From Chrysogorgia sp. JL179-B06 (Eukaryota > Cnidaria > Anthozoa > Scleralcyonacea > Chrysogorgiidae): DNA of 64,000 bases. The first letter of the stretch is position 1; each line of letters opens with the position of its first letter. The position numbers were made by a program, and so were the translations under genes. The notes under the pieces are model-generated. The model did not search any database and was not told the origin of the DNA. It saw only the letters and a program-made list of their open reading frames with translations. This document shows positions 1 to 64,000 of this stretch, in pieces. The stretch spans positions 1,122,001 to 1,186,000 of the forward strand of contig JAYKKM010000250.1 of assembly GCA_035772405.1 (NCBI GenBank), in the 5' to 3' direction.

Positions 1-1558
1 TTTTTTGTCCTTTATATCGAATGGAGTGCCGTAAAGCAATAAAGGAGGGTAGGGAACAGATGGAACATATAATACATTGATTTGTGTGTTTAGTTATTAG
101 GATTAATTATTAAAAATAATGTTAATATGTAAGTAGAATTATACATGTATCTGTATATTAACTTGACGGTACACAAAAAGATGGCGACTGCTACATTTAA
201 CCATGATAATTCCTTGCGCAAGTAAACATTGAATCTCATAGAAATAGTAGAAGATAGAGTTTCAAAAAGATTAAGTTTGGTAAAAAGGAAGCTTTTAAGA
301 AGGGAGGATTCGTTTTTTAAGTACATCACTGAAATTCATGTTAAAAGGTCTCATACTTTAAGTCTTTCATTAGTTGCAAAGTGTTCCCAATCGCAGTTTG
401 TTTTTAGAGTGTCATAAAGCAGTAAATGAAGAGACGGAACTTACGGAAAATATTTGTCTTTTGTTTTTAGCTGCAGAATTTAAAATATTTTATTGGAATT
501 AAAGAAGTGACACATGCTTGGTAAATGACAAGAGTCTATACTAATAGCAGCCAGAATATTGGCTAGTCCTTTCCAACAATTAACAGTGAAAATGAGAAAA
601 AAAGAAGAAAAAAGTGATTTAGGTAGTTACTAGTGTAATACTAAACATAGCATGAAATACTGTTTACTGTTTTAATTTTCTATAAAAAATTTGAAATGCA
701 TAATAAGACAAGTATAGTTGAGAAATTATCAAGATAGAGTCTTGTCATTTGCAAATACATTTATTATGTGAAATTAATGAACATTTGTAAAAGGTGCAGC
801 CCATAGACCACTTTCATAACCAAAACTAATATGAATATTATTTCGATGTCCAATTTAATGAGCCTTTCTCACCTCGTTTGTGCGTTGCAATTGAAAATAT
901 TCTTTGCTTTGTATATATACTCTCTTCTGCAGAGGCTCTATTGATGCGGAATAGAGGAAAACCGCTGAATCTTGCAATGCGGGCGAACAAGGGGAAAGGC
1001 CAGCGGTTATGCTGATTAATGCATTACCATCTACCGCCACGAGCCTGCTAAAAGCCCAAGAAGCCTCTGCAGAGGAGAGGTGTATATACAACTTATATAA
1101 TAACACTAGATGTGAAAATTAATAATACAGTGACTATTCATGGACGGAGAGAGATCCAATGTTCACAGGGAATTGTAAGTCTTTACTCATAAAATATACA
1201 ACCAAGAGAGTACTGTATTTACATTTTACCAGCCTTGGTAGATAATTATCCTGAGTGGATCATAGTATTACATACATATATATGACCAATATCAAAAGTC
1301 TTTATTTCAATAATATTTGTAATGCTAATGAGCCACTCAATATTTCTACCTACGGTACCTGTAACCACCTAATTATTATAATATCTTATATCACGATTGA
1401 GTCAGGACAAATGGACAAAACTTTGTTAGTAAACCTCCTCAATCATGAAATAAGTAAGTTTGCACCCTCGGTTTATAAAAAACTAATTGACCTCGTTCGG
1501 TTCAATAACCTATACTTATACAACCTAATAACTATATATCCTAACAATGCATAAAATA
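1..1558. other. Gene-poor AT-rich stretch
   Basis: No convincing gene is seen here. Short open frames on both strands lack recognisable motifs and have AT-rich composition. The one structured item is a short inverted-repeat element at about 911-1089, listed separately. Confidence 0.5.
911..1089. repeat. Short inverted-repeat element (MITE-like)
   Basis: The left arm (911-936) reads GTATATATACTCTCTTCTGC and continues AGAGGC. The right arm (1062-1089) is its near-perfect reverse complement, ending GGTGTATATAC. The interior of about 125 bp is unrelated and noncoding. The size (about 180 bp) and terminal inverted repeats fit a non-autonomous DNA element. No target duplication could be assigned, because the termini are themselves palindromic (GTATATAC). 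Confidence 0.5.
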
Positions 1559-2237
1559 TTATTCAAATTTCTGATTTGTCTCATTAAAGTATTGATGTCG
1601 CTTTTCTTGATATTGTTCTTTGACCTGGATGGGTAAAGAATTGTACATTTGTGCTAAAATTAACTGCAGTTCTTTAAAGGATAACTCACCATTGGAGTGG
1701 TTAGCAGATACAGCAGACACATTAGCAGACATCTCTTTTACAAACATTGCAAAGGCAAATGGGGGTACTTTCAATGGTTCAGTCCTTTTTATGGTGACAT
1801 CTCTTTGCAGCTGATTCTGATTTTTTCGTTTCTCTTTCAATCTGTTCTGCAATGCAGTGTTTGCTTCAAATCTTGGAATGCAGCGCATCGTTTAAATTGG
1901 ATTTTACTCAAGGACAACAAATACTTCTCGATGGCTGGTGCCTCTTTAGAATCTTTCACATCCAACACATACTGCGGTGATACAATAGCCCAATTTCTCT
2001 GAAAAGAACTGGTGATTCCTGGACTTGCACTGCCCTTGTCGCACTCCTTTTGGGTTGAAATCACAGTTATATTGACAGGCAGGTGTGCAGGGATAGAGGC
2101 TATATCAAGGACTTGACCTCCTTTACCAGATATGATTTCTTTTAACTTGTTTTGGTTAAGCTTAATTGATGCAAATGAGCCAACCAAGGCGAACCGTTTG
2201 CCGCTTAGAGGACCAAGATCATCCACGGAATCCCTTT
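1559..2237 (-). pseudogene. BRCT + HMG-box-like segment, frameshifted
   Basis: The minus frame beginning near 2226 starts with GPLSGKRFALVGSF and contains NWAIVSPQYVLDV. That is the pattern of a BRCT fold: a GxxFALVG start and a W near the end. A second minus frame (1559-1888) continues with PPFAFAMFVKE and later LSFKELQLIL and YQEKRHQYFNE, which resembles an HMG box (P-F-x-F-x-x-F start, basic tail). The two frames overlap at 1837-1888 and share the same underlying residues, so a one-base indel near 1870 probably separates them. An acceptor-like AG precedes the BRCT at about 2238, suggesting these are 3' exons of a longer minus gene, possibly the EnSpm-like gene upstream. BRCT and HMG calls are from motif recognition only. 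Confidence 0.55.
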
Positions 2238-3158
2238 CGAATTAAAAAAAACTGTTATTAAAACCAAATAACGTGAGATTCAGTAATTGAACTGGATTGT
2301 AAATCACATTTTGATTTTTGGATGAAAAACCAGAAATCAAGTTTAGGTCAATACTGAAGAAAACTGTGAGACAGCCCCTTTAACCAAGATTGGCAAATTT
2401 AGCCTATATAAATGGCTAAACTTACCCAAGTACTAAAAAATCAAGTTGCTTACCTTTCAGGATTTCATATAGCATTGTGATTTCTCATTGGGCGAAATCA
2501 AATTTAGCCTAAATTTGTAAAGATTTTCCATACTTTCCGAAATTCTCCATAGTTGTTAGGTAATTCATATATGATAACTTGATCATTGCATGATTTATCA
2601 GTTTACAGTCAATAAGACACTTTGGACTAAAATAGGGTGACAGTAGCCCATAAACATAATGGAGCATGAGTTCTATAATCACTGATATACAAAGTTTATT
2701 TTAAAATTATATAGATGAAAAATGGACAATATTTACAAGTATGTACCAATTAGTTGACTTGGACATTTTAACAGAGAACTCTTTGACTTCTTGGTTTTGA
2801 GAAGACTCCAGCAGCTCGCTTTTCCATGGCTCTAAGCCTTTTTCAATCAAGTAATTTGATATCATCTAAAAGCCCAATCATAAGATTGGAATTAATATAT
2901 AAAAAATATGTTCATGTTCATTCATTTAATATATATTATTTATTATCTGGCCAGGCGGTCCATCTGAAAAATGAAGCATTTTCATTGGTTCCTGAGCTGA
3001 GACCAGCAGCATGAACCGCTCAAACGAACACAAGCTAACGCTGGCTTTTCGTGAGTGACAACGAAGATGAATAGAAGTTTAATAAATTTAAAAGTCTCGT
3101 ATAATCATTGGATTTGATTGATACAAGATTTCATTAAATCATATTTATTGCCACCTAC
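2238..3158. other. Intron-like AT-rich spacer
   Basis: This stretch lies between the DUF4218-like exon and the BRCT-like segment, both on minus. It has long AT tracts. A possible small minus exon around 2750-2830 reads in one frame as a charged, Glu/Lys-rich peptide, but no splice pair could be confirmed. Confidence 0.35.
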
Positions 3159-3347
3159 TTGATCTCCTGCCCCTCTGGTTCCGCTAAAGCCTTTAAGCAA
3201 ATGAGCAATCATAGCCTCAAATGGAAAAGCAGAATGACTCCATAGTGGACCAAAGTTGGTCAGCTGATCTTCTAGATGTAGCAAGTTATGCACATTAATC
3301 GTTTCGCTCCTTTCACCTGGTAAATTTAAAATGAAAAAAGTAAACAT
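3159..3347 (-). CDS. EnSpm/CACTA-like transposase exon (DUF4218-like)
   Basis: The minus frame contains TINVHNLLHL, then GPLWSHSAFPFEAMIAHLLK and GFSGTRGAGDQ. This is the NVHxLLHL...GPLWxxSxFxFE...GT signature of the DUF4218-type C-terminal part of metazoan EnSpm/CACTA transposases. The exon appears to start after an acceptor (CCAG at about 3319-3322) and ends at a donor (CAA then GTAGGT) at 3158/3159. Its phase matches the upstream exon: G from 3517 plus GT gives a Gly before the next Glu. This indicates a spliced gene or a once-functional spliced transposase. Confidence 0.7.
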
Positions 3348-3516
3348 ATTAAGAACCTACTGTAGGGTTCAATAACATCAAATCACATCACTGTAGAGCA
3401 CAAATATGGCTTTGCTATTTGGTATCAATTTTACATGTATCATCCAGTTGTGGTGCACTTCCAGACCCATGTATGACTCTTGGAATAGTACAAAACAGCT
3501 TTAATTTAATCGAAAC

Positions 3517-3714
3517 CATAAAAGCTTTTAATCAATCTGCAAAATGCTTCGAACATTGTTCCAACTAATTTCACTTCTTCAACACTAATGTTCTTCTTCA
3601 GACTTATCCATACTGCTGTAACAAACAACCTCAAATGATGGAAAATCTGATCTGGTAGTAACCCCTTTAAAACTGGAAGGCTGAAATATAACAACCAATG
3701 CTGCATTTCGCTAG
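3517..3714 (-). CDS. EnSpm/CACTA-like transposase exon
   Basis: The minus frame reads SEMQHWLLYFSLPVLKGLLP followed by a helical segment ending RLIKSFYG. The (W)KASE..WLLYxSLPxL motif is characteristic of metazoan EnSpm/CACTA transposases, just before the DUF4218-like block. An acceptor TTTTAG lies at about 3715-3720 and a donor GGTTTC at 3516. The previous exon ends TGG AAA G, so its G plus CT at this exon start restores GCT (Ala), giving YWKASE across the junction. That phase match strongly supports real splicing. Confidence 0.72.
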
Positions 3715-3828
3715 CTAAAACAAAATTAAGACTTAATTAAATTATTGCACTGAAAGTAAACATAATATGATGAAAGACCTAGAGTATAGAAAACCTAACA
3801 GTATAGATACCTTTCCAGTATTTCATGT

Positions 3829-3930
3829 AGGACAGTGAACGGGGTTTTCGGTTGTGGAACTGAAATAGAATCGAGTTTCTTGTCAACTTCATGAATAGCA
3901 GCTCTCACACAATATTCTGACCCGGAATGT
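3829..3930 (-). pseudogene. EnSpm/CACTA-like exon with internal frameshift
   Basis: One minus frame gives VDKKLDSISVPQPKTP and another gives PRSLSYMKYWK, the latter leading into a GTATCT donor. Family members read through an I/V-D-x-L...PP...PRxL...KYWKASE block. Two frames are needed here, so an indel probably lies in the run CCGAAAACCCC. A stop also precedes the block upstream (poly-A run at about 3935). The gene was a spliced EnSpm-like transposase but this copy looks inactive. Confidence 0.55.
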
Positions 3931-4161
3931 TAAAAAAAAGCTTTCAGTAACCTTTTTGCTACACCTGTAATTTAGAGAATGAAGAATTATGTAAAAGTAA
4001 TTGCCGTTAGTACTGACGATCATCCATCATCAAGTATTCGTCAGTAACGCTTGTTTTCGTCTTGAATCTTAACAGGGAAAAGTACAGTGTACACTTACCC
4101 TGTAGAATACAATGCATATAGTCTACAGGTACATTTGAAGGCACGTCAATGACATTGTGAA

Positions 4162-5601
4162 GTATAGAACAGTGCCTTTTTTAAGGATTTTTCCCTGGGG
4201 GGGCAAAATGTAACAAATGGAACCCACACACGCCGCAAGGCGCGTCATCCTAGGGGGGTCCGGAGACATGCCCCGCAGAAATTTTTTGAATTATAGGCTC
4301 CCGCAAATGAATGACATTTCTGACATTCTGAGAGCAGTTTTGAGAGAAATCCAACAATTTCATGTAGAGGTCAACCCATACGGCTTTTTCGTGCCGATGC
4401 GATATCCGATATTGTTTTTGTCAATATCGGCCGATATCCGATCCGATATTTTTGTAACATGTGGTTTAAAACTTTAAAGTCGACGCCCAGCTGTCAAATA
4501 ACGCTAATTATTAACGAAACAGTGTCAAACTACAGTAAACGTTTAACTGATTGTTGTTTTTATATAAAGAACAGAAGAATAATCGACAAATACGACAAAC
4601 TGATAATCTAAAACGAAGCAGTGTGACAAGTTAGTAACGACTACCTGTCGGCTCACGGCTATATTAAATTGGCGTTGCGAAATTTGATTCCTGCATCTCT
4701 TTGACAGAGTTTAATTCAATGCAAATTTAAGTGTGGAAAGAATCACTCGCAACTGCGACGTCCAAAGTCTATACTAGGCTTAACTGTTTTGAAATGTGTA
4801 GAACGTCGATATTACTTTATGGCATCCGCCGCCGGAAATACAAGCGTCTGCACGCAGGCTAATATTACAACGGAATTTTGAAATTCGACCGCAAAAGTTT
4901 AAAATTGGCTATCGGTAAAAAAATCGGATATACTTGTCGAATGTTGCCGATCCGATATTTTGCCGCTATTGCAAAATATCGGCCCCATCCGATATGCCGA
5001 TCCGATTACCGGTTGACCTCTAATTTCATGAGAACTCCATTTTTGGATTTTTATGCCTTTTTCTAAACTTTTAGGTGAATTTCCCATTAAACAATACTTG
5101 AAAACTTTTTCAGAAGAACTTTTTATTTGCAACAAAGTCTCTGTTTGTAAGTGTCAACACATGGCCTTGAGAGACGTCTGTTTTTCTTTTTTAAGGATAC
5201 AACAGCAGGCCTTGGGTCATATGCAGCAGTTGGGACACCATTCCAAGCTATGCCCAAGCTATGACCAAGCTATCACTTAAGTTTTTTTGTGATGTTGAGG
5301 TCCTGAGCTTTGTGTACAAAATGTTGTATGTTGAAACACTTCTTTCAACTGTCATATTGTCTGGTGAAATTACCACAACTGCAGAAAGCAGTTCTCTTAC
5401 CAACGGGGTTTTGTGTCAGTATATTTTTCTCGTTAGCAATTTATAGGCCTTGATTTACCACTGAAGTGACTGAACAGTCTCAAAAAAGGCTTAACAAGCA
5501 TTTTTTCCAGGGGCAAAAATGTGGTCACTGGGGGGGGGGGGCAAAGTTGATTACTTGCCCCCCCCCCCAGATATATAGTTTAAAAAGGCACTGGTATAGA
5601 A
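4162..5601. mobile_element. Outer hAT-type element with 8-bp TSD
   Basis: The element spans 4170-5593. It begins CAGTGCCTTTTTTAA and ends TTTAAAAAGGCACTG, an inverted terminal repeat with the canonical hAT CAGNG start. It is flanked on both sides by the identical 8-mer GTATAGAA (4162-4169 and 5594-5601). hAT transposases make 8-bp duplications. The interior has G-rich and C-rich runs (CTGGGGGGG near the left end, a run of C near 5561) and no intact transposase, so it is non-autonomous or decayed. It contains a second hAT-type element. It sits inside the minus EnSpm-like gene, between its middle and C-terminal exons. Confidence 0.85.
4357..5030. mobile_element. Inner hAT-type non-autonomous element, 8-bp TSD
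   Basis: The element spans 4365-5022. It begins TAGAGGTCAACC and ends GGTTGACCTCTA and is flanked by perfect 8-bp repeats ATTTCATG at 4357-4364 and 5023-5030. Both subterminal regions are packed with the word CCGATAT / ATATCGG in both orientations. Such subterminal repeats commonly bind hAT transposases; that role is inferred here. The middle has no long open frame. It is inserted in the outer hAT element, giving a clear age order: outer first, inner later. Confidence 0.85.
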
Positions 5602-6024
5602 GGACCTTTCACTCCAAATATCTGCAATCGAAAATATTAAAACAGAAAAGCTAGAGGTTACTAGAAAGTCATTTAGAGAGTCTAGAGAGTCATTTGGAAA
5701 GTCTGTTGAAAGCTATACTTGTCTATAATTATTAATTTTGTCAATTATTTTGAGTAATGATGCGCCTACTGGTTTTCTTGACACTTCAGCTACATGAGCA
5801 TGAACCCGGGTTTCTTGTGACGTTCTCAGCTTGTGACCATTCTGTTTAAACGGGAAAACTCTGACGTTTCCGGCAACATCTAATTTCTTTCCAGGATGTA
5901 AGCAATTCTACAATGACATTGCAATTCGTACAAAAAAGGACATAATTAGAAAGTAAATCTCATTTGAACCTATTTGAAAGAACGCCCGATTTAAAACGTC
6001 AACGAGCAATCCTATAGCTTATAA

Positions 6025-6177
6025 TAGATTAATTTTAGCTCTAGATGCACACTAGTGAAATAAGCACAAGCACAATAAGCACTTCGTGGTAGATAAATTA
6101 TTTTGAATTTAGAAAAAACAAAGAGTTAAATTGTGCTTATTTCACTAGTGTGGATATAGGGCTTAAATATTAATCTA
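6025..6177. mobile_element. Small MITE with ~44-bp inverted ends
   Basis: The left arm begins TAGATTAATTTTAGC and runs to ACTAGTGAAATAAGCACA. The right arm is its imperfect reverse complement, including TTGTGCTTATTTCACTAGTG and ending ATTAATCTA. The total is about 153 bp with a short AT-rich centre. It lies in an intron of the EnSpm-like gene. No target duplication is certain. Confidence 0.6.
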
Positions 6178-6215
6178 TATATACTTGAAGGTATGATAAG
6201 ATGGCAAATACTCAC

Positions 6216-6343
6216 GCAACAACCAAATTTACCATTGAACTGCTTCATGTTAGTAACTATTGCCTTGGCCGGCAAATCACAAACAACACATAAAAGACGA
6301 ACATATGAGGTGTACATAATTCCCATAGACGTCCATTGTACAC
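6216..6343 (-). CDS. EnSpm/CACTA-like transposase middle exon
   Basis: The minus frame reads YVRLLCVVCDLPAKAIVTNM then KQFNGKFGCC. The block DLPAxAxVxNMKQFNGxxGC is a hallmark of metazoan EnSpm/CACTA transposases: a catalytic-domain Asp followed by a Cys-containing segment. A clear acceptor (TTTATGTAG at 6344-6352) and donor (TGC then GTGAGT at 6215/6216) bound the exon. It is uninterrupted, unlike neighbouring exons. Confidence 0.72.
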
Positions 6344-7129
6344 CTACATAAAATAATTATATTTAGTATGTGTGTATCATGCATGACATGACATGCTGAA
6401 CTAATGACTTTAAGACCAAGGTCAAGGAAACTTTCATGTCTGACTAAAGTGTAAAACGACCTTAACAGACCTTAATTTTCTTCGATTTTTCGGCTGTGTA
6501 AAGATAGATCTGTAATGATCAATGCGCTTTGCAAATTATTAATTATTGAAAAACAGTTTTCATTAAAATTACTATTTCGATCATTAGGCAATCTGGAAAA
6601 ACGTCTCTAAAAATACAGTTTCTATCAATATGAAAAAACACTGTCCATATCTAATGTATAGGCTCAATGACACACTGAACCTCGTACCCATGCAGGGTCT
6701 TCATTCTAAAGACTGTTAATTTACTTAAATGGTACGAGATTTACGCAGGATACCAGGGCGATTAGCCCGAGCAGTCAGTCAGTTTGATGATGAACACCGA
6801 TGGTGCCCCTGTTTTTAAATCAAATAAATTCTCTATCTGGCCTGTATACGTTTGTATTGTCGAGCTACCACCAAGTATAAGGTAACAACTATTGCCATTG
6901 TCATATTCCTTTGTCATAATTTTGGGGGATTAACATTTTTGAAGCGGATTTGGAGGGCACGAGTACATTTTCATGAATTTCATATTCTGAAGTTTTATCC
7001 AAAGTGAAAAACACAATCACATAACAGCTGCAGCATTCCATATAGCTCAGTGAATCGTTTGACTGCATAAATCGCTTATATGTTCGGCAATATGTTGACT
7101 GTGGGTATATTTTCTATATATGTGTGTGT

Positions 7130-7131
7130 GT

Positions 7132-7173
<42 letters not shown>

Positions 7174-7230
7174 TATAATATATATATATAATATTATAAT
7201 ATATATATATATATATAAAAATATATATAA
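7130..7230. repeat. (AT)n microsatellite
   Basis: This is an imperfect AT-dinucleotide run with short TAATAT interruptions. Open frames made only of Ile and Tyr codons here are artefacts of the repeat. Confidence 0.95.
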
Positions 7231-7495
7231 TCTTCCAGGAATAGTTGAAAACTTTTACTTGAAGTATTTTTGCTGACATGATTTGTGGCTGACAAATTAC
7301 TCCGACTATTTTTGGAGTCGAGTGATTAAATTCCTATACGTGCTGTTCATTAAATATTGACGCATTTGATTTTTTTAGAAAATACGGCTCGTTACTCAGG
7401 TTTGGGATCGAAACTTGATGAGGAAGACATGTCTCTCGAACCTTTTGGTATTATATAGCTCGTCCCCAAAAAGCTAAAATCAGACACTTATCTCT

Positions 7496-7700
7496 TCATC
7501 TAGATATTATGTAAAGAATATCCTCTTGGTTGGACTTTGGTATGGGCCACAAAAACCAAATATGAATGTCTTCATGAAACCTATTGTTGACGAAATCCAG
7601 TAACAAGGCCATCCTGATTTTTTCTGTAATATCTACCACCACTAATATCTGACAGCTTAGGAGGCTCTTCACAATTCTCAGAATTCGCAAACCTCAATTA
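7496..7700 (-). pseudogene. Probable EnSpm/CACTA-like exon, frameshifted
   Basis: In one minus frame the stretch reads PPKLSDISGGRYYRKNQDGL. In the other it continues FHEDIHIWFLWPIPKS. EnSpm-like transposases have a D-G-x-x-Y block followed by a tract leading to WPI near the first catalytic Asp, which fits this order. Two frames are needed, so at least one indel is present. Position and orientation agree with the exons on either side. Confidence 0.45.
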
Positions 7701-7820
7701 CACTCGCGTTCTCTAAAACGAAGTTAAGAAAAAGATATTTTTTACTTGCTGTTTCAGATGTCTTTTAATGTACCTCTATTCAGGCAGAACTGTCATTCGG
7801 TTTCAATTGATTTTATTTCA

Positions 7821-8752
7821 TTATATTATCTCTTCAACCATATATTTACCTTTTAAAACAAAATGAAGTTGCGGTTCTATCGGAATTTGACGGAAGTACG
7901 TCGATTTTTGTTTATCTTTTGGAACTGCGTGTCCTGAAGAACAAGTCGCATCATCTATGTTTTCCAAGGGAACAAAGCACGTATTGCAAAGCTTTCTTTT
8001 GGGAGAATCTTCTAGCATCGGAATTATTTTTGAAAATAATCGACGGCTCGATCGAGGCAATTTATTTTCCTCTGGACAGTGAAGAGAAATCAAATAAAGG
8101 AGGTCATCAACCGCTGTTCGATGTAGTTTGTACCTTCTAGAAAACTGAGCAATCAACAGAGCGCTACCACGCATGGAAATACGGGAGCCATCATAGACAG
8201 GGATTTCAAACTCGTTAACATCTTCTTCGTGCATTTCGCTATCGGTCGATTCGTAATCACTTTGCCTTTCAGGTTGACCTTTCAGATTCACTCCCCATTT
8301 CACTTGAAATTTCACACTTCAGAACCGCTGTTGGTTTCCAAATCGCATGTTTCTGAATTTGTCAATGCTTCGTCGGCTACGTTGTAGGACGGCATATTGC
8401 TGTTGTTTGTTTCTGAAGCACAAGTTCTGAAAGTACCAGTATAGTCACTATTATCATTCTGTTGCGGTTGATTTAAAATCTGATTTGAAACATTTTCATT
8501 GATCGGCGCCTCATCATCTGATGATGAATAGTTTTGAAATTCTAATCTTCTACTATGTCGCGACTGAGAATTACTTGCCGTATGTCGTTCCTTATGATAT
8601 TGACGCTGGTAATAATTTCTCTCCACTGATACGGGTGATTTCCTATGATGATGATATTGTAGATAATTGACGACAGTAACTGTAGATGATCGGTTATATT
8701 GTTCTGGGGAACTGTTGTCTTTGCCTGCTGCAGACGCTCCTGCTGCATACAT
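7821..8752 (-). pseudogene. N-terminal part of EnSpm/CACTA-like transposase
   Basis: Two minus frames overlap at 8312-8315. The first (from 8752) is a low-complexity, His/Asn/Ser-rich leader. The second carries EFEIPVYDGSRISMRGSALL, then RRYKLHRTAVDDLLYLISLH and a cysteine cluster CNTCFVP...CSSGH. The pattern (I/L)YxGSxxSxxxSxLLxxxFxxRHxLxxxAxxDLLxLIxxHxP followed by a CxxC zinc-like cluster is the N-terminus of metazoan EnSpm/CACTA transposases. The frame change near 8312 suggests an indel. The orientation matches the exons at 6.2 and 3.2-3.9 kb, so they are probably one gene of over 5.5 kb. Confidence 0.6.
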
Positions 8753-9313
8753 GGTATGGAAATCCGTCTCTTAGTTTGAACGCCATAAAAGTAGAGTGCT
8801 GCGTAGGTAGTTTGTTACGATATATAAATAGTTAAACTGTGGTGAATTGCCGAAATTTTTACAGAATTAAAACCCGTTTTCAGATATACGTACACTTTTG
8901 CGAACGATTTTTAGAAACTTCCATTCATAAAACCCCTTTAAAAAGTTGATCCCTGTATCATAAGTTTATGTGTACCATATATCTTCATGCCAACTATATT
9001 GGAATCTATAGCTAAATAAACTGGTAAATATCATATCACGCAGCACGGAAATTATGCTTGACATCCTGGGGGAAGCTGCAAAAGACACAGGAGTTTGGTG
9101 TGGTAAAATGAGTGCAGATATGTTTCAATTCTATGGTAACGCGTTTTAACGAACCTAGAATAATAGTGCGTGTAAATTGATATTAGAATAAAAGCTTCAG
9201 CTATAATGTTTAAATGTTTTTGTAATGATAGATTATTTATATAACTGGGACAAGATAAATTTATAAACCTGTGCTGAACCGGAAATTTAGATTTAACTCA
9301 ACTCAACTTAACT

Positions 9314-9385
9314 TATAGCAAAGTGAAAAGGTGGTGAACTGCCGAGATTAACGAGATACTGACGTTTCGAGCGGAGCCCTTCATT
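9314..9385 (-). repeat. Hammerhead-core-like hairpin repeat, copy A
   Basis: The plus strand begins TATAGCAAAGTGAAAAGG, then TGGTGAACTGCC, and ends near ACTGACGTTTCGAGCGGAGC. On minus this gives GGGCTCCGCTCGAAACGTC, a stem GGGC/GCTC followed by GAAAC. The CTGANGA box expected 5' of the stem is lost (it reads AAATGA). The same module occurs at 28302-28378 and 29191-29272. In known elements, similar hammerhead modules sit in Penelope-like pseudo-LTRs; assignment here is by motif only. Confidence 0.45.
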
Positions 9386-9460
9386 TAACTTAACACGATA
9401 ACAATATGGGTCTTTTTCTAAACGTGCATTATGCGCGTAATTTTCAACTTCCTTTTATAG

Positions 9461-9529
9461 GTCCAAAAGATAGATTAGAAGCACTCCAAACAACAATGGA
9501 AGGAGTTCTGAGTAACAACGCAAGCAAAG
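9461..9529 (+). CDS. BEN-domain-like gene, early exon
   Basis: The exon is bounded by an acceptor (CCTTTTATAG) and a donor (AAAG then GTAAAA). It reads PKDRLEALQTTMEGVLSNNA ending SK, and ends in phase 1 with G. The next exon at 10913 starts CA, completing GCA (Ala). The phase match across 1.4 kb, with a transposon in the intron, supports one gene. An upstream first exon might lie around 9054-9105 (ATGCTTGACATCCTGGGG), but this is uncertain. Confidence 0.55.
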
Positions 9530-9565
9530 GTAAAATATTCATTTTCCCACATTTATACTAGAATA

Positions 9566-10378
9566 CCGGGTGACCCAAAAAAAAGTACTCCGGTTTGATT
9601 CATAATAACTTCTAAACGAGTGAAGTTATTAAACTGAAATAACTTTCATTAGATAGATGGAAGACTAACTTAGATTTTGAAATATGACAGTTGTATTTTA
9701 CTTAAAAATTCACGGAGATATTAATGTTCAAACTCGGTAGCATATTTCTGGATGTGTCTAAAATATGCAAAAAACGCCGTATCAAATTCTTAATGTTGGA
9801 TGTCTCTGGGGAGTTGCATGTTATGTCTTGTGGAGTTATGGTTTGATTGTGTTTCATTCTGAGTTTATTCTGAACATGAACAAATTTGGAATGTACCACA
9901 TGATCAGCAACCGTAGAATTTAGAAGAGCTTCGCAGCATGCCGTAATCTAGAACAACGAATGATCCATGACTCCTTCGACGCAATGGTGTCACGGGCTAG
10001 GCAGTGCATTCGTGCTAGAGGACACGCGATTCCGAACGAATAAATCTTGCTTGTATTTTGTAAATAATAATACTTCGTTTCATAACAAACAATTTGTCAA
10101 GTGTCATTTATTTACTGCTAATAGTGCGTGTTTCAGTTGAGCAAAGCTTGATTAATATTTGATACGGCGTTTTTTGCATATTTTAGACACATCCAGAAAT
10201 ATGCTACCGAGTTTGAACATTAATATCTCCGTGAATTTTTAAGTAAAATACAACTGTCATATTTCAAAATCTAAGTTAGTCTTCCATCTATCTAATGAAA
10301 GTTATTTCAGTTTAATAGCTTCACTCGTTTAGAAGTTATTATGAATCAAACCGGAGTACTTTTTTTTGGGTCACCCGG
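9566..10378 (+). mobile_element. Tc1/mariner-type foldback element
   Basis: The 813-bp element has near-identical inverted ends of about 225 bp starting CCGGGTGACCCAAAAAAAAG, and is flanked by TA on both sides (9564-9565, 10379-10380). The short middle encodes, on plus, the peptide HDSFDAMVSRARQCIRARGH ending shortly after at a stop. That resembles the extreme C-terminus of a Tc1/mariner-superfamily transposase. It is a deletion derivative that kept both long ends and the last ~30 codons. It lies in the intron between the first two recognised BEN-gene exons. Confidence 0.75.
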
Positions 10379-10912
10379 TATACGTTTATGATATACGAGA
10401 TTGACTGCCATTCACTATCGAAAAAATAGTTTCATCCTGCATACCGGGACAACTTTGAGGTATAAACAAACAAACATTGCGCTAAATTGTGATCAAATAT
10501 TGTCGTGAAGATTACGATTTTTTTAGGCGTTTAAGATCGTTAATATAATTGTTTACCTTTATATACCTTACAAAATATGCCTAACAACACCAGCCGTGTA
10601 CGTCGAGATCGGGCAAATGAAATTCAGGAAAATTTTCATACCGCTTGATATCGGTAGCTACTGCCTTCTGGCCGAGATCTCGGCAAGTGTGATTGTGTGA
10701 ACGCAACGGAATGTTCAATAGGCAAATAACTAGGAGCCGAGATGTCGCTGAACCAGCTTGGTTTCCGGGATCATATATGAATGGGTTCTAAAGGCTAAAT
10801 GTGTTTCCTTTGTATAAATTTAGAAATTTGGTCAGGTTTTTAATGATTTTTGGCTCTAGTCTGGGGCTAAGAGTATGATGATTCATATTGATTATTTATC
10901 TTTAAACTTCAG

Positions 10913-11064
10913 CATCAGATTCCGAGCATAAGGCAAAGAAAAGAATCAAACTAGAATATTCTGATGATGAGCTCCTCGAATCAGAGGATAGTGAGTTGGA
11001 TGAGGTGCAAGAAGAGGAAAAGAAAATGAATGATATTGTGGCAAAACTGGACAAGCTTAAAAAG
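10913..11064 (+). CDS. BEN-domain-like gene, acidic/coiled-coil exon
   Basis: The exon reads SDSEHKAKKRIKLEYSDDEL, continues with an acidic stretch, and ends NDIVAKLDKLKK. A basic KKRIK patch (possible nuclear signal) is followed by acidic and coiled-coil-like residues, as is common N-terminal to BEN domains. The acceptor is TTCAG at 10908-10912. The donor is AAG then GTTATA, a weak match. It ends in phase 0, matching the next exon at 14249. Confidence 0.6.
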
Positions 11065-11112
11065 GTTATAATCTTGTAAATTTTTATCAATTCTTACTTT
11101 TATTTGTATTTA

Positions 11113-11430
11113 CAGTTCATAGTTGACTCGGGAGTTCGATTTATCGGGAGATTGTATCAAATGTGCAGAAATTGGGGAATGAAACTGTTTTGTCTACATG
11201 CTTGGTTACTATTGACTCAGAGTGCGTTTCAACGTAAATTAAGTTGTTTTGACATCATTATACACTTAAATGACAAGAAAATTATAAAGAAAAGACTATT
11301 TTCTATATAATTTTCTCGATAATTCGAATCTCATTTGTCATTTAAGTGTATAAAGAAATTCAGGTAAATTGACAGATTTTGGTTCGTGATTTTCGAGTTA
11401 CCGTGGGTTCGAGTTATCGCGATTCAACTG
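11113..11430. mobile_element. Tigger/pogo-like MITE
   Basis: The right end reads, in reverse complement, CAGTTGAATCGCGATAACTC then GAACCC, ending at a TA. The left end starts TA then CAGTTCATAGTTGACTCGGG with GAGTTCGATTTATCGGG. CAGT ends with repeated TCGA-type words and TA flanks fit pogo/Tigger MITEs. An internal inverted pair (TACACTTAAATGAC / GTCATTTAAGTGTA) lies at 11261-11352. The left terminus is diverged, so the boundaries are tentative. Confidence 0.45.
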
Positions 11431-14248
11431 TATTCTGACTATATCTAGAAACTCTATATCCAGACAAGACGAATATTTGTACTCATGAAATATCATGATT
11501 ATCTACTGGGTTGCCGCTCTACGAAGCCGAAGGCGAGAGTTTAAATTCCAACTTGTGCCAGTCAACAGTTTAGTCAATATTTGCTTTCTTGGTAAAATGT
11601 AACCTATTTCGTTGTGATAAAAGAGTACCACTCGGCAATGAAATTCTCGGTTTGAAATAAATGATATTGTTTGAAAGAAAACTTAAAAGTTGAAATGACA
11701 GTTATATAATATAATAGAGTAACCTCTTCGCAGTTTTTAGTGCAAAGTTTTTTAAACTTTGCAGTATTGTTATGAGTGGCTCAAATTCACACGATATATG
11801 CATATATATATATATATATAGAGTGAGTGAGTGACCGTGTTAACATCCGGGGGGCGACAAAATATTATTTCGTAGTCTTTTGAAACTCAATTTTCTATTG
11901 TCAGTAGAAAAGTGAAACTATTGTTAGTAGAAATCCTTGGCAATGAAGGCAGGCCGTTAAGTGAATTATCGATGGAGTTTTTTTACGTGTCAAATTGTAA
12001 TTGTAATACAGTTTGATTTCGATTCTTGAATATTTCATCATGTCTCGTATATAAGTTGTATCCCCCGGTTTTTATTAACATGCTACTGCGCACGCGCGAG
12101 CTTGAATCACAAAAATGGCGGAGCTTAGGAGTGAGCTTCTCGAAACAAGGATTTTATGGACTTACAGTATTAAATATGGTGTAGGAGAAAGGATTCATTC
12201 GTTCCGAAGCCCGACCGACGAAATACTCGGAGGACAGTGTAAACTGTACCTAAAGTGTAAACTGTACCTAAAGGCTAAACTGTACCTAAAGGCTAAACTA
12301 CGCAAAAACTACGTAGACAATCAGAAGAGAAAACGAGAAACTGCAGAACGGAGATTCGCAGTATCATAAGGCCGTGTGATTTTATAAACAAAGACAAATA
12401 CGCTGATTTTAATACCTGACAGTTGAGCCGTGTGACAGTGACAGAAATATCCTGAATATTAGACCTTTACTTTATATACAGGCTCGTCTTCCCACAACAG
12501 ACAAGATTGAGTTGTTTACGCCGTAAAAGCTATTCCAATGTCCATATAAGCATAATAAGGTAATGCGTATTCGTTTACTCGTGTCGTTTTGGCCTTGCTG
12601 AATACAGACAAGGTGGTTTTCGTAGTGATAAAAATGGCTAGATTCTGTGGTACTTTAACTAGTAACAATCGCCCGCGCATCGTCAACAATCTCTTGACTC
12701 GTCAGAGAGCTTAGCAGATGTTAAAATACATCGCCACAGACGCAATTATTCACGGGTCGACCACAACGGTGGATAATTGTGAATACTATCAAAATCTATC
12801 AAATGCTTATCAAAATCTATCAAATCTATGAAACAAATGAACACAAATACGTCAAACAAGCTAGTACTAGAATCGACGACAGTATTGATATCAACAACAA
12901 GCGAACGTTCACGCATTTTTACAGACGAGATAGACCACATATCAGAACACGTGAACGAGAACCGTCTAGTTGTACAAACTTCAACGTCGGCGAGGAAATA
13001 TTTTGTAACAATATCTAATATAGATATCTAATATCTAGATAACAATATCCTCCGCTATTAAAAGCCGGGTATTAGCTTCTGTTTTACCTTTATGTAGATC
13101 TATATGACTATAATCGTTTTGCAATCTAATACACTGCTAGCCATCGTTCATATTTAACGCTGTCATGGGACTGCCCGCAGGCTAATACACTGCTTGTCCC
13201 TGGACTAGTTGAATCTCTAACTTGAATCATGAGTTGCAGAAGGGCAGCGACATCCGCACAGCAATTACGCAGCATTACGATGTCATGGGACTAATACACT
13301 GCTGGGTCAAGTGAGCGCGAGCGACGAGAATGACTTCGCGAAAGTCTACGCAGCTATATACGTATAGCTATTTGAAATATGCATGCATAAACAAGCAAAG
13401 TATGTTATAATGCGTCTCTTGCCCGTTTCAATCCAGTGTTTCAATGAAGGCACAGATTTGCTATAAAACATTTAAAAACATAAATTCATGTGGTGTAACA
13501 AATATACTTTATATTTTATTGTTTGTGACAACGCAAAACTATACGAGAATCAAATATATTTATGAACAGTACACTTCCACTGGACGTGAATCGCTATTAT
13601 TTCAAGTGCATTCCGAATTCCAAAAGTAACATATTAATTATATTACTGATGTGAAATATATGATATGAAACTTTGCACTATCCTTGGGATCTAGTTTGTT
13701 TCCTTGCTTTGTTTTTGAGATATTTCTATTTGTTTGATATGTAAATGTGACCATTTAGACGTCACACGTGCATAATGACTAAGTATAATTATGCATGTTA
13801 AAAGGTTTTATATCATTTTTATTATTAAACGGACTTATTTTGGTGTTGAGAAACACGTACAAGATGTTTTGAGGTTTTGTTTGATAATGGTATACTGTAT
13901 ATATAAAAATATGCACGCGTACGTGACGTCAAAATCTTTACATTTGCATATCTATTACCAAACAAACTGAAGACGAAGTACCTCAAAAACGAAATGAGAA
14001 ATTAAAAAATAAAACTGGAAGAGGTTTGTCATTTTACTGTTCTTTTGAAAATATCATTTACCTTAAACTGAAAATTTCATAGCAGTCATACTTAAAACAT
14101 TTGGGATAGATATTTAAGCTGGTTTAATTAAGATTAAATGATAATTGATTTTAACCAACGGCAATGCATCAAGTATAACCACACCAACAGTTCTAGCAAA
14201 TTTTGATCATTAGAATATTATTAATAACATTACATCAATTATTTTTAG
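11431..14248. other. Long intron-like stretch, no clear gene
   Basis: This lies between two BEN-gene exons. It contains an AT microsatellite (11799-11820), the small ORF at 12115-12369 listed separately, and a region at 13120-13310 where the word CTAATACACTGCT recurs three times with GTCATGGGACT words between. Other frames have no recognisable motif. Confidence 0.4.
12115..12369 (+). CDS. Small ORF with tandem 17-bp repeat, unknown
   Basis: The 84-residue frame starts with an ATG in a CAAAAATGGCG context, a good animal start context. It encodes MAELRSELLETRILWTYSIK at the N-terminus and later three to four copies of (C/A)KLYLK, produced by a tandem 17-bp unit TGTACCTAAAGGCTAAA at about 12238-12299. 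The tail is Lys/Arg-rich. No family is recognised. It may be a first exon or a chance frame. Confidence 0.25.
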   Translation: MAELRSELLETRILWTYSIKYGVGERIHSFRSPTDEILGGQCKLYLKCKLYLKAKLYLKAKLRKNYVDNQKRKRETAERRFAVS

Positions 14249-14390
14249 CCAATCGCTCAAGTCAATGAGCACAAGAGAAACCAGACAACAACTACAAAAA
14301 CAACAACAGGTAGCACAGTTGAAATGGCTGCCTTAAAAAACATTCAAAAATATGTGTTAGATATCAAAGAAATGGTTCAAACAAAATGTC
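14249..14390 (+). CDS. BEN-domain-like gene exon running into a palindrome
   Basis: After the acceptor ATTTTTAG the phase-0 frame reads PIAQVNEHKRNQ, a Thr/Lys run, then MAALKNIQKYVLDIKEMVQT. No donor in the correct phase is found before the frame enters the long palindrome at 14379. The 3' end of this exon therefore cannot be placed; the palindrome may have replaced the donor. The helical segment suggests a continuation of the coiled coil of the preceding exon. Confidence 0.5.
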
Positions 14391-14844
14391 CAATTTACAA
14401 CAAGTCAATAAATTTCTGTTTCCATACACCTACTGTAACATGCTGGTTTACAAAATATTACATATATATATATATATATAGCTGTTTCTGATATCTTACA
14501 TTTTCTGGACATTCTTGTGGTTTCCTCGAGCTTTCAGGGGTGGAGTAAGCGCTCGACAACAGAGGAGGCTCATATTTTCTTTTCATTGAATTGACTGTTT
14601 TTTGAAGCTCATTAGCTTCAAAAAACAGTCAATTCAATGAAAAGAAAATATGAGCCTCCTCTGTTGTCGAGCGCTTACTCCACCCCTGAAAGCTCGAGGA
14701 AACCACAAGAATGTCCAGAAAATGTAAGATATCAGAAACAGCTATATATATATATATATATGTAATATTTTGTAAACCAGCATGTTACAGTAGGTGTATG
14801 GAAACAGAAATTTATTGACTTGTTGTAAATTGGACATTTTGTTT
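14379..14844. repeat. Near-perfect 466-bp palindrome
   Basis: Positions pair to a constant sum of 29223: arms 14379-14609 and 14614-14844 (231 bp each), with a 4-base loop CATT. Arms match base for base at all points I checked, including an AT-dinucleotide run of matching length in both arms (around 14462 and 14743). The terminal bases do not continue pairing. No coding content or target duplication was found. It begins inside the end of a BEN-gene exon. It could be a foldback insertion, a recent inverted duplication or an assembly/amplification artefact. Confidence 0.9.
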
Positions 14845-15366
14845 AAAACTACTAAAAATGTTGAATATTATTAGGACTAATATGGCAGTAAAGGAATTTG
14901 AATGTACTAAGACTGTTTATGAGCATTTGAGCAGCTGAAGTCGTAATTATCGTTAACAATCAAGTAGGAAGAATTCATGATTTTAATCAACAAATGTTCT
15001 TTCAATGTTTTTCTTCTGTCTTAAAATTTCAATGTTTTTCTTCTGTCTTTCTTCTGTCTTTTATAAAATACAAAACATTGTTCCAGTGTAACATTGGACT
15101 CCTGTTCACACTAAATTTCTCGTTTTCCCAAACTTCCACTTCTGTTTCTTACCCGACGTGTATGAAATAGTTTGATCAATATATAATGTAATTAAAAGCA
15201 TTTTCGTTTTCTAAATTGTAACGATTACAGATGTTTTAGTATTTTATTCTGGCTAACGTCTGACGGTTTTATTTGGGAATGGAGTGGTCACTGGTCTATA
15301 AAGGGTTAAAATAGTTGTTGAGAGATTTTTTAATTATATGACACTTCTTTCTTACTTTCCATGCAG

Positions 15367-15426
15367 ATCTCACCAGAGGCAGAGACAAAAGTGCAGAGAC
15401 CAATTACTGTTGTGGATACTAAAATT
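15367..15426 (+). CDS. BEN-domain-like gene, 20-codon exon
   Basis: The exon is bounded by the acceptor CATGCAG and a strong donor GTAAGT. It encodes ISPEAETKVQRPITVVDTKI in phase 0, the only frame without stops. It precedes the exon containing the BEN core at 17820. Confidence 0.55.
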
Positions 15427-15476
15427 GTAAGTAACCTTCAAAAATATAAAGATAGGCAGTGTAAAATGTAAGATAA

Positions 15477-15571
15477 AATGGTGATAAAGATGTAAACTGC
15501 CAATCGTTAGTTTGCTGACATTTCAAGCACACTAACAAACACAATTGGCAGTTTACAACCTTATCACCATT
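15477..15571. repeat. Inverted repeat with diverged hairpin module
   Basis: Arms AATGGTGATAA...TAAACTGCCAAT and ATTGGCAGTTTA...TTATCACCATT enclose GCTGACATTTCAAGCAC. The order (GGTG..AACTGCC, then CTGAC, then TTTC) parallels the hammerhead-like modules at 9314, 28302 and 29191. It looks like a diverged relative folded into a symmetric form. Confidence 0.45.
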
Positions 15572-15734
15572 CCATTAGAAATGTATGCCATGGTAATTGT
15601 CGTTTCTAATTTCATGCCAAGATGTGTGCACGATATTCATGAATATTTGCTGTATGTATATTGAAGGTTATATAATTCTTAGAAGTGTGAAGTTGATCGT
15701 CCAGGTTGTTGTAGTCTTGAGAAAGACTGTTGTT

Positions 15735-15780
15735 GGTGACTGACGTTTCGACGGCCTCAGCGGCGGTCATCTTCAGAGTC
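15735..15780 (-). ncRNA. Hammerhead-ribozyme-like motif in PLE 3' region
   Basis: The minus strand reads CTGAAGATGACCGCC, loop GCTGA, then GGCCGTCGAAACGTCAGTC. This supplies a CUGANGA box (CUGAAGA), a stem II with one mismatch (GACCGCC/GGCCGTC), GAAA, a short stem III (AC-GUCA-GU) and a UC/UH cleavage position. One extra base sits between the CUGANGA box and stem II, and a convincing stem I is not visible, so activity is doubtful. Hammerheads are established components of PLE pseudo-LTRs, and the position just 3' of the PLE ORF fits that. Confidence 0.5.
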
Positions 15781-15867
15781 AAGTAAAGCGTGTTTGTCAG
15801 GGTTTGCCTATATATAAGTCTGGTTCATTACGTCATCGTTTGTTTATGTCATAATTAATGTGAGTGG

Positions 15868-17435
15868 TTGTCGCGTTATGCGTGGGCCAATATTGTTTGT
15901 CATGTGTTAAGCGTTGGTATATTGTTTGTCGGTAGGTCTATTGTTCGTTGGTGCGTGCGAAGAAGTCTTTTGTATGGTGTTGGTAATTGTTGTGATCTGT
16001 TAAAGGGACACTCCGGCCCAAATACAAATGTAGTTCATATGAAAGATCTTACTGACTTTAGATTATGTCCAAAGTTTCAGCATTCCTATCAATTTAGTTA
16101 AGAAGATGTGGCTAGTTGAAGTTGGAGAGTTTGTCCAATTTCGACGCCATTTTGTTTCTCAAATATGACGTCACTGAGTGACGTGATCTCGTATTATGCC
16201 TAAGAAGCTCCTCTACTTTCCTGCATGATGAACTAAATAGTTTATTTCGACTAATTTTCGTCCAAAGACCATTCACAATAACTATCACTATGTGATCGCC
16301 ATCAAAACAACTCCACTGACGATAAAGAATCACTCAATGACGTCATATTTTCAAAACCAATATGGCGTCAAAATCCACAAATTTTCAACTTCAACTAGCA
16401 ATATCTTCTCAACTAAATTGATAGGAATGCTGAAACTTTGGAAATAAACTAAAGTCCGTAAGATCTTTCATATGAACTGCATTTGTATTTGGGCCGGAGT
16501 GTCCCTTTAAGTGGTTTATGTTCCAAGTTGGTATACCAACTTTCTAATGTAAGTCGTTGTTTGTAGTTTGTGTTAAAGGCGATACATTCAGCTGAGTCCC
16601 AGTCAATATCGTGTTTTGTTTGTACGTGGTGTTCAGCTATGTGATTAGTCCTGTCTCCGTTTCTAGTAGCTCGTTTGTGTTCAGCTAGTCTGATTTTTAG
16701 GTTTCTGCCGGTTTTACCAATATAAGTGTCCTGGCAGTCGGCGCATTTGATCTTATAAACTGCACCCTGTCTTTCGTGAGGCTGTTCTTTGTCTTTCACG
16801 TTGGTCAGTATATGTCGCAAAGTAGTTATAGGTTTGTGGGCTACACGTATGTTGTAAGGTCGTAAAATACGTGCAATTATTAGTCTCTGATGTACCTTTA
16901 ATGTATGGTATTGTTGCGGTTGTTACGGTTGTACTGCTGTTGGTCTCATTGGTCTCGTTGATATTGTAGTTGTTCCGTTCGATAAAGTTGGTATTGTAGT
17001 TGTTTTTGCGAAAAGCGCGCCGAAGATAGTCGTTTTCGTTGCGTAGAGTTTCGGGTGAATCGCATATAAGTTGTGCACGTCTTGTCAAAGTCTTGATGGT
17101 TGTTGCTTTGTGTATCGTTGGGTTGTAAGATGATTCGTCCAGTAGTCTATCAGTGTGTGTTGGTTTTCTGTAAACACTAGTCCTTAGTTTGTTCTTGTCA
17201 CGTGTTACCAAACAGTCTAGAAAAGGAAGAGTTCCATTCTCCTCAATTTCTTTTGTAAATTGTATGTCACAGTTCTGTTCGTTAACATGTTTGTGAAAAT
17301 CGTCGACGTCATCTTCATGTAGCGCAGTAATGGTGTCGTCAACGTAGCGAAACCAAAAAGGTAATGTTTTTTGTAAGTTGCGAGTGCGCGTTCCTCTATG
17401 GCTTGCATAACAACAACCTGGATGATCAACTTCAC
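15868..17435 (-). pseudogene. PLE reverse transcriptase + GIY-YIG endonuclease
   Basis: Reading minus from 17435: the frame has AIEERALATYKK (RT). A shifted frame over 17280-17360 gives the RT catalytic FRYVDD region, and DKNKLRTSVYRKPTHTDRLL continues from about 17200. A Thr/Asn-rich linker follows. Then comes YKIKCADCQDTYIGKTGRNL with the later EHKRATRNGD...NHIAEHH block, a GIY-YIG nuclease of the PLE type (YxxxCxxCxxxYIGxTxRxLxxRxxEH). The ORF is broken by at least two frameshifts and by a MITE. After the MITE the same protein resumes (RSQQLPTPYKRLLRTHQRTI) and ends at a stop near 15906. RT N-terminal domains are missing. Confidence 0.8.
16000..16510. mobile_element. TTAA-type MITE inserted in the PLE
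   Basis: The 503-bp element (16004-16506) starts AGGGACACTCCGGCCCAAAT and ends with its reverse complement. It is flanked by TTAA on each side (16000-16003, 16507-16510). Imperfect inverted similarity extends over 100 bp inward. TTAA duplications fit piggyBac or Kolobok-type elements. Removing it, with one TTAA, restores the reading frame of the PLE C-terminus, so it entered the PLE after that insertion. Confidence 0.85.
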
Positions 17436-17819
17436 ACTTCTAATGATACTCCTAGGTTCAAACCATTTACTATATAATTCTTACATGTACAGTATATGTT
17501 CCTCCTAGTTCTACCTTTAAATGTGATTTAACCACATGTCGTTTATCATGTTTTGCTATGAAAGTCTTTATGTACAGCTTGTTCTGCATACTTGAAAATC
17601 TTGATAATGATATTTCCTTTTAAATCATTAAGTCTAATCAAGCTATTAAGTTCTAACACCTAAAATAGCATTATTATGTTAATTGTCATAATTTAATTAT
17701 CTTAATAGTCTAATATTTCTATTAAAGTACAATGTGCTTGTATAACAAGTTGTTTTCTTCAGTTTATTACACTTGCTATCTTCTCATTGCAAAAGTAATT
17801 AACTAATTTCTAATTTTAG

Positions 17820-17972
17820 ATCATGCATAATGGCTAAACCTCGTGACTGTCATTCCAACACCAAAGGATCCCACAAAATGTGCCTTAAAAATACTGCCTC
17901 AGCTTTTTTCCAATGAGGAAATGGCTGAAGGTACCCTGGAAGTTTCAAAAAAATCCAAGAGAAAACTCCTCG
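17820..17972 (+). pseudogene. BEN-core exon, frameshifted and cut by a LINE
   Basis: After the acceptor AATTTTAG the phase-0 frame begins IMHNG then hits a stop at 17835. The frame that matches a BEN core starts at 17843 or later: VTVIPTPKDPTKCALKILPQ, then LFSNEEMAEGT and KSKRKLLD. The pattern (A..LL..LF..EE.....L....K..LD) is BEN-like. The expected exon end is CTC CTC G at 17972, because the next exon starts AT GTA and would give Asp-Val. The bases that follow are ATACAT, not GT: the donor is missing and LINE sequence begins. This copy is probably non-functional, or splices differently. Confidence 0.6.
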
Positions 17973-18488
17973 ATACATGAAAGAGCTTTGCGATGTATTT
18001 ACGACGACCGGTCTTTGGACTTTACCTCCCTGACTGATAAAATTGGCTATACTCTGAAGGATCGGAGAATACAAGATTTGCTTATTATTGTTTACAAGTC
18101 TGTGTACAACTATCCACCTGTGTACTTGAAGGACTATTTTCCCATTAGGGATAATATTAAGAACCTTAGAGGACTTAACAAACTGTGCATTCCAAGAGTT
18201 AAAACCACACATTTTGGTCTTAATTCAACTTCATACACTGCTGCAACGACTTGGAACTCTTTACCAGACTCCTTAAGAACAGCAATTAATGTAGAGTCTT
18301 TTTGTAGCGCTGTGCGTACAATGAGATTTTAATGTTTAATGTTTTATATTTGTAAATTTAGTGCTTAGTATTTTTATTTTTATTTTTATTTTTTTTTCTA
18401 TTTCTCGGCATATTAGCAATGTATCTGCTAGGGGCCTAAACAGTCCCATCAACCCGAGGTCTAAATAAAGTTTATGATGATGATGATA
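17973..18488 (+). mobile_element. 5'-truncated CR1/L2-like LINE, 3' end
   Basis: The open frame reads HERALRCIYDDRSLDFTSLT, then RIQDLLIIVYKSVYNYPPVY, NLRGLNKLCIPRVKTTHFGL and WNSLPDSLR before a stop at 18330. This is the conserved C-terminal tail of CR1/L2/Rex-type retrotransposon proteins (NLR, TT..GL.S..Y....WNSLP). It is followed by an AATAAAG and a (TGA)n tail, as expected for a LINE 3' end. The 5' junction coincides with the lost splice donor of the BEN exon. Confidence 0.8.
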
Positions 18489-18681
18489 GAAAGAACCAAT
18501 GCATTGCATTGCATTTATGAATGCTTCTATGTTGAACAAGTAATTTGTTCAATTTTTTATCTTATAGAATTTTAATAATGTATTGGTTTACTCAGTTGCT
18601 CAAGTAGTGATAATTAGAGTATCACAAGTTTTATTCTATTTCACATTAATCTTTTCTTATTTCCTCAATTTGTTATTTTAG

Positions 18682-18815
18682 ATGTACTCCGTGCCAAATA
18701 TGGGGACAAGATGAACAAGTATCACCAACAAGTTATCGATGCATGCAACCAAAAATGCAGAGATGCAAAGCGGAGGATGGATGCAGCTGAAGAAAGCAAA
18801 AACTTACAACTCTAA
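18682..18815 (+). CDS. BEN-domain-like gene, last exon
   Basis: After acceptor TGTTATTTTAG the frame reads VLRAKYGDKMNKYHQQVIDA, CNQKCRDAKRRMDAAEE and SKNLQL, then stop. The KY...I...CNxKCRDxKRR ending fits the C-terminal helix region of BEN domains. The start phase (two bases, AT) requires an upstream exon ending in one base, in agreement with CTC CTC G at 17972. BEN proteins usually bind DNA or chromatin; this is the C-terminus of that gene. Confidence 0.6.
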
Positions 18816-18932
18816 ATTTTATATGAACTAATTTTTTCATTAGCACTAATTAGCATGGAAATTAAATAATGTCAATTGTCAACACATAAATACATGTACC
18901 TTAATTTAAATAGTTAATTACAGTTTATTTTC

Positions 18933-18986
18933 AACAACCTTGTTTCAACCTTGTTTCAACCTTGTTTCAACCTTGTTTCACCAACC
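18933..18986. repeat. Minisatellite, 11-bp unit
   Basis: The unit CCTTGTTTCAA is repeated about four times, followed by a degenerate copy ending CACCAACC. It lies just downstream of the BEN-like gene. Confidence 0.85.
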
Positions 18987-19204
18987 TAGAGCCAGATCGA
19001 TAACTGCATGGACACACAAGCGTGTTGGGATGACTGTTCGCCATTGTATGTTGAACCGAGTCATAAAATAATTTAAAGCAAAATAATGGGTGAAAACAAA
19101 TGTATGATCCCACATCTACATTACAAGATATGTCACAATGTTACAGGTTACACATTTTGTTACCAAATTAACCATACTCTTATCAAAGATATTGAAGATA
19201 TATT

Positions 19205-19394
19205 CAGATTCGAGCACTGCAGTTTTGTACAATCCTGTAATATTTCATAAGATCTGGTAAGATCTTGTAAGATTCAGCAAGATCTTTGCAACATCTTTAC
19301 AAGTTCTTGTAAGATCTTCATAAGATCTTGCAAAAATCTTACATAAGATCTTATAAGATCTTGCCAAGATCTTACGTAAGATTTCCACCTGGGA
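19205..19394. repeat. AAGATCTT palindromic-word array
   Basis: The word AAGATCTT, or a near variant, recurs at least eight times at 8-20 bp spacing, in part as (G/C)TAAGATCTTG. The right edge ends CTTACGTAAGATTTCCACCTGGG, so the reverse complement starts CCCAGGTGG. Open frames through it give Leu/Gln/Asp-rich tails and are shadow codons. It resembles other elements in this window built from repeated palindromic words (24.7-25.2 kb and 54.0-54.2 kb). Confidence 0.75.
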
Positions 19395-19399
19395 TATGA

Positions 19400-20070
19400 T
19401 GAACAAATTAACTCAGGAAATTTTCTCTGTACGTAATTAATTGCATCTGCTGCACTGCAATTATCAACTTGCATGATTTCATTGGCGATGATATGTCGTT
19501 CAGCAGCATGCTTTCCCGTTAAGGTCTCATATAAAGTTTCATTCCATTCATTTGCATGAATCAGTTTTATAATATCCTGAACTGAAAACTTGCCATTCCA
19601 CTTGTTGTCTGATGTAAATGTTTTTCCATCATTGGCAGTAACCGAGCATGCCAAGGCAGTCAAAACATCTTCTTTTGAACCTCGATGGACTCTTCGTAAA
19701 AGAACAGTTAATGTGCTTTCCTGTATGCGAACTCTTTTGTTAAGAGGTTCGGCCATGTTTATAGTCAGCATTGGAAGCTTTCTCTTTATCAAAGAGTTTT
19801 AATGTGCCTGTGTCATGTTTTAATGGTGAATAAAGTAAGTGCTTCACTGGAGAGATGTGGAGTACTACCAGGTGCGGGATTGCTGGGAAAATAATTGCCA
19901 GGTTGAATTGGAGTACTCGGACACAATGGTTGAACAGCAGTACCCGGACTGCTATCCTCTTGGATTCCAAGATTTTTCCTTTTTGGAGATGGCGTTTTTC
20001 CATTTTCTTTTAATTCTGCTCTGTGTAGGTTTTCCAAAAGATGCCTCAAATTCTGTTGTTCTTCAAACAA
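19400..20070 (-). pseudogene. Unknown gene, three overlapping minus frames
   Basis: The frame from 20070 starts MFEEQQNLRHLLENLHRAEL and continues with a Pro/Ser-rich stretch (SPKRKNLGIQ, STPIQPG). The frame from 19792 carries LNKRVRIQESTLTVLLRRVH, a charged domain with WNGKFSVQDIIKLIH and HAAERHIIANEIMQVDNCSA. A third frame bridges them. The change of frame near 19800 suggests an indel or small intron. No family is recognised. The protein looks like a soluble nuclear or regulatory protein. Confidence 0.4.
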
Positions 20071-20789
20071 TTATTTGGATTTCTGTCCACTACTGCATGT
20101 AAAACCAAGCAGGGTACTCACAAATGCAGCATGAATCATGAGGGATTTTTTGACACCATATTGGATGAAAGCTTCTTTGATACCTGCAAGTAGATATGAT
20201 CAAACCAGAATTACATTGATGTAATAGTTTCTAATGTTACATTAACACATTAGTATGTTATTGAAATATTGCAAGGTTGGTGAAATGTTGCACAACTACA
20301 TTATTTTGTTTGAGGTTTTGCATGGCAGTGTTAGGTACACTTACTAATTAGCCACACACATTTGCTGAAGACATGGATGGAGGTATTATACATGTAGTTG
20401 TCAAAAACTGGTCCTCAACCATGCAAATCAACCATGGCGTGCACATAACTGGCAGTAAACGCATGCGTGTAACAGTCAATTACTAGTCCCACATGCTTAG
20501 TCTCTCTTGTGAGATGGGTGGGTCAAGTAGGGTCATGTCTTAAAAGTTGTTAAGATATTACAAACAAGTCCAATTCATTTTATCGGGCACTATTAAACAA
20601 CCATAACTACCGAAAAGCCTCGCTTTCATAAAATTGCCACCATATTTGCAATCGGTCTACGATGATTTGCATTTATGTTTGATTTTTATATTCATGTGTG
20701 ATCAGACTGATGTGTGATCGAGAAAAGCATTTTACCTATTTAAAAACAGTGATGTATTAGGAATTACTAACCATTTGAGCAAGCTTTTT

Positions 20790-21540
20790 CAGTATAAAGA
20801 TGTAAATGGACAGTAAACAACAGTAAATGGAAGACTGGCATTCCATTAACCATGGGGCCAGTTGACCACACAAAGTCAGGAGTACTATCAACTGGGCACG
20901 ATATACAAATATAACAAGATGACCCAACTAGACTTTCGAAAGATACTGTTCATCTTGATCCACACTTGTGGCAATTCTTAAAAGCTTGCATTATTGCTTC
21001 CTCCAAGACGACTAGTTTAACTTGCTGTTGTGGGGGTTTGCCCTGCTGTAAAACAATGAGCTGATCTTTTTTAATTTCGGCGTCGTCACTGCTGTCAGTA
21101 TCACTTTCTGTCGATACAGCCCCAGTTGGGATGTAGTCTTTGTCTTGCTTGTTGGCATTATCATCGGAATCTGCATCGGCTTCCTCGTCTATTATTCATC
21201 TTCATGAAAATTCGTTGGTTTAATTGGTAGCTGAGTCGTAGTCATCCCCTGGTTCTCGCTGTTTAGATTTTCAATGTTTAGATTTTCAATGTTTACATTC
21301 TCAGATGGCACTTCCGTTGCTGACTCAACCTGCGATTTAGTCTGAAAGAACGTCGAAGTAACGGTTACTAGCGTTTGTGTTTTGTTCGAACTGGTACTTG
21401 CGAGTGCGTTTCGCTTGATTGCTTTGACGATGTAGCTTCTTCGTCGACGTGAACACCGTCTGGGTCTGGAGTAGGAATATCTTCTTCATCTGTTCATCTG
21501 TTGTGAATGAATCAGACTTCAACAATTCATGGAGATTCTT
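20790..21540 (-). pseudogene. Decayed THAP/Kolobok-like transposase body
   Basis: Minus frames contain DGVHVDEEATSSKQSSE, an acidic tract ESDTDSSDDAEIKKDQL, then VKLVVLEEAIMQAFKNCHKC and, further on, VWSTGPMVNGMPVFHLLL. The (F/L)VxxExxLxxxFxxCxxC ... Wx(S)xPMVxGxPxxxLLL order is that of THAP-containing Kolobok-type transposases, in which a CxxC zinc cluster precedes the catalytic region. Several frame changes and stops are present and only the N-terminal third is recognisable. It follows the THAP exon on the same strand. Confidence 0.5.
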
Positions 21541-21645
21541 ATATAAATCAAATAACAGGAAGAAAGAAATTCAACTCAGTTGGAAAATGATCTTATTATT
21601 GCAACATTAACCCCAATGAAACTGTTAAATTGACCTTTTAATTAC

Positions 21646-21924
21646 CTTATCTCGATGTCTCTTCAACCTAAAGTTTTCTTCACATCTGATCAACTGAAGA
21701 AACTGCGGTGAATGTGCGGGATCGTATGCATCTTCAGCAAAGTGAAGTGAGCAGATTCTCGTACCGGATGAAGGCTTGAATGATTTGCGCTTGCATAATT
21801 CAATCCATGCCTTTCTTCTATACTGCTGGTCCAGCGTTTTACCACCGGGAAAGTTACAGAAATCGATATTTTTATCTGAATTTTTTTGGCTATCACTATT
21901 GCAACCGTAAACTGGACAATACAT
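21646..21924 (-). CDS. THAP zinc-finger exon
   Basis: From the ATG at 21924 the protein starts MYCPVYGCNSDSQKN, with FPGGKT, then WIELCKRKSFKPSSGTRICS and LHF. This is the THAP C2CH pattern (CxxxxC, later C-x2-H) with W, P and F landmarks. The exon ends RLKRHRDK at a GTAATT donor (21645/21646). THAP domains bind DNA and occur both in host regulators and in P-element/Kolobok transposases. Downstream remnants favour the transposase reading. A 41-residue in-frame upstream extension to 22047 exists but is AT-rich and less protein-like. Confidence 0.75.
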
Positions 21925-22047
21925 CTTTTCGATTCGGCGTGCAGGAACAATACTCGAGTCTCGATCTAACTTTTCTAACAGATGCGTCTCATATATATTT
22001 TTTGGAAACATTGTTTGTACGGCAAAATACATAAACAAAAACACCAT

Positions 22048-24360
22048 TTATAGTAAGTTGTACAAAGTAGTTACACAATCGTTTTACAATTTGTACAGTA
22101 TGTCTTAATAATTCACTACTAGCAATGTTTCCAAAGTGCGATGATTCCTAAAAGCTACTGTTGCGTCTCAAGCGCTTACCTTGCTTATGTTGTCATCAAA
22201 TGTACAGTACTGCCTAGAATTAACCTAACCTTAACATAAATTAGCGCCGAGATGGCTGCTTAGTTATAAGCTCTTGTAAAATTGGACCTTTATCCTTGGT
22301 ACGCCTAGTTTTTCTATTCTGAAAAGGCGAAGGTGCATCCTAACCATCTGTGGAACATTTTGGGATAAAAGTTTGACAGCAGTATGCTACAATATTCAAG
22401 AAAAAGCCTCATTTCGTTGAGGCTGGTGGAAGTCGTTTAAATTTATTCAAGCGCGAAATAATTCATTGCAAATCAATCCGTCAACTTGGGCTCATGTAGT
22501 CTCCCTTGGACTTCTTGCTCGCACAAGAGGCACCAGAGGCGGAAAGGACAGATCTTTATCGCAGTCGCGCTCGATTTCAGTGGTTACAGGTCGCCCTCGC
22601 GTTATATTTCAATCATCGTCTTGTGCAAACTTGTCTAACTTATTAAATATTCAAGCTGGCAAATGCACGACCTGTGTTCAATCAACCGAACCCAACAACA
22701 AAGAAAGTGTGACCAGTACAAACAACTCAGCGGAAAAGAGCCATCAAACTGGTATTAATCTAAAAATAAGTAGTGATACTGACTCAGCTAATGTGTATGA
22801 ATTCAGGGCAGATAGCTCACTTTGCTGAACAAAATTGTTGTGTGTTGGCTAGAATACAATGCTATGGGTAAACATTCTATGGTAAACATGTATGTAGCTG
22901 ACTGCATCAATGTTAAACCTGCTCCGCATATTATCTCACTTCTAAGACATAGTTGAAATAACTTTGGAATTTGTGATGAAAATACTGTATTGACAAAAGT
23001 TGATCGTATTGCAAAAGCTTAGATAAATATCTATGATATTCTTATTCTTATACTGAGCATTGAAATGAGTGATCAAGCTAAGTTTGTGATTGGTCCATTT
23101 TTATAGCGATTTTTTAGATTTTCTATGTGGCAACTACATGCTGTGGCGCAATTTTCAAATTGTCAATCAAAACGAGCTGTTATTCTACTTAAATTCTCTT
23201 GAACTAAGAGTTGGGTCTAATCAGCAAAAACGTTTGTCCTTATGTAAGATTTGTTTACATAAATTACATGGTCGAAGACGATGCCCGATGGAAAGAAGCA
23301 CTTTGTCTATTCACAATTATTCGGTGAACACGTGCAAGCCCCAACATCGTGTCTTCACTAGTTCACTGTCAACAGTTCCGACAGCAAAAACAGAGTGTAA
23401 TTACTCCGAACAACATCTGGCCAATTTCAAACGCAACATCATATTGTGTCGGTTAGACATATAGACTAGTTGTTATACCGTGGTTATACTTATCTGTAGC
23501 TTATAAACTTTAATATATTAACCAGCTAATGATAATGGCTATTGCGGCATTGCCTATTCTGTTATATACTAAATTATAATATAATTCAGTTGTCATAGTG
23601 TGGCTTGTTTAATACAGAATGACAAATAAGTTCCCAGTGACATAAACAATTGATCTTCACTGCTTATTGGAAGACAAAATGTTTAAACTAATGTATATCA
23701 TCTCTGCATGTCTTCCTTCAAAGCGCAAATTCGCGCAAGGCCACGCTAGCGTTAATCGCTAAAATTACGCTATAATAAACTGCGTTTAGTACGTCAATAA
23801 AATTAAACGAAACTAACCTGAACTTTCGTATATGAGATAGGAATTCCCTCGATAAGAAAACGATATTAAGTTCACCAAAACGCGATACACAATACACTTC
23901 CAAGAACTTCCAATGCCAAGACGCGAATATAACAACTACCAGCTGCAGACGCCGACGAAATGACGCCGTGCCACGCTGTGCCTGACGCCAAACACCACCA
24001 CGTGAACAACGTTGGTGCCAGTCTCCACGCGACTTTCGAGTAACCAATCGTGCATAAAATCGAATACAGCAAAGAACCGCAACATTTTAATATGAATATA
24101 TAATCATAAAAATAATATATATGATGTAAACAAAGAACGTAATTAGAAAGAAATGTAAACGCAATATAATTATTTTAGCTGCTTTATTGCTGAAATAGTA
24201 TACATATTGTTTTGGGTTGGTTATATAGAACGGTTCTGCGTCGATTTTGAAATGTTCTCATTCTGAAGTGTTCTGATCATATTTGTGAAAATAAATGTAA
24301 TAATAATTAAAATACGCACCAAACAGCAGGCATATAGGTTAGCTATAAAACTCTATTGTC
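22048..24360. other. Low-information stretch with two unknown ORFs
   Basis: Plus frames at 22466-22828 (Ser/Thr/Asn-rich, containing GKCTTCVQSTEPNN) and 23090-23464 (with CKICLHKLHGRRRCP, a possible zinc cluster) have more codon structure than their surroundings. They match nothing I know and may be remains of a retroelement first ORF. The rest holds no recognisable gene. Confidence 0.3.
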
Positions 24361-25160
24361 CAAAACAACGTCGCACTGACGCCGCGTTTTGCCCATAAGA
24401 GTTATAACGGAAATGATCGACGTATGCTACCACATTTCGACAGAAAATCGACGTCGAAATCGAAATCGGTCAGCTCACGGTGTACCGGAACACAGAATAT
24501 CGCATCATTGAAATTAGGGTTAGTATTTCTTTATTTCAGGGTTAGGACTAAAGTTTTATTTGGGTTATGGTTAGAGTTTTTTGGATCCTGTTCTGCTTCT
24601 GAATCCTGAAAAAATAACTTTGATAAGGCGCATGACGTAGTCTGTGTCCATTGTTTACCGGTACACGGTGATGTAACCTCGAAATTAGGACGTAATTGTG
24701 CTAATAACGGGAATGCTACCGAAATTCGAGTCGAAATGACGATCGACGTCCGCACTGACGGTCGCTTTTCGACCGAGCGAAGTGTTGGCAGCGTAAATGC
24801 AACCGAAATTTGACTTCGAAACAACGTCTTTAACCGACGACTTCGAAACAACGTCTTTAACCGACGTTGTCACAACGTCGACAGAACGACGTCTGGACAA
24901 CGTCGATATCACGTTGTGCTAACAACGGAAATGCTACCGAAATTCGAGTCGAAATGACAACGTCGCACTGACGTCGCATTTCGACCGCGATGTGTAGGTA
25001 GCGGAAATGCAACCGAAATTCGAGGTCGAAACAACGTCTTTTACCGACGTTGTCACAACGTCGACAAAACGACGTCCGGACAACGTCGATATCACGTTGT
25101 GCGACGTCGCGACCTGATTTCAACCAAAAATCGACGTCGCTACAACGTCGTGTGCCCACT
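24361..25160. repeat. ACGT-rich repetitive element with ~183-bp tandem unit
   Basis: The region is dense in AACGTCG / CGACGTT words in both orientations. A block containing CAACGTCGATATCACGTTGTG recurs at 24898 and 25081 (offset 183 bp), preceded in both cases by GCAACCGAAATT and TTGTCACAACGTCGAC. The right edge is CGTGTGCCCACTGGGTT, so the reverse complement begins CCCAGTGGGCACACG. It appears to be a repetitive non-autonomous element or satellite. Open frames in it on either strand are not genes. Confidence 0.7.
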
Positions 25161-27995
25161 GGGTTATTCAATTGAGACAATTCGTTCATGATGATGACTA
25201 CGACATCTTTGGAATTTCGGAATCCGGGCTAAACTCTACAGTTAAAAACGCTGAAGTTGAAATTGAGGGCTACAAAATCTCAAGGCTGGACAGACAGAAA
25301 AAGGTGGGAAGGTGTGTGTGTATATACACGTACATCACTGAAAACCAAAGTAATAAAGGAGCTAACCGGAACATCAGCGTCAGGCTTTCACCAGCTGTGG
25401 TTAAAAGTTCAACATAAAAAATTGAGATCTATTATGTTGTGCGTTACTTATAGACCACCCGATTGTCCAGTTACATGTTTCGTGGATGATTTCATGGACA
25501 ATTATACACAGGCGCTCACTTTGAGAAAGGAAGTGTTTGTGGTGGGCGATCTAAACTGTAATCTGTTGAAGAGTTTACCAGCCTAAATCTGACACAGCTC
25601 GTGACTTCGCCAACAAGGGTCACACCCCATTCTTCGTCATTGATTGACGTCATCATGATGTCAAATACCACCTTAGTTGTCGAAAGTGGAGTGGTCGAAA
25701 CTCACATCAGCGACCATTATTTGACTTATTCTTTGCTCAATCTCAAGCTGCCTAAGCCGTCACCTAATTACGTGATAGTTTTGTGATAGACCTAGCACAG
25801 GTCCTGTGGTTGGAAAACGCTCTGATTGATGATGTGAGTGAGAAAGTCGATCACTTCAACACTAACTTCCTGCAAGTCCTGAACAGACATGCGCCAATCA
25901 AAACAGTTAAGATTAGACATCGCCATTGTCCATTCGTTGACAAAGATATAAAAGATATCATGGTCAACAGAGATCAGTTACTCAAGATCGCCAAGCAAAC
26001 TCGTACGCTTGAAGACTGGAGGAATTATCGTACGTCACGTGAGAATGTTAAGATCCAGTTATGGGATGCTGAAAGAGAGCACGTGCAGATAGAATTACAG
26101 CATTGCAAGAAGAACAGCTCCATGTGGAAAGTAATTAAAAGTTGCATTCCCCGCAAGGAAATCTCTCAACCAGTGTACTCGAGGGATCTTTAGGAAATAA
26201 CAGAAGAATTCAACGCATTCTTCGTCTCCGTTGGAAATAGAGCATCAGAGACGTCTTCGTCCTTGGCTGCTGAATATAATCTGCCGACGCCATCGACTCC
26301 CACTGTAGCACAAGTAATCCTGGAGTCCGACAAGTTTCAATTCCATGCTGTATCTTGTGAAGAGATTCGAAAGACTGATGTCCTTTCCATCAAACAAAGC
26401 TCCTGGGTACGACAAGATATCCATGTCTGTAATCAAGGATGCTTTGCCATGTATTCTCTTCACTCTTACGGACATGGTGAACCGGTCGTTAATGTCGTCC
26501 TTGTTTCCGACTGCCTGGAAGACATCTGAAGTCATTCCGTTATTGAAAGACGGAGACCACAAAGTGGCGAACAATAACCGTCTCGTTGCTTCCCGTTGCA
26601 TCAAAGATATGCGAGCGCATAGCCTTAAATCAGTATACTTCATATATGAAGAAAAACAAGCGTCTTACTGAGCATCAAAGCGGGAATAGACAATCACATT
26701 CAACAGAGACGCTGAACATCATGATGTTGGATAAGATTCTGGAAGTTATGGACTCTATAAAGCTTATGGTTGTGGTTCTCTTAGACTTGTCTAAGGCTTT
26801 CGACAGTATTGACCATCGTCGGCTGCTTGTTAAATTACAAGCGCTGGGAGTCTCTAGAACGGCGTTGGAATGGTTTAGGAGTTATCTCTCCGAGCGCAAG
26901 CAGTACGTTCGAATCGGCTGTGAAGTCTCAAGCACTACACGAATGTCAGCACATGGAGTTCCACAGGGCTCCATTTTGGGTCCTGCCTTATTTAATGCCT
27001 ATATTAACGATTTACCCGCAGTCCCAGAAGCTGGCTTCTTAGAGTCTTACGTTGATGATTCGAAGTTGTATTTGTCATTCCCAGTCAATGATGCTGTCGC
27101 CCTACAGATTACCGACGATTTGAAGAGGATTGTCGCATGGTGTTGCCACAATAGCCTGTTGATAAATCCTGATAAGACCAAGTTGTTACTATTAGGGACA
27201 CGCCAGATGCTGCAGAGGGTTCCTACAGGATTTCTTGTAACTCTATTGGGGAAAGAGTTGTTGGCTGTTCCTTCAGTCAGAGATCTTGGGATACAAGTGG
27301 ACGCGACATTAAGTTATGATGAACACATCACAAACACGGTTTCTGCATGTATAGCTAGTTTAAGTCAGATCAGTAGAGTGAAGTACGTTTTTGACACTAG
27401 GACTTTGCTGAATATCATTAACGCTTTGGTGTTTAGCAAATTGTACTATTGCTCCTCAGTCTGGTCAAACACATCCAAGAAGAATGTTCGTAAGCTCCAA
27501 AATGTGCAAAATTTCGCAGCAAGAATTGTAAGCGGCACTAGAAAATTTGATCATGTAACACCAGTCCTTAAGGAGCTAAATTGACTGCCTGTCAGCCAGA
27601 TGATGCTGTTCAGATATGGCGTTTTAGCTTTTAAATGCGTGAAGGGGCTAAGCCCAAGCTATCTTTCTGATAGATTTACAACACATTCTATGGTTCATAC
27701 AAGAAATACACGAAATAAGGATAAGTTGAATATTCCCGCATATAAGTCAACTGCTGGTCAGCGGTCTTTTTTGTATCGGGCCGTATCGTTGTGGAATTCA
27801 TTGCCATGCGATCTTACCGACAGCACAAGCATTGTCATTTTCAAGAAAGATTTTAGGAATTATTTGTTAGAGCAATTTTTATGCACTTAGGTTTTTTAGT
27901 ATTAGACTTGATATAATAAGCTAGTTAACTCGATTTTGTAAATTAGCGTGAAAAGCCCAGTGGGAACGTTAATAAATGTTATTATTATTATTACT
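25161..27995 (+). mobile_element. CR1-like LINE with EEP nuclease and RT, decayed
   Basis: The 5' part is an endonuclease/exonuclease/phosphatase domain in three frames: YDIFGISESGLNS, CVTYRPPDCPV, VVGDLNCNLL, SLIDVIM and ISDHYLTYS. A linker follows, then the RT. The 3' end is AATAAATG plus (TTA)n at 27975-27992, a typical LINE tail. Frame changes occur at about 25320, 25595, 25790, 26190 and 26570, so the element is inactive. It abuts the ACGT-rich repeat on its 5' side. Confidence 0.85.
26586..27890 (+). pseudogene. LINE reverse transcriptase, YVDD motif
   Basis: The longest frame (26586-27584, 332 aa) begins at RT motif 2/3: VASKICERIALNQY, HQSGNRQSHSTET, VVVLLDLSKAFDSIDHRRLL, HGVPQGSILGPALFNAYIND and FLESYVDDSKLYL. 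D in LDLSKAFD and DD in YVDD are the catalytic aspartates. The next frame (27600-27890) has LFRYGVLAFKCVKGLSPSYL and ends NIPAYKSTAGQRSFLYRAVS, WNSLP, the CR1/Rex-type tail. A stop at 27584 and one frame difference separate the two. The order is collinear with a full-length RT. Confidence 0.85.
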
Positions 27996-28060
27996 GCGGT
28001 TCGGTTCGGTTCGGTTGCGATGTTGTGGTCGACTCATTCGACCGCAACCGCAAGAGTATT
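27996..28060. repeat. GGTTC pentamer run
   Basis: A short (GGTTC)n run of about four units occurs at about 27999-28018, immediately 3' of the LINE tail, followed by CGACC-rich sequence. Confidence 0.6.
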
Positions 28061-28301
28061 GGCGACCGTACACTTCGGATTCCGATCTCGCCCGATCGTA
28101 AGAACATGAAAGCAAATGAAATTATATCTATTGAATGAGTATTCTGGACGCTATTGTGTCGGCAAACGATGATTTATACATTATTTTTAAGAGTGTTTTG
28201 TCTGAGTTGGTCAAACTACATTCTTTATTGTATGATATTGATTCTTACTTCAACCACATGTATGGCTGTGTGTCGTTATTAAGAACGAGTGTAAATGACA
28301 A

Positions 28302-28378
28302 ATTGCAAAGTGAAAAGGTGGTAAACTGCCAAGATTTTTAATAACGAAATACTAACGTTTCGAGCCTAGGCGTTCAGA
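28302..28378 (-). repeat. Hammerhead-core-like hairpin repeat, copy B
   Basis: The plus strand begins TTGCAAAGTGAAAAGGTGG, then TAAACTGCC, and carries ACTAACGTTTCGAGCC. On minus: CTGAACG...GGCTCGAAACGTTAG. The CUGANGA box is degenerate (CTGAACG). It is the same module as copies A and C, with point changes. Confidence 0.45.
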
Positions 28379-28379
28379 T

Positions 28380-29190
28380 TATGACCTTTAAAATTTAAAG
28401 TGATACAAGGCTCGAATTAATAGAAAAATCGTACATGCACAGTGTGCACCTAATTTTTTTAACTACCTGCACTGCAAATTATTTGTGTGCACAGAAATGT
28501 ACAATACTAAAAATCTCTTAAAGTTAAACCATAATTTTATTTCCGTTTAAAAACTGGATGTAGTTTTCTTTAATTAATTTATTATGTGCAAAATTCAGAT
28601 TCAAGATCCAGAGTATCTGTTAGTGTCAGACTCACTCTCGCTCCGACTTAATGAATCTGTATCATCAAATCTATGTCTTCCATGTCTAATTCCTGAGGCC
28701 CGGCTTGGACCATATGGTTTCACTGACATTCGTCAGTGTTGTTTCCAACATAACCACTACAAATTAATTGCCTCATCTGGGTTGTATTCACTGGTATTTT
28801 ACAATACAATTCATGTTTACAAACATGAGAGCTTAGAGTTTGGTTAGACAGAGATGCACGCCAGTTATTTTCAACAGTAAATACAGTTACTGCAACAAAT
28901 CATATTAACTTGTTAAATGGTTATATGAAGAGTAGCCAATTTTCTACCTGCACAAAGTGCATGAGAGACAAACGTTTACGTGCATTTGTGCAGGTGTGCA
29001 TGCGGTATTTCGAGCCTTGTAATACGACTGGAAAAACGGGTCTTCGATAAAATAAGTAAGGTCATGGTTACTGATCGACGGTAAAAAAGGAAGCAAATTA
29101 CTTACCATTTCGTGATGGAGACCTTGACGAAACTACTTAAAGTTTAGTAAAAAAGTAGAATGTTGCATAGACAGTGTTTGGGATATACTG
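28380..29190. other. Spacer without recognisable gene
   Basis: AT-rich sequence. A short plus frame at 28584-28847 has no recognised motif. Nothing else is supported. Confidence 0.4.
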
Positions 29191-29272
29191 TATAGCAAAG
29201 TGAAAAGGTGGTGAACTGTTAAGATTTTTAGCAACATATAGGCTGACTTTCGAGCGGTGCCCTTCGTCAGAG
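29191..29272 (-). repeat. Hammerhead-core-like hairpin repeat, copy C
   Basis: The minus strand reads CTGACGAAGGGC, ACC, GCTCGAAAGTCAG. The CUGANGA box (CUGACGA), a stem GGGC/GCUC and GAAA are present, but one base of the following ACGTC is missing relative to copy A. It is flanked on plus by TATAGCAAAGTGAAAAGG. This is the most complete of the three short copies, but catalytic competence is unlikely. Confidence 0.5.
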
Positions 29273-29279
29273 TAAGACC

Positions 29280-30600
29280 AAAAGATATTTTAAACTGCTG
29301 AAGGACATCTTTACTTCGAACGCGAGATATTTTATCTTTTCAGCATGATTTAAAATATTGCATGACAGACACAAAGCATGTCTTGTCGTGTTATTGATGG
29401 CATTAGTTCCCAATAGTGTCAGAATTCAATATCTGCGACCATACATCGGCGCGCGTATATCCGGCGTAAATTACTTGTTTGTTGAATTAATTGTGCAAGT
29501 TAGAATGCTCCAGAAACACAGTCATATAACAAGAGCTTTTAAATTGCAGTATGTATATATTTGGAGTCTCGCTATACCTTTCACTGCCTGTTGGCCATGA
29601 TCATATTTACTATGATAAATCGACAAATAATATTGATTCAATATACCAACATGTCATAAGACGACAAAATCATCAAGCGTTAAAGATTGGGCAGTGTACT
29701 ATAGCAAGGCAGTTTTTCCACTAAACTGCAGATTGCAAGTCTACGGTAGTATTAACTTGTTGCTCGTCGGACTGTTTTTATTGGATTAAATAGCGATTGA
29801 GTGATGAACCAGGTGGGTAGTGAAGCGAGTTTATTTGTTATTTATATATATCCGAGCGCTGGTGCAGTCTACTCTAGGAGAAAACTATGTTAACAAAACA
29901 TATATTTTGTGTAAAAGATTGACAGATGATGTTTGACTAATTAACTTCCGGTGGTCGACTCAAGTCGGGGCACATATGATACGAAAGGTCTCCACTAAAA
30001 ATGTTTCCAATATATAAGTTACCACAGCTTTCAATTACAAAATTTTCAAAACGACTGTGAACATTAATCTATCATGTAGCCGATTTTCAAGCTAAGATTT
30101 TACCTAACAACTACATTAGACGTCAAAACAAATAACTACCGAAATCACTACCGCGAGACGCGCAGTCAACGGCCTTCCGAATTGATGTAAACACGGACTC
30201 ATTGCCTTTCTGGTCTGGTTGCCTGTAATTTGTCCTGATTGTCGACAAAATTAACAAGTAAGAACATTTTAATAGCGATTTAATACAATTCTTGTGTAAA
30301 AAATACCAAACAAACCCGCTTTACTGTTAAACTCGCTTCACGTTACGGCTCCCTGTGATAATGCACAAGTATTTATTTTAAGTTGCCACAAGTTCTCCCA
30401 GACGATATTATCAAATTCATAGCAAACGATATTATATTCTGAAATAAGTAATATTCTTATAATAACATTGGTGCAGTAACTTAGCATATTTTGACAACTT
30501 CCCCATTTCTAATTCGAACTGCAACAGAACTTAAACCATGTGTCAAACGACGCCAAACTTCGGAAATAAACGACATATTCCGAAATACGATTGCGGTAAA
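29280..30600. other. Upstream region of coiled-coil gene, no gene seen
   Basis: AT-rich with scattered open frames that lack motifs. It may contain the promoter of the gene starting at 30828, but no clear TATA or initiator could be assigned. Confidence 0.35.
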
Positions 30601-30604
30601 TATT

Positions 30605-30775
30605 GCGGTTATGCACCTATCAATGTTAATCCCGCGGGGGGCGGGAAAAGGCAGGGTTTTGACAAACTATGATGTCCCGTGGGTGTGGATTTTGATATCG
30701 CAAGATTGCCCCAGGGTGCGGATATTTGAAATATTTTATCCCCTCCCCTGGGAAATTTGATTAACTCGTGCCCAG
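30605..30775. repeat. G/C-run dispersed repeat, copy 1
   Basis: This begins GCACCTATCAATGTTAATCC, then a G-rich run, GGGTGTGGATTTTGAT, GCCCCAGGGTGCGG and CCCCTCCCCTGGG. An inverted copy lies at about 41090-41270, which in reverse complement begins GCACCTATCAATGTTCATCC and shares the AGTCCACACCCAACAGG block. It overlaps the region just upstream of the coiled-coil gene start and may supply promoter sequence. Confidence 0.65.
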
Positions 30776-30827
30776 TCTTCCCATGTGCTGCACGCCGCTT
30801 GCTCAAATTAAAGCTGAATTCTTGAAA

Positions 30828-30852
30828 GATGGCTTCCTCCGAAGAAACAAAG
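30828..30852 (+). CDS. Coiled-coil gene, putative first exon
   Basis: The ATG in an AAGATGGCTTCC context encodes MASSEETK followed by a GTATGT donor. It is the best upstream start for exons at 35113, 35959 and 36175. The link across a 4.3-kb intron is inferred from orientation and a compatible phase, not proven. Confidence 0.4.
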
Positions 30853-31822
30853 GTATGTTTATAGCATCCTTATTAATAAATTGTATTATCTCATGCATCA
30901 AGTTGCATTTTGTTGAAAAAATCATTTTAACTTCCCATTGTTTCTGACAATTCAATTTATTTATGTGACATCTTGAAATAAAGCTTAGAAAACATTATTC
31001 AAAACTTGTGTATTCTACTATATTTAAATTAAAATATGCACTACCTCTTGTTTTGGCATTTTATTTCAAAAAGCTGCACACTTTTGTGCAATTCCCAGAT
31101 AAGTTATTATGCATCTCGCCGAACTGTGGTAACACATTAAAAATTTGTATCGTGTTCACGCCCACACCCATATTTATAAGCTTTTTAGTTGAATCACTTA
31201 AATGACTATAACTATGCATGTTAATACTACAGTTACGGTCACGTCACTACGGCGTGCGTTGTTTTCGAAACTTTGCTACCTCTTACTTGGTGCAAAGTCA
31301 ATCAAATATAGTATTAAATTGATCATAAAGTTTGGGTGATTCTGAGGATATATTTTTTGTGTTGTCTATCGCTGGAATTATTCGTTTATTTTGGATTCCA
31401 TGTCTTGGTCGTCAGCTTGTTGTTGTGCTCGCTACAAATCGGGAATTTTGGTTTGTGGTCATTATCTCGTCTACCGTTTAATGGATTTGTTTTAAACTAT
31501 CTCTGTGAACTTCGCACTTTGTTCCTGTTGACCTGTCAAGTTTTGGTGTCTTTTGGTCATACAGAATTCAAACTACACTCATTTTATGATTTTGACCGTT
31601 GGAAATTCATTGTCATTTAATCTTATATTATGTCAAGCGCCGCCCGCCATAGTAACTACCTTATGAATTTGTGATCGTTTGTCAGTCGTCTGCAGTCTAT
31701 TATGAATATCCATCCTAGAATTGTGTCATCTATATAATCTTCTGTTTCCTGGTGCAATTTTGGAATTTATTTCGTGATTATCATTTTTATCGCTGTTTTG
31801 AATTATTCACGGTCGTCGTAAT

Positions 31823-34196
31823 TTGAACTTTGCCCTTGGTCACGGAAACCTGAGACTTTTCAACGTTTCAACACCAGCTGCGGGATTTCCCCTGATAATT
31901 ATTATCAAGTCAACTATGGCATTTGTTGCACTATCTTTGTCGCCGCGTAACTTACTGGTTATTATGCACATATTCATATACCTATCAAGTTTTACCCGAG
32001 TCTTGTCCCAATCCACACCCGCGGATCTCAACTGTGAAATTTTGTACGTGTCACAATTGCTGTCTAATCCAAATATGAACGAATATTCTCATTATCATAT
32101 TTCCCGTCGCTCAACCTCCGCCAAGCCTCTCTCCTCAGATAGGAAATTAATCCATGGACTTCATATTGCCATGAACTTCTCCATTTCTATCATTCTAATA
32201 TCTCTATCTAATGACATTTCAACCAATCCTGGTCCTGACTGCAGCATTTCAACATCACCACCTATTGTGCGAGGACTAATCAACCCCAGAGTCCGTTCTT
32301 CATTTAATGTTTTGTATCAGAACGTCAGAAGTCTGAAGGCAAACTATCTTAACTCTAGAACTAATTGCGTCGTGAATAAGCTATCCTGTCTACATGACGT
32401 TGTTTATGGCAACAGTATAGATGTGATTGCTTTGGTGGAGACTTGGCTCTCTAGTCATGTGCGTGATGATGAAATCTTACCTGTTGGGTACAAGCTAATT
32501 CGTAGAGATCGTCAAACAGGTAAACGGGGAGGTGGTGTTCTGCTTGCCGTGAGAGATACAGTCAAAACTGAACCTTCTGATTTCGTTTCCGACTCATTAG
32601 AACTTGCATCTGTTGTCATTAACTCCTCGTCCAGTAAAGTACTTGTTGCTGTCTGTTACCGTCCACCTGACTCCACCATTGATTTTATTCATGAACTATC
32701 CCGATTTTTAAAATTTGTTCAAGATTCACAATTCAGAGATGTCGTTCTAATTGGTGATTTTAACTACCCTAACATCCAATGGTCTAATGGTTCAGGTTTC
32801 TCTACCTTAAGTTCAGAATCTAGTTTCATTGACATTGTCACTGAGTTTAGTTACCTACAATTGATCAACTCGCCTACCCGCGGTAACAATCTTATCGACC
32901 TGGTTTTAACTACAAACGAACATTTGACCAACAACTTCGAAGTTACTGATGACGAATCCATCTCTCTACACTCTGATCACAAAGCAATATTTTTCAACTT
33001 AAAACTCCATCAACAACCTAAACAATCTTCCGAACGTATAGTATATGATTACTCTAAGGGAGATTTCGTTGGCCTCATTAACTGTCTCAGGATCACTCCA
33101 CTAGTAGATATAGTCCTCAACGAAAGTCACGACGTAAATCTTGCCTGGTCAAAGTGGAAAAACGCTTTCCTTGCCGCTGTAGACTATTTCATCCCTAAAA
33201 CAAAGCTCAAGCGTTCATTTACCCCTACGTACATCACCAAGGACTTACTCCACGCCATCAAAATGAAAGAGTCACTAAGGAGAAAGGCTAAGGCTAAGAA
33301 CTCACCTCAACTTTGGGAGAAATTCCGCAGAACTCGGCAACACGTCAAGTGTTGGATGAATTCCAAGAAGAGAGAATATCTCTCTGGACTGTCCCAAAAT
33401 GTGTTCAATGATCCTAAATCATTTTGGAGATTCTTTAAGAGTAAATCCTCAAAATCCTCTATCCCTGACGTGATTAAATTGAATGGTCAGAAACTTTTTT
33501 CTGCGGAGGAAAAAGCGGATGGCTTTAGCCAATATTTTGCGTCAGTCTTTATCTCCGACTCCGACACAAGTTCATCACCTCTTATCTCTCCTTCTAACTC
33601 AACATCTAACTCTCTTGACTCATTAACTATATCTGAATCCGACGTTCAGTCATTGTTGTTCAATTTGTCACCCTCTAAGGCTACTGGTCCTGACGGTATA
33701 CCAGCTTATATTCTAAAGCGATGTTCTGAAGTAATCGCCCCGTCTTTGACTGCTCTCTTTGAGCTATCTCTTCAGCAGGGTGTTTTCCCTTCTGAATGGA
33801 AATCTGCAAATGTCGTGCCCATACCCAAGAAAGGCGACGCTCATGAGGCCACAAACTACAGACCAGTTTCATTATTATCCCAAGTCTCCAAAGTTCTAGA
33901 ACGTCTAATTTTCAATCAGGTTTATTCTTTTGTTAAGAACTCTTTGCATGACCTTCAACACGGCTTTCGTTGCCATAGGTCATGTGTTACTCAACTTTTG
34001 AATGTGCTTCACGACCTTGGTCATACTCTTGCTTGATTCTGGTAAGGAAATTGACATGGTTTATCTTGACTTTGCTAAAGCGTTTGACTCTGTGTCCCAT
34101 AGCAAACTCTTGTTCAAACTTAAATCGTTAATAAATAAAAAAATTAATGACTTTCCTTGTTTAAAATTAACAGCCAATCACAAGCCAGCGAGTTAA
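31823..34196 (+). pseudogene. CR1/L2-like LINE ORF2 with 2A-like motif, RT truncated
   Basis: The 737-residue frame has an N-terminal region with hydrophobic stretches and NDISTNPGP, an EEP endonuclease (VLYQNVRSLKAN, IALVETWLSS, AVCYRPPDS, VLIGDFNYPNIQW, NLIDLVLTT, LHSDHKAIF) and the first RT blocks (ATGPDGIPAYILK, FPSEWKSANVVPIPKKGD, NYRPVSLLSQVSKVLERLI, HGFRCHRSC). It stops at 34036. Another frame continues VYLDFAKAFDSVSHSKLLFK, then is lost near 34130. The YADD half is missing. EEP residues E, D/N in GDFN and SDH are intact. The LINE sits in intron 1 of the coiled-coil gene. Confidence 0.88.
32210..32236 (+). other. 2A-like motif NDISTNPGP
   Basis: The consensus for 2A ribosome-skipping peptides ends D-(V/I)-E-x-N-P-G-P. 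Here the peptide is NDISTNPGP: Asp-Ile, Ser instead of Glu, then the invariant NPGP. It follows a hydrophobic segment (MNFSISIILISLS), as in other non-LTR elements that carry 2A-like or signal-like N-termini. Skipping would separate the leader from the endonuclease. Loss of the Glu makes efficiency uncertain. Confidence 0.5.
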
Positions 34197-34299
34197 ATTT
34201 AAAGCTTATAAATGTGGGGATGGTCGTCAACGTTTGTGGGTGTGAACGCCATACACATTTTTAATGCGTTACCACAGTTCGGTGTGATCTGTAATAATA

Positions 34300-35112
34300 T
34301 GAGTTAATGTTTGAAAACTCATATCCCACAAGACTGTACATCCCACATAACCCACGAGTCAACTGTGTTCAAAAAGAATCGGTAGTCCTGTTTAGTTGTA
34401 GATAATAGTATCGGAGGACTAATTAAACAGCAGGGAAGGACTGCCAGCCAGTATTAAAATTGTATGATAGCCCCAGTAGCATTTCTATTTCATAGTAAAT
34501 GCAAACTGCAGCAAGGACAGTAAGTTGGCAATAATGTGTCGTTGTAACTTTGTATAAATTAATTAAGCAGCTATAATTTAATATATGTAGTGTATGCAAT
34601 CTGACAAGGCCTGTTTATTGACATCCATGAAACTAAGGAAAAATCAGTATAAATGCCGGGTTGGTGTGTATATTATATTGTCTTTATAATGGAGTGCAAA
34701 AGGTGAACGTCTTGTTGTTACTGTACTTTTTACTTATTTTACCCCATACTATGACACTAGGTCATATGTTTTGTGGACACTTGACCTCCAATGTTTCTTG
34801 AGGGAAAGCGAAGGGAAACATTGGTGGTCTCTGGTCCAAAAAGCACACCTGAAGGTCCCAGTAAATAACTGTTTTATTCTATACCAAGTGTCAAAAAACG
34901 AAATAAAGAAATACATGTATGTCAAATAACTGACAGAAGTGAGTTTATGTTGCATAATTTGACAGTCTTTGAATGGTTTTATTATTCACCAGCCCATAAC
35001 ATCATTCACCACTCAAATTTGTTGTCAAATTTCATTGCTTTCATGTGTTAAAGTCTGTTACAGTCTGTTGACACTTTGTACAGTATATAATATAAAATGT
35101 GTTAATTATTTT
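34300..35112. other. Intron-like spacer
   Basis: AT-rich sequence with a hairpin at about 34786-34832, where CCAATGTTTC and GAAACATTGG face each other across GAGGGAAAGCGAAGG. No gene is seen. Confidence 0.4.
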
Positions 35113-35114
35113 AG

Positions 35115-35261
35115 ATACACAGCAAAAAGTTTCATGTCAGCGAGATGATTTAAACCCACAGTCTAAAGAAAATAATGATACAACTGAGACTTCATTAAAA
35201 CAGAAAAAATCTCTTCAGCAGACTCTCAGAGCTGATTTTACTCTCGGACCACCCATTGAGG
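35115..35261 (+). CDS. Coiled-coil gene, exon 2
   Basis: After acceptor TTATTTTAG the frame reads DTQQKVSCQRDDLNPQSKEN, then KQKKSLQQTLRADFTLGPPI and E at a GTATGC donor. It is polar and low in hydrophobic residues. It is in phase with the next exon, which starts GAC (Asp). Confidence 0.55.
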
Positions 35262-35959
35262 TATGCATTCTCTGTAGTTACTGTTAGTTTCTTAGAAACT
35301 TTTGTGACAAAAAGTCTTCATAGGAAATCTTTTTGTCTCACAGGAAATATTTGCCACTTTATAAATATGAACAACAGATAATTATGTTGTTTGTCATAAA
35401 AAGTACAGCATAAAAAGTACATTTATAATTTTTAGTGTGCATTTATACTGCATGGTATATAATATACTTATTAACCTGGCAGTGGCAGGTTTGTAAAATT
35501 CTTTCATTGAGAAAATTTTGAACTTGTTGTTTAAAGGAAATTAGTATTTTTGAATTTTGCTGGCAGGAAGTAAAACAAACTTAGTATGCCTGGATTTATC
35601 TACCATAATATGGAATAACACATAAAAAAAAACCGCGAAAGTGAGTGTTATACGAAGAGAGTGAGTCCAAAAGAAAGAGCCCTGCAGTATATATTTCCTT
35701 TTTTTAGGTTTTTTTTCAATAGCATTGAGCAATTGTGTTATTACTTGTAAATGATAACACAAAGAAATTTCAAGCATATTACCTACAATCGGTCAAGCGC
35801 AGTCAAGAAACATCAAACTGTATTCATTATTACTATTACCATTTTCTTAGTAATTTGTTATTTCATACAAATATGTTGCTTCCACGTTAATTATTTTGCA
35901 GTATTTAGCAGACAAAATATTTAACATTTTGAATTGCATTTCTTTATATATGGTTTAGG

Positions 35960-36093
35960 ACTTACCCCTTGAAGATAATGATATGGCTAGTGCAAAAATA
36001 TACACTGGTTTGCATCTTAAAGCATACGAGATTGCTGTAAATTCTGCTGCTCAGAGTTTGGCTAGAGATGACCCTGTACTGTTGCTTCGTAGA
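35960..36093 (+). CDS. Coiled-coil gene, exon 3
   Basis: After acceptor GGTTTAG the exon reads DLPLEDNDMASAKIYTGLHL, KAYEIAVNSAAQSLARDDPV and LLLRR, ending AGAG at a GTATTT donor. It is joined in frame to exon 4, which begins GTGAGTTATAT (GELYERARNKV). The LLLRRGELYERARxKVxxDGYxFKKGxSRS block is one I recognise from uncharacterised invertebrate proteins; no function is known to me. Confidence 0.6.
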
Positions 36094-36175
36094 GGTATTT
36101 AATATCTATATTTTTAAAGTTTACACTACGTACAGATAGACAATTTATAGCTTTGTTGTACCCTTTTTTGTCTAG

Positions 36176-36855
36176 GTGAGTTATATGAAAGAGCACGAAA
36201 TAAAGTTAAAGAAGATGGATATCAGTTCAAAAAGGGATACTCACGTTCAGGACAGAACGCTGCTTCAAGTAGTTCGAGTGATGATTGTTCAGGTATTAAC
36301 AAGAAAAGGAAAAATATCATGGCTGAAGAACGTCAAAAAGCCATAGAAAGCAACAAGCAATTGTTGAAATGCACAGAGGATCAAATTCGTGTGAAGGAAG
36401 TAAGAATAATTAAGTTAAAAAACAGCAATGAGTTTAAGAAGTGTGATGACGTGAGCAGTGAATTGAAAGCATCAATCAAAGAGAAGGCTGTCATTGAAAG
36501 TCATTTAGCAGCATTAGAAAGAAAGGAAGCAAAATCAAAGTGGTATATTAAAGAAAAGAAGAGATCCAAAACCGACGCCAGCAAGTCAATAAAACTCCCA
36601 TCGAGCAGTGCAAGCGGTAAAAACCCAAAGAAAATAACCGATCTCTTTAACCAAAAGAGTGACAAAGGTCACACAAGTCCAGAGTCTGGTGGATCAGCTC
36701 AATCAGCAGAAACAGTGATATTAGAAGATGACGACCTGGATATCCCAAAACCGATCTCACAACAGCGTCACTCAAGTGAACCCGAGCAGAATGATGACGA
36801 CCTCGATTGCCAACGACCTCGATTGCCAACTGTTAGAGATCTCACAACAAATTAA
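36176..36855 (+). pseudogene. Coiled-coil gene, last exon with 16-bp duplication
   Basis: The exon begins GELYERARNKVKEDGYQFKK. It continues as a long charged coiled coil (MAEERQKAIESNKQLLKCTE, RIIKLKNSNEFKKCDDVSSE, HLAALERKEAKSKWYI), then a Ser/Lys tail with PKKITDLFNQKS (PIP-box-like Q..I..FF only loosely) and an acidic segment. Near the end GACCTCGATTGCCAAC is present twice in tandem (36799-36830). This shifts the frame and gives the stop at 36855. With only one copy the frame would continue through ISQQINPPAGSPEDGQHIKE to a stop near 36943. A recent slippage-type duplication is therefore likely. Confidence 0.65.
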
Positions 36856-36943
36856 TCCTCCTGCAGGTAGTCCTGAAGATGGGCAGCATATCAAAGAGAA
36901 AAACCACGATAATTTTCAGAATACCCCTCTTGGGTTGGAGTAG

Positions 36944-37070
36944 AACCAAGAGGGGAGGACATTGATATTTATATCGAACAAAACAAAACGAAATCTTTAT
37001 CGAAACATTGTCAACTTCGGCATGACGTTTTTGTTTCAAAGGTTTATCTTTAAAAACGTACAAAAATGTT
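36944..37070 (+). other. Intergenic or 5' part of the PHD gene
   Basis: The stretch contains a plus frame starting GEDIDIYIEQNKTKSLSKHC and ending at a stop near 37050. It may be the 5' part of the downstream gene, separated by an indel. Spacing between the two genes is below 150 bp if so. Confidence 0.35.
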
Positions 37071-40000
37071 ATGTCGCATTTTTGCCAGAAAGAACACAGT
37101 CAGCCTTGTAGTGGTTGTCAAGGGATGATAAGAGTTGCGAGTACAGTTATTTCAGATGGTTTTATAAAACTGAAATCAGCATTCGAATTGGTCAGTCCAA
37201 ATGTTTTGCGATATAAGGCCTCAGAGGCGAGACGAAAACTTTTGCGGATGCCTTTAGCATGTGTGGGCGTGGGCAATCGGAGTAAGGGGAATTATTGTTT
37301 GTATATTGTTGAGAAACAAGAATCAGTTAATTACATAGTATTTCAAACACTATTGGAAAAGGCAACTGAAAAGGCAAGCGTTCCAACAAGAGGTTTTTCA
37401 AAAAAAGAATTGAAAGATATTTTATACCTTGCCGAATCGGAATCTGAGAAGGAACTGCTAAAATATGTTACAGTCTGGCATCTCAAATACTAAAGCAAAA
37501 GAACTTTATGGAATATGTGACGTTCAAAACCGTGTAGGCAAATTAAATGCTGCTGTTAAAGAAGCAAAGGCAGTAAGAGAATCGATTGAAAAAATAGCCA
37601 AGCTGAAGGATAAAGCTCTTCTTTCGTCGTTTGGATTTGAAGTCCATAATGAGAGTGAGAGTGATCTGAGTCAAAGCGAGTCTGAAGATGAAACGCCTAG
37701 TGAAGAAGATGAAACGCTTTATAGTGAAGAAGATCAGACAAGCGAAATGCATCGTCCTCTTGTATCTTCAAGTTTGGTTAGGTATGATGCAGTCTCAGTT
37801 GTTGCTATCGATAGCAATGATGGTACAGTTGTTCCAGAGTTACAAACGGTGAATAATGACGATAGTGGTAATCACGAAGTTGAAGCTGGGGCAGACGATT
37901 TGTTTCAGGATCCCCTCAAGCTTTGTGACATACTCAGATCTTGTTCTTTTAACTGGTTTCAATTTGTGTTTAGCTTACAGTCAAAGTTTGAACATTTAAA
38001 CGAAAATTACCTCAGCCGACTGTTAAATGAATTTGTTGATAGGATGCCATCGTTAAATATAGACGAGGAAGACATGTCGACGGTTATTCAATCTCGAAGT
38101 GCGTTTTTGCTTTTGGACGAAGTGCCCACAGCCTTTAACGAGCATGAAGAATCTATAGTGTCGGAGTCAGATAGTAGCGACATGGAGATTTGGAACCATG
38201 GGATAAGTAATGTACTTGGAGAAAATGGCAGAAAAATGATTGCAAAGCGCCGAGCTGCAATTCACCGAAAAGCAATAAGAGATGCCAAGAAAAAGATTAT
38301 GGAAAGACGACTTTTGAAAAGGAAACGCAGCAAAAAGGTTTCACGCATTTTATCTCAAGTGCCCAATATTGGAAAAGAAATCGAGAACTTTGTGCGGGGC
38401 AGGGGCTGATGCCTGGCGCCGTACTGGCGTAATCACATTTGACGGAAATAAGAAAGTAAAGAAAAAGCCAACTTTTAAGCGTGTAAAAGAATATCTCGAA
38501 GAAAAATTTCAGTTGAAAATTTCTTATGGGACAGTGGTTCAACTGTGTATTGCTAGAAACAAGCGGCGAAATTCTGCTGCCAGGTACAAAGGTATTGCAA
38601 AGGTTTGCCATAAAAGAGCTCGGAAGGGATTTAATCTAAAATTCAATCCTGACGAACACTGGAGCGCTGCATTTTATGGCGCTTTAGGTGACATGCAGTT
38701 TCGTGATGGTGGAAAGGTTTTAAATTTGAGCAGGGACGATCAGGCGGGTTTCCGTTTGGATACCACAGCAACTCACAGACAACATGGAAGTTTGTGTGTC
38801 CGAGGTTCTGAATCTCTAACAACAAGAACAGACTATGTCAATGGGTATCCCTCCACTCTTCAAGTAACCTCATACAACTTTCCAGAAACAGCAACCACGG
38901 CAGAATTATGCGCAGGTGTGGTCAAGGCTCGCTCTTTGCATGACAAAAATGCAGCACAACATTTAGCAGATATAGAAATGTTATCGACAAAGGAAGTGCT
39001 ACGACCTGCTTTTTACAATACGCAAACTGGTAAATACAAAGAAGTTGAATTCATCAGAGTGGATGGAGGTGCTGATGAAGGCCCCGCGCACTGTGAAACA
39101 TGGTACTGGTGGACGGTTCATCACCTAAAAACAGAAACAGCAGCCACCATGGTAACATCGAGGAACAGTGGAGCCAGTTACAGAAATCGAGTTGAATTGC
39201 AAAATGGATGTTTAGCGCTCGCACATGCTAATCTTTTTATCCCATCCACTCTCCACGGTAGTTGCCTCTCTGCTTCAGGGAAAGTAGATCAAATTAAACT
39301 GCAGGAAAATTTATCTTCCGCCATCGACGTCTACTTAAACCGTGTTGATGGAGCGCCCTGTGCTTCTACCGAAATTCACGTCTTTCGCAGTGCTGACAGT
39401 CAAGAGTATCAGAAAGAAAACACGTTGGTCAAAGCATATCTAAAAGGAACAAAGGAGGTAAAAGAAAAACTGAAGAAAGAGCACCCAGGAATGTACAAAA
39501 GAATAACTGAGATTATGGATTTGCAAGAACGTCATTTGGTTAAAGAGGTTCCAACCAAATATATATTCTATTTGCGATGTTGCTACAAAACTGGATGCAT
39601 ACATCCTCGTTGTAAGCAAGGTCCACCCAAAGACGAACTGACATGGTATCCTGGCGGCCCGCCGCTTTCTTTTGTACCACTTCCCTCTCCAGATTCCGAC
39701 AGACCATACGGGCAGGATTCATGTCTTCAGTGTAAGTCGGCATGTTCTGGACACTACCTAAAGCCTGAACCTTTGAAACAGGCTTATGCCAAGGGTAGCT
39801 ACAAGTGTCTAAAACCACCATCTGAGATACTACTGTCCACGATGAAGAAATTAAACTACAAAATGCCGGACGAAGAAAAGATTATTGAACTCTCTAAAGA
39901 AGTGCTTCTTTCACCGCAAGAAACCGCAATGTGGTGCGATCACCTTCGGAAGGTTCATGATAATCGCGTTAATGGAGCCAAAAAGAGAGCCCAAAATGCT

Positions 40001-40291
40001 GCTGCCAAGAAAGCAAACAAGGAGGCTGGGACCCAAGTTACCGCGAGAAGTAATCGTACAGCTCACACAGAAGCAGATGGGCAAATGGGAAACAATGAGA
40101 AAGATATTTGTCTTGAATGTGGCAAAGAAGAACCCTCTGGAACACTGGATGACAGTGGTGATGTGACATGGGTATGCTGCGATGGTTGCAACCATTGGTG
40201 TCATGCAATTTGCTCTGGTATTTCTGAAACTGACATTTCACAATTGGAAAATTGGTTATGTCTTGCTTGCCATGAAAATTGGAACTTATAG
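37071..40291 (+). pseudogene. Transposase-like gene with C-terminal PHD finger, two frameshifts
   Basis: Three collinear frames (37071-37493, 37465-38409, 38369-40291) overlap at their ends, where residues such as KELLKYV/ISNTKAKELYG and ENFVR/GAGADAWRRTGVITFDG join sensibly. This indicates one ancestral ORF of over 1000 residues with two indels. Part 1 is Cys-containing (CQKEHSQPCSGC). Part 2 is acidic. Part 3 (640 aa) carries AWRRTGVITFDG, SYGTVVQLCIARNKRR, FRLDTTATHR, EFIRVDGGADEGPAH, YRNRVELQNGCLALAHANLF, a Cys-rich zone (CCYKTGCIHPRC, CLQCKSACSGHY) and a C-terminal PHD finger. D(LDTTATH), D(VDGGADEGP) and E(RVELQNG) could be a DDE triad; this is inference. I recognise the family as repeated and uncharacterised in invertebrates. 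Confidence 0.75.
40106..40288 (+). other. PHD finger at C-terminus
   Basis: Residues 580-640 of the last frame read ICLECGKEEP, WVCCDGCNHWCHAICSGI and NWLCLAC. This is the Cys4-His-Cys3 PHD arrangement (C-x2-C, C-x2-C, H-x2-C, C-x2-C) with W before the last pair. PHD fingers read histone H3 tails, so a transposase-like protein with one might target chromatin. Confidence 0.85.
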
Positions 40292-40398
40292 CGTGTGTAT
40301 ATGCAACTGATCGAAAACGAATTAGCAAACTAGCAATACTTAATCTGATATGGGGGAGTGCCAAAAAAACAGTCACTAACGTCTCGAAAAGTTAATTT

Positions 40399-40631
40399 AC
40401 GCCTGTATTCTAAAAGCTCAGTTATACTCAATAAGTGGCCTCTCTCACACTCAATCAGTGCAACTCAATTTTTAATAAGTCTCCACTCACCTCCAATTGA
40501 ATAGCTGGAGGGTGAGTGTAGTCTCATACTTAGTGCAGTGAGTGGAGACTTAATGAGTGTTGAGTAGCACTTTAATATTGAGTGGGAGAGGCCATTTAAT
40601 GAGTGTGAGTGAGCTTTTAGAATACAGGCGT
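40399..40631. mobile_element. MITE, 233 bp, GAGTG-rich arms
   Basis: The ends are ACGCCTGTATTCTAAAAGCT and its reverse complement AGCTTTTAGAATACAGGCGT. Arms extend inward with ACTCA/TGAGT words (TCTCTCACACTCAAT, ATTGAGTGGGAGAGG) and meet near 40500 at CCTCCAATTG. The element is noncoding. No target duplication is obvious. Confidence 0.7.
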
Positions 40632-41089
40632 CAATCTGTGTTCATCCAATCATCCTGTCTCCATCTTTGTTTACTATGGTAATCTATTGTTTTCCCCTCG
40701 TAGTATATATAAGCTGTTAAGTAAGAGTGTTGTTTTGTTTCTTCCTCGCACCACGTTAAGCATTGTTTTTTGCCACCACACGGATTATACGGAGACATTT
40801 GAACTTTGTTGTGTTATGATGGGTTTAACTGTTTTTAGCAGATAAAGTTTAATATTTTGTTTTGAAAAATTTTAGTACAACTTTCTTGATTGTCATGTGT
40901 ATTTAAGCTGCAATGCGACCTCTTCTCTTTTGTCAATAGAATCTTGCGCATTAACAGATTAATATAGCCCGAATGATACTGAGTAGCCAGCTACAACAAC
41001 AAAAGCCATTTATGCATTCTAGAGAGCTACAATTGATCAACTTTCCAGCAAAAACGTTTTGCATACTGGCCTTTATGATATCTATCAAT
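40632..41089. other. Spacer downstream of PHD gene
   Basis: Contains a TATA-like TATATATAAGC at 40704 followed by a GTTAAG tract, but no gene can be tied to it. Otherwise AT-rich with nothing recognisable. Confidence 0.3.
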
Positions 41090-41270
41090 AAATACTTCGC
41101 CTTCAACAACAGCCGGGATTTTGACATCTGTGATTTTCCCCAGGGCAGGGAATGTTGGTAGTTTTGACAAATGTTGTTGTCCCCTGTTGGGTGTGGACTT
41201 TGACTTTTCCCCCCGAAAAATGTCAATTGCCCGCCCCCTCCCCCCTCGGGATGAACATTGATAGGTGCAT
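41090..41270. repeat. G/C-run dispersed repeat, copy 2 (inverted)
   Basis: In reverse complement it begins GCACCTATCAATGTTCATCC, then a G-rich run, and continues to GGCGGGCAATTGACATTTTT, AGTCCACACCCAACAGGGG and CTGCCCTGGGG. It matches the repeat at 30605-30775 in the opposite orientation. Confidence 0.65.
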
Positions 41271-41399
41271 TAGGTTACGCGAGGTTGAACCGCGGATGAC
41301 CCGATAACCGCGGTTTCTGTTAGGTTATTTCTAGGCAGTACTGTATTCTTGCATAAATTAGCATATCTTGAATTTTACAAGATGGCAGACAACTGACAG

Positions 41400-41665
41400 A
41401 TTCCCGAGTACATTTCAATGCCATTGCTCGCTACATACGGACTTGGGGAAAAATAAAATACCATATCAAAGACTACTCATGTATGTTCTTTCAATATACG
41501 GTCACGTGAAATTTGTTGCCAATGTCCTTAAGACCATGGGCCTTGTTTACCAGTTCAATTCGATGATTTACAAGTGCGGGGTTTACCTGATGCTTAAGGC
41601 TTCCACACCAAGTGTTTGATAGTTTGTTAGATCGTGTTACAGACGGCGTTGCTATGCATGATCAG
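41400..41665 (+). pseudogene. Polinton-type PolB N-terminal fragment, plus copy
   Basis: The plus frame near 41597-41660 encodes HQVFDSLLDRVTDGVAMHDQ. This matches the minus frame at 44777-44836 (VFDSLLDRVTDGVVMHDQ), and nucleotide similarity extends upstream to about 41530 with roughly 85 percent identity by eye. It is a partial, oppositely oriented relative of the PolB gene at 43-45 kb. It breaks off after 41665. Confidence 0.65.
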
Positions 41666-41726
41666 CTTCTTGTTGCTGTTCAACAGCGGCTTGTTGTTGC
41701 TGTTCATGATGCTAAATGACTGGGAA

Positions 41727-42059
41727 CTAGTCAGAGAAGTTGTCAACTTCTTGTGGGATTGGTTGTTGTTCAACTGCGGTTTCTTGTCCCTGCTCTATGT
41801 CGGAAAATACAACCGGGGACCAATCGGTGTAGTCGCCCATGTGCTGTTGTTGTGGTTGCTGTTCATCTAGCAACAGTGACGGTTGTTGTTCATCCTGTTG
41901 TAGCGGCAAAGAAAGTATAAAATCATGCCAGACGTTAGGATGGTGGAATTTTACGAAAGACCTCAGTTTCTCGAGTATTTGGTGGTCTATCCTCTTTCTC
42001 GCTCGATAATTTCTACTTCGTTCAGCATCTGTCATTTTCCTGTTTATCCTGTCCATCAT
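41727..42059 (-). CDS. Small basic/Gln-rich ORF next to Polinton genes
   Basis: The 110-residue protein starts MMDRINRKMTDAERSRNYRA with RKR, a bZIP-basic-like patch (RSRNYRARKR) without a following leucine zipper, then a Gln-rich tail (QQDEQQPSLLLDEQQPQQQ). Similar small AERxRxYRARK proteins occur near Polinton-type PolB genes in my recollection. Its position between two PolB fragments supports a mobile-element origin. Function is unknown. Confidence 0.4.
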   Translation of the reverse strand: MMDRINRKMTDAERSRNYRARKRIDHQILEKLRSFVKFHHPNVWHDFILSLPLQQDEQQPSLLLDEQQPQQQHMGDYTDWSPVVFSDIEQGQETAVEQQPIPQEVDNFSD

Positions 42060-42429
42060 TTGTCCTTCGTTTATGCTCAGAACTAAAGTATAGCTATTTG
42101 GACCAATCTCTCCTTATTTATGTCAAATGACCAATAAAAGGACTGATTACTTCACAAAAGGGTGACAATCACCATTGTCTTTCAGAACCATGCACTGCAG
42201 CCTTATGTGATGCCTTAAGTGTCTATTAATCATTCATGTCAAGAAATCCTTCATTCTGAATGCTACAATGCTCAACATTGTCTAAAGCCTTAACAGGCTA
42301 GAGTTTATAAAGAGCGTTCAGCTCGATGTGAATCATACCAGACGTTTATTTGCTCCATCATGGAAAAAATCAGAGGCATGCGAGTAAGACAAGAAAAACT
42401 GTATTTTCCTTAAAAAGAAAATTTATAAA

Positions 42430-42570
42430 CTTCCCTTGGGCGCACCTCGCTAGACCAGGGACGTAGCCAGGGGGGACCACGGCTCCCCCCCTTTCCCCCC
42501 AGACTTCCCTGCCGCAATCGCGGCTTTGCGGCGAACATATAGCCACGACTTCCTTCATTGTCCAATGGGC
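42430..42570. mobile_element. hAT-like terminal fragment (CAGGGACGTAGCC)
   Basis: The sequence CAGGGACGTAGCCAGGGGGG followed by CCCCCCC runs is a typical hAT-family terminus: CAG start, short G/C-rich end. The partner end was not found, so this is probably a solo or truncated copy. Confidence 0.4.
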
Positions 42571-42663
42571 TCCCCCCTTTGAAGGTTCTCTCTTGACGAA
42601 TTACCGACCCTATTTACAATCACACAAAATGTTTCCTGACTTGTATATTTACAATCACACAAA

Positions 42664-44940
42664 TTAAAATCCATATTGAAGTGTATTAAAACTATCTACA
42701 ATAACGCGTTTGTTGTAAACTACCCTATAATCTTTACTTTGTTGCTTAGTAATCACTTGCTTAGTGTTCGTATGTCTCGTAATTTTAAAAGGAATACCTA
42801 TAGAAACTTTAAATGGATTTACTATATCACACACGGCATTAACATACACCATGTCACACATAACATTAAAATTCAATTTCTCTAAAGTCTTACAATTTAA
42901 AGTAATTCCTCTTATTTTGCAACACGTTTTACCACTACTCAGTTCGTACGCATAATTTTTCGGACCCCCAGATACGAACGTTGTAATGTAGTCTCCATCA
43001 AGTTCATCGATGAGTTCTCCAAGGTAGACACCTGTCTCGGGTCTGACCCATCTGGCTTGCTCATGATTAACACAGAATCCGTATCGTAATACAACACTCG
43101 TTCTTCCAACTCCTCCAAAACACTGTACAACTTGAGATGGGCATGTGCGGTCGTGAAAGCTGCAATAGCCACGTTAGTTCTCGAGATGCTCTCCACGACG
43201 TCGTCGCTAACAAATGATGCATCGGTAACTTCAATTTCATTTGAGGTTAACATGTCAAAGTATTCTTCTGGGTTGGAAACCAGCTTTACCTTGCAAGAAT
43301 TAATATAAAAACATGTGGAATATGAATAATTTTGTAAACATACGGAATATAAATAATTTTGTTCCCTCTTTTCAGCCGTTTTAACATAAAACGAATTCAA
43401 CATGAGCTTCGGCAATGCACGTAAACCAGGGTTCTTCTCAATCTTGCTCTGATCCAGACGAATGCCCTCTTTTCGGAAGAAGCAGCAGCTTCTTCTCCTC
43501 AGTGTCACACCCATCTGGAAAACCACTAGATTACTGTTTAATCCTTAAAAATGTGTCAATGTAGTCAGTAAAACGTTCATCACTGGTTGGGGAAAATGCC
43601 AAACCTTGTGGATGTTTAATAAACGATAACCCTTTAACGCTTTCTGCAGTACCCTGAAAGGCGCGTTCTTGGTCGGTGTGATTGCATAACTTTTGTTGAA
43701 TATTATCTGTGCAAGTCTGGCACAACGAAAACATGAGCTTTCTATGAGCTGGTGGTAGAATGGTACATTTCACTATACCGTAGTATTGTGAAATGTCTCG
43801 AAAGTTCTCTGTAACGATCTCCAGATGGCCAACGGGATAGGTGCAATACTTATTGGTGTCTCTAGAATAGCACATCGTACAAGGCCGCAATTATGACTTA
43901 GTTCGTTCGCACGACGAACGCACAAATCGATCGTTTTTCGCCCCCGATTGCTTTATGCCAATCTAAACATTCTTGGCTTTTATAAAGAAGCGGTCACAAT
44001 CTTCGCAAAACACCCAGCCGGTAATGGGACAGTTTTGGGCATAACACAGTCGATCTTATCGTAACCTTTCTTGTACACGTGGCAGTACTTCTTGCGAGCG
44101 AGGAACGCTGGCATGCTTGAAATCACACAGTGAATATCGTGGGCGTAGAGGTAAATATATCAGAACATTCTTGGCTTTTGAAGAAGCGGTCACAATCTTC
44201 GCAAAACACCCAGCTGGTAATGGGACAGTTTTGCACATAACACAGTCGATCTTATCGTAACCTTTCTTGTACATATGGCAGTACTTCTTGCGAGCGAGGA
44301 ACGCTGGCATGCTTGAAATCACATAGTGAATATCGTGGGCGTAGAGGTAAATATGTTTGGATGCTTCAGGACCAGAATAAATTAGTGAATTTAAGTGTTC
44401 CTTTGAAACAATGTTTATTTGATAGTCGGCCAAATACGTTTGGAATTTCTTGACTTCTTCGATACCGCACTGACCTAATGGCACGTTGGCTTTTTCGTGT
44501 AGTTCGTGAGCAAGATTGGCTCGTGCAAGACATAAATTATCTTTGTTTTGAATCTGGACGATAGCTCTTTTGTTAGTTAAGTATTTCTCTAGATTGGCGA
44601 TAGTTCGCTTTTTTCCCGTTCGGCATCTCAACATGGATAATGTTAACAGTAATCGAATCATCTAGCATAAAAGTATCGTTTGACAGAATGATTCTTTCAG
44701 CGGTCAATCTGTCGTGAGGCATAAACGGTAATGAAATTGCGTATTCTGAGGCGAATGCATAATGAATCGAACTTGATCATGCATAACAACGCCGTCAGTA
44801 ACACGATCTAACAAACTATCAAACACTTGGTGTAGAAGCCTTAGGACATCAGGTAAACTCTGCACTTGTAAATAATGGAGTTGAACTCGGTAATCAAGGC
44901 CCGTAGTCTTAAACTTCTTCACCCTTAACAGTAAATAACG
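42664..44940 (-). pseudogene. Polinton/Maverick-type DNA polymerase B, broken
   Basis: Collinear minus blocks include, near the N-terminus, LLHQVFDSLLDRVTDGV, EKYLTNKRAIVQIQNKDNLC and GIEEVKKFQTYLADYQINIV. A mid block has YPVGHLEIVTENFRDISQYY and IVKCTILPPAHRK. The catalytic motif is YYDTDSV (43082-43102), followed by a shifted frame with YLGELIDELDG and SGGPKNYAY. These are the protein-primed PolB features of Polinton-type elements. At least five frame changes and an internal duplication (43966-44354) make it non-functional. Described only; no restored protein is given. Confidence 0.8.
43966..44354. repeat. ~195-bp tandem duplication within PolB
   Basis: Copy 1 starts at 43966 and copy 2 at 44164 (offset 198 bp). 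Both begin AACATTCTTGGCTTTT, include GTCACAATCTTCGCAAAAC and end GTAGAGGTAAATAT. There are only a few differences (for example CCGGTAATGG versus CTGGTAATGG). The duplication covers the Cys/His-rich linker of the polymerase gene. Confidence 0.9.
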
Positions 44941-44969
44941 GAACAGTTTTAGATTTCTTACTTGATGAT

Positions 44970-45178
44970 GATCTATTGTTCTGCGGGTCGCTTACGGCTA
45001 CCTTCGCCAGTCTGGATATCATCTGGTAAAACATCGGACTTTGTAGGCTCCTCTAAATTAGCCAAAAATGAATCATTCCAGTAACTAATGAACAGCTCAC
45101 GTTGTTCTTCTAAGGCGTCACACCGAATATTTAATGAGGCGGCATCCCTTTGAATGCTATATAGGGGGTTATCTAGTC
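44970..45178 (-). pseudogene. Polinton-associated small ORF upstream of PolB
   Basis: The minus frame reads [34 protein letters not shown] and ends GEGSRKRPAEQ. A short coiled-coil-like protein with a basic tail directly upstream of PolB fits the organisation I know for cnidarian Polinton-type loci. The gypsy fragment on plus begins right at its start, so the N-terminus is cut. Confidence 0.5.
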
Positions 45179-45558
45179 ACATGGTTTCCAAGTCCAACGG
45201 TGATTGGCCTCCTTGTGGTGACTATTGTGCTGTCAATGCAGCAACCAAACCAGATCGCTACCCTATTCCACACGTTTAGGATTTTAATGTCCGTCTTGCT
45301 GGTTGCACAATTTTTTCAAAGATTTACCCGCCGAGCCTACCACCAAATTCCGGTTGCGCCGCCAGAAGACGTCCCTAAAACGGCAGTCATCACCCCGTTT
45401 GGCCTCTGAGTTTCAATGCATGCCTTTTGGACTACACAAAGTCTGCCGCTCAGACATTCCAACATTTCATGGATGAAGTCTGTCGTGATCTCGATTTCGT
45501 CTTTACTTACATCCGCGATTATCTTCGTCAGTATTTTCAATGACTGGAACTCTATGGC

Positions 45559-46068
45559 TTGGTTATCAACCGTAAAAAGTGTGAACTAGGACGTTCCGAG
45601 CTTTCATTCTTAGGTCACCGTATTAGTGCACAAGGCATCTCCCTGCTTCCTGCCCGTGTCCAAGCTGTAACCAACTTTCCTCAACCGGCTGACAAAACGA
45701 AGCTCCGTGAGTTTCTTGGAATGGTCAATTTTTATCACCACTTCATTCCTCACTGTGCAGCCAAACTCCATCCACTCCATCGGCTGTTAAGCTCGACCAA
45801 ATATACCTGGTCTACTGAGTGCCAGCAGGCCTTTGAATTTTGCAAGCTCGCCTTGGCTACTGCAACGCTGCTGGTTCATCCACAGTGCGACGCCCCAACC
45901 AGTATCATGTCCGATGCATCTGACCAAGCTGTAGGAGCTGTCCTAGAACAGTTAATCGACCACGAGTGGCGCCCGATTGCTTTCTTTTTGCATAAACTCC
46001 AACCTGCAGAAATTCGGTGCAGTGCATTCGACCGTGAACTATTGGGTGTTTACCACCTCTTACACTGA
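45559..46068 (+). pseudogene. Gypsy RT connection / RNase H fragment
   Basis: The frame starts in the RT thumb (VINRKKCELGRSELSFLGHR) and reaches the RNase H-like core with DASDQAVGAVLEQ (first catalytic Asp) and AFDRELLGVYHLL. It stops at 46068. The YXDD block lies upstream in another frame (near 45500, reading FVFTYIRDYL), where the DD has become RD, so the catalytic motif itself is altered. Confidence 0.8.
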
Positions 46069-46249
46069 AATCGAATTCAAGGCAATTGCTCAAGCTCAAA
46101 CCGACGACCATGAAACCAAGTGCCTGAAGACCGGTACTACGAATTTAAAGCTCGTAGATATTCCACTTGATGACGCTGATTAGCCTGACACTTCTCTACG
46201 ACATATCCAAGGGCAACGCTCGACCCATGGTTCCTGAATAATTTTTAAT

Positions 46250-46440
46250 TTGATCCACGAACTTGCTCATCCAGGTGCTAGATCCACTTGCAATCTCATT
46301 TGGGCACGCTTTGTATTGAATGGTCCGAACCGTGATGTCCGCCGGTGGACACGTACCTGCATGCCTTGCCAACATTCCAAGATCCAGAGAAATACAACGG
46401 CCCCACTCCACAAGTTCGAAGGCGATTATACCTTGTTTCT
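46250..46440 (+). pseudogene. Gypsy integrase HHCC zinc-binding domain
   Basis: The frame reads LIHELAHPGARSTCNLIWAR, FVLNGPNRDVRRWTRTCMPC and QHSKIQRNT. This is the H-x3-H...C-x2-C integrase N-terminal domain (H in HELAHPG, C in CMPC). It runs directly into the duplicated segment at 46401. Confidence 0.8.
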
Positions 46441-46691
46441 TGACCGACTTCGAGACACGATGCACAAACACCACGGAAAGCGTACATCTTATGTACCCCA
46501 CTCCACAAGTTCGAAGGCGATTATACCTTGTTTCTTGACCGACTTCGAGACACGATGCACAAACACCACGGAAAGCGTACATCTTATGTCGGTACATAAG
46601 ATGTACGCTTTCCATGGTGTTTGTGCATCGTGTCTCAAAGTCGGTCAAGAAACAAGGTATGATCGCCTTCGAACTTGTGGAGTGGGGCCGT
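46401..46691. repeat. Direct + inverted triplication of ~95 bp
   Basis: Copy 1 (46401-46495) and copy 2 (46496-46590) are tandem and near identical, starting CCCCACTCCACAAGTTCGAA. Copy 3 (46594-46691) is their reverse complement across a 4-base loop (CGGT at 46590-46593), with about three mismatches in total. Copy 3 also contains the GGCCGT that flanks copy 1 outside the tandem unit, so it derives from copy 1. The structure lies inside the integrase region of the gypsy element. Confidence 0.92.
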
Positions 46692-46748
46692 GGCATCCGG
46701 TGATGCCTTACAGCATGCTACACATGTCTTCGTCGTTCGCACGATGCA

Positions 46749-47066
46749 GTGAAGGCACAGCTCCAACGATCTTACGACGGACCCTTTCTGGTGATTAAAC
46801 GAAACGAAAAATTATTCACCATCAATAAGAATGGCAGGTATTACACGGTGTCCATCGGCCGCCTCAAACCTGCATTCATCGATCAGACACGGCAGCAAGC
46901 GCCACCTCATAAGGCAATCCCACCTCCTGTGCCAGACACACCTTCCCTGCAAGTCCCACCACCTGTGCCTGTGATCATTCCGACACCATCGCTGACAACG
47001 CGTTTTGGTCGTGTGGTCAACTTACCAGTCCGTTTCCGCACTGGGGGGAAATACTGTAGCGAGTAA
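46749..47066 (+). pseudogene. Gypsy integrase C-terminal tail
   Basis: The frame carries LQRSYDGPFLVIKRNEKLFT, YYTVSIGRLKPAFID, a Pro-rich spacer and RFGRVVNLPVRF. The pattern YxGPF.V..R.....(V/I)....VS..RLKPA...(S/F)GR.V..P.RF is the integrase C-terminal tail of gypsy pol proteins. It ends just before the purine tract and LTR. Confidence 0.8.
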
Positions 47067-47232
47067 ACATTAACAGACATGAAAGCCTGGGCAGAACTTG
47101 GGTGTTAGGTTACAGAACAAGGGTACAGTGTCTAGACTTCGAAGTTAGACTTCGAAGTAAATGTATGTTTGTGAGAGAAAGTAAATAAAGTATATTCTAC
47201 AAGGTAAACACTGAAATTTGCGAGCAGATATT
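47054..47232 (+). repeat. Putative gypsy 3' LTR
   Basis: It begins TGTAGCGAGTAAAC after the GGGGGGAAAT tract, contains AATAAAG (poly-A signal) and ends near AGCAGATATTACA. TG...CA termini fit. The internal doublet TAGACTTCGAAGT...TAGACTTCGAAGT is a short direct repeat. The boundaries are tentative because the 5' LTR is absent. Confidence 0.5.
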
Positions 47233-50200
47233 ACACTGGTTCTCAATGTTTGCAAGAATGACAAAGCATATGAACAGATGCCACTTTTTATTTTTTGTCT
47301 TATATATTATGGACAGGGACAATAAAATATTGGAGGTTCGTGGATCGGCGTAAGTAGATAGGAAGTGAAATGAACACTAAGGCAATTGATTCAAAAGAAA
47401 ATAAGTTGAGTAACACTGATGTTATTTAAGTCATGAATACACTTGTATAAAAGGTAAATTTGTTCATGACAAAGAAAGGGTCAACTAAATTAAGAACAGG
47501 GTTAGGGCCGGTTGAAAAATAGTCAAAAATAAGTTGCTGCTTATTAGAGACTGGTCGTTTGTACAAATGTGTTCGCGTGTTACTGAAGTAGCTACTAATT
47601 TCAGTAATTTGTATATGGGCACGTAATCATGATTAATGAGAGTAGGGTTCACTGTTGTAACAGCTTTTTATACTACTTGTAAAAATTACATTTGAAATCC
47701 GGAGTCCTGGACAGCGATCAAACCTGAATATTAACTTAAGTGTTAAAAACCGGTGACGTTAATGACGTTAAATACAGGCAGTTTTGCATGAATAAATATA
47801 ATTTCCCTCAGCTCATCTACTTATAACATAATATACCGACAATTTTTTACTCCCTTGCGCAGCATTAATTTGTAAAAATGTAGGAATATTATGCATTTAT
47901 GCCATTGATATGGTTATTAGTGCAGGCAAAATTTCCTGCTTTTGCAACATCCTGGCTTTTTGCATAATGTTTTATTCGTGTTGATTGCATGAACGGCTTA
48001 CATAAGTCAAGCAAACACGAGTCCATCGAACTTGGAGTAATAAGTGGCAGTACTTTGCCAATTTTGGCAGAGAACGCTTTGTAATGCAGGAACGTATGCA
48101 ACAAATGTGAAGCCCGAGTCAAATAGCAGTACAAGTCGTCATCGGCAAGTTGAAATGAAAATTTCAGTGAAATATGAAGCTGGAATTGGAAAATTGAACA
48201 AGTTGATATGAGTAATGCTTTCATTGAAAATGCCAAAGAATGTGTCATGGCTAAAGTGGAAAAGTGCGACTACTAATGAAGACTTTTCTTCATAATAACG
48301 AGATGCAAATGCCTGATTACTCTGGGAGCCAGAGGTTCTGAGGTTAGGCAGTAAATCCAGGAGGTAATGCTTGATATATTCACACCATTTCGGTATTGTG
48401 TATACACACAGCTGGTCGCTGAATGTATGTTGTTAACGATTGATAAGTAGCGTGTAAACCATAAGGGAAAGTCCTGCACATTGTTATAATTACATTAGAT
48501 TTTCGGAATGAGTTTTTTTCTGAGTGCCTTTGTCGTTTAGTTCGTTGTGTGATGGATTTAAACTAACCATGTTAATTATTGACATGGTTAAACGAGGGAA
48601 TAAGTAAGTACGTCTATAAAGGAAAATATATAAGACATCGAAAGAAGATTCACAATGAGAAGACAGCAATCACACAAGTATATTTACACACAGTATGTCA
48701 GACCTGGAGATTTGGAGACCAAATTCTTTCACATTTAATCGCTACTTAATCTTAAAAATTAAATGGGCGATCATGGGGATTATACACAATCAGGGAACTA
48801 AATTTGACACACAAAAACGTTTTAGTGCCGTCGCCGAACATTTAACTGTCAAGGGATCCAACAAATTTATCAGATTTTGTATTATGACCTTAGCAACTCA
48901 TTACACATTCCCACTGACATAGAACAACTAGTGTTAACAAACTTTAAACTAATCCATTGCTGTACCGATAATTGCTTTAAACAATTACTTATGTTAAAAG
49001 CTTTATATAAAATCTTTAAAGCCTCACCTCAACAATGGTTTACAGACTACCAGAGAACTTTACTTCTTTTATTCTAAAAGTAATCAGCTAACTGTAATCT
49101 CTTACACACTGTCGATACATTTCCTGTATTCTGTAATAATTGATGATGTCATCGCTTTTTTCTTAAACCTGGTTGATAGGCTTTAAGAAAGACTCAAACC
49201 ATCCCAAAATACTGAGTGAAAACAACTTTGCCCTTTGGGTCGTTGGAGTCCTAAACTGTTGTTTCTACTTTGTATGAGCAGTTGTATAAAACTCTACGGC
49301 CCAATCGACCACGACTTACTGCATCGTTGTACTCAAACGTAACGACCAAGTGGAAACCACTCTATAAATAGATCGATACCAAACATATATACTTAATTTA
49401 TATATTTCTTATATATTATATTTACTACAGTATAAATATATTACCACATGCTTCTCAAAAATTTGTTTTCTATTATCAGGTGGTATTCCATTCTCTACAT
49501 TGACATTTTTATTTAATTTCTTATAAAAACAGTTTCCTATAAACCAAAATCACTTGAGAACATTACCATGGCATTATACATACATGCACCAACGAATGCA
49601 CTACATTATTTTCGAGTTCGGATCTAAGCGCAACACCCCACACAAAGGCTCACCAGGCGAGCCACTATACAGGTTACGAGTCTCCACTAGTAATAGTCAA
49701 GCAGTGCCAGTTTTACTGTTAACTATATTTCCAGTTTAACGACCGTTCATCCTTATCCTTTATTTTATTAATGACCTTTCACTTCTGTCCAGGTACATGT
49801 TCCTCTTATGATACAAATCAAAGTAAAACAACCTTTGCTTCCTCAAAATCCAATTGATTTGATGGCACCTTTTCTCCATCTTGCCCTTGTCCGAAAAGTC
49901 AAAACGTTGATGTTAAAATCCAATCCATCATCAAACTCGGTGGACAACCATTGCATACCAAAAACAAAACCAGTTGAAAAATTGCCTCTTATCACAAATT
50001 GGTTTCTTCAAAAACAGTCTTTCCATATCTTTTGGCCACACGGAAAGCAGATAAATCTCTGCTCTCCAACAGCACACGTTTTTTCTCCGAAATTTCCTTT
50101 CTTGTACACTCTGCAAATCATTCATAACTATTCCACTGTATTATGTGTTATATATGACACCACTCTTGCCCGCTTTCTTCTAATCTACATTTGAATTTCA

Positions 50201-50845
50201 TTCCTTTCACATTTACAAACAATGTGAATCCAGAAGCATTTCATCACACTTGAAAGCCATTTTTGGACAACCATGCATATCCCCTCACCTCCACTTTCAT
50301 AATCTCCAATTTGTAATTTATATTACCTCATAAAATATCAGCAGTTAGTGGATCTATCAGGCCCATGGCCTTATGTATTTCCTTACCTTCTCTTCCTCTT
50401 CTTCAAATCTTTTTATTTATTTAGCTTTGCCACTAGCTTTTACATTTATATATGTATTACAGAATTATACTTATAACGGCTGACGTTTCATATAAATATT
50501 CCGAATTTAAAACATAGTCCTAACCCAACATAACTCTTACGATAATGCTTTATTTTAGAAATAATAACGGATTTTAATTTCGAATTTTACTACCGATATT
50601 CTATGTGACGTCATTTCGGGATTTATATGAAACTTTACTCCTTATAACGTACATAAACCAATTATTTAACAAAACATATACAAAGAGTATAAAGAAGAAA
50701 TGAAATGAGTGTGGCAGGGTAACCGCAACAGCCTAAATGCCAATTACAGCGGGCCCAAGATATGACATACCAAGGTAAATCCCAAAACGGACGCTGACAA
50801 ATACACATTGACAGTTATATATAATATGGAAATGCTTGCTGAGAC
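47233..50845. other. Long gene-poor AT-rich stretch
   Basis: Minus frames at 47889-48248 and 48273-48479 and plus frames at 48695-49077 and 49808-50194 are the longest, but none has a recognisable motif. AT-rich tracts (49380-49445) and pyrimidine-rich tracts (50370-50430) are frequent. No gene is supported. Confidence 0.4.
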
Positions 50846-53800
50846 CAGGGTGTTAGCCAGGATTTCAAAAGTGGCCGTTTTGGGCGTGGCCGCAATTTTT
50901 TGTTGTGGAATTGTGGTGTTCGATTCGTTGAACCTTTTAACTTTTAGTTTTAGATGCACATTTCCGTCATTAAATTAGTAAAAGCACACACACGTATGGT
51001 ATGATCACTATCACACTATGATGTACATACTATAATGAAGAACGCAATACAGTAATACAGCAGTGTAGTGTTTAGTTATTTTTTATCAATCGCTGACCAA
51101 AACGGAATTCTAGTGATAAAGAACTACTGTATTTATATAGACCTAGAAGTCTAAATAGCATTATAGCAATGAACAAACATAACTTAACAAGAAAATATTT
51201 AAACTACAATTAATAAGTCATTTGAATAACAAAAAAGTTTTTTCGACACTCTTGCTCTATTTGAGTCATTTGTCTAAATTCTGTGAGGGTTTTGAGAGAA
51301 AACAACATGTGCTGCCTCGTAATCCATATCCTCGATTGGTATTCCACAGTAACTAAGCCTGATCAGTTTGTCTAGCTGATTTATGGTGAGACGAGTTCTT
51401 GACTTGGTTTTGATACGATTCTGACAACTCTCTCAGCCTCAGCGTTACCAACCATCAGACACAAGCATAGACACGCAAGTTTAAACATGGTAAACTTTAA
51501 GTTTAAACGGGCAAGATTGTCTGATTTGCCAACATGTTCCCACCAAACACTTTCTTCATAAGTTCTGGAGGTGTATAAAAATGCCATTTGTCTTGTTTGG
51601 TAGTGCTGTCGTGCCTTGTTTCACCCAGGTTATGGAATACTAATCGTTTGAATGAAAGAAACTCGCCCATGCAGGCAGTTGGGTCAATGATTGCTTCATA
51701 CTCCACGTTTTCGTCATTCTTTGCTGGCTTACCATAGTGCTGGAGGAGAGTTGCTAAATGTTGATTACCCCATTCAATCAGCTGGCTTTCAGAAGGATAC
51801 GAGGCTGGCTCGAAAATTTACATCGCTGCCAGCAGTGCAATCTTTGGGAAACTTGCTCTCAGATTTTCAAGCAGCTGGTTAAGAAATTGAAGTCTCACTC
51901 GCTGGAACAGTTCCTTTTGTTCAGGTTGTCCGCGTTTAGCTGCATAGTTTATTCTTGTCCCTTTAAAAATCCCGAGCAGTTCTTCTGTAAGTTCACTCTC
52001 CATTGCTGTGAGCAATGGTCCATTCTTCTCGCGGAGTGCTTCCAGTGTTGCAACACAATCATCAAATTTTTGATGAAGGCAGAAAAGCAAACATCTCTGC
52101 TCTGAGAAAATCTTGAAGTGATTAGTAACAGAAAGTACATCTGTGGAAAGGTGGATAAGAGCCAGAATAAGGAATGAAGACAGTTGCTGATTGAGGCCAA
52201 TAGCAATAGGATCACCAACACCAAGAAGACCTTGTGAACTAGTTAACATTAATAGAGCTTCATAATTCTTTATTGCTGCACAAACTGCATCACCCATGCT
52301 ATTGCCAGCGATTGTCATAAATTCTCTTCTGCTTTATGCGTTTCTGGTCAAGTAGCTCGTTCAACTCCTTGGGCTGTTCTGCTCTCTTTGGTGAACTACT
52401 GATATAGTTCTACACCCCGCTTATAACAGCAATCAGACTTTGCATCTCTAGGATGTTTTGGCATGCTTGACTGACAGCAAGGTTGAGGCGATGGCAGATA
52501 CAATGTATGCAAATACAGTGCAGATTATCTTTGTGTATAAGTACATGCACTCCATTCATGTGGCCAGTCATAACAGACGCACCATCCGTTCCGAGCCCAC
52601 AAACTTTTGCCATCGCTATTTTTTTACCAGATAGTATTTTTTTCGTTGCTCAATAGATCCCTTGTGCAGTGCAGTCTTTGACCTTTTCGCACTTCAAGAA
52701 CGTAGTGACAAGTTCAGCTCGTTCTAGATCTACGTATCTAGCAACAACAGCGATGTGTTTTTCATTGGATCGATCGGTGCTCTCATCGATTCTAACCCCT
52801 AAACAAGGACCTTTCTGGATATCAGACTCGATTTGCCGTTCCACTACATCGTTCAGCGCATACAAAAGTTGATTAAAAATATCAGGACTATCATAGCTAG
52901 CATTGTTTCCAAGATGGTGGTTCTGGATATCTTGCATCCCTGTAATTTTTGAAACTCTATTAAACTTTTGTACTTTCTATTTGCAATTTCCTCTTTCACA
53001 ATCCAATATACTGTTCGCAAAGCAGCTACGATAGCGCTGTTTCTCTTTTCCTGTGATGCAGCAAAAGTGGAAGGGAGTGATTGCTGACAGGGATCTACTG
53101 ATTCTACTGCTGCTTCGTGTTCAACACTTTTCAGGTGGACATGTAATGATTTCAATCGAAAATTGTTTGTACCTTTTACCCAAGGGCCCTTTGCTTTCTC
53201 GTGCTTCTCACAAATGGTACAAAACATCAAATTAAGTCCTTCGTCATATCTCAACCATGATCGATACTTTATTTTCCACGATAAAGAATTTTTTTGCCAT
53301 TGGGCTTTCTCTTTTTACTTTGGCTTGGGCCAGAACCCGGTTCAATCTTTACACAAAATTATAAAAAATCATGATTCTAGCGTGTTTACACTCATAGAAG
53401 ACTATACTATACGTCGTAAAATCTAATCGATATTTTTGCCTTATTTATACGTACCGGGACTTCAGGTTGCTCCTGTGAGTCCTCTGGCTCTGATTGAGGT
53501 TCTTCCTCCTCACTCTGCTCACTGTCACTGTGGGCATTATTAGGTAATTCCTGTGCTTGTTTTAAAAAAAAGTTGGCGATATTTTTTTCACTTTTTTTAT
53601 GCGTTTGGCTCATTTTATAGCCATCTTTACCGTAAATGTTACTCTAAAGCACGTGCGCTCGAGCGATAAAGCGATTGCTGTTTTTTAAAACAGCGGTTTC
53701 AAATTATTCTCATTGATACTTCATGCGAGAATCATAAAAATGGTTACAAAAACATGGCACGTTTGTCTACACTTCAATTCAGCCATATTCAACGTGTTTT

Positions 53801-54003
53801 CGACGGGAAAAAGTATGAAAACATATACCATAAGTAAAGTAAACAGCAGATGACAACAATTCGAAGTATTCAAGAAATATTACAAAGCTTGTAAGTTCCT
53901 ATTTAAAGAAAATATTCCCTTAGGCCGTCCATTAAAATTTAGCCGTCCAAATTCATAAGTGGCCGTCCATAGGACATCGGACGGATCATTCCTTGGCGAA
54001 TCG
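50846..54003 (-). mobile_element. hAT-type element with ZNF862-like transposase
   Basis: A left edge reading CAGGGTGTTAGCCAGGATTT then CAAAAGTGGCCG (50846) and a right edge that in reverse complement reads CTAGCGATTCGCCAAGGAAT (near 54003), followed by repeated GGACGGC words, form a loose inverted pair. Both have CCG/GGCCG words just inside. They enclose the transposase-like gene at 51.25-53.6 kb. An 8-bp target duplication was not found; the right edge abuts an ACGTTG-rich repeat, which may have removed it. Confidence 0.5.
51250..53613 (-). pseudogene. hAT-superfamily transposase (ZNF862/C17orf113-like)
   Basis: Exon 1 (53455-53613) encodes MSQTHKKSEKNIANFFLKQA plus an acidic tail, and ends at a GTACGT donor. 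Next come a zinc-finger block (MFCTICEKHEKAKGPWVKGT ... HVHLKSVEHE), the catalytic-domain start (GVRIDESTDRSNEKHIAVVA, D of DEST), GLGTDGASVMTG (second D), HCICHRLNLAVSQAC, and at the C-terminus the dimerisation patch (FKLACLCLCLMVGNAEAERV with V/S..RIKTKSR in shifted frames). At least five frame changes are present. Order and motifs match hAT-like host genes such as ZNF862. It is inactive. Confidence 0.75.
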
Positions 54004-54195
54004 CTAGCAAATGTATTATGAAAACGTTGTGACACAACTCCATTACAACGTTGACACAACCTTAATAAAACGTTGTCACAATGTTGTGACAACGTTCTTA
54101 GGAGTCTACAAATCTGTGTTCTCAGGACGTTCGCGTACGACGTTGTCACAACGTAAGTCCAACATTGTGACAACGTTATTTTGTTAGCTGGGAAC
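53999..54195. repeat. ACGTTGT palindromic-word element
   Basis: The word AACGTTGTGACAACGTT and fragments of it recur (54010, 54070, 54095, 54165). The right edge is TTATTTTGTTAGCTGGGA, so the reverse complement begins TCCCAGCTAAC. It follows the hAT element and truncates the BEL/Pao fragment on its right. Similar in build to the elements at 19.2 and 24.7-25.2 kb. Confidence 0.7.
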
Positions 54196-55335
54196 TGCCA
54201 TATTTCAGTTTCCATCTGATGTAAGCAACAAAACCATATGCGAGGTCACTTCCATCGCTACAGATCACCAACCAGGGTCGGCCAACAGCTTCAATAGGTT
54301 GTAGACATTGTGGTAGGTTAAGCTGCTTAAGCTTGAAGAGGGTAGTTAAGAACTGGACCCACTTGGCACAAAGATCGGCTGGAAGTTGATCGTCCAAAGC
54401 TTAGCTATCAAGATAAAGGGGCAGACCAAATCGTATATTCTCATCCCTTGCTCGAGGACGATTCGTCTGGTCAATATATCAGGTAATGATGCTTTAGGTA
54501 AGTCAGCTTCTAAGTTTATGCCGGTACGAACTCCGCGTTTCTTTCTGCTGAAGTTCAAGGTTACTTCAAAGACAACACTGTCGTTCTTTGGATTCCAACT
54601 AAGGCCAAGAACACGAAGGTTTTCATCAGATCCTTTTAGCATCACCAATCCTTGGTCTGACTAATTCTCTGTACTCTCATCGGTAACGTCCTCGCTGTAT
54701 AACTCTTGGTTCACATGAGCTCTTGATTCACCACTGAACTGCAACATTTGACGGAGAATCCCCCTTGACGAGCATATTATCTCTACTTCTTCAGTGACGT
54801 TCAGTGCATCGGTCAATCAAGTGATCAACATAACTTGACTTCTTTAAGAGATTGGCTGCTTGTGGACTATCTTCTCTGAACAAATCTGCCATCTTGTACA
54901 TGTTGTTGCTGTAGGTTACGCCATAAGAAGCGGTTACAATGTTGCTCCAGACTCTTTATATGAATTGCCTGAAACATCTTTCTGATATATCCCACTAGGG
55001 CTATTTTCTCCTCCCTCTAGCATTACCAAATTCCCATCAGATTGTTCATGTAGCAATCTGGACCTTTGGCTAAACAAGCAATTAACAACACTCCTTTGTG
55101 GATCTGGCTGTAATTGAATACTATGTGCACTGCTAGATGAGAGATGTAGAATACAGGACCTTGCCACTCTTCTAACTCTTGAGGCGACAGCTTGCATGCT
55201 ACACCACGATCCACCATGTCTTTTATTTGTATCATGTACGTGTTGGCCCATTGACCATCCTTGCTAAGGGTGCGTTTCGTTCTTTCCAGGGTATCGAGCG
55301 CAGTGTTGTAATTGAGGATGTGAGTTTCTAGTTTA
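54193..55335 (-). pseudogene. BEL/Pao retrotransposon pol fragment
   Basis: From 55320 on minus: TLERTKRTLSKDGQWANTYM, IQIKDMVDRGVACKLSPQEL, EEWQGPVFYISHLAV, then after a deletion IVFNYSQIHKGV...CLAKGPDCYMNNLMGIW. Further blocks are KMADLFREDSPQAANLL, LRVLGLSWNPKNDSVVFEVT and LPADLCAKWVQFLTTLFKLK, then the RNase H start VICSDGSDLAYGFVAYI. These are the BEL/Pao RT and RNase H landmarks. Deletions and frame changes are frequent. The catalytic YXDD region is lost. It is cut by the ACGTTG element on its 3' side. Confidence 0.82.
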
Positions 55336-55564
55336 CTCGTATTTCGTTTTTAAGAATTTAACAATTCACCACTTCTAACACTAAAAAGCACATATAATGT
55401 CATGTGATCAAAAACGTAAACAAAGTCGAAAATGCGGACATTCGAACTGGAATGTCACTTAGGATTGTGCTCAAAAATTGGTAGTTGAATTATGCTTTTT
55501 ATTAGTATTATTTTAGTAGTTTTGTGAAGCAAAATGTGATTGTACTATATCAAACAAATTTTTG

Positions 55565-56800
55565 GCGATGAATGTGGCAGGACTCAACAATATTTGCGAA
55601 AACGTGGTATAACCATCAATGGCTACCTAAAGCCCACTTTGGTTATTATTGCTTCTGCGGTTCAAAAAAATAATGCTTCCAGTCGACACTAACTTTGAAT
55701 GTTATAACAGAAAATAATTTGAAACAACGATTAACAATTCATGATGTATGCATAGAAGATCTGTTCACTCTGCCGATGGCAAACAACTTTATTAATACAA
55801 CTCCATTTGGACTGTTTGACAATGGGTATGTAGAATCCTTGTCAACTACACATTTAAGAGTTTGGCATTCACGTATATGTCAGGAAAGTATATCCAACAA
55901 TGCGATCAAAAACACATGAAAGAAAAGATTGCTATGAGTTATGTTCATTCTCGAAGGTCATCACTTCGCAAGGCAGGATACTTGAACGAGGCTTCCTTTG
56001 CCATAAACACGGACCACTCATCACAATGTCCTTGTCTTGACTATTACAAAGAAACTCAAGAGAATACATCGTTGCTGCTACGTGCTTACTGTTAGAGCCA
56101 CCATCTCTTCCTCCTATGCACTTACAGAATGCGTCGATTACACTTCCACAGTTTGGGCCTTTAACTTGAACATTTCCAAATGTAAATACAAGTTACCAAC
56201 CACTTAGTCTAAGAAGAGAAAGCGTGAATATAACTGGCTGCAACACATTTACCATGATCCCAGCGAAAAACGTTTTCGGAAAGAATGGTCACATAACAAT
56301 ATGTAACAATATGTTGTTGTTTACCAATCGAATGCAGTCTAAAGCCGTGGAAGATAAAAGTACTCAACCTGCTGTGTTCTCTCTACTTCACCAATTATCT
56401 CCAGACAAACGAACCCAATGACTGAAGTTACAACTCGAAACTGCACTAAGAAATGTGTGGGAATTATGGAAAGGTAGATGCAGCAGTTCATCAACATGGC
56501 CAGCCCAATACTGAAATTATTTTTACAATATTTGAGCTGGACTGATGCCGAGATTGAAAATGTTGAAACGTCAACTGTTGGTCAATGGCAAAGTCAGGAG
56601 TGGTTCACCCACAAGGTTGGCTTTATAACAGCGTCAAATTGCAAAGCAGTTTACACAAGTTTACACAAGACAGACAACATTAAATAGGACAAAGCGTCTA
56701 GATATCACTGCTCTGGCCAAATCAATTATTTCAAAGCCAACCGAAAATCTGAAAACAAGCATACCAAATGATCCTCATAACCCTACCATATGTGCAAAGT
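55565..56800 (+). pseudogene. SAP-like / SWIM-like / YqaJ-like gene, decayed
   Basis: The start reads QQYLRKRGITINGYLKPTLV (SAP-like helix pair). Frames then shift through RLTIHDVCIEDLF, FDNGYVESLSTTHLR, a Cys-containing YxxxTDHSSQCPCLDY stretch (SWIM-like CxC expected here) and finally VETSTVGQWQSQEWFTHKVG with FITASNC. The (E..T..Q..S.EW...R...ITAS) block is the N-terminal end of YqaJ-type viral/phage recombinase nucleases, a family also found as uncharacterised animal genes. The catalytic core after 56700 is incomplete. Intact SAP + SWIM + YqaJ proteins are known as uncharacterised invertebrate genes. Confidence 0.55.
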
Positions 56801-57535
56801 TGCAGAGATATTCCTTATTTTGGGAATTATTTTATCTAGGAAAGGAAAGACGTCATACAGCATCTAATTTGCATGTTCCAAAAACCTGAATATCTATGGA
56901 AGGAGATGAGGTATTGAGAAACCGGGAAAGCCATTCTGTTTCACTTTCAAAATATATTTAGATAAAATCAAAATTGGACAGACGAATTTTTCAATAAAGA
57001 TAGTATCGTTAAAGTGCTACTACACATGGGATTCGAATCTGTGAGACATTGTGTATTTTCTTCTGCAGTGTTATTTATGATAAGTTGATCCACAAAAACT
57101 GATCATACATCTGTCGGTCTGTATGTGAATTAGTCACCAGTGTGTGTATCTATTGCCATGCAGTAACTTTGTAGTGTGTATTTTTTATCATTTGTTGAAA
57201 CATAAACAAGGTTTGCATGAATCATTGTTCTTCTTGTTGGTATGACATTGTTTTTGTTTTTCATGTCAAATATATTTTGTTATAAGCACAGTTTATTGAT
57301 TGGCTTTTTTGACATGTATTAAGTATTATTTGTTGCATGGGTATTATTTACCCTGGTTCCAGAGGTTTTTCCTCCACTGTAGTTTTTGACTATGGTTAAA
57401 TATCGGCCCCTTTATTCTACATTAGCCATGAAAGTGCATGTACATAAAATACTAAGGTCTGGATTTGTCTCAAAGGACTCAGTAGTTGAAGAGTTTTAGC
57501 ATTACCATTGTAAATTATTCACCTTTTACATAATT
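56801..57535. other. Spacer, nothing recognisable
   Basis: AT-rich and T-rich sequence between the YqaJ-like and P2X7-like remnants. No motif or gene was found. Confidence 0.4.
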
Positions 57536-57589
57536 TTGTGTGTGTGGGAACTGTCATTCGATGCCAATCAGCAAAGAAATGGATTGTGG

Positions 57590-57865
57590 CAAAGAGAAAA
57601 AAACTGCCGAAGTAAATCAGATGAATTTCAAAACATCTGCATTGAGTCAGACAATTTGGCAACAGCCATAAGAAGTCTGGCTAATACTTATGTTTTTACG
57701 AATGATAACAGAGCTACGAGGCATGCAGCATACAGACAATGCATTATGTGGCAACATGGTCATTTAGGGAAAGAACATCGCAGAGTTATTCTATCATGCT
57801 GTGTATGGAAGATTTGAAACATCCTTCACCAAATGGACAGTATACTGGCTACAAAGATGTTTAAA
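57590..57865 (+). pseudogene. P2X7-like C-terminal domain exon, frameshifted
   Basis: The plus frame carries [40 protein letters not shown] and [13 protein letters not shown]. After a one-base change the next frame continues HPSPNGQYTGYKDV and stops. The pattern NR..RHAAYRQ...W.HG.LG...R...P(S)CCVWKIR..(Y/H)PSP.G.YTGF is the C-terminal ballast-like domain found in P2X7 receptors and in many P2X7-like invertebrate proteins that lack the channel part. P becomes L in ILSC here. It is likely a decayed copy. Confidence 0.72.
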
Positions 57866-58653
57866 TAATTAATTAACAATGATAGTTAATTCGCTATAAA
57901 TACTGGGTAAATAGAGGGAAACTGTTTTATTGGTCATATACTCCTAAAGTAAACTGAAGGTTGCTGGTTTGAATTCCAGCTGCAGTCAAGCAGATGTTTC
58001 CTCTGTTTACCCTGCAATCTGACTTTCTTCGTTTATGGGTTGAGTATGTACATATGTTTGTTGATGTGACTACAAATCGTCATTAAACTAATTTCAATAT
58101 AATTAATAAAATTAAACTCCAGAAAAGTATCATCATATGAAATGTCCAACTGGTTTAGCTCGTCTTGTAATTCAGCAACACTACATTCAGTCATAGTTAA
58201 TAGAAAGAGAGACATGGTTTGGAAGGCCGGCGAACTTCAAAGGGATTAGCGCAATATGTTGAGTGCACCTCACGTGACAACGAAAGTGCACAAGAGACAG
58301 GAAGCATAGTTGTTTTCATATAGATTTAACACCGGTTCGAATGCTTGAATTGAAAGTTTTTACCAAAACAGGTATTTTTTTAATATTTTGGTTCGAGAAT
58401 GGAATCTTCTGCCTGTAGTTCAACTTTTCTGACATTCCAAGCGATATTTCATCAGAAAATGACGAACTTTTGATGACAGTGGAACGTTAGTGAAGTCGAA
58501 AACGAAGTCGACAACTGCATCGAAGAGGTATTGGCACTTTTTGCACGTTAAATGTGATAATACTTTGCAATTACTCATAATTTGGATTTATTATATGCCA
58601 GGTTGAAGGAGTGAGATTTTCCGTGCCCAAAGAAGTACAAATCTCAGGCTTGG
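57866..58653. other. Spacer with possible short exons
   Basis: A short plus frame near 58440-58500 reads DISSENDELL, resembling N-terminal acidic segments of P2X7-like proteins. A short minus frame (58033-58215) reads CSVAELQDELNQLDISYDD. Neither could be tied to splice sites. Confidence 0.3.
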
Positions 58654-59040
58654 TTAACGAGACATTGTCGAAACAAACACGGAGGGCTGTAGGCCAACTA
58701 AAAATCGTTCTCCCATTACATGTGAAGTGATCACAGAGATTATAAATGCTATCGCCAACGCGATATCGACCCCGTTTACCACCATGGCAGGTGTAATTTG
58801 TGGCAGGTCAGTCACTGCGATTCGAGTGAGTCCACACCATGGGCAGGTGGTGAGACTACCAATGCGGTGGTACTCGGTCTCGATTGAATTTGGATGGATG
58901 TGGGACACCTTGTTTGCAGCTTCTTCCAGGTGATGTTGAGTGATGGCAGATTCAGTTTTTAGCCCATCCTCAAAATCCCGAGCCTTGGAGATAACTTGAG
59001 CGAAAGTGAGTGGTAAAATTTTCACGGGAAATGACGTCAC
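58654..59040 (-). pseudogene. Gag-like fragment with broken zinc knuckle
   Basis: The frame reads LTFAQVISKARDFEDGLKTE, then SAITQHHLEEAANKVSHIHP and TCPWCGLTR. A second frame gives CHGGKRGRYRVGD. Alternating frames suggest a degenerate CxxC-type knuckle pair. The helical SKAR-(x)-FE.G.K region is typical of retroelement gag or the gag-pol junction. It is separate from the CCHC gene at 59.9-60.4 kb. Confidence 0.45.
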
Positions 59041-59222
59041 TGCGGAAACATTTGAAGGTTGTCATTGAGGCCAATCACAAATATGTCTCGATGTAATAGA
59101 TCATGAGGGACAAGAGGATTCGTGACTGCCGAAGTTAGTCCATCGGCCGGGACGGCTGCCACAATGCTAGCAGGCTCGGACTGGCTATTGTGCCATCGTA
59201 CCATAGAACAATGGCTGTCTAT

Positions 59223-59504
59223 TTACGCCTCATTTTGATCCCCCGGCGGCTACGGCTAACTTTTCTATGCGTGAAATTCGTTGGCACACCCTCCAGGAGG
59301 CTAGCATTCAGGCTCGGACTGGCTATTGTGCCATCAAGAACAATGGCTAGCCGTGTTAGAACAATTTCTAACACGGCTAGCCATTGTTCTTGATGGCACA
59401 ATAGCCAGTCCGAGCCTGAATGTTAGCCTCCTGGAGGGTGTGCCAACGAATTTCACGCATAGAAAAGTTAGCCGTAGCCGCCGGGGGATCAAAATGAGGC
59501 GTAA
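59223..59504. repeat. 282-bp near-perfect palindrome
   Basis: Positions pair to a constant sum of 118727: arms 59223-59360 and 59367-59504, loop of 6 bases (ACAATT). Arms match with only a few differences (CTAGCATTCAG against CTGAATGTTAG, plus a short indel-rich zone in the left arm near 59190-59220, just outside). The right arm is the coding sequence of the exon at 59377-59526, so the left arm is an inverted copy of that exon. No target duplication was found. Confidence 0.85.
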
Positions 59505-59526
59505 TCTCCCATTCAGGCACAATAAA
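59377..59526 (-). CDS. Unknown terminal exon, copied in palindrome
   Basis: After a TTTTCAACAG acceptor the frame reads FIVPEWEITPHFDPPAATAN, FSMREIRWHTLQEANIQART and GYCAIKNNG, then stops. The peptide has normal amino-acid balance and looks like a real terminal exon. It is not recognised. Its sequence is repeated in inverted orientation in the left arm of the palindrome. Confidence 0.4.
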   Translation of the reverse strand, partial: FIVPEWEITPHFDPPAATANFSMREIRWHTLQEANIQARTGYCAIKNNG

Positions 59527-59880
59527 CTGTTGAAAACAGGGACGAGAAAATAAATAAACGGAAAACCCACCAGGAAACGAGCAGAGGGCAACAATACCGG
59601 TCCAACTGCTAGAGTCGGGCGCAAAGAGCTTTAGATAGCCCTGGGAAAGTTGACCACCACCAAATAGGCAAAGAACATGCACAAAACATATATGAAAATA
59701 ATGGGATACCCATCCTAGAGTTTGAAGCAATCAACAAAACAAAGCAATATCAAATGAAAGTACTCAATTTATTCATAAGAGAATAATACAAATACGCACA
59801 ATGGCGCCAAAGCAAATTACACTCTACATACAGAGACGTACAAACAACTGCCCCAGTGTAATACAACACTGCTGACTTAG

Positions 59881-60388
59881 CTATTTCAGGTTTGACTGTG
59901 CCCCATGGGGGCAGTTTCGCGCAAAATGTCCAAACTGGCGACATTTAAAACACCTTCCACGCATCGATGGTTGGCCAGATGGTGCCGTCTGTGGATAGGG
60001 CCAATCTCGCCATCTGGGCTGTGTCGGTGGGTGGTCAAACACTCGGGGTCGAGTGACAGACGATTTAAACATTTTTGAAACGGTCTTTGCCACCTCGCGC
60101 TCCACGTCATCCCCTAAAATGCGTGTAACAAGGTCCCCCCAACCGAACATCAGGGGGAAGTTTCTTGCAATAGGTGAGAACCGCCGCAAAACGTTTGAAA
60201 TCCTGATGACCAGAGCGACGCGCCACATCTTCCAAGGTTTCCAAAGCTCCAATAAGCGCATAAGCATAGAAGATAGTCTGTGGCCGACCGGCCAATTGGC
60301 GCACAAGCACGAGAGCCTGGTCAACGGGTGACATTCCCGCTACTTGTTGCAGCTGACCCAACTGCTCGTGAAGTGCCTTCACTTGATC
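59881..60388 (-). pseudogene. Gag-like CCHC gene, exon 2
   Basis: After the acceptor CATTCCCTACAG the frame starts DQVKALHEQLGQLQQVAGMS, a helix, then PVDQALVLVRQLAGRP. A frame change at a run of six C (about 60136) leads to GDLVTRILGDDVEREVAKTV, a basic/Pro-rich linker and RCFKCRQFGHFARNCPHG, a CCHC knuckle (C-x2-C-x4-H-x4-C), ending SNLK. A single zinc knuckle near the C-terminus is typical of retroelement Gag or gag-derived proteins. It joins in phase with exon 1 at 61758-61898. Confidence 0.65.
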
Positions 60389-60554
60389 CTGTAGGGAATG
60401 GGAAACAGTTAAAGACTACCGGCTGAAAACGCACGTAATGTCCCCTAACAGACAGCAGAAAACAACCACAGCTGGTGTAATAATGGCCCGGTGTAGGCTG
60501 TTTTAAACAGCAGCATTCACGTAATCTCAGGCCCCGGCTTTACAATTTCGACGG

Positions 60555-61180
60555 AGCCACTCATGACCCCAAATCAAAATTTTCCACTGATTCACTCAAG
60601 TAATAAACTGCCAACAGTAATAGCGTGACCCCAGGCTACCCTAGAATTTTTCGCTGATTCACTCGATCGTGCAAACAGCCGCCTAATATTAAGAACGTGA
60701 CCCTAGGTCACCTTTAATAGAACTTTTCGCTGATTCATTACGCAATCATCCGCCCAATATTAATAACGTGACCCCCGGCCACCCTAGAACTTCTCGAGGA
60801 TTTACTGATGCAATCATCCGCCAAACATGACCCCAGGCCACCCTAGAATTTTTCGCTGACTCACTCATGCACTCAACCACCAAATATTAATAACGTGACC
60901 CCAGGGCCACCCTAAAAAATTTATTTTTATTATTATTTTTTTAATTCACGCATGCAATCAGCCGCCAAATATTAATAACTTGACCCCAGGCCATCCTAGA
61001 ATTTTCTGCTGATTCACTCATGCAATCATCTGCCAAACATTAAGAACGAGACTTCAAGTCACCTTAGGTAGAAATTCACAGCCGATTGAGTCATGCAATC
61101 AACGTTAAACGTTAACGTGCTTCCATATGGCCCGAGTGTGAATTTTCCGCTGATTCACTAATGTACTTACATTGCCAAAC
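60555..61180. repeat. ~70-bp degenerate tandem repeat array in intron
   Basis: About nine units share TGACCCCAGGCCACCCTAGA, TTTTCGCTGATTCACTCATG and CAATCATCCGCCAAATATT, with spacing of about 60-85 bp. Phase drifts between units and one unit carries an AT-rich insertion at 60915-60950. The array lies wholly within the intron of the gag-like gene. Such arrays may be transposon-derived or regulatory. Confidence 0.85.
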
Positions 61181-61757
61181 CGTAATGACCTGTCGCCATG
61201 CCACCCCCATTAAAGAACGTTCCCTTGTTCCACGCATGCAAAACGTAACAATACCAATATGAACAACACAACCCCGTATCCACTCATGCAAGCTCAAGAA
61301 ACAAACGAGATAAACATAAACAATACCCACACTCATCACAATACCCATGCCAATTAAGCGAAATGACTGATTACATGCAAATGAATTACGCAAGGAAAAC
61401 ACCAAACATTTCGCAAGTCAATAATGACCATGCTGTCGTCTACCCAAAATAAAACGAAAATACAGTGCAAAGTTAACCCCAATCGAAACCCATCCTATAA
61501 TGAAACAAACAAGAATAACATGTAGAATGGCGAAACGAGCACACCTAAATAGAACTATAATCACGATTGTCGGCAATAAAACAAACGCTAGGTTACGTAA
61601 AGCAAGCAAACGAATACCAACGACTAGAAAAGCAAAATCATGCACCAATAAGCACTAAGCCTTAACACACTAAAGAAATAACAAGATTAGAATACGAACT
61701 ACAACGTGATAGAGTGAAGTAATGACACCAAAGTACGGTACAACGGAAGACAATCAC

Positions 61758-61898
61758 CTCTAAGGTAGGGCCTTGGAGTTGAACTTGTGGAATTGCTGGT
61801 GCAACCAGTGCTGGTGCTGGCGGGTCTGGTTCTACAGCAGCCATCGCTGCTTCTTGATGCAAGACAACGGCAGGTTGAACTGGTCTCTGGGCCATCAA
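61758..61898 (-). CDS. Gag-like CCHC gene, exon 1
   Basis: The ATG at 61895-61898 starts MMAQRPVQPAVVLHQEAAMA and continues AVEPDPPAPALVAPAIPQVQ to LQGPTLE at a GTGATT donor. It is Pro/Ala-rich, as many Gag N-termini are. It ends in phase 0, matching exon 2 (GAT CAA GTG) across a 1.37-kb intron. Confidence 0.5.
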
Positions 61899-62008
61899 TC
61901 GTCAATTACTTTTGTCCGCACTTCTTTTCCCCCATGGCGATAATACACAGAATGCACTGGTTAAATATCGCGCTCTCATTTATACGCTCGGATATGATTA
62001 TGCATGCA

Positions 62009-62811
62009 TCAAAGACAATATCTATGCAAATTATATAACTTAATCAGCTTCCATGGGAAACTTTGGTCAGTTTGAATAGCACACGTAAAGTGACTTTGAA
62101 AGGACCGAACTAAACCTTTTAAGGAATAAGGAGTGTTTCGAACTTGAATATTTGCATAGATACATGTGGATATATACCTCATTATTTCAGGAGAAAACTC
62201 AATAAGAACAAATTTGGAGTTGTGAAAAGATTGAGTAACTGGTTTGTCAGTAACTGAAGACAGATTTCCACAATCATTACACTTCAATTTTTCTGGTTTG
62301 TTGTAAATGTTTGAAACATACAGTGGCCAAGAACTGACATCATATCCAGCATTTGTTAGACCACTCTGGGATACAAATGTGACAAAAAAGTTGCTATTGT
62401 ATGCAAACATTACTCTATTTTGACATATCGACAGGTCGACTTAAACATGGTCTGAGCCATAAACAGACTAGCTTCCTCTTGGTTTATTTTCCCAAATGGT
62501 CGCTCTTCAAATATTTGACTAAAACAAGCATTATTATCCCTGGCACGAAATGTACTACAGTGCGTAGCAAGGTATAGCCAGATATACTCTCGAATTTGTG
62601 GTAAATCCTTCTGTGTTGAATTAGCATACTGCGACAGTGTGTTAAATAGCAACTCCAAAAACTCATTTCTAACAGATAACTGTGACAAAAACGGCAGAAA
62701 CAAACATCTGGATAGCTCCAGAAAGCAATCAACCGCACATAAATAAATCCCGGGGTTTTTAAACACTGAATTTATAAAATGTAAACGGCAGCTTATGCAA
62801 ACTTTGCTCAT
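62009..62811 (-). pseudogene. USP-like (peptidase C19) remnant
   Basis: The first frame (62410-62811) has CISCRLHFINSVFKNPGIYL, CAVDCFLELSRCLFLPFL, in the place of the Cys box of ubiquitin-specific proteases (N-x-G-x-Y/C-x-x-x-x). The second frame has KLKCNDCGNLSSV (CxxC), KFVLIEFSPEIM and YSLKGLVRSFQSHFTCAIQT, in the place of the His box (Y.L.G....H..HF.C). The two frames abut at 62410, so an indel or an intron separates them. The order Cys box, CxxC, His box fits a small USP-like fold; catalytic residues are not certain. Confidence 0.5.
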
Positions 62812-63355
62812 TGTTTCTTTTCATGATTCTGATTTTAGATTGATTGTTGGACTGGGTCTGCCAAGTCCCTTGATGATTTGTGTCTGACAAATCCTTGCCT
62901 TGGTCTACAATAGCAGCTTCGTTACAGTTAATTGGTTATAAACTAAAACCTAATATCTACTTGCGTATTGTTTATGATTTAACCTTATATTTGACCTTGT
63001 TTAATATAATATAATTTGAACTGACAAGCTGACAACCAAATTCGAGTGACTTTTATACTGTAAATATGGTGCCTAACTTCGATACTTTGTATAAAGTGAG
63101 ACCTTCTACAAACTGTTAAACTAAAAGCTTTGTTTACTTCAAATTATATTCATAAATTTATCTTACCTTTATGCAAATTTCCAGTAAAAAACGTTTGCTT
63201 TGTATAAAATATGCACTGCACGTGTTCACGGCTTCCACGATATATTCGCTTTCCTTCCCGATGCTACTTGTGGCCTTCGATGAACAAACCGAGATCTTTT
63301 CCCCCTATACACCTATACGACCTTATATATGCGGAGACTTCTATATATGCCTCCT
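62812..63355. other. Spacer with AT-rich sequence
   Basis: No motif or gene is visible. It may contain the upstream part of the USP-like gene. Confidence 0.35.
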
Positions 63356-64000
63356 TCATGTTAGTAACCTAAACCATGAGCATATAACATATCTATGAGG
63401 TTTCGCTGCTGAAATTTCGACGTACCAGGTTTGGACAGCTCTGTCAGGATTGAAGTCTTCGATGGATTTCCCTTCACTTATCCGCAAGCAGGATAAGTGG
63501 ACTTTACCAGGACTAAACATGCGCTCAAGTTTTGCGTTTGTGAATGGAGTAATCAGCAACAACTCGATTATATGAAGCGCATCTGAGCATTCCTCTTTTA
63601 GGATGTCGTTTGTAGGAACTCTTGCCCATATCTCAAGATATTTCAAGGTCGTCAACAGCAAGCATATGTAACATTCGATTCTTCAGGATTTGTCACAACC
63701 ATTGCTTTCCAAAAGCTCCTTCAAAACTCAATTAAATCGTTGATTGCGTTATCGTTGTAGTTCAAGAGAGAGAATTTTCATCCTAAGGCTAAGATGTTTA
63801 TGTTGAAATACAGGATTATCTTTCACATCACCAAAACGCCCCTTGATGGAATGACAAATTCTTGCAACAATTTCACCGAACATTCTTTCTACTGCACATT
63901 TGCTGCTTACAAATTATTTTTGTTTAATATCTTGGTAGACGTTCTTGCCATACCTCCTGAAGGCCTGCAGGAAGTGCCATGGAAAGAGTTCTCAACAAGA
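63356..64000 (-). pseudogene. hAT transposase C-terminal dimerisation domain, cut by window edge
   Basis: The frame 63356-63661 reads ECSDALHIIELLLITPFTNA and KLERMFSPGKVHLSCLRISE, GKSIEDFNPDRAVQTWY. The LLL.TPFTNAKLERMFS block is the C-terminal dimerisation core of hAT transposases. Further minus frames toward 64000 have degraded sequence of the same gene. A second hAT gene (51.2-53.6 kb) is of a different subtype. Confidence 0.65.

Follow-up and report, generated by a model that had tools for sequence, protein, structure and literature searches.

A unit in the window (the whole 64,000-nucleotide stretch of Chrysogorgia sp. DNA that was analysed) is best read as a dead copy of an autonomous DNA transposon of the cut-and-paste type. 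Its marks are terminal inverted repeats (TIRs) that begin with TGCAC, a 3-bp TWA target site duplication, and two genes, one for an NCD2/coiled-coil protein and one for a transposase with a DDE core and a PHD finger. We assign this joint reading a probability of roughly 0.88. The true unit extends from window position 30612 to 41269 and encloses both genes, and three sister copies share its limits. The initial annotation had described two head-to-tail genes on the plus strand, the first a spliced coiled-coil gene, and had proposed them as partners in a mobile or domesticated system. Both genes are present on that strand, with a four-exon reading for the first, and the partnership is borne out: one transposon carries both, and its ends recur in three sisters.

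Termini, target sites and copies

The left TIR (30612..30645, plus strand; 5'-TGCACCTATCAATGTTAATCCC...) marks the point where the three sister copies start, and the right TIR (41236..41269, minus strand) the point where they finish. Outside the TIRs lie two identical copies of TTA, at 30609..30611 and, as recognised by comparing delimited copies, at 41270..41272. The flanking inverted repeat of the window element (35 nt, 91%) scored 26; among up to 200 random zone pairs drawn from the window, no score exceeded 23. The sister copies later confirmed this repeat. When inverted repeats were sought for an element consisting of the transposase gene alone (36.7-37.06 kb against 40.3-41.4 kb), scores were at most 10, below those of the random zones, so that the coiled-coil gene cannot stand outside the element.

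The sisters (C281, C485 and C249, the last in two pieces) match the window at 95-99% in protein comparisons, and their DNA aligns with it from 30609/30611 to 41270/41277. Beyond these limits, the comparison of flanks (matches longer than 60 bp, window 28-44 kb) yielded nothing but a short dispersed repeat, which lies near C249 and corresponds to window 29191-29278. The inverted repeats at the limits of sisters and window start TGCACCTATCAATGTT, the flanking DNA differs between sisters, and a duplication lies on both sides, reading TTA in the window and C281 and TAA in C485 and C249. The aligned bases of the four copies are 99.3-99.6% identical, which points to recent amplification.

The same ends recur in diverged families. 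Six of the nine diverged loci scanned for ends, a set that lies apart from C66, show TGCAC termini, repeats of 41-58 nt and TWA duplications, at element lengths of 6.0-7.9 kb; ends were not found at C472, C275 and, within the part of its sequence that could be read, C42. All ten delimited copies, among them the six from diverged families, carry inverted repeats of 34-58 nt beginning 5'-TGCAC, the ends having been set by a script at the TGCAC closest to the repeat end, and all ten have a TWA duplication (five TTA, five TAA). The nine delimited copies other than the window's measure 6.0-8.6 kb. The window element measures 10.66 kb, largely because of a LINE. Empty sites were sought within the retrieved DNA and none was found.

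A protein search of the genome (781 Mb, 522 contigs) returned at least 75 transposase-matching stretches, a lower bound since 69 of 458 candidates were scored; merged by eye, the 75 stretches fall into 68 places, with seven second pieces dropped. This abundance, the near identity of the sisters and the decay of the window copy lend no support to the suggestion that the system is domesticated. All the general marks of a DDE/D DNA transposon are found here: an RNase-H core with an acidic triad (predicted), TIRs with a duplication, and dispersed copies with differing flanks.

Decay of the window copy

Judged from its sequence, the window copy is dead, with frameshifts in the transposase and a LINE in an intron. 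Compared with the three sisters, its transposase gene has lost small pieces that shift the frame and leave it in three frames, and its accessory gene contains a short duplication close to the end. The LINE, identified by Pfam, is a truncated non-LTR retrotransposon (endonuclease and the start of the reverse transcriptase) in intron 1 (31208..34145, plus strand) and is missing from the three sisters. Inverted repeats of 45-63 nt (31104-31198 and 34187-34297) bracket it; the sisters, which lack the LINE, keep this pair and have some 0.6 kb of different sequence close by. The 3' non-coding part holds an imperfect, MITE-like palindrome with 54-nt arms (40395..40635), also present in the three sisters.

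Some copies elsewhere in the genome are apparently intact. Sister C485 has an open transposase frame of 1133 codons, and open frames of more than 1040 codons occur at five further loci. At C66 (844623-880606), four minus-strand transposase copies follow one another at intervals of about 11.5 kb, and three of them score equally, an arrangement that suggests tandem duplication of a stretch containing a copy.

Other repeats lie elsewhere in the window. Two near-perfect palindromes, at 14379-14847 (about 469 bp, 99%) and 59223-59504 (about 283 bp, 98%), are perhaps foldback elements. There are further retroelement remains at 26586-27584 and 45559-46798, with a reverse transcriptase ORF and with RNase-H and integrase zinc-binding ORFs, and tandem duplications at 43966-44354 (196 bp) and 46401-46589 (95 bp) that overlap ORFs.

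The transposase and its domains

The decayed transposase gene was delimited by tblastn with relatives to 37035..40291 on the plus strand, in three frame pieces (37035-37475, 37474-38409 and 38393-40291). Its 640-aa ORF (38369-40291) matches the C-terminal part of relatives that are mostly 900-1100 aa long, many of them encoded in a single frame. The initial annotation's gene of more than 1000 residues is broken rather than intact in the window.

The RNase-H-like DDE core is predicted, from modelled fold and conservation, at ORF residues 90-300 (38636..39268, plus strand). The models show the RNase-H order of elements, and the best structural matches were Mos1, IstA and retroviral integrases, with middling scores; the fold proposed for this gene was thus recovered at the level of prediction. 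In the alignment, D123 and D124 (38735-38740), D232 (39062-39064) and E276 (39194-39196), all on the plus strand, are invariant in 89 of 89 sequences. Two of the acids named by the initial annotation, D232 and E276, are among them; its first acid, D131 of the LDTT motif, is kept in 87 of 89, and on conservation D123/D124, which lie in the first strand, are the better candidates. On these models, the second gene is a transposase with a predicted DDE RNase-H core. A BFVD fold search returned nothing at E 0.001.

Two further domains follow the core. A homeodomain-like helical segment lies at ORF residues ~480-535 (39806..39973, plus strand); among 36 relatives, 8 match PF00046 with E no higher than 1 (1.4e-5 at best; P0049 below the cut-off), and homeodomain chains appear among the structural matches. 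The PHD finger (40109..40270, plus strand) was the sole Pfam match of the 640-aa part; in the window copy PF00628 narrowly misses the cut-off, at E 1.4e-4, and 28 of the 36 relatives match at E up to 1 (best 3e-9). Its eight zinc-ligand columns are kept in 69-80 of 76-81 sequences, and the conserved W601 and W610, which we take to be the aromatic-cage tryptophans of H3K4me3 binding, in 79/80 and 80/81. The finger thus has the sequence marks of an H3K4me3 reader, in zinc ligands and in aromatic cage positions.

The transposase family comprises at least 694 database proteins at E 1e-3; the largest cluster among the 120 relatives listed has 358 members. Source records call them "uncharacterized"; one, from an octocoral, is named as a chromatin-modification protein. 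Among these 120, the relatives with an organism in the name are from Dendronephthya (P0015), an octocoral by taxonomy, and Paramuricea (P0036), also an octocoral, the latter labelled chromatin-modification YNG2 by its source. No relative was found in viral contigs, prokaryote genomes or phages, and NCBIfam gave chance-like matches only.

Other named superfamilies

No transposase model appeared among the Pfam matches, which covered the full lists for the window and 5-6 relatives and 25 of 47 families for 36 members. Among the papers listed in the literature search, none describes the element in its title or the opening of its abstract, and a description may exist in a database such as Repbase alone. 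Judged by comparisons to which Repbase sequences did not belong, the element probably represents a new superfamily within an already known kind of system.

The element may instead fall within a named superfamily for which few public profiles exist (Academ, Zator, Novosib, Sola, Zisupton or a family known from Repbase only). We consider this placement unlikely, although it would not greatly surprise us. Target site duplications of 3 bp in Zator and of 3-4 bp in AcademX, as given in the available text of PMC10045372, would suit it, as does the position of Repbase outside the comparison; the lack of a transposase model in the Pfam lists counts against it, as does a scan of proteins from part of the element ORFs, which turned up neither a helicase nor a nuclease domain. 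Several other superfamilies were rejected on specific characters. Kolobok and piggyBac duplicate the 4-bp TTAA rather than the 3-bp TWA seen here. Kolobok, hAT, P, MuDR and Dada carry a C/DxxH signature between the second D and the E (parts of PMC10045372 and PMC9587614), and in residues 232-276 of the window's transposase ORF, to which this comparison applies, no histidine is preceded by C or D at a distance of three residues. For Ginger, the 3-bp duplication does not fit, and the same Pfam lists hold no integrase model. Ginger1 and Mutator do resemble the element in that some members join PHD fingers to DDE transposases: the consulted portion of PMC2836005 aligns the PHDs of both and describes Ginger1-9_HM as having Ulp1 and PHD. 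It also gives Ginger1 a Gypsy-integrase core, 4-bp CCGG/CCGT duplications and TGTNR termini, none of which was found in the present element.

The accessory gene and its pairing with the transposase

A reading of the coiled-coil gene in four exons, all on the plus strand, gives 325 aa, with the stop at 36855. Exon 1 (30829..30852) is putative, a splice reading only; exon 2 (35123..35260) comes from the splice reading with protein matches in the three sisters; exon 3 (35959..36094), where the NCD2 domain begins, from the splice reading with sister and domain matches; and exon 4 (36176..36855) holds the remaining NCD2 domain and the coiled coil. The match (PF04905, E 1.1e-7, residues 71-122) covers the C-terminal half of the domain. 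In this half the protein resembles the NAB corepressors, from which it differs by its coiled coil and, in some families, a CIDE-N piece. NCD2 was detected in the window protein, though in none of the five other members of its alignment, which are mostly exon-4 fragments; each of the four diverged coiled-coil ORFs scanned (C495, C371, C11 and C215; C11 below the cut-off) has it as well. Of four upstream pieces scanned, those of C475a (L018/L017) and C371 (L032/L031) carry CIDE-N, and C475b and C11 gave no match. Hydra genomes are enriched in CIDE-N genes along with transposase domains, according to PMC7642931. No Myb/SANT match was found at E up to 1 in the accessory proteins scanned with Pfam.

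The accessory gene lies immediately upstream of the transposase on the same strand at 21 of 23 loci other than the window: at 12 of 13 in 15-kb loci, and in 9 of 10 further copies in 2.8-kb stretches upstream, where the search queries match nothing else in the window. The 23 loci are not a random sample, having been chosen for their high rank in the list and by ORF length; three are the sisters, and C275 and C371 are near-duplicates. The expectation that relatives of both proteins would sit side by side within TIRs in other genomes was borne out inside the Chrysogorgia sp. genome, at sisters, diverged copies and these loci. For other species, an inspection by eye of the listed relatives for contigs of equal length, as a hint that the two genes are linked, turned up no case. 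The distance from the accessory stop to the first matched transposase codon is 179 bp (36855 to 37035), longer than the spacing of under 150 bp first given; in C485, one of the sisters, the open frames of the two genes share a short overlap.

The two linked genes remain protein-coding across families. In the accessory gene, three close pairs have dN/dS of 0.29-0.36, and a fourth, C215/C345, has 1.39 on very few changes. Alignments of the accessory and transposase proteins, compared with each other, showed no relation.

It is quite unlikely that the transposase alone defines the element, with the coiled-coil gene taken from the host and carried as a passenger. NCD2 and CIDE-N do occur in host proteins, from which a passenger could have come; co-divergence of the two genes appears weak, in a comparison that had partial transposase pieces for two families; and no accessory gene was found upstream at C66 (the one copy examined there) or C498. 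Against a passenger stands the pairing itself, kept in order and strand across families whose accessory proteins, at nine diverged loci, are 22-39% identical to that of the window over the matched stretch. Between families, moreover, dN in the accessory gene is 0.55-0.84 while dS is saturated.

Comparison with PIF/Harbinger and other two-gene systems

The element with both genes as its own works like PIF/Harbinger in target choice and layout, given its TWA sites and two ORFs. The shared features, as set out in the available parts of PMC4482050 and PMC9179366, are TWA, TIRs, and a DDE transposase with a second, faster-evolving protein. A diverged PIF/Harbinger (PHIS) lineage would explain the TWA duplication and two-ORF layout common to both, as well as the DDE-type core, and we nevertheless regard it as very unlikely. 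Membership goes with a transposase alignable over the catalytic region (PMC4482050, in the text available), and of these PIF/Harbinger marks TWA was found, an alignable transposase was not, and no second ORF with Myb/SANT appeared among the proteins scanned. The DDE_Tnp_4 model is missing from the Pfam lists, within the scope given above, while it matches at least 150 places in the same genome; the shortest distance between any of the 33 such places compared and a transposase of the present element is 35.8 kb. With hhalign, the transposase alignment A1 reached a probability of 0.1% against 8 DDE_Tnp_4 cores from the same genome, and the core alone 0.1-0.7%, whereas two DDE_Tnp_4 core groups, as a control, matched each other at 46% (E 2e-4, 134 columns). 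The accessory protein carries NCD2 and, in some families, CIDE-N instead of a Myb/SANT match, and the TGCAC termini and the extra homeodomain-like and PHD parts set the element further apart. No Harbinger-type chain was among the best 50 structural matches per second look, an absence that is uninformative.

RAG1/RAG2-like elements (ProtoRAG) likewise have two genes, and their DDE recombinase is also assisted by a PHD finger. RAG2 has the PHD finger, and RAG-like elements make 5-bp duplications; here the finger is fused to the transposase and the duplication is 3 bp. The genes of the present element stand head to tail, and RAG-like genes are convergent in the part of PMC7204232 consulted.

The chance that two host genes, or a domesticated transposase and its neighbour, merely lie side by side is practically nil: the coiled-coil gene is spliced and looks ordinary, but four near-identical copies with common ends, duplications and differing flanks, the pairing at most other loci and the decay of the window copy contradict this, and the sister copies refute it for the window copy.

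Discussion

The cut-and-paste transposon described here may work as follows. A transposase of ~1050-1130 codons, made up of an N-terminal helical region, the DDE core, a Cys-rich zone, the homeodomain-like segment and the C-terminal PHD finger, would bind the TIRs through its homeodomain-like or N-terminal part. The accessory NCD2/coiled-coil protein, to which a CIDE-N piece is added in some families, might bridge or multimerise it. The core would cut and then join the ends into TWA sites, with the PHD finger biasing the transposase to H3K4me3-marked chromatin. Such PHD-guided, chromatin-targeted integration, as the initial annotation had put forward, is inferred from the residues of the PHD finger.

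A fuller claim has, in our estimate, somewhat less than even odds: that the superfamily has no sequence kinship to any named DDE superfamily, that its TWA preference is convergent with Harbinger, that its own H3K4me3 reader steers insertion to active chromatin, and that the NCD2 partner is an essential subunit of the transpososome.

The transposase family is large, yet its core has no model in the Pfam lists examined for the window and relatives. Now that it is recognised as a transposon and its ends are defined, repeat annotation can leave it out of gene counts. An H3K4me3-type reader fused to a transposase, in copies that look intact and whose TIRs are defined, opens a direct test of whether chromatin guides the insertion of a cut-and-paste element in eukaryotes.
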